Shown here: piece by piece, positions 1 through 64,000 of the stretch | Layout of the letters: each line of letters begins with the position of its first letter | Position numbering within the stretch: the stretch's first letter is position 1 | Origin: Branchiostoma floridae | Lineage: Eukaryota; Chordata; Leptocardii; Amphioxiformes; Branchiostomatidae | DNA length: 64,000 bases | Direction of reading: 5' to 3' | Assembly (NCBI RefSeq): GCF_000003815.2 | Contig: NC_049986.1 | Location: 9,837,114 to 9,901,113 of the forward strand | The notes under the pieces: model-generated | Told to the model about the DNA's origin: nothing | What the model saw: only the letters and a program-made list of their open reading frames with translations | The model's database searches: none | Position numbers and translations under genes: made by a program

Positions 1-34
1 TAAGAACATTCATGTCCTATTGTTTATAGTGACC

Positions 35-145
35 AGCCCCTTGAGCTCTGTCCTGCCACTTGCTACATAACACCACCAGGTGTCCGCTACACCAACAGTA
101 ACTATGGTGACAGCCATCTGGGTAAGGTCATTGACCTTACATGTT
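35..145. repeat. Repeat pair member (left edge)
   Basis: Shares CTATGGTGACAGCCATCTGG-like and TTGACCTTA blocks with 28,725-28,862. Its boundaries are unknown. Confidence 0.5.
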
Positions 146-1159
146 TGAAACAAAACGATATGAAGTTTGCACTGAAGGATCTTTACAAAGCTAGAAGACA
201 AGTCCACATAATTATGTGCAACAGATGAAAAACAAAAGCCCAGGCTCAAAACCAGAGAGTGTATTGACAAGAGCAGTAAAGCCACACTGTATCAAGTAAG
301 TAATTTACCACAAGTCCTTTTGACTTTAAGAATTTTTTTTAGTTAAGTTACTGCTATTTTGTAATTTACTAGACTAAGTACTCAAGGAAGATAGATCTTA
401 TAATGCCAATCTGTCAAAATTTATAAGATTCTATACAACCAAATAATTCAGTGTTAACTTAAGCTTAAATAGTCATGGCAAAAATATTGCAGGACAATGT
501 ATACTCTCTGTCCTCTGGCAGTTTACATTGTTTGCCGAATGTAATCCAAAAGCATCATAAAGCACCTCTTTAATCAGAAAAATTACTGTTACTGTAGTTT
601 CTTTTCTAAACAAGTTGCCTGGAGAGTTTCCTCATACAATAATGGCCATAAATATGCCTCAAATGGCAGCAATTGCCAAAAATGCGTCATTAGTGAACAA
701 AATGCGCAATCTATCAGATATTAGAGACACCTTTTTACCTTATCTGGGTAAGGCAGGCCTCAACCCTGGTGAGCAACAAGTATCGGGAAAGGGCAGCATC
801 TTTTGTTGCCCTATTCAAGCATTGTTAATCGCACACTACGTTACAGAGAAGATGATCTGAGTCTGTTCAGTCACAAATGTTAACTATCAAATACGGCACT
901 GTAGCCAATCCTTTACCAACACATGCACAGAATCTTCATCTATCATACTGTACATTTGTTAAGACTCCAGGAACTCCTGTGTTTGTCAATCGGATTACTC
1001 GCAGCTTCAAGATGTAATGCTCAAGTGTGAAGAAGTCTCAAGAGAGAAGATCAAGAAGGTTGAAGAAAGAGCCTTGTCACCATGATAAATGTGGACTCAG
1101 GCTATGGTGTACATGTAGGCGTGTCATAATTGATAGGGTATTTGGCTCAGACCCTAGCA

Positions 1160-1930
1160 TAGAATCTGTATCTATGTTATAACCACCGTTCGGCATAACA
1201 CACCAGCTTCGCAGGCACGTGGCTGCAGCTGGTTATATTATACTGAACAACCCGTCACACCTAACTTTTGCACATCTACCTGCAAGTGTTCTGTAAAACT
1301 ACCCAGAGAAGTCTGGGATTTGAGTTTCCTGACGTACATCCTGTTGATGTTATGCCCTTGGGAAAGGCACTTACATGCTTTCCTGATCACTTCAAACTCA
1401 AAATTTCAACCTCAAACTTTATTTCTCAATCCACTTTGCAGTCCAGGGGCTGAATTGCAATTGATTTTTTCAACACTCGTCATAACCCTTGAATAATTCA
1501 AGATTAAAGCAGCATAAAAGTTAAAACAATGTTGGAATGAAAGACATCTTATGTCGGTTTGTTTAGCTAAAAAAATTATTAATTGTAGAAAAGGCTTGAC
1601 AAAGATTCTCCATTATAAAACAAATGCTTTACAATTCATTCCTGTGAAAATGAGTACCAAGCTTAGGTTCTTTATTTTTCTTCTTCTTTTTTCAATCTTA
1701 ATTTCATCCATATTCATTTACTGAGCATTAGACCAGAAGCACTTTTGCTTATGTACGTCTTTTGCTCGACTAATATAATAAGGGTTGGGCCTTCCCTGGG
1801 ATATGACGTTAAATGGAGATCTGGTGTTTTATTTGCGGGGTCACAATCAAAGAACCCACCACAGACATATTGGAAAAAGGAGGACTCCATCCCACTGTGA
1901 GTGGATCAAATAAATCTGTCCAAATACGTG
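1160..1930 (+). mobile_element. SINE-related fragments
   Basis: 1,350-1,400 carries CCCTTGGGAAAGGCACTTAC, and 1,780-1,930 carries GACGTTAAATGGAG and AAAGAACCCACCACAG, both parts of the 16,175-family body in plus orientation. The intervening sequence is not assigned. Fragmented and old. Confidence 0.45.
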
Positions 1931-3744
1931 CCTTGTAATAAAAACCTGGTGTGTGCTGAGACGCAGTTTACTGGGTATACACTAAAACATTAACAAAAAA
2001 CTTCATTTTGTTTTTTTTCAAAACACTGGGAAGAGGGTTGCTGTAAAATATGCCCATAGGAGCACATCCTGCAAGAAATGAAATATTCAGATTGTATGAT
2101 GACCACTACGGTCAGTATACTGACCATGCGCCTGCCAAGCTGCAGGTGGCCAAAGTATTACCCTGTGACTTGTCTGACCATACTTTTACTTTGAAATTCA
2201 TAAATGCACTATATTTGCAGCAAATATTCTAAAAAACCTACTTTCTCCTTTCCCACTAAATAGGTAACCTTGCTCTCTTGCATTGCCCTCATAGTCACAC
2301 TTTTTTTTTTCTTGGAAAAAGATTGATAATAATTTTCCTTAATAATCATTAACATCCACAGACTAGGAGAAATAATCAATGAAAACAGAAGTGCTTGAAC
2401 TCTTTTTCAATTGAAGTTCTGGCAGTGTTGGCCTCACACCATCCATAAGACTGTGGGATGCTTTCCTGTGCACTGCCTGAAGAAATGTAGTCCATCATTC
2501 GCACTCAGCTTGTCAAGTAAATGCGATGTGAAAATGCTGCCGCGATAAACGTCCGCGGGAGACCATCTCACTATCCGATTCCTAACCAGAGACACTGTCG
2601 TAAAATAAATCAGCTCTAAATTTACTCGAGGCTTATTGCGGCTTTCAGAAACTCTGCAAAACGTGTGATACAGACTGTAAATATGCCGCTGTGCGGCGGT
2701 AAAATACCTGACGATTGATAAAAATGGAAGCGGCTAAGGGAATGGAAGTATAAGTACTGAAAATCCATTGTTTCTTATCCGTAGGTCGTGAAAGGTGGTG
2801 TTGAACACTGTCATATGGATAAACATAGCGCTTATTTGAGACGGCATACGCTTCGATATCCATAGGTGGCAATCTATCATTTATGATGTCTAAACTCACA
2901 GTGCAATGCCTTTTCCAGTATATGTTATAAGATAATAATAAACTTACAGTCATATTTGTATTTCATGCAGTTCAGAGCAAAATTGCAAAGAAAATTTCAG
3001 GTTATTGTAACTGTACAAATGTATACAGTGTACATGTACACTTAATACATTTCTACATCTGTATCTGTATAGTAGACCTTCAATTTCACAAACAATCAAA
3101 GAAATCTAGCGACTCATATTTGAATCCCCATTACTGATTTCTAAAACACATCCATTCATCAAGATGTTGTGTTGGGACTACTTTCAACAGTTGGGAGTTT
3201 TGAAAATCAGAAAAATTAGACAATTTTTTCATTTTCAAGTATTCTCTGCTCTCATATGTCTTGTTTCTGTTTGATGAATCAAACAACAGGAACACTGTCT
3301 TTACGTCAGTTAGTCTAGTGGCATAGCTGGAAAAATTAGGCAAACTTTGCAGGTTTGTCTGATGCATGATCTAAGCAAATTTAGATGTATGGAGCTATAG
3401 CTATAGGCATCTGAATTTCTGCCCAGGAGCACTTTGGTAGCATTTTAAAGTTACATCCCCCGGACATGGAATATTAATTTTGGTCATTTTCTTATTAGGA
3501 AGGGGCAGTGTTGCGAGCCAAACATTGCCTTTTTTCTTTAATATTTACCGGCTGGATAGAGCTACTCACCACAACCATCCAAATATTGCATTTTTTTCAA
3601 TATTCAGCTTTAATAGAAGTTACGAGTCCTGAAAAGAATACTTTGGGGGTACTTTTCTGAAAAGAAATATATCATTTACTTTCTGAAATCTTATACATAC
3701 ATGTATAGACCGTTAATGACAGTTTGCTACTGGTAAATTCATGA

Positions 3745-3990
3745 GACACTGTCCCCGAGCAGTCACAAGAGTCGGGAAGTCTGCATCACAACCACCCGAG
3801 GTGAGACGTAAAAAGACGGGGCGCGCCCCTTTCCTGTAAAGATTCCCTGTCGTTCCACGGGGAATTTCACATCCTTGCCGCGACTACAATCTGTCACGAG
3901 TGATCGTCCCACCGTGTACAAAGAATTCCTCGCGGGCGCTAGACTCCCGCGGTATGGAAAATCCATTCCTGGCACTTTCTGTAGGGGAAA
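3745..3990. promoter_or_regulatory. GC-rich island
   Basis: About 245 bp with many CpG dinucleotides (GACGGGGCGCGCCCC region), not repeat-like within this window. Role unknown. Confidence 0.3.
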
Positions 3991-4141
3991 ATCTGACTAC
4001 TACGGTGGGCAGAGTGCTAACAGCATTTGGAGCAGCTCCAACACAGTAGGTGTCAGGTGTAGTTTAGAAGAACTTTTCCAATCCCTTCTTGACAATTGGC
4101 AGCCAAGAAGATAAGAAGATGAGCTACTTAACGAGTGAAAG

Positions 4142-4345
4142 TTTATCTTTATCTGATCGAGGTGTAACCTATTTTTTTTTGTTTTTAAAAGTCTTAGGCT
4201 TCTAGGGATATCAAGTTGATAGGCGGTGGTTTCAAAATGCAATATTTTGAAAATATTGCGTTTAGATATAACAACGAATAAAGGTTACTCCAATATTTGA
4301 AAATATTGCAGTTTGATATAACAACAGATATACATCATATAGGTG
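4142..4345. mobile_element. TTCACCTTTATC MITE, decayed copy
   Basis: Shares ATATCAAGTTGATAGGCGG, GGTTTCAAAATGCAATATT and ATAGGTGAACTAGCATTAC with the family, with an internal tandem of the AATATTTGAAAATATTGC block. Confidence 0.55.
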
Positions 4346-4459
4346 AACTAGCATTACATTACTAGAATTATTGTAAGGGCACATAAAGTAGAGTTGATAT
4401 GGCACATGCACATGTAGATATGTTGTATTGATGGCCTAGATATTCTCAGCTAGATGTTG

Positions 4460-4660
4460 CATCACCTGGGAAAGGTACACGACTTTCCTCACTCCACCCA
4501 GATGTAGATGGATAAATGAGTAAGCTTGGAGGGTAACAGGCGGTGGAATGTGAGGGATGGACTCCGCCTTCCAATACTGTGCCCTTAGACACATTCTACT
4601 AACCCACTGTCCCTACAGCGTCATGAAGGCTACCTGACCTGTACCTTTATTGGGTGGTTA
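4460..4660 (+). mobile_element. SINE fragment (GGTGGAAGGAGAGGG family)
   Basis: Shares GGGAAAGGTACACGACTTTC, the CTCCGCCTTCCAATAC block and the CCCACTGTCC segment with the other copies. The tRNA head is not recognisable. Confidence 0.65.
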
Positions 4661-4743
4661 CAAAATAGTAAGTTCAAGGCTCTTGTTTGGTTAGGAGCAA
4701 ATTTTCAGTGTCCCAATTGGAAATGCATAATTTTATGCATAAT

Positions 4744-5127
4744 GCTAGTTCAACCAAAAAGAGCTCTGTCCTTGGTGCTGACTGTGTCATCCACTAGAGT
4801 TGCTACAACTGTATACATGCTGGTCATTGCTGACGCTATCTATATCCATTGTTTTAAAAATAAGACATAATAGAGATAAGTCAGATAACCGTTATCAAGT
4901 CGATGGCTGGTGGTTTCAAATTACAATATATTGAAAATATTGCAGCTTGAAACCACCGTCCGTCTACTTGATATGTCTAACAGTTATCTTTTTAGTGTCT
5001 TAAAAACAACAGATATAGGTTTAACCCAACAGATAAAGGTGAACTAGCATTAGCAATGACCAGCATGACACTAAAGTTGTAGCAACTCTAGTGGATGGCA
5101 CAGTCAGCACCAAGGGCGGGGCTGCTT
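4744..5127. mobile_element. Composite inverted-repeat element
   Basis: Arms of about 75 bp (4,761-4,835 and 5,052-5,123; GTCCTTGGTGCTGACTGTGT and its inverse) flank a TTCACCTTTATC-type palindrome. Single arm-like copies recur near 11,205 and 11,290. Confidence 0.7.
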
Positions 5128-5129
5128 TT

Positions 5130-6940
5130 CTGGTGCTTGGTGCTTGCTATCAAGTGATGGATAATGGATAAATTGTTTTAGAACTGTCAAAAATCAAACT
5201 AAACTGAGTGTAAGAAACATTCTCAAGTTGTTTCTTTGAAACGTACCCCCAGAAAAAAGGAAGGTACAGTAGACGAAATAAAGTAAAGTATCAAAATGCA
5301 CATCTAAACAAATGACTGGTATTGTATGTACCTTCTTGATCAAAACATTGCATATACTACTCACATAATACATTTTGCATCTCCTACGGATGTAAATACA
5401 GGCCTTTGTGTAACAGATAAAGATTGATGACATCTCACAATGCTTCGACCGATTTCTACCAAACTTTATTATATTTTCCACCTCTTTGGCTAAGCAGCAT
5501 CCTCGATATATTTGACAGGTGCTATGTCTAGATATCAGAAGATACGATGCAAGGATCTAGCTTTATTGCCACCTGAATAACCCAAGGCAAATGCATAGAC
5601 AAACAAAGCTGTTTTTTAAGTCCTTCTGGTAGGCAACCCTGACAGTTCATTATTCATCCGTAGTTAGTCAGGGAGAATTCCGTTAGCGGCTTGCTTGTGC
5701 AAACTGATTTGAAGCTGGATGGAGAAATACAATTGATATCAAGAATGTTTTGAAGCAACTTGAGTCATCTTTGGTTGATTTACATAATCAAATACCTCCT
5801 GTTCCAGTAAACAACCTGTGTCATAGCAGGATCTATCTACCAATCGAGGGAGACAGAGAGAGATGAAAGAGAGAGAGAGAGAGAGAGAGATTTGAGACTG
5901 TGTTACAGAAATATCAACCTTATTTTCCATACTTTTTCAATAATTAAAACTGAAAAAAGTATATGACAACATAATTTTGCTAGATCGTATCTGTGTTTAA
6001 AAATATCTATTTTTCTAAAACATATATAATACTCTTTAAAACAACACCCTATTTTATGATCATACTTTTGAGATAAACAGCTGACTATACTTAAACTTAA
6101 AGAATGTCCAAAAAGAAAGTACCCCAAAATCTGTTAGAAATTACTATAATTTAATTACAAACTATATGTTTCCATTGTTCCCTGATGATTAGCATTGTGT
6201 AATACATGTATAAACTTATCGTTTTAAAGCTTATTTATTGCCCTTAAAAACACTGCCTTTGAAAAATGCAGCTGTTGAAGATAAAATGACTTTTTCAATA
6301 ACTTCTGTATGTGATTTATATTCATGGCTATTGCCGACAGATATACAATGTATCAGATATCCACCCCTTTGGACTTATAACATTGACGGACAAGAAAACT
6401 GCCATTTCAAGTATGACTGCTAGTCCGGTGGAGGCAAAAGGACGGTCTTGAGGAGTGTTTGAAAAGTCCCAATCTTAAGACCTTAAGGCAACAATAAGAG
6501 GAAGAAAGGAGACTACTACATACTATAGGACTTTCCCGGCCAAAATGACATGCATATCCATCATTCTACACGCATGTACTATGTACTAATAATGGTGTAT
6601 TAAGATAACTTTTTAACTTTAAGATAACTTTAAGAGTTTTTTTTTATATTCGTTCTCTCTGGTGAAGATTGCAAATTGCACCACAGTGACTGTATATTCA
6701 TGTATAATATAAGCATTATCTCGACACAGATTTGTCCTTTTTGGTAGTAGTGATTGCCAGTTTCCACACAAATTGCTTGGGCTTTAAAATCATTGCTATC
6801 TTTGATTTTAGCTCCACTTGCCAGTATATGTATGCCTGGCCAAAGTAGACATTCTTAACTCGCGACAAAATCAACAGCCAAATTGTTGAGGTATACGTTT
6901 AGGTCTGACCATTACCTCTAAGTCTTTTATTATACCTAGA
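5130..6940. other. No recognised feature
   Basis: AT-rich sequence with a (GA)n run at 5,867-5,890. No gene, RNA or bounded repeat was recognised. Confidence 0.6.
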
Positions 6941-6942
6941 CT

Positions 6943-7374
6943 AGGGCTGGGTATCGGTACAACGTACTGGTACAAAACCGGTTTATCTTATTGGACCGGT
7001 CCAGAAAAACCGGACCTGAAAAAATTAGGTGGACCGGATGTTCGACCGATTAGAAAATTAACAGATTATTTTATCAGGCATTCACACGTTTTGGCGCTTG
7101 CAGGTGGAAGAAAATAACAAGAGTGAAGTAGTGTAGAGTTTATAGTAATTTCTACCAAGTTTTAAAGCCAATTGTACAGGTGAAGTTAGCATTGTAGGAT
7201 TTTAAAACGCCAGTGTAAGTCTAATACTCCACCAAACAGATTTCTTTGTAGTGAAATGGACCAGTGGTACGAGTCATACTGCATCAGGTCCAGGTTCAGG
7301 TCCGGACCTGGACCTGATCCTTTGGACCTGAACCGGACCTGGACCTGAATTTTCTGTACCGGTACCCAGCCCTA
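6943..7374. mobile_element. ACCGGT-rich element, copy 1
   Basis: The ends GGGCTGGGTATCGGTAC and GTACCGGTACCCAGCCC are inverted. The interior has reiterated GGTCCAGGTTCAGGTCCGG motifs. The inverted copy is at 35,722-36,125 and a partial one at 56,200-56,497. Confidence 0.8.
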
Positions 7375-7379
7375 ACCTA

Positions 7380-8685
7380 GACTGTGATAACCTAGATCCA
7401 TTGCTTTGAAAAAATGGGGTATTTGGGGCTATCAAGTTGACAAACCGACAGGTACATGTAGTACCTAATGCTACATTTAAGTTAAGTTATACCCGGTTCA
7501 TATTTACGTGTGATATCAGTGTTCCGACTGGCCTGTATTTTACAGTACAGCCCGGGGCTCCGTGGTTCGATTCAAATGATTCAAACTGGCTTGAATGCGC
7601 TGCTGTCAAAAATACAAACAACTGTTTCATTCCATCTGTTTCACTACTCCAGTTCTTTTGTTCGAATTGACAAAGTTGTTGGCGCAATGTGCAGTTTTCT
7701 CAGGTTGGCATGATATACAAGAATAAAATACAACACAGGGTTTTGTGTATCACCCTTGGTTCCGGCCCTCCTTCGGGCGATCCTACCCACGGTTAAGCCG
7801 TACCTCGGGCGTTACAGAATACACCGTGTTGAATTCTATATGGTAGCCCTCATTGTAAATGCATGCCAAAGGCCCTCACTAGGATCTGTATGCCAATCGA
7901 TCCCCTATCCAATCCACCAGCCAAAATTACCCTTTTAAGATCCTATCTCCAATCATCTGTCAGATTCCGACCTAAATCCCTCCTAATCATCTGGCAGGAA
8001 AAGTTCTGTCCTCTCTGTTTTAGCTAAAGGGATGATTAAGTTGGATGGAGATGCGGACTGGCATGCCTGTCGTGTGTTAGTAGCCCTGGAGATTATTCCC
8101 AATGATATACCAAATTCCAAACAATCTCTCTTTATGTCAATCATTGGTCTAATATGGCAATACATTATTCTGTCCATGTTTAACGGAAAAATTGCATCAC
8201 AGGCAACATAGAACTTGTAATAATCATCTCTATGAAAAGAAAACTTGTAATAGAAATATTAAATGACATATACAAAATATCTCTTCAATCTAAACAACTC
8301 TTTTATCAGTAAACACCAAATTTCAATTTGTGGTCATTGGTGCAAATTAATAAAAGGCTATTTTCAACTACTATGCCTCAATTTTTTTAGATATGCACCT
8401 CATTCCTAGGCAAGGACACAAACTTATTGATCACCCGTTGAACAAAATTGTCCTTTGTTTGAACTCCGGCGATTTTTTTCATACATCCCATCATATATGT
8501 ACAGTATTTTGACTGCCGATACTTTAATTACTCATAACTTAAGATAAAATATACACTATAAATGGCCCTAACAGAAACAGATCCCCATAGCTATAATGAT
8601 ACCCATATCCACCTTTCCGTAACAAATCCGGAATAATCTGTTCAATTGTCGATGACACCCAACGTCAGTACGGCTCAAAATCAGC
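7380..8685. other. No recognised feature
   Basis: Mixed AT-rich DNA without a supported gene or bounded element. Confidence 0.55.
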
Positions 8686-8689
8686 CTGC

Positions 8690-8910
8690 CCAAAGTTTGA
8701 CAAGGGAACGAATGATTGCCAATGCCCCGTATAAATCATACGCACCACGCGCCGCGTCGTGCTGTTTTTCAGAATTGCTTTAATTCGGCGTCATGCGAGA
8801 AGGCAATCTCATCACCGCGGGACAAATTGGTTTTATTGCCGTGCACATCGCGGATTTGTGGGCACGATTCTGCGATCCGACGTGCACGCAGAAGTTGTGG
8901 CTGAATTTAA
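8690..8910. promoter_or_regulatory. GC-rich island
   Basis: CpG-rich (CACCACGCGCCGCGTCGTG segment), single copy within the window. Frames overlapping it are open in two phases but unrecognised. Confidence 0.3.
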
Positions 8911-10279
8911 TTTCCAGTGCAGATTTCATATTCAATTTCTCTCAGGATCAGTTTATCAACTTTATGGAAAGGGTAACGCAGTTCACTCAGCGTTTATGTA
9001 TCTGTGGCTCATTTTATACTCAATCCCTCGTCTTTATGTTATCTGTACAAGTTCTTTATGCGAGTTCTTCAGGAATAAGAATCGAGCAATTTAAGTCATT
9101 GAAGTTAAAGCAGCATTTGCAATCCTTGACCTCATAAGTTATCATATGATATTGACTTCATTGAAACTGTGTGCATGCATACATAAATACAATCAAGCAC
9201 ATGTGCTGTCAAAACACTAGTATCTTGTATATCTTTATCAACCATTTATTTTATATATAATCGTAGTTGCCCTTACTATTGCATACAATCATAAAAAGAT
9301 GGATACAAGTTTTGTATTATGTCATAGTTACACACAAAAATCAAAACTAATCATACATTGCATGTCAACAATAAACCTTTTATTACCTTTTCAAATTGAG
9401 ATTTCTGAAAAGCTCATAAGTATCCAATTACATATGGTATTACTGTGTAATATCCAAGAAAATTACCAATCATACATCACAAATGAATCCATATAATGTG
9501 TATATGCCTTATAGATTGCCTGAAAGTAAAGCTTCAGCTTTTATTAGAAACGGAAATTCGTATAATACTTTAGGTTTCACTTGATACTTTAATAGATACA
9601 GTAGTAAACATACCACATGTATCCTTTTAATCTTTCAAGAACTCTGAATTTTCACAAACTTATAGGAAAACAAATGATGCAATTATAACAATGCCAACTA
9701 AATAAAAAGTATACCAGGAATACTTGAAATCTTTTATTCTCTTTGAATGCCATGGTATAGTATCTTCATCTGGAATTTTTCACAAGAATTTCAGTGACTT
9801 GCCAAAGAACAACAGTGATATAACTAAGGAATAGATAATTTGCATTTCCTTCAATACAACTTGCAAGATAACGGACAACAATGTACCTCAAAAATTCTGA
9901 AGCCATCATTGAAAAAGACAGCAATATTTCAGAAAGATTTTAAAGTCACACAGTAAATTTTTCACTCCCTCAAGACAGTAAAAATCTACTGCCAGTTAGT
10001 ACATACTGCACAGCTCAAACTCTAACATAAACTATAAGATAAAGTATGATTCAAAGCAAGATAACAACATTGGTGCCCAAAAAATCTCCTGTTCTGGCCA
10101 ATAAAAAGTTGTGTGCATCCAAAAAGTAACATATGACAAGTTTGTTGCCACTCCTATTTCAACCAGGCTAATAGATTATACATACAGAACCATCATTAAA
10201 GGTTACGGAAGTAGCTTCAGTCATAAATTTCCTCCAAAATGGCCGCAATCCACAACAACTCCTAATGGAATTTTTTTTT

Positions 10280-10540
10280 CCTTTACGATGTGATTGAGGC
10301 TGCGGTATTAGCGGAGAAAGGTCTCGCAATCTGGGACGAATTATACAAATTTAGCTCGGGGAGATGGAGTAATGTACGCCAACAACGCTTCTATCTGGAT
10401 GCTAATTTGTCGCGCGTGAGGCATTCGGGGGGTAACGTTATTACCAAGCAAGCTTTCCGCGTTATCTGCCGCGTCGAACTTTGCTTATAAATCTCGTTAC
10501 TAAAGCGGGGTAATCGAGAGGCCGTCGACAATTGTAGCCA
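10280..10540. promoter_or_regulatory. GC-rich island
   Basis: CpG-rich (TTGTCGCGCGTGAGGCATTC segment), single copy within the window. No coding match recognised. Confidence 0.3.
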
Positions 10541-10924
10541 TTTGCCAGAATACAAATTGACAACTAATGCACAGGGTACTAGTAGGAGCCCTTACCAAGT
10601 GAAAGTAGCACTTTCTAATTACATGTACAAGTGAAAGATGCATTTGGAAACAGACCTACATGTATTCTCAAAACAGAGTAGTATTTTACCACAACTTACA
10701 TAAATGAGAGTGATACAGCAAGGGTGATACTAGTAGAACAGAGAGGGGGGATTTTACAAATGGAAAACATAACTCAGTTACAGAAATAAAACTCTGTAGC
10801 CCTTTATATTACTGCATGCTCAATGAAAATAAGGGTTTTTCTCTCTTGTTGCACACTCATATAGCAAACTGTACACATGAACATAGTCTATGTCTATCCC
10901 ATATTCAATTATTCAATGTACACT

Positions 10925-11095
10925 ACAGTCAAACCTGTACAAGAGACCATCACTACATAAGGACCACATGGCCCTTGTGAAACTCTTTTTGGCAGTCTCT
11001 CAGATAATTTTCCCATTGACACAAGCACCTGAATCTATAGTGACCAACTCAACATGATTTAGTTGGCTTCTCAGGTCATTTTACAGTATGGATTT
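10925..11095. mobile_element. CAGTCAAACCTGT repeat
   Basis: Begins CAGTCAAACCTGTACAAGAG and includes GACCACATGGCCCTTG and AGATAATTTTCCCATTGAC. The last segment recurs inverted at 25,760-25,795. A dispersed repeat. Confidence 0.5.
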
Positions 11096-11403
11096 ATTTA
11101 CATACACAACACACTACACATGAACAGAATAAAAAAGAAATATAGGTCTTTTGTATATACTACATGTATTACTGAAAGACACACTTGGTAATTATTGGTA
11201 ACCCCGTCCTTGGTGCTGAATGTGTCATCAGCGAGGAGGAAAAAGGCTCTAAGACCTCAAAATGTGTATTACATTGTACATGATAAGTCTGTCCTTGGTG
11301 CTGAATGTGCCATCAGCTAGCCTAGATAAGGGTCCAATTTTTTGTCTGAAAAAATCTGAGAAGCAACAAATAAATTTGGTGTGGCCTTACTAGACTGACT
11401 GAC

Positions 11404-11409
11404 AGTAGT

Positions 11410-11455
<46 letters not shown>

Positions 11456-11456
11456 G
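11404..11456 (+). repeat. (GTA)n microsatellite
   Basis: About 16 GTA triplets without interruption. Confidence 0.95.
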
Positions 11457-11574
11457 CCTTACTACGTAAAAGCAACAGGCATCAGTAATTCCAACAGGTG
11501 TGTATTATACCATGACATACCATGTGGGGCGAAACATGCACCAGGGACCAACGCCTTACAAGCAACTCAGATTG

Positions 11575-11720
11575 AAACTACAGCGCGGATAAATTAATTG
11601 CCCGATAGAAGAATGTACCAATGGCCGAGGGACCCGACGCGCTTCGCCGTCACTCAATCGCGGTCACACAATGCTGTGAGCGCAATCAATGCTCGGTGAT
11701 GCTATCATGATCATTGTTAT
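11575..11720. promoter_or_regulatory. GC-rich island
   Basis: A short CpG-rich segment (GACCCGACGCGCTTCGCCG) without repeat similarity in the window. Confidence 0.25.
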
Positions 11721-11889
11721 ATTGATGCAACGGACACAAAGGAGGATTGGACAAATCGATTGAGGTATTTTCAGCTCCATCCCATTGTAATGTACCAGGC
11801 AAAGGAGGACACTGATGCAGTACATTTTCTTCCAATGGGGACAGCAGGTTGAAAATCAGTCGGTGAAATCAACAGAATTTATGTGAGGT

Positions 11890-12065
11890 AACCAGGCTTT
11901 TAGGCTGGACGCACTTTTCTTAGAATAACAAGAAATTGGATGCACTGGACACCCTTACACTGGGGAGCAGATCCTCTGACAAGCATGAAATTCTGATTGA
12001 CCAGGGATGCCACTAGGTCATTTGTGGTCACAGCCTTTTACTGTATCCTGTCTGGCAGTAATTTT
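11890..12065. repeat. Dispersed repeat with ATGAAATTCTGATTGACC core
   Basis: Inverted copy at 15,520-15,715; shorter copies near 25,060-25,150, 35,060-35,150 and 50,085-50,160. The shared core is AAATTCTGATTGACCAGGG followed by a GATGC block. The family ends were not resolved. Confidence 0.6.
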
Positions 12066-12559
12066 GTCCCTCAGAAAACCTTAGAATGCAATGCACCAAT
12101 TAACTTTAAATTCTCAAAAACTCTGCACCATGGAAGCTGGATGCCCCCGGACTCCCCTACAATAGTTTTGTAGCAAAAAGGTAAAGGACACTGCATATAA
12201 TTACTAAGTAGGCAAATATATCCACGAATGCATAGGAACCAATACTGTAATGACATGCTAGACCCAATATGTTGACTTACTGAGTTATTCATACCTATAG
12301 ATATCCATGTATGTCTGTTTAGTTATACTGTAAGTAGTTGTTATAGACCTTACGAAAGTCTTTGTGTACTTTTGTGGTGTCAATAAAGATTTCCTATAAG
12401 GGACAACAAGCTGAGAACTGAACAATTAGTGAGGGTGTGGATGAACTAAAGAGAAGTTAGATTGGACAAATTGGATATTGGAGCAAAATTAAGGGGTTAG
12501 GCTACGTGGACACAAAAAAAAGAAGAGATGGATTTGATTCCTTGCTGGACATTGTCTCT

Positions 12560-12770
12560 TAGACAGTAATTTACTTTTCTCACTGTCTACCCAGGTGTCA
12601 AATTATGGGTTGGGGAGGTAAAAGGCAGTGGAAGGAGAGGGATGGGCTCCGCCTCCCAATACCGTGCACTAGACACACAGTGGATGACAACCCACTGCCT
12701 CTACAGCCTTTAAAAGACGATGGGACCTTTACCGCAAGTTCCATCACTATCAGTCTAAACCTTATCTTAT
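12560..12770 (+). mobile_element. SINE fragment (GGTGGAAGGAGAGGG family)
   Basis: Contains GGTTGGGGAGGTAAAAGGCA, GGCTCCGCCTCCCAATACCG and ACAACCCACTGCC, matching the family body. Overlapping open frames on both strands here are repeat sequence. Confidence 0.65.
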
Positions 12771-12829
12771 CGAGAGAGTCCATCTTCTTTGTCATCCAGC
12801 TGAAGTTAACAACCCCATAAGAGAACAGA

Positions 12830-13545
12830 TGAATCTATCCGTGGCACCTTACAGCCGTACTTCCATCTCGTATCTGGACAAAGCTCTACTCAGGCAATAG
12901 CTAAGAGGGCGTAAATATTCGCTCCACTTTTTTTCTGCGGGTCATTGATTCTCCCTCTCCTGAATTGTTCGTGTTCAGCAGAGTCCGCACCTATCGCGCC
13001 ATCTCGCCCATAATTCTACCCGCTAAGACATTGATATTTCTCCCCTTTACGAGACAGCTGGGACCGTAAAACGGGCGTTGATTGCAACGCATTGCTGGGG
13101 CGGGCAATACGTGGTTCGGGGGTACGGACTCTGGGTCTTTTGCATGCCCGCATGGAAATTTCTCCGGGGCAAATCTGTCAAGTGGGTAGTTAGCATGCAT
13201 GGGGGTATCCAACAGAGCACCCATTATATCGGCCAGGGGGGTAGAGCGAATCAGGTCAGCGAATCGTGCCGTGTTCATTCTTGTATGGACGCTAAGTCCG
13301 CTGTCTTAGGATCAATGCGAACTGCTGACTTTGAACAAGAGAGAACTGAGAGGTACGAGTCTGGCTCGAGCACTTCTCAAGATGATAATTTTCCCATTAT
13401 TCTCGATCATTTCCTCTCAGGTAGATCCCGCGGGATGGGATTTCCTCCAAGTCGTTCTGTCGGTGGCCCGCGGCAACAGATTCTAAGGGCGGCGGCACAA
13501 TTTTCCGCCCTATCCGGTGAAACTCCCATCGTGTAATCCATCTAC
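12830..13545. promoter_or_regulatory. GC-rich island, possible regulatory element
   Basis: About 700 bp clearly richer in GC and CpG than its surroundings, with no recognised repeat. Open frames of up to 152 codons (non-ATG start) on one strand and 95 on the other show no recognisable domain. In the presumed HS2ST intron. An unknown exon is possible. Confidence 0.35.
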
Positions 13546-14590
13546 CAGCAAGGCAACGGAATGATAAGCTCACCAAAAAGACAGCTCTCTCTCAAACTGG
13601 GAACGACCTCACAGGCCGATTTGGTAACCTTTTGCAAAGTCTACTGCCAGTTTGAGTTGCAAAGCTACTGTACTTAACAGTCAGTAGGGAATCACACTTT
13701 TCCCTTTTATCTACATCTTGCACTTTCAGGTGGGCTCACTTGTTGCTCATATTACTCTTCCTTGCACTTAGCGAGATACACCATGGTTAACGCCCTGGTG
13801 ATGCGATCATCTCACTCGAAGGACTTCCCAATGACACACTTCTTTTGCGGGGAAAAAAATGCTCATATCAACCCTGCCATTTTGAAGAAATCCCTGCTAA
13901 GACCTTCCCGGCAACTGACATGAGTCAGGTTTCCTATATCTGAGGGAAAATCTTTCCGAGAAGGCTTTAACTCTGAAACAGATAATTTACGAAGCAATAT
14001 CCTCCTTTCCTAAGTGGGTTCCTGCACAGATTCTTCTACTTGGGTAATTTGCAGACAGCCGGAGGCATGCATTTTGGCAGTGAATTTGTTTCGGATGAAA
14101 AACAGAGGGAATGGCACAAAAATTGCTCTGGCTCGTCATAAAAACACACCTAATGGTTTTGAAGATTACACCAGTAATTTAGAAAGAAGGAAACTACAAA
14201 TCATGAAAGCCATGTTATGGGTACCGTTTGAAAATAAGAAAAACATCATATGCTAGAAGAACATTGAGAGTGATAAAATGTACATATAGGGCTCAAAATG
14301 TCAAGCTACATGTCCATGAAAATGTGCAACTATTTCTCTAGTGTACCGAACAGAAGTCATAAGCTGGATATGATATTGAAAACTTTCACTTTCTTCAGAT
14401 GTTTCAGGTAGCATTCACTACCCTTTGTCACAAGCTTTTAGCTTGGATTTTACTTTAGGGAGTCCAAATTTATTGGTGAGTTGCGGTAAGTGACTATGGT
14501 AGGTGGGTCCGGGGCCATCCACCTTCCATTGCATGTGCAGAGTTTTTGATGATTTTAACTTAATTTAAGTTAAAATAGCGCATTCTTTGG

Positions 14591-15489
14591 TAACATCTAT
14601 TATCATAATACCGGTACGTTTACGACGATTTCTCTAGCCATACTGATTTGACAAATTGTCAACGCATCATTTTCTCCAGTTACATGTTGCTGTTATAGGT
14701 TACCCTTGCCACTTCTTCTGTGTAACTTTTCTGCCACTCTTGTCCTGCTAAAAGCGTAATATTGTAATTGTAACACGCCGCGGAATTACACGGCGAACGG
14801 GCGCGTGGTTGGGAGGGGGTACAAAATACCGGTAGGAAGAAACACGGTACAATTAACTGCCGCTATGTACATTTATACATCCTCTGATGTTCCTTCCTTT
14901 TCTGTCAGTAAATGCATAAAACATAAACCTGCATGAGCATACAAAATGTCATGAGAAAACGGACGTATACTGTCAAGAATTTTCATTTAACTTCTGTTCG
15001 TCACAACCGCTATGACGTAACACTTCACTGCTAGCGTAGATATAAAAATGGCGGGAAAATGGCTGCGTACGTTCAATTTTGCCCATTCAGTCGTAGATCC
15101 GGGCTATTATGCAACGGTTCTTCACACTTTTACATGAGTTGTAGGTCACCAACAGAAATTCAAGATTGTTGTTGAATCATGTTCATCTTGTGCCGTGAGC
15201 ATGTGTAATTATGATCTATATAAATTTGGCAATGAATGTGACAGTGTGTTCGTCCCACGACGAGCTGCCTACCCCGAAATTTAAAAAGAAGTATACTGAA
15301 AACTTTTGGCCTCGTTGTCTTCGAATGCATTGTTATCGATGCTTTGTAAATGGTGTATTGGACACCTAGATGTCTGAAGTGTGCACAGCTCAGAAATAAC
15401 AATTGTTGCATGTGTAGATCTATTTAAGTTCCAGTATTTTTAATCTACCGGTATAAGTCTTACTACCGGTATTATGCCAATGCATGTTA
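14591..15489. mobile_element. 899-bp TA-flanked non-autonomous DNA transposon, copy 1
   Basis: The ends read TAACATCTATTATCATAATA and, inverted, TAACATGCATTGGCATAATA, both followed by CCGGTA. The terminal TA suggests a Tc1/mariner-type target. No transposase frame was seen. It is nearly identical to 20,116-21,000 apart from small indels and a few substitutions. Confidence 0.85.
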
Positions 15490-15519
15490 TCCTAAGAGGC
15501 AAAAATACTGTTACAGATG

Positions 15520-15715
15520 TCACAGTAGAAAACTGTGACCACAAATAACCTGGTGGCATCCCTGGTCAATCAGAATTTCATGCTTGCCAGAGGATCTACT
15601 CCCCAGTGTAAGGGCGTCCAGTGCGTCAAATTTCTTGGTATTCTAAGAAAAGTGCGTCCAGATGACGCATTGACATTAACTTTGACGTGTGCCTGGCTAA
15701 AAGCCTACTTTGTCA
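15520..15715. repeat. Dispersed repeat, inverted copy of 11,890-12,065
   Basis: Contains GGCATCCCTGGTCAATCAGA and AGGATCTACTCCCCAGTGT. It abuts the right end of the 899-bp element. Confidence 0.6.
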
Positions 15716-16174
15716 GCAGTGACACTGAGCAACATTTGCTAAAGAGTTGTGGTTTTTAACCAAATTTGACTATAAGCCTCAACCTTGTCTTGACTTTACA
15801 TCGTATGTTAGTTTTGTTTCCTATTGGACAGTCTAAAATTTGTCCACACCTAATATGCTATTCAACAGAACTGCTCAGTGTCACTGCCAAAAGGTAGTGG
15901 AACAAATGTTATCAGACATTTCCAAAACCATATGTACCCAGTTGCTTGAGTAACAGCTGCTTTTGGCACATCTTATAATGAGCACCTGGACGTATCATTC
16001 CAGTATTTATACTGTAATCTACAATGTATTTCTTTATGAATAAAAATATGCAAGCCTTAAATTGGTTGGAGTGTGTTCTTTTCTTCTTTGTTTCGCATAC
16101 CCAGTAAACCACCGTATGTCGTAACACATCAGGTCTGTACTGAACAGTAAAAGCTGCATATCTGGACAGATTTA

Positions 16175-16470
16175 TTTGATCCACTCACGTCTGGAAGGAC
16201 CCTGACTAAGTGTGGCGGGTTCTTTAACGTGCTTGAGGTGTGGCTCTCCTCAAACGTGGGACCTTCATTTTACGTCCTATCCGAGGGACAGCCCTAACCG
16301 AAGCTGGGTACTCATTTTCACCTGAGTGAAGTGATGAAAGTTGTGTAAAGTGCCTTTCCCAGGGGCACGAGATCTGTGGTACTTCAACGGAGGCACATCA
16401 ACGGATTTGAACCCAGATCCTCTGGGTTAAGAATCAATGACCCTGCTAGCAGATTGTGCCACATGGCCCT
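16175..16470 (-). mobile_element. tRNA-headed SINE (GTTAAAGAACCCGCCAC family)
   Basis: On the minus strand the head has TGGCACAATCTGCTAGCAGG and box B-like GGTTCAAATCC, followed by GGGAAAGGCACTTTACAC, the GAAAATGAGTACCCAGC block and GTTAAAGAACCCGCCAC. A second copy lies at 43,800-44,098. Confidence 0.75.
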
Positions 16471-17084
16471 TTTTCAGTTTTTGTAGGTTATGAGCGAAGA
16501 ACTAATTTAGTAATTAGGGGGATAGTGTAAAAGGGGGTCTTGGCCCTTTCACTGTGAGATTTTGAAATAAATGTAGAGTAGACTGGAGTAGGTCTTAAGG
16601 GAGGGGCTCCTCAGAGAGAGTGAAAATGCCCTGCCATGAAAGAGAGAGAATAAAACATGGGCATGATAAGGGTACCTGTGAGGGGACTTACTGTAACTCT
16701 GTTAACATTACATATAATTCAAAGGACATTTTGGTCAGTTTGGAGTGGCATGTCATCATTTTTCCTAATATTTGATTAGACATTTTTCAACTAATAGATA
16801 GATTGGTTTATTGGTTCAGTCGGTGAACATTAAAATACATCGCAGCTACTTCTAAACAACTTAGAAGATGCTGAATTGTGCATTTTAGACACTTTACTTC
16901 ACACATATGTAAAATCAAGCTTAATAGAAATCTTATTATTGGAATAAAGCAAAAAGAAACAAAAACAACTTGTCATACAAAGTATAAATGAAGACTAGCA
17001 GTGGATTAAGAGACATGGGACATGTTTTCAGATACATGTATCTAAAAGGTAAGGGAAGTATGGGATGAGGCTGTATGATGGCAA

Positions 17085-17900
17085 AGTACCACTACGCTAG
17101 TTGGAAATTAGCATAGCAGTGTACAAAATACTTTTCTGAGCCAGGTTGCACAGTGTGCAACCTGCGGCTAAAACTAGGTTGCACAACCTACAATTTACTA
17201 ATTTCTGAAAAAAAAGGTACAATACATACATAAATACATCACCTTTTACTATCATACCCCTGTATTACTTATAAGCATGTTTGTTTCAAGTAAATTGAAA
17301 CTCAAAATGCTCAAAATCTATGTTGTGCCCTGTGCAACCTGAGTTCAGAAGTAAGTTGCATGAAGCAAAATGTGGTTGCAATGTGCAAGTGTGCAAGTGG
17401 TATTTTGTACGCTGCATAGTGGTCCTTATTTTGGCGTAGTGGTTGCAAATTATAGCGTAGTGGCCCATTACAGTGTTACACCAAAATGCACTAGCTAGAG
17501 CCCTGCCTGGCAGCCTTGCCTGTTGACAAGTAGTGTTTTGGCAGAGTGATACTGAGGGTGATAAGGACCTGTCCACATGTGTCAATGCTGTCACTGAGAC
17601 ATATACCATATGGTCCTGTTACATGTATTAGTAGTCATTAGCTAGATACAGTACTCAAGGCAGAAAATGCTCCTGCCTACCAGTACTAACAGGTTTCTAG
17701 CTAGTGCATTTTAGTATAGTGGGCCACTACGCTTTAATTTGTGACCACTACGCTAAAATAAGGGCTGCTACGCTCATTTCTAACTAGTGTAGTGTTGCTT
17801 AATAATGCTATCAATCTCCTGATTGGTCGCTTAGCTACCATGCCATTGCTGCTACACTAAAAATTTAGTAAAACGAAATCCTGGCCAGAACCCTGACTAC
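17085..17900. mobile_element. Nested inverted-repeat element (CACTACGCT blocks)
   Basis: Arms at about 17,395-17,512 and 17,688-17,800 are inverse copies (GCGTAGTGGCCCA, GCACTAGCTAG). A third related block at 17,090 and a GGTTGCACA-rich stretch at 17,145-17,420 suggest nesting. Confidence 0.55.
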
Positions 17901-18102
17901 CCGCTGCTAGATTTGGGTTCACAACTTTAAAGAAAAAATTTGTACAACAAAAATACTCTAGTAACATCTACTCGCATAATTCTGCCATAATACTGTGGCC
18001 ACATTTGAATAAAATAGAGACCTTCTCAAGATTGTCTTGAACCACCTAAATATCTTAATCTAATATGACCTACGGATTACTGATGCTGCATTTCTTTACA
18101 CC

Positions 18103-18309
18103 TAACGCTAGTTCACCTTTATCCGTGGGGTGACCTTTATCCGTTGTCTTTAAAAACACCACCTTTAGGAGTATTAAGTCTGTGGACATGTACAGTGGTT
18201 TCAAATTTGCAGTATTTTCAAAATGTTCCGATTTTAAACCACCGTCTGTCGACTTCATATCCCTAAATGCGAATATAGGTTACCCTCAGATAAAGGTGAA
18301 CCAGCGTTA
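18103..18309. mobile_element. TTCACCTTTATC palindromic MITE, copy
   Basis: Ends TAACGCTAGTTCACCTTTAT and GATAAAGGTGAACCAGCGTTA-type inverse, with central inverted TGGTTTCAAATT/ATTTTAAACCACC blocks. Other members: 4,142-4,345, 4,835-5,055, 52,921-53,130 and a fragment at 51,780-51,860. Confidence 0.75.
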
Positions 18310-18656
18310 CATCTCTTTAAATCACGTTAGTTTAAATTCATGTATTTCTCATGTGGCAGTATTATGGCATTTGGTAGAATTATGAGAGTTGATACTGATA
18401 CTACATTGTAGCTGCTAAATTAAAAGTAAAAAAAAAGAGGTTAGATTATTTTTTTAAGACGAAAATTCAAAAAAATGTTCATTTACAATGTGTTCATTAA
18501 GTTAAAATGGTACCAGTGAGTATCTGGTAGGTATTAAAAATGAATACTAAAATACAACTTTCACAAAGTTTCAGTAGAAATGAAAAAGGTTTAAAAAAAC
18601 AGTAAGTTACTATTTTTGAATGTATACAGCACTATACTTCTCCACATAGTTTTCTA

Positions 18657-18868
18657 TACTGTAAATGCAGAAATGTTTGCGGTGGATTAATTTTCGCGGT
18701 TTTCGCGGTGACCACTTCACCGGGAATTTAAAACCACCGCGAACATTTTTCTATAATGATATTAGATTGCAGTCTATGGTGTTACCGCGAACTTAAATCC
18801 ACCGCGAAAAGTCCTTTTTCCCGCTACCGCGAAATTAAATCCCCGCGAACTTAAAAACATTTACAGTA
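18657..18868. mobile_element. CGCGGT palindromic MITE, copy 1
   Basis: Bounded by TACTGTAAATGC and its inverse TTTACAGTA, with internal inverted blocks such as GCGGTGG, CACCGCGAAC and TTCGCGGT. About 212 bp. Copies lie at 29,095-29,308 and 60,351-60,562, and a truncated one starts near 61,687. Confidence 0.85.
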
Positions 18869-18869
18869 T

Positions 18870-20115
18870 TTCATAACTTGCTACAGCACTATACTACTCC
18901 ACATAGTTTTCTATATTTCATAACTTGCTAAAAATGTGTTCAAAATGTTCAGTGACCTGTAATATAGTCATAATGGCTCATATAATATGGCATTTGGCTG
19001 GTATTATAAAACAAATACCAAGCGCCAAGGGTCAGCCACAGTCTTACATCAAAATATATGGCGACCTCTTTTTTTTACGACGGTCGTACAATTCACTGGC
19101 TTCTTCCGTAATGGAATATAGATTGAGGTGCTTTGGAGAAGGAAGAAGAACCTTATGCAAGCTTTATGAGCAATATAAAGTTGGAATACACAGTTATGCT
19201 ATAAAGACTGTATGTTTTATGAAAGAAACATCACAAAATGTTCAGGGATAAAACTGCGTTAATCATGCATACTTTATGGCTTGTCATCTGTGGTATTTGG
19301 AAATATGGAAGGGGTCATTTCAAATCATCTGTGTCACTGGATTTGGGTTGTAAAAAAGAGACAACTTTGGAAATTTTGATTCACTGCTATTAAAGAAAGT
19401 CTAATAAATAATGAAATATGTGGATGTAGTGTTCTTCTTACTAGTAAACTGTAAAATAGTCTTTGCAGTGGTTAATTTCTGTGACTTTTATCAAGACATG
19501 TTGCAAGTATGCGCAACAGTACTGTAAGTACTTCAAAAATGTGTACTTAAATCTCTGTAAAAATAAATGACTTTACATATGTCTGTCTCAAGGACACGTC
19601 CCTCCATCCCAAGACAGAAATTTGCTTGTAGGGACCAAAAATTCACCCTGTATGTCCCAAAGATATGAACTATGAGTATGACATGACAATTTATTTTTCT
19701 AAAAACGTACAGATTAGGAACAAAAATTACTGATAACCGTCCCCAAAAAATGAGTTGGATGAAAAGAAAGTCAAAGCTGGATACAAAAAGTAGTTGCTTG
19801 ACCTTTCTGTACATAATCTTCTTCAAAACTCTAAGATTCAGACATGTCACATACAAATAAATGTGTCAGTATATTGAATTGGCTGTTTCCAATTTAAACT
19901 TCAACAGCTACAAAAATCTTGGAATTGCCAACTCAAAATCCCTTGTGTCATTATAAAATTTGGCACTTGATAGATAATGGGAGATAACCAAATACTGAGG
20001 CTCAAAATACCAGGAGATAACCGACAATTTGCATAGCAATGAAAGATTATGGATTGCAGATAAACTATGAGCAGCTTGCAAGTTTACCAGCTAAAAAAAT
20101 CAGGCTCTGTTACAG
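18870..20115. other. No recognised feature
   Basis: AT-rich DNA between two MITEs. The segment CACTATACTTCTCCACATAG at 18,631 recurs as CACTATACTACTCCACATAG at 18,887, just outside each end of the 18,657 MITE. No gene recognised. Confidence 0.55.
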
Positions 20116-21000
20116 TAACATCTATTATCATAATACCGGTACGTTTACGACGATTTCTCTAGCCATACTGATTTGACAAATTGTCAACGCATCATTTTCT
20201 CCAGTTACATGTTGCTGTTATAGGTTACCCTTGCCACTTCTTCTGTGTAACTTTTCTGCCACTCAGGTCCTGCTAAAAGCGTAATATTGTAATTGTAACA
20301 CGCCGCGGAATTACACGGCGAACGGGCGCGTGGTTGGGAGGGGGTAAAAAATACCGGTAGGAAGAAACACGGCACAATTAACTGCCGCTATGTACATTTA
20401 TACATCCTCTGATGTTCCTTCCCTTTCTGTCAGTAAATGCATAAAACATAAACCTGCATGAGCATACAAAATGTCATGAGAAAACGGACATATACTGTCA
20501 AGAATTTTCATTTAACTTCTGTCCGTCACAACCGCTATGACGTAACACTTCACTGCTAGCGTAGATATAAAAATGGCGGGAAAATGGCTGCGTACGTTCA
20601 ATTTTGCCCATTCAGTCGTAGATCCGGGCTATTATGCAACGGTTCTTCACACTTTTACATGAGTTGTAGGTCACCAACAGAAATTCAAGATTGTTGTTGA
20701 ATCATGTTCGTCTTGTGCCGTGAGCATGTGTAATTATGATCTATAAATTTGGCAATGAATGTGACAGTGTGTTCGTCCCACGACGAGCTGCCTACCCCGA
20801 AAAAGATACTGAAAACTTTTGGCCTTGTTGTCTTCGAATGCATTGTTATCGATGCTTTGTAAATGATGTATTGGACACCTAGATGTCTGAAGTGTGCACA
20901 GCTCAGAAATAACTATTGTTGCATGTGTAGATCTCTAAGTTCCAGTATTTTTAATCTACCGGTATAAGTCTTACTACCGGTATTATGCCAATGCATGTTA
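20116..21000. mobile_element. 885-bp TA-flanked non-autonomous DNA transposon, copy 2
   Basis: Same termini and orientation as 14,591-15,489. Flanking sequences differ, so this is a separate insertion rather than a segmental duplication. It contains the same TATAAAAATGGCGGGAAAAT segment. Confidence 0.85.
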
Positions 21001-21576
21001 CATTTTGTATGTATAACATGTAGCCAATGTGTACAGACTTGCCAAGATTGCTTGCCAAGATTATGATTCGAAAATAGCTGTTACATAAGAACACGATTTG
21101 ATGAGATGATCAATCAATCAGCCGCGGGCATCAGGGGAGATGCATAGCGGCTGTAGACATGTCCCTCCAAGATGTTCTGATGATGCCTGAAAGCAATATA
21201 GCATAGGCCCCAATCCACATCATGATGTAATTTCAAAGTAATTTTTTTTTTTCAAATAGAACCATAGCATGTCCAGGAAAAAAGATACCCAAAAAAGTCC
21301 TGCTGCAGTACCAAGATCATCCACCAGAGGGCCCAAGATAAACCTTGACAATTATGTTTACAACACCTATCCACATCTGTCCAAATATGATCTGAATCCA
21401 TCCAGAGGATCTTATATTATTGCTTTAATCTTAACGTTAAATATACAAACAAAAATGCATCTCAAAAGAAGAATCTATACAAAAAATGTATAAATACTAT
21501 AACGTTTACTCATTTTTTAATTACTGTACACATGTACCTCTATTTTTCAAGGAGGTAACTACTTAAACTTGTACGT

Positions 21577-21765
21577 GTATCTCACTGCACTTGGGGTACC
21601 AGTGCGGCACAGCGGGGTTTGAAAATTTACTCAACAAATTTTAATAGATGAAGAACAAATTTTCTTATGTTGTTATGTCATTTTTAAAAATTGCCGAATA
21701 CAACACAACAGTGCAGTGAATGAACTACGCAGTGCCGCACCAGTGCCCCAAGTGCAGTGAGATAC
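21577..21765. mobile_element. GTATCTCACTGCAC-ended MITE
   Basis: 189 bp with 34-bp imperfect TIRs: GTATCTCACTGCACTTGGGG at the left and the inverse CCCCAAGTGCAGTGAGATAC at the right. Confidence 0.8.
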
Positions 21766-22469
21766 CACCTTCAGAATTAGGTCGGGCCAGTCAGTTCTGG
21801 TTTAAAGGAGATTACGCATGGAATTTCAACTACCTACTTATCTTTTCTAATCAGGGCCCCAGGGCTAACGATGACAGAAAGCCCATGTCAGGTGTGTCGA
21901 GACGGTTGTGATTATGGTAGGAACTGTCGCATTTGACCTTGGTGTACTGTTAAACCATAGTATGTACTGTGGGTAATCTTGGGAACTTAAGTCCCCTCCC
22001 CTCATCAAAACACAGGCATATCAACACATTTATGAATAGTTTAGGACTAGATGTCTGGATAGAAAGACATGTCTGGAAAAGAGCTTTAAGTTCTGGACTT
22101 GGTGTTTTAGCCAGCCTGAATTCTTTTACTGTCCCCTGGAATTTTCATGGAAATCCTGTCAAGTACAGCAGGTACGACATTCTTAGGGGGACCTAGATCC
22201 TCTGAAACACTATTCCCTGCATTTTGAGGGGCAAATTTTGCTGATAGCAATAGTTTAACAATCAGACTCAGCTTGATTTAATGGCATCTGTGCTAAATTT
22301 CTGGAGATCTTTGCAAAGCTTCATTTTATAAATATCATTACATGCCAATTTTTGTCTGTCAAAGCGGACGGAATGGACAGATTCTGTGTCCGTCCCCAGC
22401 TGCAAAATTTCCATCAAAGGCAGAAGGATAGACGATAACTCGAACTCTAATAAATCATGACTAACTAAG

Positions 22470-23090
22470 TAAGAGTGGTTAGACTTTAGCCGGTGGTCAC
22501 AGGATCGAGAGGAAATGGATTCAATTTCTGGCATTCCTGGCCAGACCTTCAGTGTCCTTGGGAAAGATTTTCCTCCCTCTGCCCAGGTGTAAAATAGTAC
22601 CTGGCTAACGATTGGAAGGAAATGCAGTGGAAGGAGAGGGATGGGCTCTGCTTTCCAATACCGTGCCCTAGACACTTAGCAGGGCTCGAAATACTGGGTG
22701 CACCCAAAATCGAAACTGTGCACCCAATTATTTTCTGTCAGTGCACAGGGTGCACCCAAATATTTTCCTAGGTTTATCATGTATGGAAAGATATCAAGTA
22801 TACTAGTATACATCATATTCTTGACATCTAACTTAATTCTAAGTGTTAGAAAGATAATAAGAATGTCTGTCACGTTACTTGTTTAAGAATTTGATAGCTT
22901 GTAACTAAGTTTTGTTACTAGTTTTTTTTTACATTCTACTTAAATTTAAATGGTGCACCCAATTTTTTAAGCTGGGTGCACCAGTGCACCTAGTCCCAAA
23001 AATGAATTTCGAGCCCTGCTTTGGATTAACAACCCACTACCCCAACAGTGGCCAAAAAAAACGCTATGGGACCTCTTTCTACCTCGGTAT
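22470..23090 (+). mobile_element. SINE split by a MITE
   Basis: SINE sequence runs to 22,679 (CCGTGCCCTAGACACTTAG) and resumes at 23,019 (TTGGATTAACAACCCACTAC). The interruption is the CAGGGCTCGAAAT-ended MITE at 22,680-23,018. Confidence 0.75.
22680..23018. mobile_element. CAGGGCTCGAAAT-ended MITE (GGTGCACCC interior)
   Basis: TIR CAGGGCTCGAAAT at the left and ATTTCGAGCCCTG at the right. The interior repeats GTGCACCCAA. Inserted in a SINE. The CAGGG terminus suggests hAT affinity. Confidence 0.8.
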
Positions 23091-25050
23091 TACTATTAGC
23101 TTACAGTTTGTAATACCCTTTGGCTTTATCAGTACACCATGTAGTTCCAAGCAAGCCCCGGCACCATTCTAAATTTCATTATCCAAAATCCAATTCTTGC
23201 AGCGCTAACGTTCCTGGTCCCAACACGGCAATGTTAATTTCAGTTAACATTTCCCAAACAAGGAGCAATGGTCAACTGCCAAATTTTGAAGGAGCGCCTT
23301 TTGCACCTGCTTTTAAGTATTAAGTTGAAATTTGGTAGTATTCTGAGACACACGAAAGGAAAAGGGATTTAAAAAATCACTACTTAATAATAATTAATTA
23401 GGTTATTTTCACTGATAGATTACAAAAAATCTAAGAAACTTGAGAGGAAATGTGGCCGTATCATTTAAAGTGATATCAATTATCATGTAAAATTGTACGT
23501 TGACATAAATTTGAAATGCAATTTGAAAAAGATACATGCAATATCATACATAGTCAGTACTGGTTAACAAAAAAGCTACAAACATATAATAATTTAAACA
23601 CAAAAACAGCAATGGTCTTGTCTTTTCCATCACACAAATTTCACAATATAATTTGGAAGGTTTTAGATAGTTTTGAACAGATTTAGTAATAGTATGATGT
23701 AAGTACGAGATAGATTTTTGCCAGTTTGGAAAGTTAAATTGGTTAATTCTTTTTTTTTTAACTGAACCTAAAGTTTTTACAAGTTCAGTTCCGGTCCACT
23801 GTACAGGTTAAATAATAGTATACAAGACTTTGTCTCTCAGTCATAGCATTACCAGACTGCTCACAAAAGGGCGTCATACCAGCATACCAGTTTACACTTA
23901 ACCGCACAACGAGGCAATGTAAGGTCGCCTCCGTCATAGAACACGCTACCTGATCCGTATCTCCTGTGTTTTACAGTCGTAACGACACCTAAAGCTATTA
24001 CATTACTCTGGATAAGGGCCTCTAACTTTGTAGACTCCTGCTGGATATAATGTTTATAGTCTTTTTTTGCGGGGCAAAATTGCCTAAGGAGCCTATGTAT
24101 GTAGTATCTTCTTACACATCATTTTGTGGGGTTGGATAAAGTACTTCGACTGGAGATAATATATTTTCACATGGATTTCATTCGTGGAAGGTTTTTGCTA
24201 CATTTTTTTAGGTTGCTGTTGAAACAATTTTTACTGTGATGGTGGTAAAAGAAATGCACGTTTCTGTTTATGGCATCTTAAATTTGCAGCAAAAGGATTA
24301 CTAAGAAAACTGTTCAACTAAAAACATTGTGAATATTGTTTTATTGTGCCATTCAAAGGCATGCACTTGCCGACTTGGGGAAAAGAGGGGAAGTGAGCGA
24401 TTGAAAGTCATCTGCATAATTAAATAGGTCTAATTGATGGTAAATTAGATACCATACAATATGCAATTGTTAATCTGACATGGGTATTCTAATTGATGTT
24501 TGCAATTGCACAATTGTCCATTGTCACTGATTATTCTCTTGTGAACAGTTCTCTGTATAATTTATTTTATATTTTCCTCCTACTATAAAATCAAAAGACA
24601 AGATTATTAGCACAGACTTGCTAAATGGTGGAGGCGGAGAGAAAATTTGCATATTTCCTCACATGCCCTATCATCCAGTAATTGACTTCCTCCCATAAAT
24701 TGGCTTTTAGTATGTAATTAGAATCTTTGCCATCAAATGGCTATATGAGCTCAGAGAGTCAGACAGAAATGTAAGGCAAAAACAGACCCTCGTTCGACCT
24801 AAATGTTTTTACATTTTTGCAACACACTGTAAGAAAGATATCAGCTTAATCTCCAAGCAGACGTTAGGTGTTCTTTACATTGCTTTTCTGGTTTCTATTC
24901 AACTTCTCGGTGGTGTGCAGTTTTCACTTTTCCGAGGCTTTTTTCTAGAAAAAAATTGCATGAGGGTACAAGGGAGCAGAGAGTTATATTTCAAAATGGC
25001 GCATTCTATGGCTTGTTGAAGGAGGAAACTACTAGTACTACTATTAGTAC
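23091..25050. other. No recognised feature
   Basis: AT-rich DNA. Nothing was supported apart from a partial MITE-like TCTCCAAGCAGACGTTAGG at about 24,851. Confidence 0.55.
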
Positions 25051-25679
25051 TGGCAAACAGGTCACAGATGAAGACTGGCCACATGTGGCCACAGTAGCAT
25101 CCCTGGTTAATCAGAATTATATGCTTGTCAGAGGATCTACTCCCTTGAGTAAGAGGGTGCCCCATATCGAAAAAATCCCACATTCGAATTCCCTCCTTAA
25201 AACACCTCTAATAGCAAAAAAAAAATGGAATACCGGAAAGCCATAATACAATATTAATTGTAAATTATCATAATTGTCATTACATATTAGGCTAGTATTC
25301 ACTCACAGCAATATACATCCAGGGTACAAATGGCACAGTACCCAAACCCACTTCAATATGAATTCCCAACCTATATTACCATTTGAATAAGGCATGTGTT
25401 GACCTCAAACAGTCACCTAACTTACAGCAAAAAAGCAGGCAGTAAGAGAACATCAAAGGCCCCCAACAGGAGGTCTTAACCTTGGGTGATACCACCATGG
25501 AGATGGAAAGGGGGGGATTATAGGATTCCATCTTTAATGAAACTACTAAGGCTGGTATCCCTCTTCACTCCATCTAGCTCATATCGCTATCGAACACCGA
25601 TAGCCTCAGTGATAAAATGGGTTCAGTGGAATATTGGGTAAGCCGGTAGACGGTATGATATAGTAATAATGTTCTGATT

Positions 25680-26070
25680 TCTCATTTTTTTTAAACCTGA
25701 CAAAGACCACTCAGAGGACTGATCTAGTCTATGTGGACAGGTGGTCACCATAGACAGGAGTCTTAATGCTTGTGTCAATGGGAAAATTATCTAAGGTACC
25801 ACCTAGAAGTGGTCATATTGGCCAGGTGGTCCTTTTATACAATGTTGAAATTCTTGACTGAGGGTCTGTGTGCTCTTTTCCGTAAGGCATAGGCAGGCCT
25901 TTTTAATTTCCCGTAATTCGTAGGGAAGCTATTTTATTTCACGTAATTCGTAGTGGGATGAAACGTAAGGCATTGGTAGCTTTCGTGAATTTAACGTAAA
26001 GCATAGTCAGCCATCCCGAATTTAGCGTAAAGCATTGTCATGACCCCCCATGCAGACCCTCTTGACTGTA
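25680..26070. repeat. CAGTCAAACCTGT-related repeat with CGTAAGGCAT reiterations
   Basis: The left part matches 10,925-11,095 inverted. The right part (25,880-26,045) reiterates CGTAAGGCAT and CGTAATTCGTAG in both orientations. Confidence 0.5.
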
Positions 26071-26681
26071 AGTAATTTATATATACTCGTCAAGGGCACA
26101 TGTTTTACCACAAGGTGTCCAATGGATAGAAGTCTGAGTTACTGATAATTCTTTTATAAATTTTGTTATCTATTAATTGACATCCCGCTGAGAAATTGTG
26201 ATAACTTTTCCACCAAATCTAAACAATTTTTGCATTTCTTAGATTTCAATTTCAATTTGTCACTATTTTGCGATTAATATCCTACATGGAATTTTCCCCG
26301 ACCATACCACTATACCTTTTCCTGGCATGAATTGATGATGGGATTTGGAAACTGATTTCCAAGTTGCACGAATTTTATCTGCGACACCGCTGGATCTAAA
26401 GTCTATGAGATTCAAGATTTGTACGATTAGACATTTCCGCGACTCCGTAGGATAAGCCACAAAAGAAGTGCGTCCTGTAAGGACAGATAACACACTTCCT
26501 TCTTAAATGACCCTTAAAGATCTCCATGTCCAAGTGTCTTCATCATTTCAAGTCATCCTTGCAACCAACAACGTTCAAAACAAAGACCATGTGCTTGACG
26601 TTTGAATCAATTGTGATTTACACGTGGACAGATATATATATACCGTGGATTGTACAAAACTGAGGATCAAACAGTACTCAC

Positions 26682-26802
26682 CCATTTTGTCCCTGGCCGC
26701 TTCTAAGCGCTGGATCTGATTCTCCAAGTAGATGATAGCAGCTACAAAGAGTAGCGCCATGAGCAGCTGGTACCTCGTCTGCATGGTTCTTGAGAACCCC
26801 AT
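26682..26802 (-). CDS. HS2ST1: Heparan sulfate 2-O-sulfotransferase, first coding exon (partial gene)
   Basis: The exon encodes 40 residues plus one base, beginning MGFSRTMQTRYQ, and is followed by a consensus donor (gtgagt at 26,681 downward). It has the layout of the HS2ST N-terminus: a short basic cytosolic tail, a signal anchor at about residues 13-27, then the stem start LENQIQRLEAARDKM, which closely matches the vertebrate LENQIQKLEESR segment. The family is a type II Golgi enzyme that transfers sulfate from PAPS to the 2-O position of iduronic acid in heparan sulfate. The ATG is the first in frame and lies next to the CpG-rich promoter. The catalytic exons (PAPS-binding motifs) were not found in the window and should lie to the left of position 1. 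Identification rests on only 40 residues but is supported by the neighbour: HS2ST1 and SELENOF are also divergent neighbours in human. Confidence 0.92.
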
Positions 26803-26995
26803 ATATGAAGATTCCTCCCCGGCCGAAGCCTTCGTAGCGGGGACGTCGAAGGTGTAGGCGGCGGGATCGGGACGAGGGCCCGCCGGGACGGCAATGACGG
26901 TGATTTTCCCGTCTTTTGTGAGCCGCTAGAGCGCCGAGAAGTTGGGACTACGACTGTTGTGCACGGCGCCTGCAGTTCCAGGTCATCTCAGGAAA

Positions 26996-27003
26996 CCGGA
27001 AGT
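26996..27003 (+). promoter_or_regulatory. ETS-family core site
   Basis: CCGGAAGT, in the context AACCGGAAGTGG, lies mid-way in the divergent promoter. This is the high-affinity core of ETS factors such as GABPA/ELK, which commonly drive divergent housekeeping gene pairs. Binding is inferred. Confidence 0.6.
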
Positions 27004-27039
27004 GGATACCCACTGTTTTGGGTCACGGTATATCTCAGA

Positions 27040-27049
27040 TCTCGCGAGA
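27040..27049. promoter_or_regulatory. TCTCGCGAGA palindrome (BANP/ZBTB33-type motif)
   Basis: A perfect 10-bp TCTCGCGAGA palindrome sits in the divergent promoter. In vertebrates this motif is bound by BANP in a methylation-sensitive way and has also been linked to Kaiso/ZBTB33. It is enriched in TATA-less CpG-island promoters. Function in this organism is inferred. Confidence 0.65.
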
Positions 27050-27476
27050 AATTAGCCGGAAAAGAGAATAAATTATGGAAAGTTCGGGGGGTAAATCGTT
27101 GCTTTTGTACACGTGGTGGAATTCTCTAGCGATGAGAGAAGGAATGTTTGAGACAGCTGTGCAGGTGTCAGTTGATACAGATGCTAAGAGATGTTTATGC
27201 ACGAAGCTGCCATGTTTATGAAATGAACATGATGATGTTGACAAGCTATGTCTCATTTAGAACAGGGGAAATACAGCTCATAGGTTTTTTATTTTTTCCT
27301 TACGAATAATACGTTTTCCAACAAACAATACAATCAAACTATACATAAGTATTACTTTATAATAGAACCCATTTTGATTTGCCTCTTTTACATCAATTAA
27401 AAAGTTAATTATTTAACACTTTTCATCCGCAACCCTTTTCTGTATTGGTATCGCCCAATATCCGTTTCATTGCAAG

Positions 27477-27521
27477 ATGGCGCCCGCCAGCTACTTTCTG
27501 TGGCTGGTCCTTCTCTTTTTA
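27477..27521 (+). CDS. SELENOF: SELENOF exon 1 (signal peptide)
   Basis: It encodes MAPASYFLWLVLLFL and ends in phase 0 at donor gtaagt. The start is the first ATG after the CpG-rich promoter and gives a hydrophobic leader that continues into exon 2. Confidence 0.9.
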
Positions 27522-30500
27522 GTAAGTTTTCTGCTTATTTTCGTCCCCCAAGTACTCATTGACAATATATGAATATATTTAAATATGTATTCAATGGTGT
27601 GAGTGTATAGTTTTGACGCTGCGTGTCTATTTAGGACAGGAGACGGGCAAAAATGACACAAACTTCCGTGACCACTGACTGTTGACGATGACGTGGAAAT
27701 ATACCATATGCTAAACACACAGTGTTTATGAACCTTAATTTGCATACCGCCTGTAGCATATGTATACATGTGCTGTCAGATATTCTTGATTAATCCCTGC
27801 TGTACAAAGTTTAATGCGCTGCGCCTGAACTCTGATCCTTTTTCTACTGTACTCGATCCACATGGCACCTTCTGATAGATATGTAAGAGCGCCCCTTGTG
27901 TTTGAAAGCAGCACTGCAAGAGATGAAAAAAGTTACTTGCAACAAGGAGGTTAAAAATCACCTTTTTTTAACCTCCTTGAAAGGACCAAGACTCCGTCCA
28001 ACCCCCCTCCACACCAAACTATAGCTAGCCATTACCATTATGCTAAAATAAAAACCTGGCTAGAACCCTGGAGTCACTACATGCATGCTACTGTATTAGC
28101 ATTCTGCGTGCTGATCTGATGTCCATGAAATACCACAAAACTCAGTTCCATTAACTAAAATGAATTTACACTACAGTAACTACTGTTTTTCTGTCCTCGC
28201 AGCTAACCTTAGTGACCTGTGAGTACACATCAGAGAAGTGCCAGGACCTGGGCTTCACCACCAACCTCCTCTGTAGCTCCTGCGATGAGCTCAAACAGTT
28301 CGAGCTGCAGTCGCTCGAGGACAACTGCAGACAGTGTTGTCAACAAGATAATCACAGCAGTACGCAACAGGTATCGTGTGATTTGTTTACCTATTTGTGT
28401 ACAGTGTGATAGCAATAGTAAACATTTCAGACAAAGTTCTCCTGAAACCATATGCCAATGATGATATGGTATGTACAGCTATAGTATAAAAGGTTTGGGT
28501 ACAAAAGTACTACTTTACAAACAATGTTTTTAAACATTTTTGATTCAGAGTCTTTATCCAGATACCATACACTTACATGTACATTGTAACCTCAGAATGT
28601 ACATTGCAAGGCAAAATTGAAACTAGAAAGGTAATATTTGCAAGCAAATACAGAATGTTACCTTCACATGTTGTAGTCTAACACTGGCAACTGTTTTGTT
28701 CATTCTTATTTGAACACATTTCTAAATGTAGTTACCCGAGCCCCTCTAGATCTGACATTTGCTACATTACGTAACCGAACACCACATGGTGCCTGCTACT
28801 TTACCGGTTACCATGGTGACAGCCGTCTGGTCCAGGTCGTTGACCTTATTTGTGCGGAGAAGAAGAAGAAACAAAGCAAAAACAATATGTTCCCTCCTGT
28901 GAAGGTAACATAAAAAGAAAAGTATATCATTCGGTAGTTTGATGCATGTTTATATTTTTCTTCCAGTTGTTCCCTGGAGCATTGTTAGAAGTATGTGGAT
29001 GAAAGTTGGGGAGATGGCCCCAGGTCCAAGGTATGTACAAATATATTGAGTTGATACAATGTTTTTATAATGTTTTACCCTTCAGGGCTTGAAATACTGT
29101 AAATGCATTTAAGTTTGCGGGGATTTAATTTCGCGGTAGTGGGAAAATGGACTTTTCGCTGTGGTTTTAATTTCGCGGTAGCACCATGCACTGTAATGTC
29201 TTACTGTTTATGGAAAAAATGTTCGCGGTGGCTTTAAATTCGCGGTGAAGTGGCTGCCGCGAAAAACGCGAACATTAATCCACCGCGAACATTTCTGCAT
29301 TTACAGTACTAGCCATGGGTGCATACACACTTTTGTGCACTCAAAATTGCAGCTCTGCACCAATTTTGTTCTGTATGTAGTATGAGTGCACTTAGATGAT
29401 TGTGTGATGTTACATATATAACTTAAGTGTGCAATTGTATACATACATGTACCACTGATGTGTTAACAGCCGGAACAAAGTTGACTGACTGGATTGTACT
29501 TCCCACAACCATATTTTTCAGTACTGAAAATCAGTTGACTTCGCATTGCTTTCTGACATGTTGTTCAGCAAAATGCTAAAAATAAGTTGCAAATGTCTAT
29601 CTGAAAAGAGATTTTTAGATTCAGTGTATTCACTGTTCCGGTGCCAAAATTTTACAGTTCATACCCATAAGAAACTAAGATAAGGACCTTGTCCTAATTT
29701 TGTATTAGGCCTAGGAAAAAAATGTTGTTTTTCCTGTTTCAGACCTGAAAAAATTAGGGTTGGCAGGAATTATCTTTTTTTTCTTGTAATTTTTTTTAAG
29801 CTGCTCAAAACTTAAGACTAGGTGATACATATTACAATACAGTTTAAAAAAGTAAACTGAAATTGATGAGGACACCTGTCTTTCAATGCCAAACGTTAAT
29901 TTTGTGAGTAATAGATACATTATCATTGATTAGATATGACAAGCAGTGTCTGTCATGTGTGGTAACATTCTTTCCTAGGCCTTAACAGCACACTGGCAAA
30001 ATCTCAGTCCATCATCTCAGTCCATCATCAGTATCAGTAGTACCTCCCCCCCCCCCCCCCTTACCTACAGGCATTTTTACAGAGACAAAAATCCATCACA
30101 TCCCTGAGTAGTGGATCAATATGACCCGCCGGCTGTATCTCACCCAATCTTCTCTCCCCGGTGGACTTAATTAGCTATGGGGAAATAATTAGGGAGGCTA
30201 TTTCACAGGTAATCCCATACCTTCTCAGCGGACAGGTGGGGGAATACAGGTTAAGATTCAAGCAAAGCCTTAATCATCTAGCAAGCACAGGGTAAGATTA
30301 GTAAGAGTTTTAGAGCACCATGTAAAATGGATGTCGGATGAAACGATTGTCCGGAAGGCGTTGGAAGCATTTAATGTTTCTCGAGATTGATGGTAATTGA
30401 AAAATGCAAATTGAATATGTTTATGCCAAAAGGAAAATGTCATAAGGATATGCATTTTTTTTTCGCTTTTAATTTTTTTTTCAATTCTTTTTTGTTGATA

Positions 30501-33500
30501 ATTTGGTTAGGTATTCTTAACCAAGATATTATGCAAATGCAATGAAATGTGTAAACATGATATGTGCATACATGTAACTACATCATAAAAGAATATAATT
30601 ACAGTCACTCACAGAGGCTATGATATTCCAATAACATAGCCAGGTGTTAACAAAAAATTTATGGATGCATACCATAATACAAGATGTTTGACCTTTATTT
30701 GACCCCTATATGTCTTTACATGCANNNNNNNNNNNNNNNNNNNNNNNNNNNNNNNNNNNNNNNNNNNNNNNNNNNNNNNNNNNNNNNNNNNNNNNNNNNN
30801 NNNNNNNNNNNNNNNNNNNNNNNNAAAATCAGACATATACCAAGTACTGAAGTAGTACTAATGTCTGAAATATTTCACTGAACAGACTGCATCTATTCAG
30901 TTTTAAATTTGTAATAATGTCTATCATTCTGACCCTTGCAAATGCTCATTAAGCTCGTCCTTAATTATATTTGGAAGGTTTAAATTTTGATCCAGCAATA
31001 GATTTACTAGTAGATATTTTTCTGCAGGAATAAACAAATGCAACAGAAAGTAGACAATGATGTATAGACCTACATCCAAAGTATCCACTAAAAGTGTTGA
31101 TATGGAGATGTTATTGCTGTTAAGGGCCTTAAGGGAGGGGAGAAACGCGAATTTTTATGACCTGATGACATTCCTCTTACCGTGCTGTATAATGGATGAT
31201 GGCATCAGTGGGTCAGGGTATTCCCGGCTCAAAAAAAGATAAGTCCAGAAGACGCCTTAAGCTGTATGGTCGTCAGCAACATTAAGGTCAAGAAATATGC
31301 GCCATCAAGTATTGGAGATACATGAGTTGTTGTTTTTTTGTGAGATTATCAAAGAGGTTCTTGCCAACCCCAGTGTTATATTATGAATATGAGGGCCATT
31401 TAGGATAATTGTAAGATAGTTTATCATGTAATTGATAATGCCCTGTGAATTTTATTCTTCAATATTAAATAATTGATTTTTTTAAAAAGCAACATTATGG
31501 TGTTTTTGTTGAGTCCTCTACCAAAATTTTGTTATTTAAAATGAGACAAACTTGAAAGAAAATTCATGAAGACCTTTCTTTGGTAAAAAGATGTAGATGT
31601 AGTTAAAGAAATATACATTATTATTTAGAAAAACGCTGTTCAACAATATACTACAGGCAACAAAGAAGAACAAGACGAAGTAATGGGGAAATCTTATTGT
31701 ATTTTCAAGTTGATACTCATATCTCTTGACTCAAATATACTAGTATGTATTTTCCTCTCGAATGTAAGTTTTATCATTTGCTCTTTTGAAAAGATTTGAG
31801 TCGTTAGTTCATGCAAATTGATAATCCTTGGTCTAAAAGTAGGTCGTTTAAATTTCTAATGAGAATTCATTGCGATAGTTTGATTCTTGACATCTCTACG
31901 CCCCGTTGAGTCCAGTAAATCCCTCCGTTTTAGGACTGGTGTGCACGCTGAATTTAAAACATGTGTGTCGGGACGTCAAAGAATTGTTAGTCCAACCGCG
32001 AATCAGACGGCGATCGCACGTCGCTGGTGTCAATTTGATGAATTGGCTTTCTGTGTCAGGATAATTTTGGTCCCTTGGCGTTTGCGCATTTTTCCTACGG
32101 AAAACGTGGTCCGGCTGTTTGACAGATCGTGTCGCACACGTGAATGATGTCATCAGACAGACCGCTCGGTGGAACGACCGGACGGTTCCCAGTTCGTGTC
32201 ACGCCCGTGTTTTACGCTAAAAGCTTTTAAAGTGGCAGAAATGGTGGTATTGGGAGACATGGCCATATAACATTTGTAGCATTAGTCCTGGAATGGTGTA
32301 CCTTTTTTTGCGCTGTCACATTCGCATCAGGGCTGTTTCCAGCTTGCAATCTTTTTTTTTTTGTCCAACTTTGTTGTCTTTGTTGTCAAAACTATAGTAC
32401 TAGTAGTAGTAGACGATGAATTTTCAATCTTTTAGCAAGCTGAATTAGAATAGATAAAGAACTTCACTAAGTGTTTTTAATCTTCTTGCATTATAATCTT
32501 CAATTTCTGTTACAAAGAGCTAGATAGTTGCTTGATAAAGTACACTTACTATTTTGTTATACTTTAAATTTTCTTAAAAAAGTCCAGAGCAAGTGTCCCA
32601 TGTATATTATATAAACTTCGGACTTGTCAAAGTTTAAGCCTCCAGCTGGTTTTATGACGTCATATTCCAACGGGAACATGTAACGACCAGGGCCAATGTC
32701 ACCCCGAAGGTAGCACGACACTCGCAATCCCCTCTCTTTATTGAATTCCGCTTCCCCTTTGCCCCGAAAATCCCGTCATTTCCCGGCGTAATCCCATCAC
32801 CACCCCACCAGTGGTATCTATTGATTCCCGTATGTCCCCGAGATTGGTGGCTCAGCGGGGGATCTGATTCCCCGGATCGCATCGGTGCCCTGAGTAACGT
32901 CGTTATATCGGGGAGGGCAAGGGGACAAGGTGAAGTCTGGATTGCGACTTTGCGTGCACCCGATGGGGTTTCCCATGGGACATTTCAAGGGCTTACAGTT
33001 ATTCAATGTGCAACCAAGGAGCTTTTATATCAATAAAAGCTCCTTGGTACAACTGTTTTTATACATCAAGGGTGTCTTTTTTTAAAGGCTGTGTGATGTT
33101 CAGATAACTGTTTGATAGTATTAAATTTCAAACCCAAAGCTAATGTGCCCAAAATTGGTTGAATTTCTAATTCCATTAGTTTTGTTTCGAGTCAGATACA
33201 GTGTCAAGCAGCATGTGAAAAAGGAACAGATTTGAAATACATTGACAAGGTTTTTTTTTGTCGAACAACATGTCTTGTGTAGTTTATGAGTAGTACAAAT
33301 ATGAATACATGATACATAGTATCAATAGCACTTTCTTTGCTGCTTACAGCTGCATTCCCAAATGTTAAGTGTTTACATTATCTGCATAATTATTAATACT
33401 GTACATACATGTATATGAATGCTTTACATTGGCACTGCATCTGTAAGCAGCAACACCTACAAAATGGATGCTGCAGTGTACTGTAAGGCCACAGCAAGTA

Positions 33501-36500
33501 AATTTTATGGATGACATCAGCGCGTGCATTAATTTTCGACTGATTTGAGAAAAAAAAACAATTTTTTTCTTCTGCAGGGATGGTCAACATGACGATAAAG
33601 TACCAAAATGAGCAAATATATTATGTTGTAGCCTAATAATTGTACTTGTAGAAGTGACACTTGGGAGGTACCCAGAACTGTAGTTGTAGAAATGAAACTT
33701 ATTGGATAGTTGTGAAAGTGACACCAATATGGAAGCTATGAGTGTGGTTAACAACTTTGTTGATTCCAGTCTACCACACTAGTGTCACTTTTACCACACC
33801 AGTACATGTCTTGAATACAGGTATGAATGCCTTGTTGGCTCTGATACCATGTTTTGTCCCTTTGATTCTTTTTACAACAGTCATCACAACTTTATGGTGC
33901 CTATTTTTCTCTTCGCCAAGAAGAGTATGAGATTGCTTGACTTGCGTCTGTATGTAGGTCAACAGCATATAACTCGAGAAATTGTGGATGGAACTTTGTG
34001 ATTTTTGGTAGGTGTGTAGCAGTTGTCGAAAGGAATGCCAAGTTTGAAAACGGTTTACCTGGCGTTTTCCTACGGTACTGCAGCGAGCTCGGTATGTTTC
34101 GTGCGGTTTGTTTTTGGCAGCATAAGTCAAAATCTAGCTGGGCGATTTTCACGAAAATTGGTAGGTGTGTAGCGGTTTTGGAGAGGAAGGTCAAGTGCGA
34201 AAATGGTTTACCTGGCTCTTACCTATGGTGCTGTAGCGGGATTTGTATGTAAGTGCGTTTGTCTGTAAGCAAGATAACTCGAGAACCCTTAAATGGATCC
34301 TGATTATATTTGTAAGGTGGATTGGGGTTAGAAAAACGAAGGTCAAGTTCGATAATGGGCACCCTAGTGGCTGCCTAAGGTACTGCAGCAAAACTTTTAA
34401 TTTTGGCACTTCGTGTTCTTGACATGCTGTGGTCATGATTTTTGAGTGGTAGATAGCCCTTGAAACAGAGAGTAAGTGCTGTGAGTTTGGACCCCCTAGC
34501 GGCTTTTTGGGAACTGCAGGCACCGATTTCCGTTCAAACTTTGGACGAGGATAACTTGAGAACGTGTAAACAGATCATCAGGATTTTCGGTATGTAGATA
34601 GAATGAGTGATGACTTATACAATGTAATACTAATTATGCAAATCAGTAGCTTATTTGCATAATTAATGAGGAAAGTTCATAAATCCATGCCAACAGCATA
34701 TAACTCAAGAAGCTGTGTATGGATTTTCATGATATTTAGTATTTAAGTAGCGGCTGCGGAAAGGAAGGTCGTGTTCGAAAATAGTTGACGTAGCATTTTC
34801 CGTTAGGACGGTAGCGGGCCGAGTGTGTGCGTCCTTTTGTTTGTGGAATGCATAACTCGAGAAGCCTTGAAAAAATCCTGATGATATTTGGTAGGTGGGT
34901 AGGGGTCAGGAAAACGAAGATAAATTATGATAGTGGGCCCCCTAGCGGCTTCCTAAGGTACTGCAGCAAAACTTATTAACAGAAATAAACTGTGCTCTAT
35001 ATATCTCATTTTGACCTATATCTATGGACACAGCTGTTATACAGATGGTTTGCTGGAGGAAGCCCTTAGACTGGGGACAAAGTCTAAATTGACAAGCATG
35101 AAATTCTGATTGACCAGGGATGCTACCAGGTCATCTGTCAGGTCACAGTCTGGTTTTGGTAATGTTTGTGTGTTTGTGAGGAACAATAAGACCTTAAAGT
35201 CTTAAATAAAGGCATGATTATTTGGCGAAGAGATGGGTTCGTTGAACTCTAGTTTAAAATGTAGCGATCTTGTTTTTTTTTCACCAATCTTGTTTTTTTT
35301 CGCCGTATCACACTATTTTTGCAGTCTGCAGAGGATGTCATCCATAAAATTTACTTGCTGTGGCCTTATGTGAACCTGTCAGAATTACCCTGAGGAAGGT
35401 GACAATGTTTGTTGAATAAAAAACACTAGATACATACAAAGAATCTTGATATCCTGAAGTTGAGACAACTGTTTCAACACAATAAAATACATTAATTTTT
35501 TTTTATGTCTCTATGTTTGAAATCACTGAAAGAAATGTGCACGTGAACATCAATCCGTTGCAGATATTTGAGAACTTACAGTTTTCAGTTTATATTTAGA
35601 GCATCAGGATATACTAAAATCTTCAAACTAGTAGATTCTTAACCCACACACAATTTTATGAACAACATCCTTCATCGTGTTTTCATACCTGTTGGCTTGA
35701 AACACTAGAGCAGACATTACTAGGGGTGGGTACTGGTACAAAAAATTCAGGTCCAGGTTCGGTTCAGGTCCAGAGGATCAGGTCCAGGTCCGGACCTGAA
35801 CCAGGACCTTATTCATTATGTGAAGACTAATGTGCTCACGACAATGGTCCATTTCACTACAAACAAATCTATTCGACTCACACTGGCGTTTTAAAATCCT
35901 ACAACGCTAACTGCCTCTGTACTATTGACTGTAAACCTCTGTAGAAGTGACTCTAAACTTAACTCTACTTCGCTCGTGTTATTTTTTTCGACCGGTTAGC
36001 ACCAAAATGTGTGAATGCCCGATCAAGTAATCTGTATATTTCCTAATCGGTCCAACATCCGGTCCACCTGGTTTTTCCGGACCGGTCCGATGAGAAAAAC
36101 GGTTTTGTACTGGTACCCACCCCTAGACATTACAAGCCAGTGAAGTTTTATCATGAACCATCTTGAAAATCACCAGGTGTTTGGAACTCCACAAAACCCC
36201 CCAAAATGATTGGTTTGACCTTCAGAGCAACTGAATTTTCATAGCGGGGCATTGCGCTGCTATAAACAGGCATAAAGAAATAATAGGAAATTTGGGGGTT
36301 CAACTTCATGACTGTCATTGCACATCCCATCAGATTTTATGACTGCGATGATGTCAGGCGAGATGAAACGTGTATTTTTACAGCTGATTTGTTTCCCTGG
36401 GTGTCAAACTTGGCATTCAACGCTGTCAGCATTCATTGCACTGGATCCGTGCCTTGTTTTACGAAGTGGAATCTCCAAACAGATGTCGCAAAAATTGTAA

Positions 36501-39047
36501 TCTTTCTTGACTGCCTCAGCTTTTTTGGCAGCCACTTCCAACCCCAACATATGTAGTAAAAAAATGCAATTTTCTTGTACTTGCAACATCTGCTTGGAGA
36601 TGTTTATGCTTGATAATGTCTGTTTGAAATGCTTTTTTGAAGCACTTTTGAAAAGAGCTAGGAGAATTTCCCCTGTACATTGAACCCGTAAAATACTGTA
36701 CATAAGTTATGAACATGTAGCATCTGTATTTTGTCATGACCAGTGGAAGATCTAGAGTTATTCTTCAGTGAGTTAAGCTGAATCTATTTCACTTAATTTG
36801 CTGTCTTCCTTCTCCAGCTTTCGTGAAGAGCGATAGGCCCAGGCAGTTTCCAGGTTTGAAGATCAAGGTAAGAAGAACTTCAGCATCTAATTTTTTTTCA
36901 ACACATAGTTGTCATATATCAAAGACTGTGATGTAAATAGCTTGGATTTAGAGGTCATTCCTGGGTACCTGGAGCTACTGTACCTGAGGTCTAAAAATAG
37001 ATATGGGACCTTTCAATTTTTATGCTACATTAGAAATGTATATAAAATAGATGGGATGAACAGTGTCTTTCAGCAAGGTGTTGATCTTAGCTTGACTAAA
37101 TTACCACTCTAGCAACCCTTCCACCTACGTCAGGACCATAGAATAAACCCTAATAGCAAGACATTGTGTTAGCTGAAGTGAACCCTCACTGCATGTTGCA
37201 TAACAAATTCAAAACACACAGTTCAAGAAATTGATTATAGTTTGTTAAGACTATAAGAGACATGGTGAGTGATTCTCTTTGTGTGGGCACAAAGCTTAAA
37301 TTGCACAACTCTATGTATGGTTGACTTTGAATTTGAAATGAGGAAGCTACAGTAACTGTATTTCCAAATTGAAAGGGACTGTGACTCAAAGTGGAAAAAA
37401 GCCATCCTCATTTCCAATATAATGGCTATAGTGTTTAACTTTCCTCTGAGGTATTGATGTAGAAATATGGACATTGATCTAACACCAGAAAGAGGTACGC
37501 CTCAATCCAGATGCTGAAATCTCTGTCCATCGACTCGTACAAGGATTTCCTATAGTTCTGGTACTTAGAGATCTCTCGGGCCCTAGTTATCGAGGACCGA
37601 CGATTGGTTCAAAATTTAAGGCCACGGACCCACATGTACTCGATATCACAATCCCATAACTCATTGACCATATATACAGGACTGGAAGTAAAGTAGTTTC
37701 TGCATTTTACTTTAGATTCATTCATTTTTTGTAGAGACTTTGATTGTATGGGTGTCATCCTCTAGATCTGGCAAACCCAAAAATCATAGGAGTGTGCGAA
37801 TAAAAAAAAGTTTGCCCCCCCCCCCCCAAAAAAAATGTTGCCTTCATTGTGACATCTAAGTGGTCAGGAAGGTTTAACAAATGACTGAACACAGAATACT
37901 GTGTACTGTACTTAATAAAGTCTTTATTTTCATTCTTTCACATCTTCCTCTTTGACTTTGGGACTAACTTGGGCATTCTACACCTTCTGACTCATTCTGA
38001 AGCTATTTTCGTTGCTTTGGCTCTTGCAATTTACAGTATATATTTGCTCATTTGACCAGTCGACCGGTGCAATGGCCTAGTGGGTAGAGTGTTCGCCTTG
38101 CATTCGGTAGGTCGTGAGTTCAAACCCCGGCCGAGTCATACCATACTTTAAAAATGGTACATGCTTCTTTCTCTGCTTAGCACTCAGCATTCGGGAAAGA
38201 GTATGGAAGTTGAACACACACCACTACCAGTGGACTAGCCCCCTGCTGTAGTGATTGCGTTGTGTGGCCCAAGGGCTACTGGAAGGGAGATGGGCACCGC
38301 CCTATGCGCCATCAGGCGCGGGAAGGAACTTTGACTTTTTTTGTTTGCTCATTTTGCAGATGCCTCGGATGATTTACAGTATGGTCAAACTTTTTTGCAA
38401 GGTCCTAAAATTGATACACATACAGTTATTATCCATATCAGGGTTGGACAAGTTTTCTAGAATTCACTTGTCCTATCGGCAGGTACATGTGAAATTTACT
38501 TGTCTTGCCCTAACGAACTTTTTGCTTGCCCGAAATTCAAATGTCATTTTTCTTTTAAAAAAGTATATATTTCCACTTCCATTCAGATGGAATTCTTGTT
38601 ATTGGCTGTAGTTTTCTGTGTTGACCATTGCTTGATGCCAAGACTGTGGAAAGTAGAAAGTATATAACTCTATATAACTGAATATTACTCAACGGAATCA
38701 TCTAACTTGCCTGGTTGGGCAAGTGGGGTAGGACATGCACTTGCCCGATCGGCATATTCACTTGCTCTGGACAATAGGGCTAATGGTCTTGCCTAACCCT
38801 GCATATATAAGCTTGGCCTTATGCATGAACAAAGCCTTCAGCGGTGCCTACATTCAATTTGTAATGTTATTAATAACCAACTTTGTGTATCTGTTTTCCC
38901 CATTTCTGTGTGTAGTACGTCCGAGGTGCTGATCCTATCCTGAAGATGCTGGACCATAAGGACCAGGTGGTCGAGATCCTCTCTATCGAGAAGTGGGACA
39001 CTGACAATGTCGAGGAGTTCCTGTCGGAGAAGCTACAGAAGTTATAA
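27477..39047 (+). CDS. SELENOF: SELENOF, 15 kDa selenoprotein (five coding exons, UGA-Sec)
   Basis: Joining 27,477-27,521, 28,203-28,370, 28,967-29,030, 36,818-36,867 and 38,916-39,047 gives a 152-residue protein with all phases matching and GT-AG introns. Order: ER signal peptide (MAPASYFLWLVLLFL onward); cysteine-rich domain with Cys 28, 39, 42, 57, 60 and 61; then a thioredoxin-like domain whose redox motif is Cys81-Gly82-Sec83; then the conserved C-terminus ending DNVEEFLSEKLQKL. In vertebrates the cysteine-rich part binds UDP-glucose:glycoprotein glucosyltransferase in the ER lumen, and the protein acts in glycoprotein folding quality control. Human SELENOF is slightly longer (165 residues) and also has five exons. 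An ordinary gene caller would stop at the UGA at 29,000. The gene is head to head with HS2ST and shares its promoter. Confidence 0.97.
27522..28202 (+). other. SELENOF intron 1
   Basis: A 681-bp intron. A short stretch near 28,020-28,080 resembles the palindromic element at 17,085-17,900. Nothing else was recognised. Confidence 0.8.
28203..28370 (+). CDS. SELENOF: SELENOF exon 2 (cysteine-rich domain)
   Basis: The acceptor is tcctcgcag and the donor gtatcg. The exon is 56 codons, phase 0 at both ends, and carries the six cysteines of the UGGT-binding region, including the CSSC and CRQCC clusters (Cys39/42 and Cys57/60/61). Confidence 0.95.
28371..28966 (+). other. SELENOF intron 2
   Basis: A 596-bp intron containing the repeat at about 28,725-28,862, which is related to the segment at the left edge of the window. 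No exon was recognised. Confidence 0.8.
28725..28862. repeat. Repeat pair member (SELENOF intron 2)
   Basis: Contains TTGCTACATTACGTAACCG and CCATGGTGACAGCCGTCTGG, matching 35-145 in the same orientation. Confidence 0.5.
28967..29030 (+). CDS. SELENOF: SELENOF exon 3 (Sec-containing redox motif)
   Basis: The acceptor is tcttccag and the donor gtatgt; the exon is 64 nt and ends in phase 1. It encodes LFPGALLEVCG-Sec-KLGRWPQVQ, matching the most conserved block of the family. Confidence 0.96.
29000..29002 (+). other. In-frame UGA selenocysteine codon
   Basis: TGA follows GTA TGT GGA and precedes AAG TTG GGG, at exactly the Sec position of SELENOF. The reading frame continues with conserved family sequence through two more exons, so the codon is read through rather than terminating. 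Confidence 0.95.
29095..29308. mobile_element. CGCGGT palindromic MITE, copy 2
   Basis: Same family, inverted relative to copy 1. It is inserted in a sequence beginning CAGGGCTTGAAA and continuing CCATGGGTGCATACAC, which itself looks like a MITE of the CAGGG-ended group. Lies in SELENOF intron 3, 65 bp after exon 3. Confidence 0.85.
30725..30824. other. Assembly gap (100 N)
   Basis: One hundred N characters in SELENOF intron 3; the round size suggests a gap of unknown length. Confidence 1.
31990..32215. promoter_or_regulatory. GC-rich island in SELENOF intron 3
   Basis: CpG-rich, with CACACGTGAATGATGTCATC (E-box CACGTG and a TGATGTCA CRE-like motif). Single copy within the window. Confidence 0.3.
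32645..33000. promoter_or_regulatory. GC-rich island in SELENOF intron 3
   Basis: About 350 bp with reiterated CCCGTCATTTCCCGGCG-like and CCCCGGATCG segments and a TGACGTCA palindrome near 32,656. Open on both strands but unrecognised. Confidence 0.35.
33013..33048. repeat. Perfect 16-bp hairpin
   Basis: ACCAAGGAGCTTTTAT, loop ATCA, then the exact inverse. It lies at the right flank of a GC-rich island in SELENOF intron 3. Confidence 0.85.
33955..34990 (+). repeat. Degenerate array related to the 150-bp repeat
   Basis: The anchors ATAACTCGAGAA and variants recur near 33,968, 34,273, 34,548, 34,696 and 34,852, with TTTGGTAGGTGTGTAG and CCTGGCGTTTTCCTACGG blocks that are the reverse complement of the 57-58.5 kb unit. 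It is strongly diverged between copies. Confidence 0.7.
35722..36125. mobile_element. ACCGGT-rich element, copy 2 (inverted)
   Basis: Reads GGGGTGGGTACTGGTACA at the left and GGTACCCACCCCTAG at the right, the reverse complement arrangement of 6,943-7,374. In SELENOF intron 3. Confidence 0.8.
36818..36867 (+). CDS. SELENOF: SELENOF exon 4
   Basis: The acceptor is ccttctccag and the donor gtaaga; the exon is 50 nt. With the phase-1 base from exon 3 it encodes AFVKSDRPRQFPGLKIK, close to human AFVRSDKPKLFRGLQIK. Confidence 0.95.
38061..38335 (+). mobile_element. tRNA-derived SINE
   Basis: Box A-like TGGCCTAGTGGGTAGAGTG and box B-like GAGTTCAAACCCCG lie about 30 nt apart at the 5' end, followed by an unrelated body of about 200 bp. 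Lies in SELENOF intron 4. Confidence 0.8.
38439..38801. mobile_element. CAGGG-ended MITE (CTTGCCC interior)
   Basis: Begins CAGGGTTGGACAAG and ends CTTGCCTAACCCTG. The interior repeats CACTTGTC and CTTGCCC. It lies 115 bp upstream of SELENOF exon 5. Confidence 0.7.
38916..39047 (+). CDS. SELENOF: SELENOF exon 5 with stop
   Basis: The acceptor is ctgtgtgtag. The exon has 43 codons plus TAA, running from YVRGADPILKMLD to FLSEKLQKL. This is the C-terminal half of the thioredoxin-like fold. Confidence 0.96.
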   Translation, partial: YVRGADPILKMLDHKDQVVEILSIEKWDTDNVEEFLSEKLQKL

Positions 39048-39142
39048 ACACTGTTCCGTGCCCCGGTTAATTAACATGTAAATTTGGATATCGTTAAGTT
39101 GAAATTATAGCTATCTTTCTGTCATAATGTGAGTGTATGAGT
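39048..39142 (+). other. SELENOF 3'UTR, proximal part
   Basis: 95 bp of AT-rich sequence between the stop codon and the edge of an inserted MITE. No convincing SECIS fold was seen in it. The 3'UTR end is unknown. Confidence 0.6.
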
Positions 39143-39416
39143 TTGTTCTTGGTTTCAACTGCTTATGCACAGCCAGATGCATTGTGGGCAATATGCCACA
39201 GGTGAAGGCCCTTGAATTGTAAGCAGTTCTTTTATAATGGACCTTGCTTGATACATGTCTTTTGTTTACAATGTCTCAGGGGCCATTAACTTGAAAGCAG
39301 TTGTGGTACAATGGACCAAGTTTGGATGTGGATTGTTAATGTCTCAGGAGCCGTCAACTTTGACGTATTACCCACAATGCATCTGACTGTGCATGTGCAT
39401 TTGGAACCATGAACAG
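39143..39416. mobile_element. MITE inserted in the SELENOF 3'UTR region
   Basis: About 274 bp with long imperfect terminal inverted repeats: the left arm reads tgttcttggtttcaa then CAGATGCATTGTGGG, and the right arm is its inverse near 39,368-39,416. Related copies occur at 52,471-52,681, from about 55,257, and at the right edge (63,970). It begins 96 bp after the SELENOF stop codon, so it is probably transcribed in the 3'UTR. Confidence 0.75.
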
Positions 39417-39476
39417 GCTTATTGTTTCAAGGCTAGTTCCATCTTTCTTGTGCCTCTTTCTTCAACTGGCCTATGA
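39409..39476 (+). promoter_or_regulatory. Tentative SECIS-like element
   Basis: ATGA (39,409-39,412) and a GA (39,475-39,476) can bracket a helix of about 12 positions with three mismatches. AA (39,429-39,430) lies on the apical side and a GGC/GCC mini-stem sits above it. The 68-nt span suits a form 2 SECIS, but the 16-nt ATGA-to-AA distance is longer than usual and the ATGA belongs to the MITE terminus. Weak candidate only. A SECIS must exist somewhere downstream of 39,048 for Sec to be inserted. Confidence 0.25.
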
Positions 39477-39802
39477 AAGTAGATATCTAGAGCACATTTT
39501 GAAATCACCAAGCTCCCTCTTTTAAACCATTGGGTCAGCCTATGCATACAACCATTTAATGCTTTTACTAAAGTTTTAGAATTTATTGGACTAACAGTAT
39601 GCTACATTGCTACATATCCCTTCAAACACAGATCATTATTAAGTAGTAGATAGGTCTAATAAGAAAGTACACATTTTAAGCGGCTTTGTTTGTATATGCA
39701 AGTACATGTATGCTAGAGTTTCAATATCTCAGTCATTGGCAGTTGTCAGTGTATTCAACCACCATATTCAAATGCTGAGTGCCAAGCAGAGAACACAGCA
39801 TG

Positions 39803-40109
39803 CAGGGTTTGAAATGCACATACTTAATTTGCAATTGGCATGTAATTTCTGAGATTTGCACGTAAAAATATTCTGAACTTCTGTCTACATTTTCATGCGC
39901 CGATTTCTGTCCGCCAGAAGTGACAGAATGGGCAAAATTCTTATCTGTCCTAAGCAGCAAACTTCCGCCAAAGGACGGAATGATGGATGCTGGCTAGAAC
40001 ATTGCAGTATAGACTTATTGTATTTTGCATGTAAATTTTTCAAATTGCACGTAAAGTTTTTGCCAACTTGCAATTTTGTATGTAGCAAAAACAAGTATTT
40101 CGATCCCTG
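39803..40109. mobile_element. CAGGG-ended MITE (TTGCACGTAA interior)
   Basis: Begins CAGGGTTTGAAAT and ends GTATTTCGATCCCTG. The interior has TTGCACGTAA repeated. Lies downstream of SELENOF. Confidence 0.7.
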
Positions 40110-40964
40110 GCATGTACCATTTTTAATGTCTTTGGTAAGACTCAGCCAGTGAACGACCTCTTAAGATGTACTGACATCAAGGCAAATACTCTACCCACTC
40201 GGTCATTGCACTGGTCTGTATTGATGGTATTGCCTTTTTTTATGCAATGATTTTTTCTGCTGTCCCAGTCAAAGCAAGGGGTCATTTTGTTTGGGTGAAA
40301 AATAGGTTATATCGATCCATCTGGCATGGAATATCATGAAAACAAGTTCCTCAGGTAATACCATCCTTTATCACCTCGTGATATATATACTAGATGTCAC
40401 CGAGACAGTACAAACAGCTGACTTTTCTGTTATCAACTCATCGTTACTTGACATATCAACCAGACATTTGAAGAAGAAATTGATTATGGCAGCCTCACTG
40501 TAATTGTAAAAAAAATTGATATGGAGAACTTGCAATTTTGCAGGCCGAAAAAATTCAGGTATGGTGTCAATATGAATCTCAAGTTAGACCTTGCAGAAAT
40601 TCTGTTATAGATTTTGCATTAAAACACGGAGTGACGAGATTATGCCTGGAAGCAAATAGTAGGCTCAAATTCCCATAATGTAAAGTAGGGCAACCTTTGA
40701 TCACAAAATTACATGTACGTGTGATGATGATTTTAGGTTTCATAATAGTAACAGAAAAATCACTTTGGGTGTTTGCAGTTGGAATTATTTTTGAAACTGC
40801 TTGTAAAATTTTAGACAACTTCCATCAATGCAGTTTGCAGAAAGTCTTGGATTGAAAACTCCCAAAAGTTGATGATGCAAAATACGGAACATAAGGTAGT
40901 CAGCTCCATCCACACTTAACAGAATAGCCCTAAGGACGGAAAGTTTTCCTAGTAAATTACTCCG

Positions 40965-41340
40965 ATTGGCTAAGCGTCACCTTTGCTATATCATTTACAT
41001 GGCGGTGATATCTCTTGTCGTAGACAGGGTGTCTGTACGGCGGTACATACGTGCCCCTCAGTGGGTGACCAATCCGAAGTGTTGGGATCTGTGACAAGTT
41101 ACGTCCCGCGTGTTAATTGCACATTAACCTTTGATGGATCCGGGCGACGCTTGATGAGTCGGAGGTTTGAATTTTGTCGTGCCTGGCGGAATCGGTGGCC
41201 AGAAGGTCAGGTTCACCCGAGGGGCATTTGCGTCAAACTGGCACCCCAATACCGGGGGCAGACAGTTAGGCCATTGTACATCGTTCATTCGGCAGTTAAG
41301 TTTGGCAGGGACTCCAGCCCAAGACATGTTTCACTGATAC
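40965..41340. promoter_or_regulatory. GC-rich island downstream of SELENOF
   Basis: About 375 bp, CpG-rich, single copy within the window, with an open frame of 170 codons extending into the 41.4-kb tandem repeat. No domain recognised. Confidence 0.3.
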
Positions 41341-41424
41341 GGGAGGCATCAGTCAGATTGGTCCAATTTATCACTTTCAGAAGGAGAGTGTATCCAAGTA
41401 AAATTGATGGGGTTATGTTTATAT

Positions 41425-41680
41425 ACCTCCCTCCCACAGACTTTGTCACAGAGAAAAAAATATACCCAAAAAATTCTCTTACCCTCATCCCCTAAGACTT
41501 TGTCATAGAGGAAAATAGACATGAAAATACATGCCTTTGCCCCCTTCTCACAGACTTTGCCCTAGAGATGAAAATTTTCACACGCCCCCCCTCCCCACTG
41601 ACTTTGTCCCAGTGAAAAATACGCATGAAAATTTCTAAATACCCCCCTCCCCCCCAGACTTTTCCACTTGGTAAATCCAT
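41425..41680 (+). repeat. Imperfect tandem repeat, about 60 bp, 4-5 copies
   Basis: GACTTTGTCACAGAG followed by A-rich and then CCCTCCCC segments recurs near 41,430, 41,497, 41,553, 41,601 and 41,657. Confidence 0.7.
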
Positions 41681-41689
41681 TTGTTTCCC

Positions 41690-43190
41690 ACTGACCGAGC
41701 TTGCAGGTATGCTTTTTGTCTGCAACTTAGCCAAATTTTCATGTTGAAAGAAAACTTGAACAGTGAGAATTTGTATTGCGAATGACTGAAGATGGATTGG
41801 AAGAAGGGATTTCCATCAATCCTTAGATGGCAAGCTCTGCTTCAGGCCTCTAGCTCTATGGGGAGTCTGTGGCAGCTTCTACTCTCTATTCATGGAGTTT
41901 TTAACAACAATTGCTGCCGGGTATAAAAGTTATTTTCAGGGATAAGATCCAATGTCACAGCTGGGAAACATTACATAGTAGGTCGATAGATAATCATGTC
42001 TCGGAGCTAGATCCATGAAAATGTGGGACGGCGCACTTCATTTACAACTGCAGCCATATAACTTCAACAAAGCAGTATTTATTGTCATTTATTGCTGTCT
42101 GTGCCAAATCTAGGTTGCAATTTTTCAGTTGAGTCAGGGAATGGGCAAATTATGATATGGGTGGGTCACCTTGTGAATGTTTTGTTTATGATGATAACTA
42201 ATGTCTAATGTTTCCGCTGCGTTTGCCAATTGATGTTGAATTGCCTTTTTTGACATTGATGCCCTTGCTTGACAGAGTATTGAGTTCGGCGCAATATTAG
42301 GCTTGTTTCCACATGCTTGTATTCTGTCTAATTAATTCAGCAACATGCCTTAGAGCATAATTAGCATATTAAAGAATTTTTGGAAGTAAAAAAAAATTTA
42401 CAGCCCCCCCCTCCACCCAGCACACATAAAGGCATATTTGTAAGTTTATATGCCATTTTTCCCCCATACAGTTTACATGATTGTACAATTTGTATTGTTT
42501 ATTAGATTCTCAGTACATTTTCAAATAGGCTGACCTTCATCACTCAATGTCATAAACAAACTTCATTTGCTGTTTCATGAATATAGTCTACCTGTAGATA
42601 TGTATCAAGCAAAACATAACACGTATAAATATGTAAACTATGGTTTATGAGAATTGAGTTAGGCACAGATACATGTACCAAGTCTATATGCAGTATGCCA
42701 CTGAATTAGATAAAGAGCAAGAAACTTACTTATGTGTTGACTAAGATAGATAATGTTAACTATATAGGACATACATAATTTGAGATTATTATAGAATGAA
42801 AAAAGTCACTCATATTGATGTGTTTCTTGTGGTAATGGCTGAACCAAAAGTACTTATTTCACAAAATGACAACTTTCATGGCTATTCTGTTGATTCTGTC
42901 TGCAGATAGGGTGTTGTTAATTGCAGTGTGGCACTTGAATGAAGGCCTTGCAGCAAACCTACTTGGTATGCATGGCCGGATGTACCGTGTCGCTTCATGT
43001 AATTCAAAAACATATCAGCAGACAGGATCTAAGATTATCTGTGATCAGTTGCTTAGTTTCCTAATTGTATTAATCCCTTCCTAGATATCCTATAGTTAGT
43101 CTTAAGGGAGTCACAAAATGCAATAAATTATTCAATAATACTTGACATTGTCATTGTGTTGTTTATTTTTGCACTCATTCTGTTCAATAT
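41690..43190. other. No recognised feature
   Basis: AT-rich intergenic DNA between two tandem repeats. No gene recognised. Confidence 0.55.
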
Positions 43191-43198
43191 TTAGCCTT

Positions 43199-43270
43199 GA
43201 TACCAGACCCCAGCCCAATCTCAAAAATATCGATGATAGATATTTTTGAGATTAGGCTGGTATCCAGGCT
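43199..43270. repeat. Long hairpin
   Basis: CAGCCCAATCTCAAAAATAT and its near-exact inverse (20 of 21 positions) around a 7-nt loop, with weaker pairing outside (GATACCAG/GGTATC). Probably a small palindromic element. Confidence 0.75.
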
Positions 43271-43324
43271 ATTGCTAATCATAAAAACACTCATAGATTT
43301 TTTTATATTTAGCTCTTTAAAAAT

Positions 43325-43790
43325 GGAGGTATGGGAACTTTGCAGAGCTGAAGTCCAAAGCTGGAGATTTCATGCCTGAAGACACGCCAGTACCAGACTG
43401 AGCTGTGTGTTAAGTTCATCTCAACTTGATTCCTTTACACAGCTGGAGACTTTGAAGGACTTGAAGGCCGTAGATTCCAAGTCTGCAGACCAGGCAGAGG
43501 TGTGGAGTCTGTCTCGACTGGTTCAAATGCACAGCTGTGGACTTTGAAACCGTGAACTTCAATGGCAGGAATTTTGTGCCTGTAGATGTGTAAGTACCAG
43601 GCAGATGTGTTTTAGTCTGTCTCGACTTGGTTCCAATGCACGGCATGGGACTTTGAAATGGTGAACTTGAATTAAGGCCAGGGATTTCATGCCTGTAGGC
43701 GCACAAGTACTGGCCTGAGGTGTGGAGTCCGTCTAGACTTGGTTTCAGTTCAAAGCTGGGTATGTTGAAGGGGCAAACTTCAAGTTTTGG
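43325..43790 (+). repeat. Imperfect tandem repeat, about 100 bp, 4 copies
   Basis: GTCTCGACTTGGTTCCAATG followed by CACAGCTG and GGACTTTGAA recurs at about 43,419, 43,512, 43,618 and 43,731. Confidence 0.75.
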
Positions 43791-43799
43791 GATTTCCCA

Positions 43800-44098
43800 C
43801 TCAGACCAGGAAGGACCTTCTTTTCAATATCATAAGTGTGGTGGGTTCTTAGACTTGCCTGAGGTGTGGCTCTCCTCAAACACGGGACCTCTATTTAACA
43901 TCCTATCTGAGGGACGGCCATTTCGGAAGCTAGGTACTCATTTTCACCTCAGTAAAGTGAGGAAAGTCCTGTAAAGTGCCTTTCCAAGGGCACAAGATCA
44001 AATAGTCATCATCGGATAGACTCTAACCTCTAGCTAGGTTATGAATCCAATATAACCAATCCAATACCCTACCAATTGCACCACAAGACCTGTGAGAC
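43800..44098 (-). mobile_element. SINE, second copy of the 16,175 family
   Basis: Shares the GGTGGGTTCTTAGACTTGCC, GAGGTGTGGCTCTCCTCAAA and CTCATTTTCACCTCAG blocks in the same orientation as 16,175-16,470. Confidence 0.7.
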
Positions 44099-44390
44099 AA
44101 ATGGTAGGCTCAGGTTAATAACAATAATAGATTGACTGATGTACACAATACATTGAGTTTGGCAATAGTCTACAGTACAGAAGCCCCCTCTAGCAGATAA
44201 GTTGATAAATGCTGTCCAGCTTGACTCGGATTGAAAAACATCTAACGTTTTGCTGACAATACAGACAGCCAAGGCCACTTTCATGGAACTAGCTGTGGCT
44301 ATTATAGAATGTGAAGTTCCAGAATCCTTTGGGGGACTATTTTGGGGAAAATTGTTACGCACATGATTATTCATTTATCAATCCTTGCAG

Positions 44391-44475
44391 TGACTTGGAA
44401 TGTACGACGGAAGATGGAAAGTATGAATTATGCCAGGTCGAAACTGCAGGCAAGGATCTGCGACAATACAAGAAG
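44391..44475 (+). CDS. Candidate isolated exon, function unknown
   Basis: 85 nt with acceptor tccttgcag and donor gtacat, open in one frame (begins DLECTTEDGKYELCQ). No homology is recognised and no partner exons were found. It could be chance; listed because both splice sites are good and it sits beside the duplicated promoter-like segment. Confidence 0.18.
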
Positions 44476-44516
44476 GTACATGTGCACAGCTCATGTAGTT
44501 GTAGAGTATACACACG

Positions 44517-44697
44517 TTCCAGGCCCCCTCTCCTTTCAACGAGGTCCGTTTCAGACAAGTGCTCGCAAACAGCTGTGTCCGGTACAAACCGTCATGAGAC
44601 GTCACTAAGAACTCTTCCCATTGGTCCACACTTTAACATCATCAGTTACCGTCAACAGGTTATGCCATATGAGAAGACGTGGCAACATGGCCAGACG
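44517..44697 (-). promoter_or_regulatory. Second copy of the VWA promoter-like segment
   Basis: Aligns with 59,345-59,527 through shared blocks including GGTACAA, CTCTTCCCATTGG and GAGAAGACGTGGCAACATGG. The similarity stops at about 44,540. No VWA exon is recognised to its left, so it may be a solitary duplicate or serve another transcript. Confidence 0.5.
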
Positions 44698-44956
44698 TAC
44701 GTTTTTTGGACACACTCATCTCCGAGCATGCTATGGGAGCAGTAGGTTTTATACAGGATGTGCACGATAGTCTTCCGGCGGGTCAAACTTGGTATCATTG
44801 GAAAGGTCCCTTGGTAGGGAATTGTAAGCCACAAACCGCAAAATTATATTGTGCATTCTTGCCAAGATATTCTCGAGTATAGCTTTACCTTAGCTTACCG
44901 CTACGTAACCCTTACGCGCGTATATACGCTCGAGTTTCCAAAATCTTCAAACTTAT

Positions 44957-45561
44957 TCAAGCCTACAAGTGTTCATAGTATTCTGTAGATTGACCAAGGA
45001 CACATCTTAGACCTACAAGTGTCTATAGGATTCTGTAGATTAACCAAGGACACATCTTAGATCTACAAGTGTTCATAGTATTCTGTAGATTGACCAAGGA
45101 CACTTCATAAACCTACTACAAGTGTTCATAGTATTCTGTAGATTGACCAAGCACACATCCTAGACCTACAAGTGTTCATAGTATTCTGTAGATTGACCAA
45201 GGACACATCCTAGACCTACAAGTGTTCATAGTATTCTGTAGATTAACCAATGAAAGATCCTAGACCTACAAGTGTTCATAGTATTCTGTAGATTAACCAA
45301 TGAAAGATCCTAGACCTACAAGTGTTCATAGTATTCTGTAGATTAACCAAGGACACATCCAAGACCTACAAGTGATAATTCTGTAGATTTCAACCAAGGA
45401 CACTTCATAAACCTACTACAAGTGTCCATAGTTTCTGTAGATTGACCAAGGACACATCCTAGACCTACAAGTGTTCATAGTATTCTGTAGATTAGTCAAG
45501 CGCACATCCTAGACCTACAAGTGTTCATAGTATTCTGTAGATCAACCAAGGACACATCCTT
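44957..45561 (+). repeat. 50-bp minisatellite, 12 copies
   Basis: The unit is about 50 bp: CCTACAAGTGTTCATAGTAT then TCTGTAGATTGACCAAGGAC then ACATCCTAGA. Variants (CTTCATAAACCTACTAC junction) recur six units apart, suggesting an older six-unit duplication. Confidence 0.9.
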
Positions 45562-45760
45562 AGGAAGAGGCATGTAAACAATAGTTATAGTGATAGCATA
45601 GCTCCAGATATTTTGCCTATCCAATTGTTTACTTGTAACACTACTTGTAATAGTATCTAGTCTTTATTATTTCATGTAATACTATAAAATCACTGCATTG
45701 GCCCATGAGGGCAAGAACATGCAAATAAAGATCATTGCATCATTGCATCATCACAGGTAC
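45562..45760 (+). mobile_element. LINE-like 3' tail
   Basis: Ends GCAAATAAAGATCATTGC followed by repeats of ATTGCATC, the short-repeat terminus typical of CR1/L2-like elements. No coding part was recognised. Confidence 0.5.
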
Positions 45761-46590
45761 AATCGTCACATGTTCGTCACATGAACGTAGGCATATGTCT
45801 TTTTAATATTAATATTGTCAGATGATATAAAAGAACACTGTCATGCGATCATCTTGATCAGGTTATATGGATGATATCTGTGCGTGCATCAATTTTAGTC
45901 CGTTTCTAAAAACATATGTTTACGACCATACAATCGTACAGCAAAATGACCAGATATATGCGGTGAGTTGAAGTACATCTTTCAACGGATACTAATTTTG
46001 TCATAATACTAAGTCAAAGTCAATTCCAAAGGTTAAAGAGGAAAATTTGAAATAACAAAAATGAGAATTTATTGATGGATAAATCAAACTCTTGGTGTTC
46101 CGTTATTTGTTCAGACTTCAAGATAACGATAACTCTGTTTTGGCCAAACTTTTTTTTCCACAGGTTCACATTAGTTTTAGGGTTCCTAGTGGATCTCATT
46201 CATATAATCGAATTAACATGGTCTTGTCATTCAAAAACAGAAAAACACAACGTTACATACTAATGCTGAAAAATGAAGACAAATACGCAGTCTTTGTCTA
46301 TTACTTTTTATTTCACGCTTCTTGATTACATGGATATAAGTATCATAGCCTATAACGATTTCATGGTCTTACGAGAGAAAGGCACATTCGCAATGCATGG
46401 AAACATGCATCTGCTGTGCGAGATACTCTCCAAGAAGAGCATAGGCCCCTGGAATGTATGGTTTTTGAGGAAGGTTTTTGAAAGCAAAGAACTCGAAGAA
46501 AACTGTCTCCCCTGTGCCTTTCTCCGGAGCTTCTAACGTATCATTTGACCCTAAACTGATTCTCATGCAGGCGCACAAGAGTAAAAACAA

Positions 46591-47059
46591 TACACTGCCC
46601 AAAATAATTTTTCTTGTTTTGCTTACCCCATGGACAATTCGTATATGAAGAAAAATATTCTTGCAGGAAGAAAATGTAGAATTAGATTCAAGAAAAGCAG
46701 GAAACTACAAAAAAATTATGGAAATTTAGCAAAATCTTCTACTTTTTTCTTATAATGCAAGAAAAAAAGTATAGAAATTCTTGGGGTTTTTTTTTCATAA
46801 CCAGATTCAACTCTTAAGAAATGCAAGAATTTTTTTCTTCCCTTTCTCCGAATATGACAGGACTTATTTCCTGGAAGAATTTTTGGTAGTGTAAGAAATC
46901 GAATCTTAAATTATCTCAGAAGCTTAACAAGCGAAAATTTGCTTGGCCCATGGACAAGCACATTTTTCTAAGATTTCTTGGAGACAGAAAAATTTTCTTC
47001 TGGGAAGATAGATTTTCTGTGAGGAAGCAAAACAAGAAAAAAGCATTTTTGGCAGTGTA
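46591..47059. mobile_element. TACACTGCC-ended MITE
   Basis: The TIRs TACACTGCC and GGCAGTGTA extend inward through TTTTTCTTGTTTTGCTT over about 35 bp. TA ends suggest a Tc1/mariner type. 469 bp, no transposase. Confidence 0.8.
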
Positions 47060-47224
47060 GAAATAAGGGGGGGTTGATCTCACAGCTTGTGTTGGTGGGA
47101 ATTTGACGTCATAGCGGAGGTTTTCTCCATGTTTCTTTAGAAAGCAACATTCCCGACTGCCCGCCATGTTTTTGGTGTCTTGTTTTGGCGCTTTTGTTGG
47201 TCTCTCTAATTCCTATTAGGCTTT

Positions 47225-47338
47225 CCTTTTATCCACCAGTCAAATCTTTACCTTAGCTGCCAGAGAAAGGCAAAACCTGACAAAATAGAAAGCCTGAAAA
47301 ATACATAGGGCACTTAGCCGGAGCCTAACCTCTGCTTG
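47225..47338. mobile_element. Relic of the 60,044 palindromic MITE
   Basis: Carries GACAAAATAGAAAGCCTGA and AGCCGGAGCCTAACCTCTGC, ending CTTGGAGAGTG. Confidence 0.6.
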
Positions 47339-47539
47339 GAGAGTGTAGTATGTATCGGAACCATCAACAATATACTGGCCAAGTATACTAACTATGATAA
47401 CTATATATATATACTAAGTATAATACCACAGCAAGTTTGGAAATTTGCTTTTAGTCAAACAATACCTCTGTTGGCCCTTTATCAATTTGGTTATGAATCA
47501 TTGCAAAGCCTCTCTATTTTCATTTACAAGAGTTTATAA

Positions 47540-47815
47540 CTTGCTATTATCAAACTGTCAAACTGTCCGTTGACGAAAGCAGTGGAAAATGAACTTCATT
47601 TCATTTGTCAATTTTCACATTACAATTCCGAAAGAAAGGAATTTTCCCTTAAAATCTGCAAAACTTTCTCAAGCTTTTATCAACTCACCGACCAACAAAA
47701 ATCAATCTTCTTGCTTAACTCGTCCAACCCCTTTATATATGAAAATGTTGGACAATTCATCTCCTACTGCATAAGGAAAAGAAGTCAAACCCATCAAATA
47801 GCTTGAGTAGAAATA
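47540..47815 (+). mobile_element. LINE ORF2 C-terminal fragment
   Basis: An open frame contains VENELHFICQFSHYNSERKE, then hydrophobic and basic segments ending SYCIRKRSQ. This is the pattern of the C-terminal zinc-knuckle-like tail of non-LTR retrotransposon proteins (VEDEIHFL...CPLY...R). It is 5'-truncated, as LINEs usually are. Confidence 0.75.
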
Positions 47816-47819
47816 GATT

Positions 47820-49160
47820 TAGATAAGACAGACGTTATTTCCCTTTTGATTTATCTATGAATATCATTCAAGGACAATAGACGAGCTTTTCAATGACATG
47901 AAACACACTGCCTATCATAAAATACAACAGGCTTATGATCATGGGGAATTGGGCCCTTTTTTCTCGGTAACTCGACCCACGAATGCACGTTCGTAGCAAA
48001 TGTGGAATCATAATATAAGACTAGATAAGCTTTTCAACGATGGATAATACAATGAAATTGATAAATTAACAACGGAAAGATATGATGGACTAAAAGCTAA
48101 TTTCCAAACTTTTACTGACAAGTTTATTCTAAAATCTAATGTCTTCTAATATATCTCTCTTACCAACTTCCTATGATAAATTTCCGGATATAGATGCTTG
48201 CTAATAAATATTAAATATTCTTTACGATGAGCCTTAGCTTCTTCGTCACCTTAGATGGGTCCTAAACTCCATAAGAGTGTGGTATTTTCCGATATAGGCC
48301 TTTATTTTAGGAAGTAAAACACGCATGTTACTTCATATTGTATGAGATTAAGTACCCACTAGTATCGCGTACATCAAAAGGCATTCAGTATGGTGCTAAA
48401 CTACCCAAGTTCTCTTTAAATAGAATTACGTTTCTAGTTTGGTAAAAAAAACCAATTTCAGGGGCAATGTTAAAAAACTCGTATGTGTTAGATGTCTTGT
48501 GAACAATTAGCCGTCTTGGTGTGCACATCGCCCCTAATGTATGGCAAAAATATCAACAATGAAGGAAGTGTCTACGTATAGGAAATGCATGGGTAGTGTT
48601 TGCATGGATTTAGTAAGTTTTACAATCACACCTCGCGTAAATCACCACATGTGAAATTTTGCAGTTTGCTAATTTTAAATTCATCGATACATAACCTATC
48701 AATATATGAATAAATAAATAGCACTCCCTTCTGGAGCTTAGTACCCAAAGATTGATCCTTTAGTATGATAATATATGATGACTTGAAGTAAGATTGATGA
48801 TATAATATGATATGATATAACATAATATGATATAATGATAATGTAACACTACCATTGCCCTATTTGTAGAGTGATATGTAGTAGTATCTAATATGTAATT
48901 CATCTATCTTAAATCCATTGGAATATAGTCTTGATTGTATGATGACTGATTGTTAAAAGGTACATTTGGAACAGATCTATATGCATTTGCCTTCCTGTTT
49001 CTGATGTCAGGCCTTCCTTACAGAGATTGAATATCTCATGGTCTGAGCCTAAAGTTATGTTTACATTGATGTTTATTCTAGAATCTAGGTAGAATAAGAG
49101 TGAGCTTTTGGCATCGCAAAATAGAGTCAGTCAACTATCTTGGAACAAATTATTTTAATG
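47820..49160. other. No recognised gene
   Basis: AT-rich, with a GATATGATATGATATAA microsatellite-like run near 48,800-48,835 and possible LINE-tail relics near 48,840-48,960. The 3'UTR of the VWA gene may reach into this region, but no end signal was decided. Confidence 0.5.
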
Positions 49161-49369
49161 AAACAAAGAGTTTTTTAGTGGAATGCATCTGGTAAATCAT
49201 GTATTGTGCTGCTATAACAGGATTTCTTAAGGTAATTTGCATGCTTTAGGGGCGCAGTCATCCTATAGTGTGATATGGAAGGGTCAATGGTGATGGAGAT
49301 TGCTTTAGTAGGAGCCACTGTTGTCATTGCTGTATCAGTTGTACCCACGGTCCTATGGGTACTCCCGGG

Positions 49370-49612
49370 ATCCACTAGATTCACGGGATCCACTAGATTC
49401 ACGGGATTCACTAGTTTCACGGGATTCACTAGTTTCACTAGATTCACGGGATTCACTAGTTTCACGGGATTCACTAGTTTCACGGGATTCACTAGTTTCA
49501 CTAGATTCACGGGATTCACTAGTTTCGCTAGATTCACGGGATTCACTAGTTTCACTAGATTCACGGGATTCACTAGTCACTAGTTTCACTAGATTCACGG
49601 GATTCACTACTT
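49370..49612 (-). repeat. 9-bp minisatellite, potentially coding [S/T][S/R]E
   Basis: Runs of attcacggg, attcactag and tttcac variants in 9-bp steps, often paired as 18 bp. On the minus strand, in one frame, they encode Ser/Thr-Ser/Arg-Glu triplets (SESRESSETS style). The array directly abuts the 27-bp array and lies downstream of the current VWA stop codon. Confidence 0.9.
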
Positions 49613-49880
49613 CCGTTGCCGTTGCCAGCACCGTTGTTTCCGCTACCCGTTGCCAGCACCGTTGTTTCCGTTGCCGTTGCCAGCACCGTTGTTTCCGTTG
49701 CCGTTGCCAGCACCGTTGTTTCCGTTGCCGTTGCCAGCACCGTTGTTTCCGTTGCCGTTGCCAGCACCGTTGTTTCCGTTGCCGTTGCCAGCACCGTTGT
49801 TTCCGTTGCCGTTGCCAGCACCGTTGTTTCCGTTGCCGTTGCCAGCACCGTTGTTTCCGTTACCATTGCCGCCACCGTTG
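49613..49880 (-). repeat. 27-bp coding minisatellite
   Basis: About nine copies of a 27-bp unit (minus strand AACGGCAACGGAAACAAC plus GGTGCTGGC). Most copies are identical. The unit length is a multiple of three, so copy number can change without loss of frame. Confidence 0.95.
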
Positions 49881-49884
49881 CCAG
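49643..49884 (-). CDS. VWA gene exon 8 (Gly/Asn nonapeptide repeats)
   Basis: The acceptor attcacag at 49,886-49,885 begins an open exon of N-G-N-G-N-N-G-A-G repeats encoded by a 27-bp minisatellite. The phase fits exon 7 exactly (C plus CT gives Pro). The frame ends at a TAG (49,645-49,643) created by a one-base excess within one repeat unit. Without that slip the frame would enter a second repeat of Ser/Arg/Glu. Splicing to exon 7 is inferred from phase and consensus. Confidence 0.7.
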
Positions 49885-52800
49885 CTGTGAATTTACATAA
49901 AAGACAGAGCTTAGTCAAATTTTGTGTTTCTACCTTCCATAATCGTATTCTACAATCAAAGTTTTTAATTACATCATGAGGACCCCCCCCCCCCCCACAC
50001 ACACACAGACACACACAAACACACTAGCGGAAAAGCACCACGCTTTGTTTTTGGACCATGTGTTCCCTTACCCCATGTGTTCCCTTACCCTGGAGAGCAA
50101 GCAGATCCTCTGGCAAGCGTAAAATTCTGATTGACTAGGGATGCTACAAGTTGGATATCATGTGGCCCCTTCTTTCCACATTTTAGGCGAAGACATTCTA
50201 GAATAGGTAAATATCAATGCGCACGCGGATGTCATTAAACAAAATAAGTCTGTTTGGCCTTATACATACCATCTATACAATACAAACAAACATAGGGAAC
50301 GCTTTAGAAGCACATTTGTACACTGTACTTAGTGATACGTACGGCACTGGTCTTGCAGTATTCGGTCGTAAAGAGCGCATGGGTCGGTGTCGTCGAAAAC
50401 ATTGGGGGGGATCTCAGCGATGTCCAAGAGCACTGCGCTGTTCACATTGGGTCCAATCCCGACGCTGTACAGGGTGATGCCATCGTCTCGTGCTGCGTTA
50501 GCTTCTGCTTCGTGGTCATCCAGTGGCTAGAAAGAGAATGACAAAGGCTGTATATAGTCTGTGCATAGGCTATGTATTTGCTGATCACAGCAGGGTCATT
50601 ATGTGTAGGACTGAGGTTAACTCTAGGTCATCTAGGTCAAGGAAAAGGCTCTGTACACGACTTTCCTCATTCCTCCTTGGTGTCAAAATGGGCACATGAC
50701 TTCGGTTGGGGACGGAAATGGCGGTGGAAGGAAAGAGAGATGGTCTTAACCTCCCGGAAAAGTGCCCTGGCCACAGTCATCATAGATAAAAATATACTTG
50801 GAAACGCCATGGACCTGCTTTGACCTATTCATTCCTCAGACATGTACTACAGAACAAAGTATCTATCGGCCGATTTAAGTCAGTGAGCTTGAAGTGACAT
50901 GGCATTTTCTATCATGATATAGGGCAATGACACTAATTGATGCTTGCGCAAAAGTATTGCTTTTTAAAATTAACAGAAGATGTGTTTTTCTTTGAAAATG
51001 TCGGCATTTTTGCGGCTGTAGTCTACAGGTTAGGGTTGTAGGCTTTTTATTCTGTTGAAAAACCAGACTTTTAAGTCTGTTTTGTGTGCCTGGAACACTA
51101 GAAAGAAGTTTGTAGTTTTTTTTGTAGCTGTCATGGGGTCAAACGTCACCAGGTTGCGCTTGGCTGCACATCACTTGCGTTCCAGCGGTCAGAATGTTTC
51201 CAAAAGTTTAAAATGGACATTTTAGAGGCCGGGCTACCTGTCAATGTTAGTTTTTCAGGGACGAAACTTCAGGTAGGTGACTTTTGACTGCTTCTTTTTG
51301 CCATTATTCACAATATGAGGATAAGGAAGTCTGGTTGGTGTTCACTGCTCAATATGCCCGAGTCTAAGGGATTGCGCAAGGTTCGCAGATTTGCCGAGCA
51401 CATTAGATATATCATAGCATAGTTTCCGGGCAAAAATTAAGCTCGACCCTGGCAAAGTTCTTATAAGTGGTAAATGATTGGACTTTCAACTAGTAGTTAG
51501 ATCTGAAAATACTTTTGGTAATTAATGCAAAAGTGCCATAACTCTTCTAAGTAATGACTGGACTTTCGACTGTGTAAGTTAGTTGAAGGTATACATAACC
51601 AAGTATAGATTATATAAATGTGGCATTGATTTTCATAGTCCATTCAAAAGTGTCATGATCCATGATTCTCCTACGTGGTAAATGATTTGACATTGAACAT
51701 CGTGACCTGTGTGAGTTAGTTACACAACACACAACCGAGCATAGATTACCTAGATGTGAACAATGATATTTTGACAATATTGCAATCTGAAAGTACTGTC
51801 GACTACATATCTCTAATTAGCTAAGTAAATTTGTACCGTGGATAAAAGTGAACTATCGTTATACAAAGTAGAAGAAAATTTCATACATAGCCTTGGATGT
51901 AGCCGTCTGTCAGAACTACCGCCACTCGACGAGCCCCATTACGCCATGTCAAAGCAGTCTAAAGAAAACAGAACAAGAAACAGTGGTTAGAGAAAACTTT
52001 CCTTTACAGGGCTCGAAATACCACCTACATACATGTATGCAGGTTAGTGCAGGTAAGATTGGAGCTGTGCAGGTATTTCTGATGTCTACCTGCACCTAAC
52101 CTGCACTGGTCCATGTGCTGAGTTTTATAGATAGATGCCCCATAATGTAGGTGTATGTGAATTGTTATTAACTGCATTGACCGTTTACACCTATCATTTA
52201 TTTATTTACCTATTTGGGTATAAAAGAAAACATAGCAATGGTTCCTCAACAATATTAGTATGTCATAAATTCAGAGTGGTGCAGGTAGGATTTGTCTGGT
52301 GCAAGTAACTTTCATTGTTACCTGCACCAGTGCAGGTATGCAGAAAAAAGTATTTCGAACTCTGCTTTATAGCTGATTCTCTCGGGGTTCAGGCGCTTCC
52401 AATCCAGTTCATTGAAAACCAGAGAACATGCCATAAAAAATATTCACGGCTACAAGCTATTTCACACTTCTGCATAAGCATGCGCGGCGACAGGCATTGT
52501 GGGTAATATGCCTTAGGTGAATGCCCCTAAGTTGCCACTATGCTGGCAAACAGTCCTTTCTTCGTCCTTTTCTCAATTTGCATAATAATGTCCAGATGTT
52601 CTTTGTTTGTGTCTCAGGTGCCTTCACTTTTGACATTTATATACTATCAAAAATTCCTGTGGTTGCGCATGACTACTCGCAACTATGAATGTACTTATTG
52701 CACATTTACTATTTTATAGATCGGCATTCTTACCGTGTCTCTCATGTAGCGAATAGCCGGGCCGGTTCGGGTTATTCCCCCCTGCTGCATCAAGTAGTGG

Positions 52801-55800
52801 AGGTCAGCTTCAAGTCCCAGGTCACCAATTGTGTACTCGTCCAGACCGATTTCCTTCCTCGCTTCACAGTTGTAAAGAATAGCTCCAACCTATTCGGAAT
52901 GAAAGGAACATTAGTCAAAGCACTCAGTTCACCTTTATCCGCGGGGTAGCGTATATCCGTTGCTTTTAGAAACGGGATACTTAGGGATATCAAGTCAACA
53001 GACAGTGGTTTTAAATTGCATTTTTTTTCAAAATTAGCAGAATGAAATCACTTTTCGTCCACTCGATATCCCTAAATACCCCGTCTTTATATATAGGCTA
53101 CACCACGGATAAATTAGGAACACTAGCATCACCCCGGATGATACTGAATACACTTGTATTCTATATCTTCCATGGTCATACCTGGGCTGTGCTAACCTTC
53201 GACACGGGTGATCCAGACATGTCCTTATTTGAGGACACCGTTTTTTGTCAACTTCTGGGGCATATGCATTTCGCACTCAAGCTACATTTCCATCACTTAT
53301 AAGTGACGAGAAGAAGCCGAACCTGTGTATTAGAGTGGCTTTAGAACCTATGTTTTAGATTAGTATTAGGTGTCCTCTGAAGCCGGGCATCGTTTGAGAA
53401 ATAAAGGTCTTCAATCATTCATTCATTAACTCGAAGTTAGTAGCCTTTCTTCTAACCGACTGCATGTGGATGGGTTGGGATTTTTGGCAGTTAGACACTG
53501 TTTAGCCTTGGATACTGTTTTTGGCCCCGATATGCTTGGAGATTGAAGAGAACTCGTTAAACAAGAAAACTTTTGAAATAAGCTGGCCGGTGCATATTTT
53601 GGAAAGAAGGCCTGGATGTTAAACAGAATCACATGAAAAGAGAGCGGTTAAACTTCAAAGTCTATTTTCTGTCAAAAGGCATTTTAACGTGGGATTTGTT
53701 ACAGAAAAGAAACACTTCTAGAAGTGAGATTCGAACCCATGCCTACAGGACCAGACTGAGAGTGAACGCAGCACCTTTGACCGCTAGGCAATCCTGACTC
53801 GGTCGCATAACAAACGCGTTTGGAAGTGGCCTTTAAATAGAATGGCTACACTAAATTGACAAAATCCGTCCTCCTACGCAGAGACATCCAACAGCGAAAC
53901 CGCCTGTCCGGATGTACCCTGCCCTTTCACCCCCCCCCCAAGCAGCTGTCAGCCAATCAGAGAAAAGGCCTTTCCGTTTTCAAAAGAGGCCTCGCATGTA
54001 TAAGGGTAAGCTCATTAATATTTATAAGCAGGGCGGTCAGGAACTAAGGGTGACGGTTGAAAGAGCAGAGTACATCCAGACAGGCGGTTTCGCTGTTGGA
54101 TGTCCCTACGTAGGAGGATGACAAAACCATAAATCCACTGATTCAAACAACCATGAAGGTTTCAATCGGCTCATAGCCGGTGCGTACAAAAAAAATGTAA
54201 AAACTGACTTACTCGGTCATCAAACGAGTTGATGCATTGAGTGAAGTCGACCATGTATTGCTTGGTGTTCCAAAACAAACTATGGGGGATGCTGGAAGAG
54301 TCATCTTGGACAAGAACTATGTCCATGAAGCAGTCCATAGTCCTGGGGTTACCATCCCGACACTTGGTACAGATGTGGCGGTGTTTATCTGCAGTTGAAA
54401 AATATGAGCTTATAGTAGATCATCAAGCTTTCAGACAGTTCTCTAATAAGTGTATCTTATGATAACGTTATGTAACGAGTAAACATATATATAGAGAGAG
54501 AGAGCGAGAGAGAGAGAGAACTGATGAGAGAGAAAACTACTTAACGTTATTGATAGATGGATAGATAGATAGTCTATTTATATAGATATAGAAAGATAAT
54601 TAGATAGATAGCCATAGATATTGACACAGATATTCAAAACTCTACAACTGGATCATAAAACGGGCATTACAATGAATAACGATTCTGAAAGTCTTACCGC
54701 AAATATATCGCTTTCGGGACTGATCTCTTAGTCCCAACCACCTCCATTATTACGCAGGATTGCACAATAAAAAATCAACGCCAAAACACATGGATCAGGA
54801 CATGCCGCCTTTCTCTCATCGGTCGAACTGCTAATTACCATGCTATCATTGGTTGAACTGCTAATTTTGATGGACAGTCAGGATCGGTCTACTATTGAAT
54901 CATTGGGACCTTACCTGAGACCTGGTAGACCTCCATTGCTCCATTCCAGCCTCTGCCGACCGTGTTCCCACAGCCCGTGGCAGGTCCGCCATCGTCGTAG
55001 TCGTCGGGCGCTGTGGCAGACGAGCGGCATCGGCCGTTTGCATCTAGCCCAAACACGGTGTAACACATGTGACATGCGGCCTGGAAACACTTCTGAATGG
55101 CGTTTGCCCGTATGGTCCAGTCGTTGCCATTAAGGCGTGAATCCTGCCCCTCTATGGACGGCAACCCTGACGGATTCCAGCAACCCAGACTGTTGTACTG
55201 ATGGCCAAGAGTATTGGCTTGTTCTGTAAGATATAAGAAAGTAGAAGCATGTCCACGGTTCCGAGTACGCATGTGCAGCGACAGGAATTGTGGGTAATAT
55301 GTCCAAGGTGAAGGCCCCTGACTCGTAAACATTTCTCGTCTACACCATTGTCTTGATTTCCATAACAATGTCTAGACGTGCTTTGTTTGTGTCTCAGGGT
55401 ATTCACCTTTTTAACAAAGTCTATTTCGCCAATCTCCTCCCCATTGTTACATTTTGTTGATATTAAATAAACCCGTTTTTAAAATAACGTGAAACGAAAA
55501 ATGCAATTCAAGGCCACACCAGTTTAAATTTCCCGACCCAATTTTTTCCGATTTGGAAAAAAGGTTTTCCTATTGCAGGCCTTAAAAAAACAATTCCGGG
55601 GGCTGATAAACTTATCATAGAGCTTCTTTGTAGCCACATGATCAGAACAGAGGTATCAAATCAGAGGATTAGATTCATTGGATAAATCGTGCCATGAAAA
55701 GCTGAAAACTTGAATACTAAAATTGTTTTTTTTTGTTTAATATAAGTTAACGCCAGACAATATTTTTCTGAAAAAAAAAAAAACAATCCGAGAAGCAACA

Positions 55801-58800
55801 AATTAAATTGGTGTGGCCTAACATAAACATAATGTTCCTAGTTCTTTAGTTCATTCTCATCTGTAGCAAAAGAGGGATAACAAGCTTTAACATCAACAAA
55901 TTATTCTCATTTGCCACATGACAGTGTTTCCCGTTCTGCAAGAAGCGAATAGAACGAAATGAAACATGAAGCATGCAGCAAAGGCATTTTCGTTCCAAAT
56001 CAGTCACTCAGAGACATTTTCAAAACGAAGTCCTCAGGGGATTGCAATGATGCTTCTTTGCACGCGTGAACAAAAATTCCAGTAATACCTTTTATTTAAT
56101 TCCAGTAATTTTCGGAATTCTTGCCAAACGGACACTTTACTATTAGCCTAGCCCCTTAGGCGTCGCCAAAAATTACAATCCTTTCATAGGCTCCTATTAA
56201 AGTTAGGCTGACAAACATCCGGCAACGCACATCCGCAAACATAACGATCGAAAATCAATGGCCCCATCCACTGTAGAAAGTCGGTAAATTACTATCAACT
56301 CCCCTTTACTTCGCTCTTGTTTCCTTCGACCAGTAAGCCCCCCCCCCCCCCCCAAAAAAAACAACAACAACAACACCTAAACGCCTGCCTGCAAAATATT
56401 TTCATTTTCAATCAGACCAAATTCCGGTCCATTAATTTCTTTCAGGGCCGTTTTTTCCGGACCGGTCTGTTTCATCGTACCGGAACCCACCCTAACGAGA
56501 GTACCACGAAACACATACCTTTGCCAAATAATCAAGGCTTTTATGGATACTGCCTTTATTAGGGACTCTGAGTCTAAGGTCTCACTCATGTAGTACGGAG
56601 TACCTAGCCAAAAAGTAAACGAAAGGACGGATATGTGGTGTGAACGGTTGTAAATTGCCTTTTAATTATCCATTCCAACTTATGTCAAGCGTCAAACTGA
56701 GGAAAACTTGTTTGTAATTGTAGAAACTAGCAAGAAAAGTTTGACAGACATGCACTACGTAGGACATGCACATGCCTGGTAATGTTCATCTGTACATAAC
56801 TTCCCAAATTCTACAAGTAAGGAGTTCCCGTTATTTACCACAATGATATTATGACATTTTCTCATCTATTATGCAAATTAGGTCTGTATTCTGCATAATA
56901 TATATGATAAATATTCTTCTCTTTCTCAGTTTCAAATGTCACATGTTGCAATGGTCCTATGATTGAATTGAACGTGTTTAGACGATTTTCAATTAATTAT
57001 GCAAATTAGATTCCAATTTACATAGTTAATATGTAATCATAGGAGGCAGCACTTGTTTATGACCACTACCTATCCATCAAATATCATTAATATCCATCAA
57101 CAACATCTCGAGTTATGTTGTTTACAGACATCCACGCGTACGTACAAAGCTCTCCGGGACCAGTAAGAAAACGCCACGTACACTTTTTTCGAACTGAACC
57201 TTGTTTTTGTAACCCCTACCTATCCACCAAATATCAACAAGATCCATCAGCAACATCTCGAGTTATCTTGTTCACAGACAAACGTACTTACGTACAAAGC
57301 TCCCTGGGGACCAGTAAAAAAGCCACGTACACCATTTTTAAACTGAATTTTGCTTGTTGTAACCCCTACCTATCCGCTAAATATCATTCATATCCATTAA
57401 CAACATCTCGAGTTATGTTGCTTACAGCCAAACGCACTTACGTAAAAATCTCCCTGGGACCAGTAAAAAAGCCACGTACACCATTTTTAAACTGAATTTT
57501 GCTTTTTGTAACCCCTAACTATCCGCTAAATATCATTCATATCCATCAACAACATCTCGAGTTATCTTGTTTACAGCCAAAAGCACATACGTACAACGCT
57601 CCCTGGGGACCAGTAGACAACGCCACGTACACCATTTCGAACTGAACCTTGTTTTTTGTAACCCCTTCCTATTCACCAGAGATCATTAATATCCATGGAC
57701 AACATCTCGAGTTATCTTGTTTACAGCCAAACGCACTTACGTACAAAGCTCTCCGGGACCAGTAAGAAAACGCCACGTACACCATTTTTAAACTGAATTT
57801 TGTATTTTGTAACCCCTACCTATCCGCCAAACATCATTCATATCCATCAACAACATCTCGAGTTATCTTGTTTACAGCCAAACGCACTTACGTACAAAGC
57901 TCTCTGGGACCAGTAAGAAAACGCCACGTACACCGTTTTAGAACTGAACCTTGTTTTTTGTGACCCCTAACTATTCACCAGAGATCATTGATATCCATGG
58001 ACAACATCTCGAGTTATCTTGTTTACAGCCAAACGCACTTACGTACAAATCTCCCTGGGGACCAGTAAGAAAACGCCACGTACACTATTTTCGAACGGAA
58101 CCTTGTTTTTTGTGACCCCTTCCTATTCACCAAAGACCATTAACATCCATTGACAACATCTCGAGTTATCTTGTTTACAGCCAAACACACTTACGTACAA
58201 AGCTCTCCGGGACCAGTAAGAAAACGCCACGTACACCATCTTTGAACTGAACCTTGTTTTTTGTATCCCCTTCCAATCCACCAAATACCATTGATAATAT
58301 CCATCAACAATATCTCGAGTTATCCTGTTCACAGACAAACGTACTTACGTACAAAGCTCCCTGGAGACCAGTAGGAAAACGCCAGGTACACCATTTTCAA
58401 ACTGAATCTTGCTTTTTGTAACCCCTACCAATCCACCAAATATTAACAATATCCATTGACAATATCTTGAGTTATATTGTTCACAGACAAACGCACATAC
58501 GTGTACATACAAAGCTCCCTGGGGACCAGTAGGAAATGCTAGGTACACCATTTTCAAACTTCTGGAACCTTACAAAAAAGCAAAATCAAACTTTTCTTTC
58601 ACTACGTAAAGGAATCCTCGGTACTCACGGCCAGTTGTTCCACCGATGGTGGCGACCATCACGAAAGTAGCGAGCAGAGCTTTCCACATCATGTCGGTTG
58701 TGAAGAAACCTGCGTAAAAACAGAAGAATACAGATCTTTTTATCAAACAGTGGGGGGTCCTGTGGCGTAACTTTGGGGCTTTTGGCCCAGAACCCTGGGT

Positions 58801-59249
58801 TAGAATCCTCCCCTGCTACCTGTCTTGTGTCATTGGGAAAGGTATTGTACACGACCTTCTCACTCCACCCAAATGGGTACTTAGCTGACTTCGGTTGGGG
58901 AGGTAAAAGGCGGTGGAAGGAGAGGGTTGGAATCCACCGACCGTGTCCCGGACATAGTGGATAAAAACCACTGTCCTAATCTCCAAGCAGAGGTTAGGCT
59001 CCGGCTGTTTTTTTAACCGTTTATTTAGTCGTTTTAATGGGGCTTTCTATTTTGTCATTTTTCTTGAAGTAACGTTATGTAAAGCTCTGATTTTCAAAAA
59101 GACACTCAAAAAATGACTTGATTGTTACAAAATGCATTTAGAAACTCAAATATGAAACACTACTAATATGTTCCTACGGCAAAAAAATGACATCATACAA
59201 AATAAAAGTAACCAGAAAAAAATACTTGAGTCAGGGAACGTTTCTTACC
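49643..59249 (-). CDS. Secreted VWA-domain protein with Gly/Asn repeat tail (eight exons)
   Basis: The coding exons 58,629-58,692, 54,915-55,223, 54,213-54,388, 52,734-52,889, 51,887-51,958, 50,343-50,526 and 49,643-49,884 join in frame with GT-AG introns to give 400 residues; a 5'UTR exon ends at 59,249. Order: signal peptide (1-21); a domain of about 100 residues with LGCWNPSG, IEGQDSRLNG and KCFQAAC motifs, a type I recall from uncharacterised lancelet and other marine invertebrate proteins; a VWA domain at about 146-320 with intact MIDAS residues (D153-x-S155-x-S157, Thr 223/225, D253 in LTDG); and a Gly/Asn-rich nonapeptide tail (322-400). VWA domains with MIDAS bind protein ligands through a divalent metal. 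An extracellular matrix or adhesion role is inference; the exact family is not identified. The exon 8 assignment is less certain than the rest. Confidence 0.88.
49982..50028 (+). repeat. Poly-C and (CA)n run
   Basis: About 14 C followed by ACAC repeats, in VWA intron 7. Confidence 0.9.
50343..50526 (-). CDS. VWA gene exon 7 (end of VWA)
   Basis: The acceptor is tttctag. It encodes DDHEAEANAARDDG, ITLYSVGIGPNV and the closing segment ending DRILQDQC. The donor gtacgt after TGCC leaves phase 1, which joins exon 8. If this donor is not used, the frame instead reads four more codons to a TAA, so a form without the repeat tail is possible. Confidence 0.9.
50527..51886 (-). other. VWA gene intron 6
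   Basis: Contains SINE-derived sequence at 50,600-50,800 and a decayed MITE end near 51,780-51,860. The interval 50,820-51,770 has no recognised feature. Confidence 0.7.
50600..50800 (+). mobile_element. SINE fragment (GGTGGAAGGAGAGGG family)
   Basis: Carries CTGTACACGACTTTCCTCA, GGTTGGGGACGGAAATGGCG and GGTGGAAGG blocks of the family. It lies in VWA intron 6, just upstream (in gene sense) of exon 7. Confidence 0.6.
51887..51958 (-). CDS. VWA gene exon 6 (MIDAS Asp)
   Basis: 24 codons, phase 0 at both ends, acceptor tttctttag, donor gtatga. It contains GARRVAVVLTDGYIQGY; LTDG is the canonical VWA strand with the last MIDAS aspartate. Confidence 0.93.
52007..52364. mobile_element. CAGGGCTCGAAAT-ended MITE (TGCAGGT interior), copy 1
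   Basis: Starts CAGGGCTCGAAATACC and ends GTATTTCGAACTCTG. The interior has reiterated GTGCAGGT and ACCTGCAC. It ends 48 bp upstream, in gene sense, of the VWA exon 6 acceptor. Confidence 0.8.
52471..52681. mobile_element. GGCGACAGG MITE, second copy
   Basis: The left end GCATGCGCGGCGACAGGCAT and right end GGTTGCGCATGAC are imperfect inverse repeats; the GTGGGTAATATGCC block is shared with 39,143-39,416. In VWA intron 5. Confidence 0.65.
52734..52889 (-). CDS. VWA gene exon 5 (middle of VWA)
   Basis: 52 codons, phase 0 at both ends, acceptor cgaatag, donor gtaaga. It begins VGAILYNCEARKE and contains GGITRTGPAIRYMRDT, the usual VWA GGxTxTGxAL segment carrying the MIDAS threonine. Confidence 0.93.
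52921..53130. mobile_element. TTCACCTTTATC palindromic MITE, copy
   Basis: Begins CACTCAGTTCACCTTTATCC and ends near GGAACACTAGCATCACC, with ATATCAAGTC/ACTCGATATC internal blocks. It starts about 30 bp from the VWA exon 5 acceptor. Confidence 0.7.
53310..53430 (+). mobile_element. LINE 3' tail fragment
   Basis: Ends AAATAAAGGTCTTCAATCA followed by ATTCATTCATT, the same terminus as the LINE at 63,520 but on the plus strand. Lies in VWA intron 4. Confidence 0.65.
53717..53798 (-). pseudogene. tRNA-Leu relic
   Basis: The minus strand reads GTCAGGATTGCCTAGCGG then TCAAAGGTGCTGCGTTCA and ends with box B GGGTTCGAATC. This follows tRNA-Leu(CAG) closely, including the long variable arm region. The anticodon stem has lost a base and the 3' acceptor strand no longer pairs with the 5' strand, so it is unlikely to be functional. 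It lies in intron 4 of the VWA gene. It could also be the head of an old SINE. Confidence 0.7.
54213..54388 (-). CDS. VWA gene exon 4 (linker and start of VWA)
   Basis: 176 nt, acceptor ctgcag, donor gtaagt. It encodes a CTKC linker and then MDIVLVQDDSSS, where D-x-S-x-S is the first MIDAS loop. Confidence 0.93.
54492..54610 (+). repeat. (GA)n and (GATA)n microsatellites
   Basis: GAGA runs at 54,496-54,520 and GATA runs at 54,551-54,608, in VWA intron 3. A separate (GA)n run is at 5,867-5,890. Confidence 0.9.
54915..55223 (-). CDS. VWA gene exon 3 (cysteine-containing N-terminal domain)
   Basis: A single exon carries the whole N-terminal domain (about residues 22-124), with six cysteines and motifs LGCWNPSG, NDWTIRANAIQKCF, MCYTVFGLDANGRC and WNGAMEVYQV. 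The acceptor is cttacag and the donor gtaagg (phase 1). The pattern matches a repeated domain I recall from uncharacterised lancelet and other marine invertebrate proteins; it has no name I am sure of. Confidence 0.9.
55257..55420. mobile_element. GGCGACAGG MITE, fragment
   Basis: GCATGTGCAGCGACAGGAAT followed by TGTGGGTAATATGTCC and TTTGTGTCTCAGGG blocks. It begins about 35 bp from the VWA exon 3 acceptor; the other terminus was not found. Another left end starts at 63,970 and runs off the window. Confidence 0.6.
56200..56497. mobile_element. ACCGGT-rich element, partial copy
   Basis: Shares the TTTACTTCGCTCTTGTTTCC, TTCGACC and TTTTCCGGACCGGTC blocks and the GGAACCCACCCTAA end with 35,940-36,125. 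It is interrupted by a C/A homopolymer run at about 56,338-56,362. Confidence 0.65.
57040..58565 (-). repeat. 150-bp tandem array, about 10 copies
   Basis: The anchor CAACATCTCGAGTTAT recurs at 57,101, 57,251, 57,401, 57,550, 57,700, 57,851, 58,002, 58,154, 58,307 and 58,460 (the last two slightly changed). The unit also carries TTACGTACAAAGCTC, GGGACCAGTA and GCCACGTACACC. Long open frames across it reflect a period divisible by three. Confidence 0.92.
58629..58709 (-). CDS. VWA gene exon 2 (start codon, signal peptide)
   Basis: The acceptor tacgcag precedes 17 nt of 5'UTR, then ATG at 58,692. It encodes MMWKALLATFVMVATIGGTTG, written here as the whole exon: a short basic start, a hydrophobic core and a small-residue cleavage region. 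The donor gtgagt leaves one base (phase 1), which makes a Gln codon with exon 3. Confidence 0.88.
58741..58977 (+). mobile_element. tRNA-derived SINE, GGTGGAAGGAGAGGG body
   Basis: The head has a box A-like TGGCGTAACTTTGGGGC and box B GGTTAGAATCC. The body has GGGAGGTAAAAGGCGGTGG and CCACTGTCC segments shared with the copies at 4,460-4,660, 12,560-12,770, 22,470-22,679 and 50,600-50,800. It overlaps the right end of VWA intron 1. Confidence 0.75.
58978..59065. mobile_element. Relic of the 60,044 palindromic MITE
   Basis: Begins AATCTCCAAGCAGAGG and reads through the TAGGCTCCGGCTG block to TTCTATTTTGTCATT. It directly abuts the SINE at 58,741. Confidence 0.65.
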
Positions 59250-59340
59250 GGCTGAAGTTTGTTGGAAAATCAAGTGAGAGACCGTTCAGATGATTCGAAG
59301 GTTGATCTAAAATACGGTCAGCTGTTGATGAGTGTTCCTC
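59249..59340 (-). other. VWA gene 5'UTR exon (approximate right end)
   Basis: A donor (CG then gtaagaaa) at 59,248 downward faces the acceptor at 58,711-58,710 (tacgcag), which lies 17 nt upstream of the start codon. The transcription start is not determined, and the right boundary given is a guess within the promoter-like region. Confidence 0.5.
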
Positions 59341-59530
59341 ACGGACCGCACTCCCTTCTCTCCACAACACACGGACCGTTTCAAACGACAGCCCCCGAAC
59401 AAATGTGCGGGACTGTCTGGTACAAGCCGTTACGAGACGACACCAAGGACTCTTCCCATTGGTTCACATAACACTGTCATCAGTGAATTTCATCAGGCTA
59501 CGTCATACGAGAAGACGTGGCAACATGGAA
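59330..59530 (-). promoter_or_regulatory. Putative VWA gene promoter
   Basis: Lies just upstream of the 5'UTR exon. It contains a CCAAT box on the minus strand (within cccattgg near 59,456) and ACGTCA/GACGTGG-like motifs. It is similar along about 150 bp to 44,540-44,697 in the same orientation. Confidence 0.5.
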
Positions 59531-60043
59531 AGAGGTGATTGTCATGAGAAAAGTTTACCCATAGTGCTCTCTCATTTCCCAGCGTGCAATGCGGTCCGTG
59601 AAAAGGGCCAGAAATATCTACTGTCGCTACGGCGCTGATGCAATAGTTCACTTTTTGTTTGGGCAACAAAATAGTCATCCGGGTCTGCTATTGAGTTTGA
59701 TGTCATACAATGTACCGGTCTGGTCGTCTAGTTGTCTATTCTGAAATAAAAGCATATCACTGAAGCTGCAGTACGCTAGCTCAATAAATTTTCATAAATA
59801 TAAAATGAAGCTTTTTACGCTTTGCTGTCATACTTGTACGTTTAGCATGATACTCCTAGTATAAAATCAAGGCTAACACAAAACAAATCTAGGACTCAGT
59901 GACGTCGCCAACATGCAGAAGTCCAGTGTGGCGACAGTATATAAACAGGTCGTAGTAAGACATCTAGGGCGATTGTTCTTATATCTTGAAGATAACAATA
60001 CAATGTCCTTGGTTGGACGCATAAGTGTGATGTCTGTTCTTAC

Positions 60044-60227
60044 TACTCTCCAAGCAGAGGTTAGGCTCCGGCTGTTTTTTATACGTTTTTTTAGTCGTTT
60101 TTATCGGGCTTTATATTTTGTCATTAGATTTTGACAATACAAGATACAATACAAAATAGAAAGCCCGATGACAATGACTAAAAAAACGTTAAAAAACAGC
60201 CGGAGCCTAACCTCTGCTTGGAGAGTA
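60044..60227. mobile_element. Near-complete palindromic MITE (TACTCTCCAAGC ends)
   Basis: 184 bp whose two halves are inverse over about 80 bp (GCAGAGGTTAGGCTCCGGCT and its complement). One-ended relics lie at 58,978-59,065 and 47,225-47,338. Confidence 0.85.
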
Positions 60228-60350
60228 TGTTCTTGCTGTGATGCGGAAAGATGGCTTCATACAGATATATGTTATATTGAACGCTCGTGTGACGTCACCT
60301 CTAGAGCGCACTTTGCAATAAAACATTGCTGTCAGGGAAGTCAACTAAGA

Positions 60351-60562
60351 TACTGTAAATGCAGGAACTTTCGCGGTGGTTTAATGTTCGCGGTTTTCCC
60401 GGTGGCCACTTCACCGCGAACTTAAAAACACCGCGAACATTTTTCCATGACAGTAAGAGACTGCAGTGCATAGTGCTACCGCAAAGTTAAAACCACCGCG
60501 AAAAGTCATTTTTCCTGCTATTGCGAGATTAAATCCCCGCGAACTTAAATGCATTTACAGTA
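60351..60562. mobile_element. CGCGGT palindromic MITE, copy 3
   Basis: Bounded by TACTGTAAATGCAGG and GCATTTACAGTA, with the same internal CACCGCGAAC blocks and orientation as copy 1. Confidence 0.85.
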
Positions 60563-60689
60563 TTTGAGAGAAACGGTGACACCACAATGGAGATCACGAC
60601 AAATGTTGAAAGATTTAATACTGTGAGATGTCTGAAAGACTGAAGAGACGGTTAAGGGCTCGTTGAGAGATCGTTTTGGTGTGCCAAAT

Positions 60690-60870
60690 ATACTTATGTT
60701 TCTTTGAACCTTTGTTTATTCATGATAATACCAAATATCATTGCAATCCGCCGAGAGGTTCTTGAGATATGCTCACTACAAAAATCTGGACACACAGATA
60801 GACACACAGACAGACACACACACAGACACACCCAAAACTATATCTCCATTTTTCATGGAGATAAATATAA
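60690..60870 (+). repeat. CAAATATCAT...GACACACAG repeat
   Basis: CCAAATATCATTGCAATCCG, GTTCTTGAGATATGCTCACT and a (GACACACA)n run precede TTTTTCATGGAGATAA. It is similar in order to part of the 150-bp unit (CAAATATCA..ATCCATC..CTCGAGTTAT..CAGACAAACG). Confidence 0.55.
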
Positions 60871-60889
60871 CCTCCATTACATTTCATGT

Positions 60890-61060
60890 TTCAATGTTTC
60901 TCTCTCTTTACTGTAGGTAGGACATTTCATAACAAAGTGGAATTCATCTTCTGTATTTTCATGACATGTAAGACACAGTCTCTGAGTGGCTGGTGTGTTA
61001 CGGTGACGACCTTTTTCAATTTCTAAACAATGTGCACTTATTCTCACGAGAAGCTCATAC
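60890..61060 (-). mobile_element. LINE ORF2 C-terminal fragment
   Basis: On the minus strand an open frame reads VRISAHCLEIEKGRH, then RLCLTCHENTEDEFHF and MKCPTYSKERE. This is the same LINE C-terminal module as at 47,540 and 63,520, with CxxC and H...C ligands visible. Confidence 0.85.
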
Positions 61061-61321
61061 TGGCTTGCAGGTCATTGATCTCATGAGGTCCGAAAACTTG
61101 TTGCGGTCTGCGAGTAGAATAAACAAGGAGCCTCAAGATTTCATCAACAATATTCTGGTCCATGTCAATAACGATGAATGTTGTATGTTTTCTGTAAATG
61201 CAAACTTCTATTAACTTCTGTTTTCACTACGCACACGGTGCCACTGTCAGAACCATCGCTGACGTTAATGGTTATCGATCTGATGATGCTTTGTATCCTT
61301 TGAAGCACGCACGTAGGCGAG

Positions 61322-61646
61322 CAAGGCTTGAAATCCTTTTTACCAGTGCAGGTAACATCGAAAATTACTTGCACCACACAAATTTTACCTGCACCACTCT
61401 GAATTTAGGAAGAATGGATCATACTAAAAATTGTTGAGGAAACTTTGCTATTTTTTCTTTTATACTTCAATATGTGCTAACAGTCAATGCAGCTAATTAC
61501 AATTCACATACACCTACATTTTATTCACGTATAAAACCCAGTACATGGACCAGTACAGGTTAGGTGCAGGTAGACACCAGAAGTACCGGCACAGCTCCAA
61601 TTTTACCTGCACTAACCTGCATATGCAGGTGGTATTTCGAGCCCTG
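61322..61646. mobile_element. CAGGGCTCGAAAT-ended MITE (TGCAGGT interior), copy 2 (inverted)
   Basis: Reverse orientation of 52,007-52,364, ending GGTATTTCGAGCCCTG. Confidence 0.8.
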
Positions 61647-61689
61647 GCTAGAGATACGTATAAGAGATACAAAACGTCGAAAGTTGGAT

Positions 61690-63515
61690 CTGTAAATGCA
61701 GTTACTGTAGCGGGGATTTAATTTCGTGTGCTTTTTTTTCCCTAGAGTCTCGTGTAAATGCTGACTATAGCCTGGGTATCATCCTCCGTTGTAAACCGCT
61801 GGATGAATCTTTAAGTTAGAAAGATGAAAACAAAAGTTTGAGACAGTGGTTTTTTACTCACTACATGTCTGTGTATGAGTCTGTGAAGAGACACTGACTT
61901 TATTTTATGGATCATATCCTATGAAGACCCCAGAACTAATGCGAGAGGGTAAATAATGCAACAAAAATATATTCAAACAAGAGTTCGGAGACCTCTTGCT
62001 TCTCTGAAATATTCAGATGGTGTGTGATTGGGGATGTTGCGTTGTTGTTTGGAGGGATGGCGGAGAGGTATGGAGTGTATGTTGGTGTTGAAGGAAGGGG
62101 TGTGAGAGGGGTGACAGAGTCGGTTCCAAGTCCCTGCGAGGGTTGCCATTGTCATCATTTACAAATGTTTTCAATTGTTTTCAATTATATGTCTAGGAGA
62201 TTTTATATTTAAGAAATATTTTGAATGCTATTTGAACTTTCTGAATATTTTCCCCAGGTGTGTAAAACCTGAACANNNNNNNNNNNNNNNNNNNNNNNNN
62301 NNNNNNNNNNNNNNNNNNNNNNNNNNNNNNNNNNNNNNNNNNNNNNNNNNNNNNNNNNNNNNNNNNNNNNNNNNNNNNNNNNNNNNNNNNNNNNNNNNNN
62401 NNNNNNNNNNNNNNNNNNNNNNNNNNNNNNNNNNNNNNNNNNNNNNNNNNNNNNNNNNNNNNNNNNNNNNNNNNNNNNNNNNNNNNNNNNNNNNNNNNNN
62501 NNNNNNNNNNNNNNNNNNNNNNNNNNNNNNNNNNNNNNNNNNNNNNNNNNNNNNNNNNNNNNNNNNNNNNNNNNATCCTGCAGATGTTTGAAATTATTTT
62601 AATAAGAGATTTTGTGCGATCTCTTCAAAAATGTTTCCAAGTATTTCAAAGGAATGTTCTGAAACCCCTCATGGTATCTCGGAATGGACTCTATGTCCGT
62701 GGCAGAGCTGATCTGTCTGTGTCAGACTTTTTATTCGCACGCTCGCGTCAGTTTTAGGTTTCCCACTGTATGTTATCCATATTATCAAATCAACGCCGCC
62801 CTATTGTCATCACGTAGATCACTCCATTTGGAAGATTGTTGGAGGGGGGAAACAATTCTTACGGGCGGACCAAATATCTTAGAAGGGTCGTGAAAATCGG
62901 CCTGCCCTGTTATAAATCGCCTTATGTTTTCTCCAACCATTTCAGAAACATGTTAAGACTCTTTTTTTCTGCTTGATTACTAACGAAGCGGCTAATTATT
63001 GATGAACTGGATCCATGCAACCCAGCCATTCTCTCCTCTCTTGTCCAGGTTAGATCACGCAGTGTTCTGGGTACGAGACTCTGGGCATCCAAAATGGTGG
63101 ACCGATCAAAATACACAATGAGAATCGCATTAGTTCTGTTTCACTTGTATACTTGGATACCACTTGCAGAAGAGGAAGGCTTCGCCTGTTGTGGACTATA
63201 TATGCTATATCAGGGTTACTTTTTGTAACTTTGGGCAAGTGGTATCGTCATTTTTCGTCATTCCAATGGAAAATAGTGAACAAAGATTATCTTCAAAGAG
63301 TACGACATGAAGCCTGGTGCTACACAAATGCCTGAGGTGGGTGGCTTCCTCCTTACAATTTATCAAATGTCAATAGAATTATCCACGTAATGGGCTGTTA
63401 ACGTTAATGAAAATGTATGCATTGCATACTACAGCTATGTAACATTATCTGCATGTAGAAATTTTTATGAAACGCTCCGTCGGATGATTATTGTTCTAGT
63501 TTACCTTGTAAGCCT
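61690..63515. other. Unassigned DNA with gap
   Basis: Contains a truncated CGCGGT MITE near 61,687-61,735, the 299-N gap, and a plus-strand ATG frame at 63,094-63,228 whose inner Met begins MRIALVLFHLYTWIPLAEEE, signal-peptide-like but unsupported by splice sites. No firm gene. Confidence 0.5.
62276..62574. other. Assembly gap (299 N)
   Basis: A run of 299 N between 62,275 and 62,575; flanks are not repeats of each other. Confidence 1.
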
Positions 63516-63519
63516 TCTC

Positions 63520-63960
63520 ATATTGAATGAATGAAGACCTTTATTGCACATTTTTGCCCCACTGGGCTAAGTACAGGTCACACGGTAAGAATCACATATA
63601 TGTAACAATGGAAACAATCATACACATCTATATATGCAGATGTGCGTCTAATCTATTCTAGGACATTCGACTTCCTCTCGCTTCTTGGTAATTGCATAAA
63701 TGTAGCTAGCTGTATGGTTGGTTGGTTAGAGTTCGTTTATCAAAAGCTGTCAGGAATATAAATTTATCTTTACTATTCAAGTATCTAAAGTGGGGATATT
63801 TACTTAGCATTTTATTTGACTATGTGTTAGTAACACATAGTCAAATAAAATGCTCCTATCCCTATCATACAAAGGACAATCCATAGTAAAATGTACTTCA
63901 TCTTCTACTTTCCCTAAACTACAAAACTGGCATATTCTTTGATCTAGAGGAGTGTGGCTA
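63520..63960 (-). mobile_element. LINE 3' end with ORF2 tail and CATT-type terminus
   Basis: On the minus strand HTPLDQRICQFCSLGKVEDE and VHFTMDCPLY give the LINE C-terminal module. The 3' end at about 63,523 has AATAAAG followed by ATTCATTCA. The frame is broken by a 24-bp snap-back duplication (63,806-63,854). It extends toward the right edge. Confidence 0.85.
63806..63854. repeat. Perfect 24-bp snap-back inverted repeat
   Basis: Two 24-bp arms (63,806-63,829 and 63,831-63,854) separated by one base, in the coding part of a LINE fragment. Confidence 0.9.
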
Positions 63961-64000
63961 TATAGTTAGGATGCATGTGCGGCGACAGGAATTCTAGTAA

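Follow-up and report, generated by a model that had tools for sequence, protein, structure and literature searches.

Head-to-head HS2ST and SELENOF genes in the lancelet Branchiostoma floridae and the short region between their start codons

The human genes HS2ST1 and SELENOF are adjacent and divergent at 1p22.3, with starts close together, and have head-to-head counterparts in the lancelet Branchiostoma floridae. This raises the question of whether the arrangement was inherited from a chordate ancestor and, if so, whether a common control region has kept the two genes together. The initial annotation of the locus had placed the first exons of HS2ST (minus strand) and SELENOF (plus strand) 674 bp apart in divergent orientation, and all of its coordinates proved correct. 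The window, the whole stretch of DNA that was analyzed, is 64 kb long (C8 9837114-9901113); its coordinates are used throughout, and positions called window-scale extend the same numbering beyond its ends, with 0 as the base before window base 1. The neighborhood analyzed comprised 284,000 bases around the pair, of which 21,580 read N and 262,420 were readable, and the 100 kb to the left of the window were searched for HS2ST exons. Human proteins (HS2ST1, SELENOF, SH3GLB1, LMO4, and FPGS) served as queries.

Coding exon 1 of HS2ST (26682-26802, minus strand, 121 nt) encodes the cytoplasmic tail, the membrane anchor, and the start of the stem, and has a phase 1 donor, GTGAGT. A local search of the 64-kb window with human HS2ST1 matched this exon to residues 1-41 (46% identity, E 2e-5; match 26802-26683) and found no catalytic exons within the window. 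The 100 kb to the left contained six further exons on the same strand and in the correct order: exon 2 (window-scale -603 to -832, 230 nt), exon 3 (-16539 to -16624, 86 nt), exon 4 (-34095 to -34233, 139 nt), exon 5 (-45441 to -45538, 98 nt), exon 6 (-49144 to -49301, 158 nt), and exon 7 (-54554 to -54774, 221 nt). All six introns are GT-AG, with phases 1, 0, 2, 0, 2, and 1, and the coding span is ~81.6 kb (C8:9782339-9863915), including an intron 1 of ~27.3 kb. The joined protein of 350 aa is 57.7% identical to human HS2ST1. Its sole PDB matches at E<=0.001 were two sequences, both from crystal structures of HS2ST1 (E 4e-137 and 2e-135), and in Pfam it matched Sulfotransfer_2 (PF03567, E 2e-20), with a second match, PF00685, below the cutoff. 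The protein contains both YNRVPKTASTS of the PAPS-loop and FYHGH of the catalytic site. We also considered that exon 1 might be a chance match and rejected this because the remaining exons follow it in the expected order and with matching phases. HS2ST is thus a complete seven-exon gene as judged from its predicted splices, and the exon facing SELENOF appears to join the catalytic exons to its left, a connection on which the initial annotation had made its reading depend.

Sulfotransferase domains occur on several contigs of this genome: a six-frame, exon-by-exon search of 513,431,437 bases in 431 contigs returned 48 Sulfotransfer_2 matches. Fifteen of these lie on C1 between 30.2 and 34.2 Mb, which suggests a local expansion of the family.

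SELENOF reads to the right through five coding exons. Exon 1 (27477-27521, plus strand, 45 nt) consists of an ATG and a hydrophobic leader, taken by eye for a signal peptide, followed by a GTAAGT donor in a frame that fits exon 2; it had no similarity support in the local search with human SELENOF, whose signal peptide failed to align. The same query matched exons 2-5 in the window with E values from 2e-15 to 0.005: exon 2 (28203-28370, 168 nt) encodes the cysteine-rich domain, exon 3 (28967-29030, 64 nt) carries an in-frame TGA at 29000-29002, and exons 4 (36818-36867, 50 nt) and 5 (38916-39047, 132 nt) complete the frame up to a TAA stop, all on the plus strand. Joined, the exons encode 152 residues and contain this one in-frame TGA; over a stretch of 131 residues the protein shares 61% identity with human SELENOF. 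The TGA stands in the context VCG(TGA)KLG, that is, VCGUKLG with its CGUK motif, and we read it as a selenocysteine codon. The protein matched Sep15_SelM in Pfam (PF08806, E 2e-31) and, in PDB, Sep15 (E 3e-26, 95.5 bits) and selenoprotein M (SelM; 26.2 bits). From these data SELENOF is predicted to be a complete five-exon gene (27477-39047), its exon 1 being assigned by ATG, leader, donor, and frame. On the sequence evidence, neither the HS2ST nor the SELENOF matches are due to chance.

A SECIS element lies at 42930-42991 on the same strand, ~3.9 kb 3' of the SELENOF stop; it scored 37.5 bits with Rfam SECIS_1, whose gathering score is 35. Just beyond it is the only plus-strand AATAAA from the stop to 43200 (43122-43127), the likely SELENOF polyadenylation signal. 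The distance between stop and SECIS implies a 3' untranslated region that would be either long or spliced, and it may be spliced. A good-looking acceptor-like site, TCTGTCTGCAG, ends at 42905, between the stop and the SECIS.

The neighbors of the pair differ from those in human. SH3GLB1 and LMO4, the 1p22 neighbors of the human pair, were sought across the 284 kb with human queries and gave no match at E<=0.1. The right flank holds von Willebrand A (VWA), collagen-like, and CAP-like open reading frames (ORFs), followed by MAP2K7 and FPGS, and the left flank holds C-type-lectin-like ORFs, with the collagen-like and lectin-like assignments made largely by eye. Because SH3GLB1 and LMO4 are absent nearby, the pair appears to be conserved without its surroundings. 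The initial annotation had proposed that the arrangement predates vertebrates and has resisted rearrangement. With lancelet and human as the two lineages compared, the former is plausible and the differing flanks are consistent with the latter. In human, the SH3GLB1/SELENOF locus has been placed at 1p22.3, and a single intergenic variant is reported to act in kidney glomeruli as an eQTL of SELENOF and of HS2ST1 alike (PMC11464144). A shared eQTL fits linked control of the two genes; plain proximity can also explain it.

Several other features of the neighborhood are recorded here. The next recognized domain after SELENOF is a VWA domain in an ORF at 50332-50526 (minus strand; Pfam E 2e-5), and the collagen-like ORFs, seen by eye, lie further right near 100.7-101.8 kb. 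Tandem-repeat tracts at 49312-50023 are open on both strands (CRCQHRCFR and NGNNGAG) and by eye are low-complexity sequence, not a gene. On the left, two near-identical C-type-lectin-like ORFs on the plus strand (window-scale -81755 to -81561 and -62371 to -62138) lie ~19 kb apart and are perhaps a recent local duplication; one of them had a weak, sub-cutoff Pfam match to the UL45 lectin-like family. An open frame of 564 aa (window-scale -86635 to -84944, minus strand) looks by eye like a retroelement reverse transcriptase.

The 674 bp between the two start codons (26803-27476) fall into two parts. The HS2ST half (26803-27060) has 58.5% G+C and 26 CpG, and two 250-bp steps, with starts at 26751 and 26801, rank within the twelve most CpG-rich of the window; the SELENOF half (27061-27476) has 34.9% G+C and 10 CpG. 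Thirteen plus-strand ATGs occur at 27075-27248, followed by an ATG-free stretch of 226 bp (27251-27476) that directly precedes the SELENOF start codon and is the putative site of SELENOF transcription start. A single simple CpG-island promoter was rejected because composition and ATG content divide the gap. Among repeats in 26000-28500 we found nothing that explains the gap, and a scan of the window with ARAGORN yielded no tRNA genes.

Three motifs that are single-copy in the window lie in or at the edge of the gap. The palindromic CGCG/BANP element TCTCGCGAGA (27040-27049) has an expectation of 0.02 in the window and was contained in 2 of 100 shuffles. To its left, CCGGAAGT (26996-27003, plus strand), which we take to be an ETS-type site, is expected 0.65 times in the window by chance and is not significant alone. 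Over the SELENOF start codon lies AAGATGGCGCC (27474-27484, plus strand), presumably a YY1-type site, which was found in none of 100 shuffles; its shorter core, ATGGCGSC, has an expectation of 1.26 and again is not significant alone. The joint chance of the three motifs falling in the gap, ~1e-6, overstates the case because the patterns were chosen after reading the sequence. No NRF1-type site (TGCGCATGCGC, one mismatch allowed) was found in the window. The gap also contains one minus-strand TATAAA (27356-27361), which could mark the HS2ST start instead, though TATAAA is frequent, with 288 occurrences across the region.

The CGCG element could be compared with its surroundings. TCTCGCGAGA occurs only twice in the 262,420 readable bases, both times between divergent genes. 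The second copy, at window-scale 125744, lies between the start codons of a MAP2K7-like kinase (125461, minus strand; PDB MAP2K7, E 5e-49) and an FPGS-like gene (125774, plus strand; best E 2e-23 with human FPGS), which are head to head and 312 bp apart (C8 9962574-9962887); both first exons were assigned by eye. At least 11 local matches to human FPGS along the gene identify the latter, while its pieces had no match in PDB and two of the pieces had none in Pfam. Two random sites would fall in both gaps with a chance of ~1e-5, a post hoc figure, as the second pair was recognized after the site had been seen. The other patterns are less selective: CCGGAAGT has two copies and AAGATGGCG four in the 262 kb, not only at recognized gene starts. 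TCTCGCGAGA was absent from the 27,855 bases that make up eight sulfotransferase-gene loci elsewhere in this genome, where only ~0.2 copies would be expected at the local density.

In published work on this element in vertebrate cells, a single copy of TCTCGCGAGA was reported to be enough to drive reporters in both directions, and most starts lay 20-70 nt from it on one strand or the other (PMC6192621). BANP acts through the CGCG motif, and zebrafish mutants have reduced chromatin accessibility (PMC9363121). Of the human elements, the former study assigns only 22 (5%) to bidirectional coding pairs, compared with 364 (80%) to unidirectional coding promoters. Because of this last figure, a pair cannot be concluded from a CGCG element alone.

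We favor, with modest confidence, the explanation that this is an ancestral chordate divergent pair in which a single short regulatory region serves the starts of both HS2ST and SELENOF. The CpG-rich half of the gap would be opened by the CGCG/BANP element at 27040 together with the ETS-type site, and HS2ST transcription would start ~20-70 nt to the left of the element (26970-27020). The same open region would support a second, YY1-type core promoter, with the SELENOF start within 27251-27476. By our own arithmetic the two starts would then be ~230-510 bp apart, similar to amphioxus pairs with one or two nucleosomes between them. Because a break in the gap would be harmful to HS2ST, to SELENOF, or to both, the pair would have remained intact as the sequence around it was rearranged. 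If SELENOF were transcribed from near the CGCG element, as many as 13 ATGs would precede its start codon in the transcript; this favors a separate YY1-type start and suggests that SELENOF is transcribed from a start of its own at 27.25-27.48 kb. The region thus probably contains two core promoters. The shared promoter that the initial annotation had envisaged survives in part, in that the sequence of the gap includes a CGCG element; a separate core promoter for SELENOF is suggested, however, by the YY1-type site and by the 13 ATGs upstream. Moreover, the A+T-rich SELENOF half is unlike a CpG-island promoter and counts against the shared-region view.

For the same reason, the upstream ATGs that a SELENOF start beside it would entail, the CGCG element may serve HS2ST alone. 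This leads to the main alternative, to which we assign considerable weight though less than an even chance, namely that two independent promoters merely lie side by side. The pair would still come from the chordate ancestor, and would persist without shared control either because any break within 674 bp damages one promoter or simply owing to a slow pace of rearrangement in lancelet genomes. The two-part gap, with its CpG-rich CGCG/ETS side toward HS2ST and its A+T-rich YY1-type side toward SELENOF, agrees with independent promoters, as do the 226-bp ATG-free stretch and the unidirectional annotation of most human CGCG elements (PMC6192621). Against them stand the reported firing of these elements in both directions (PMC6192621) and the second nearby CGCG element, which likewise sits in a divergent gap.

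Two further explanations question the premises of both. The adjacency might have arisen separately in lancelets and vertebrates, as the differing neighbors (MAP2K7, FPGS, VWA, and collagen-like ORFs here; other genes at human 1p22) would allow. Independent formation of so close a pair is very unlikely, however: with some 20,000 genes (PMC6292497), we calculate that any particular head-to-head pairing would form by chance ~1 time in 40,000, and we regard separate origin as hardly credible. Only slightly less improbable is an error in the first exons, in that 26682-26802, which lies 27 kb from exon 2, could be a pseudo-exon or belong to a minor alternative start, or SELENOF could begin with another exon. 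The ~27.3-kb HS2ST intron 1, the lack of a similarity match for SELENOF exon 1, and the prediction of both first splices from sequence leave some room for this. Yet the HS2ST exon resembles its human counterpart all the way through the anchor, ends in a canonical donor, and agrees exactly in phase with exon 2, and a search of 164 kb gave no second match to human residues 1-41 at E<0.5; for SELENOF, 27477-27521 has ATG, hydrophobic leader, GTAAGT donor, and the right frame.

A broader conjecture is that the CGCG/BANP element is a chordate-ancestral organizer of divergent pairs, one that held HS2ST and SELENOF together from before the vertebrates to humans whereas MAP2K7 and FPGS were separated in the human lineage, where they are on different chromosomes. 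We think this unlikely on present evidence, but the CGCG link is the aspect that most deserves follow-up. It raises the question of whether an element described as conserved in vertebrates is possibly older.

In the literature searched we found no description of HS2ST/SELENOF as a conserved pair and no paper on heparan sulfate 2-O-sulfotransferase in amphioxus or on amphioxus microsynteny; neither HS2ST1 nor SEP15 occurs in the main text of PMC3815023. According to a title cited in PMC11464144, a developmental syndrome in humans results from bi-allelic variants of HS2ST1, and a control region common to HS2ST1 and SELENOF could affect the reading of variants there. The locus offers a testable case of a promoter region possibly holding two unrelated secretory-pathway genes together through more than 500 million years.

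The lancelet pair resembles human HS2ST1/SELENOF in being adjacent and divergent, and differs in its flanks, since neither SH3GLB1 nor LMO4 lies nearby. With the CGCG/BANP CpG-island promoters (PMC6192621, PMC9363121) it shares an exact TCTCGCGAGA at a CpG-rich edge between divergent genes, but here the gap also has a minus-strand TATAAA, and the genome is that of a lancelet, whereas those promoters were reported as conserved in vertebrates (PMC6192621, a paper whose main text does not contain the word "amphioxus"). The closest parallel is provided by amphioxus itself, where 25% of neighboring genes (3,950 of 15,884) are in bidirectional promoters, with 0, 1, or 2 nucleosomes between the starts, and where YY1 motifs have been plotted at ubiquitous promoters (PMC6292497). 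The HS2ST/SELENOF pair is like the ancestral bidirectional promoters of that study in having protein-coding neighbors <1 kb apart, a YY1-type site, and a pairing apparently kept since the chordate ancestor; its spacing of 674 bp is measured between start codons. Conserved divergent pairs are already well known in amphioxus, and HS2ST/SELENOF is not exceptional among them. Of the 372 putatively ancestral bidirectional pairs followed there, the majority were lost in vertebrates (PMC6292497; Marletaz et al., 2018), and HS2ST/SELENOF would, by contrast, be a retained pair.
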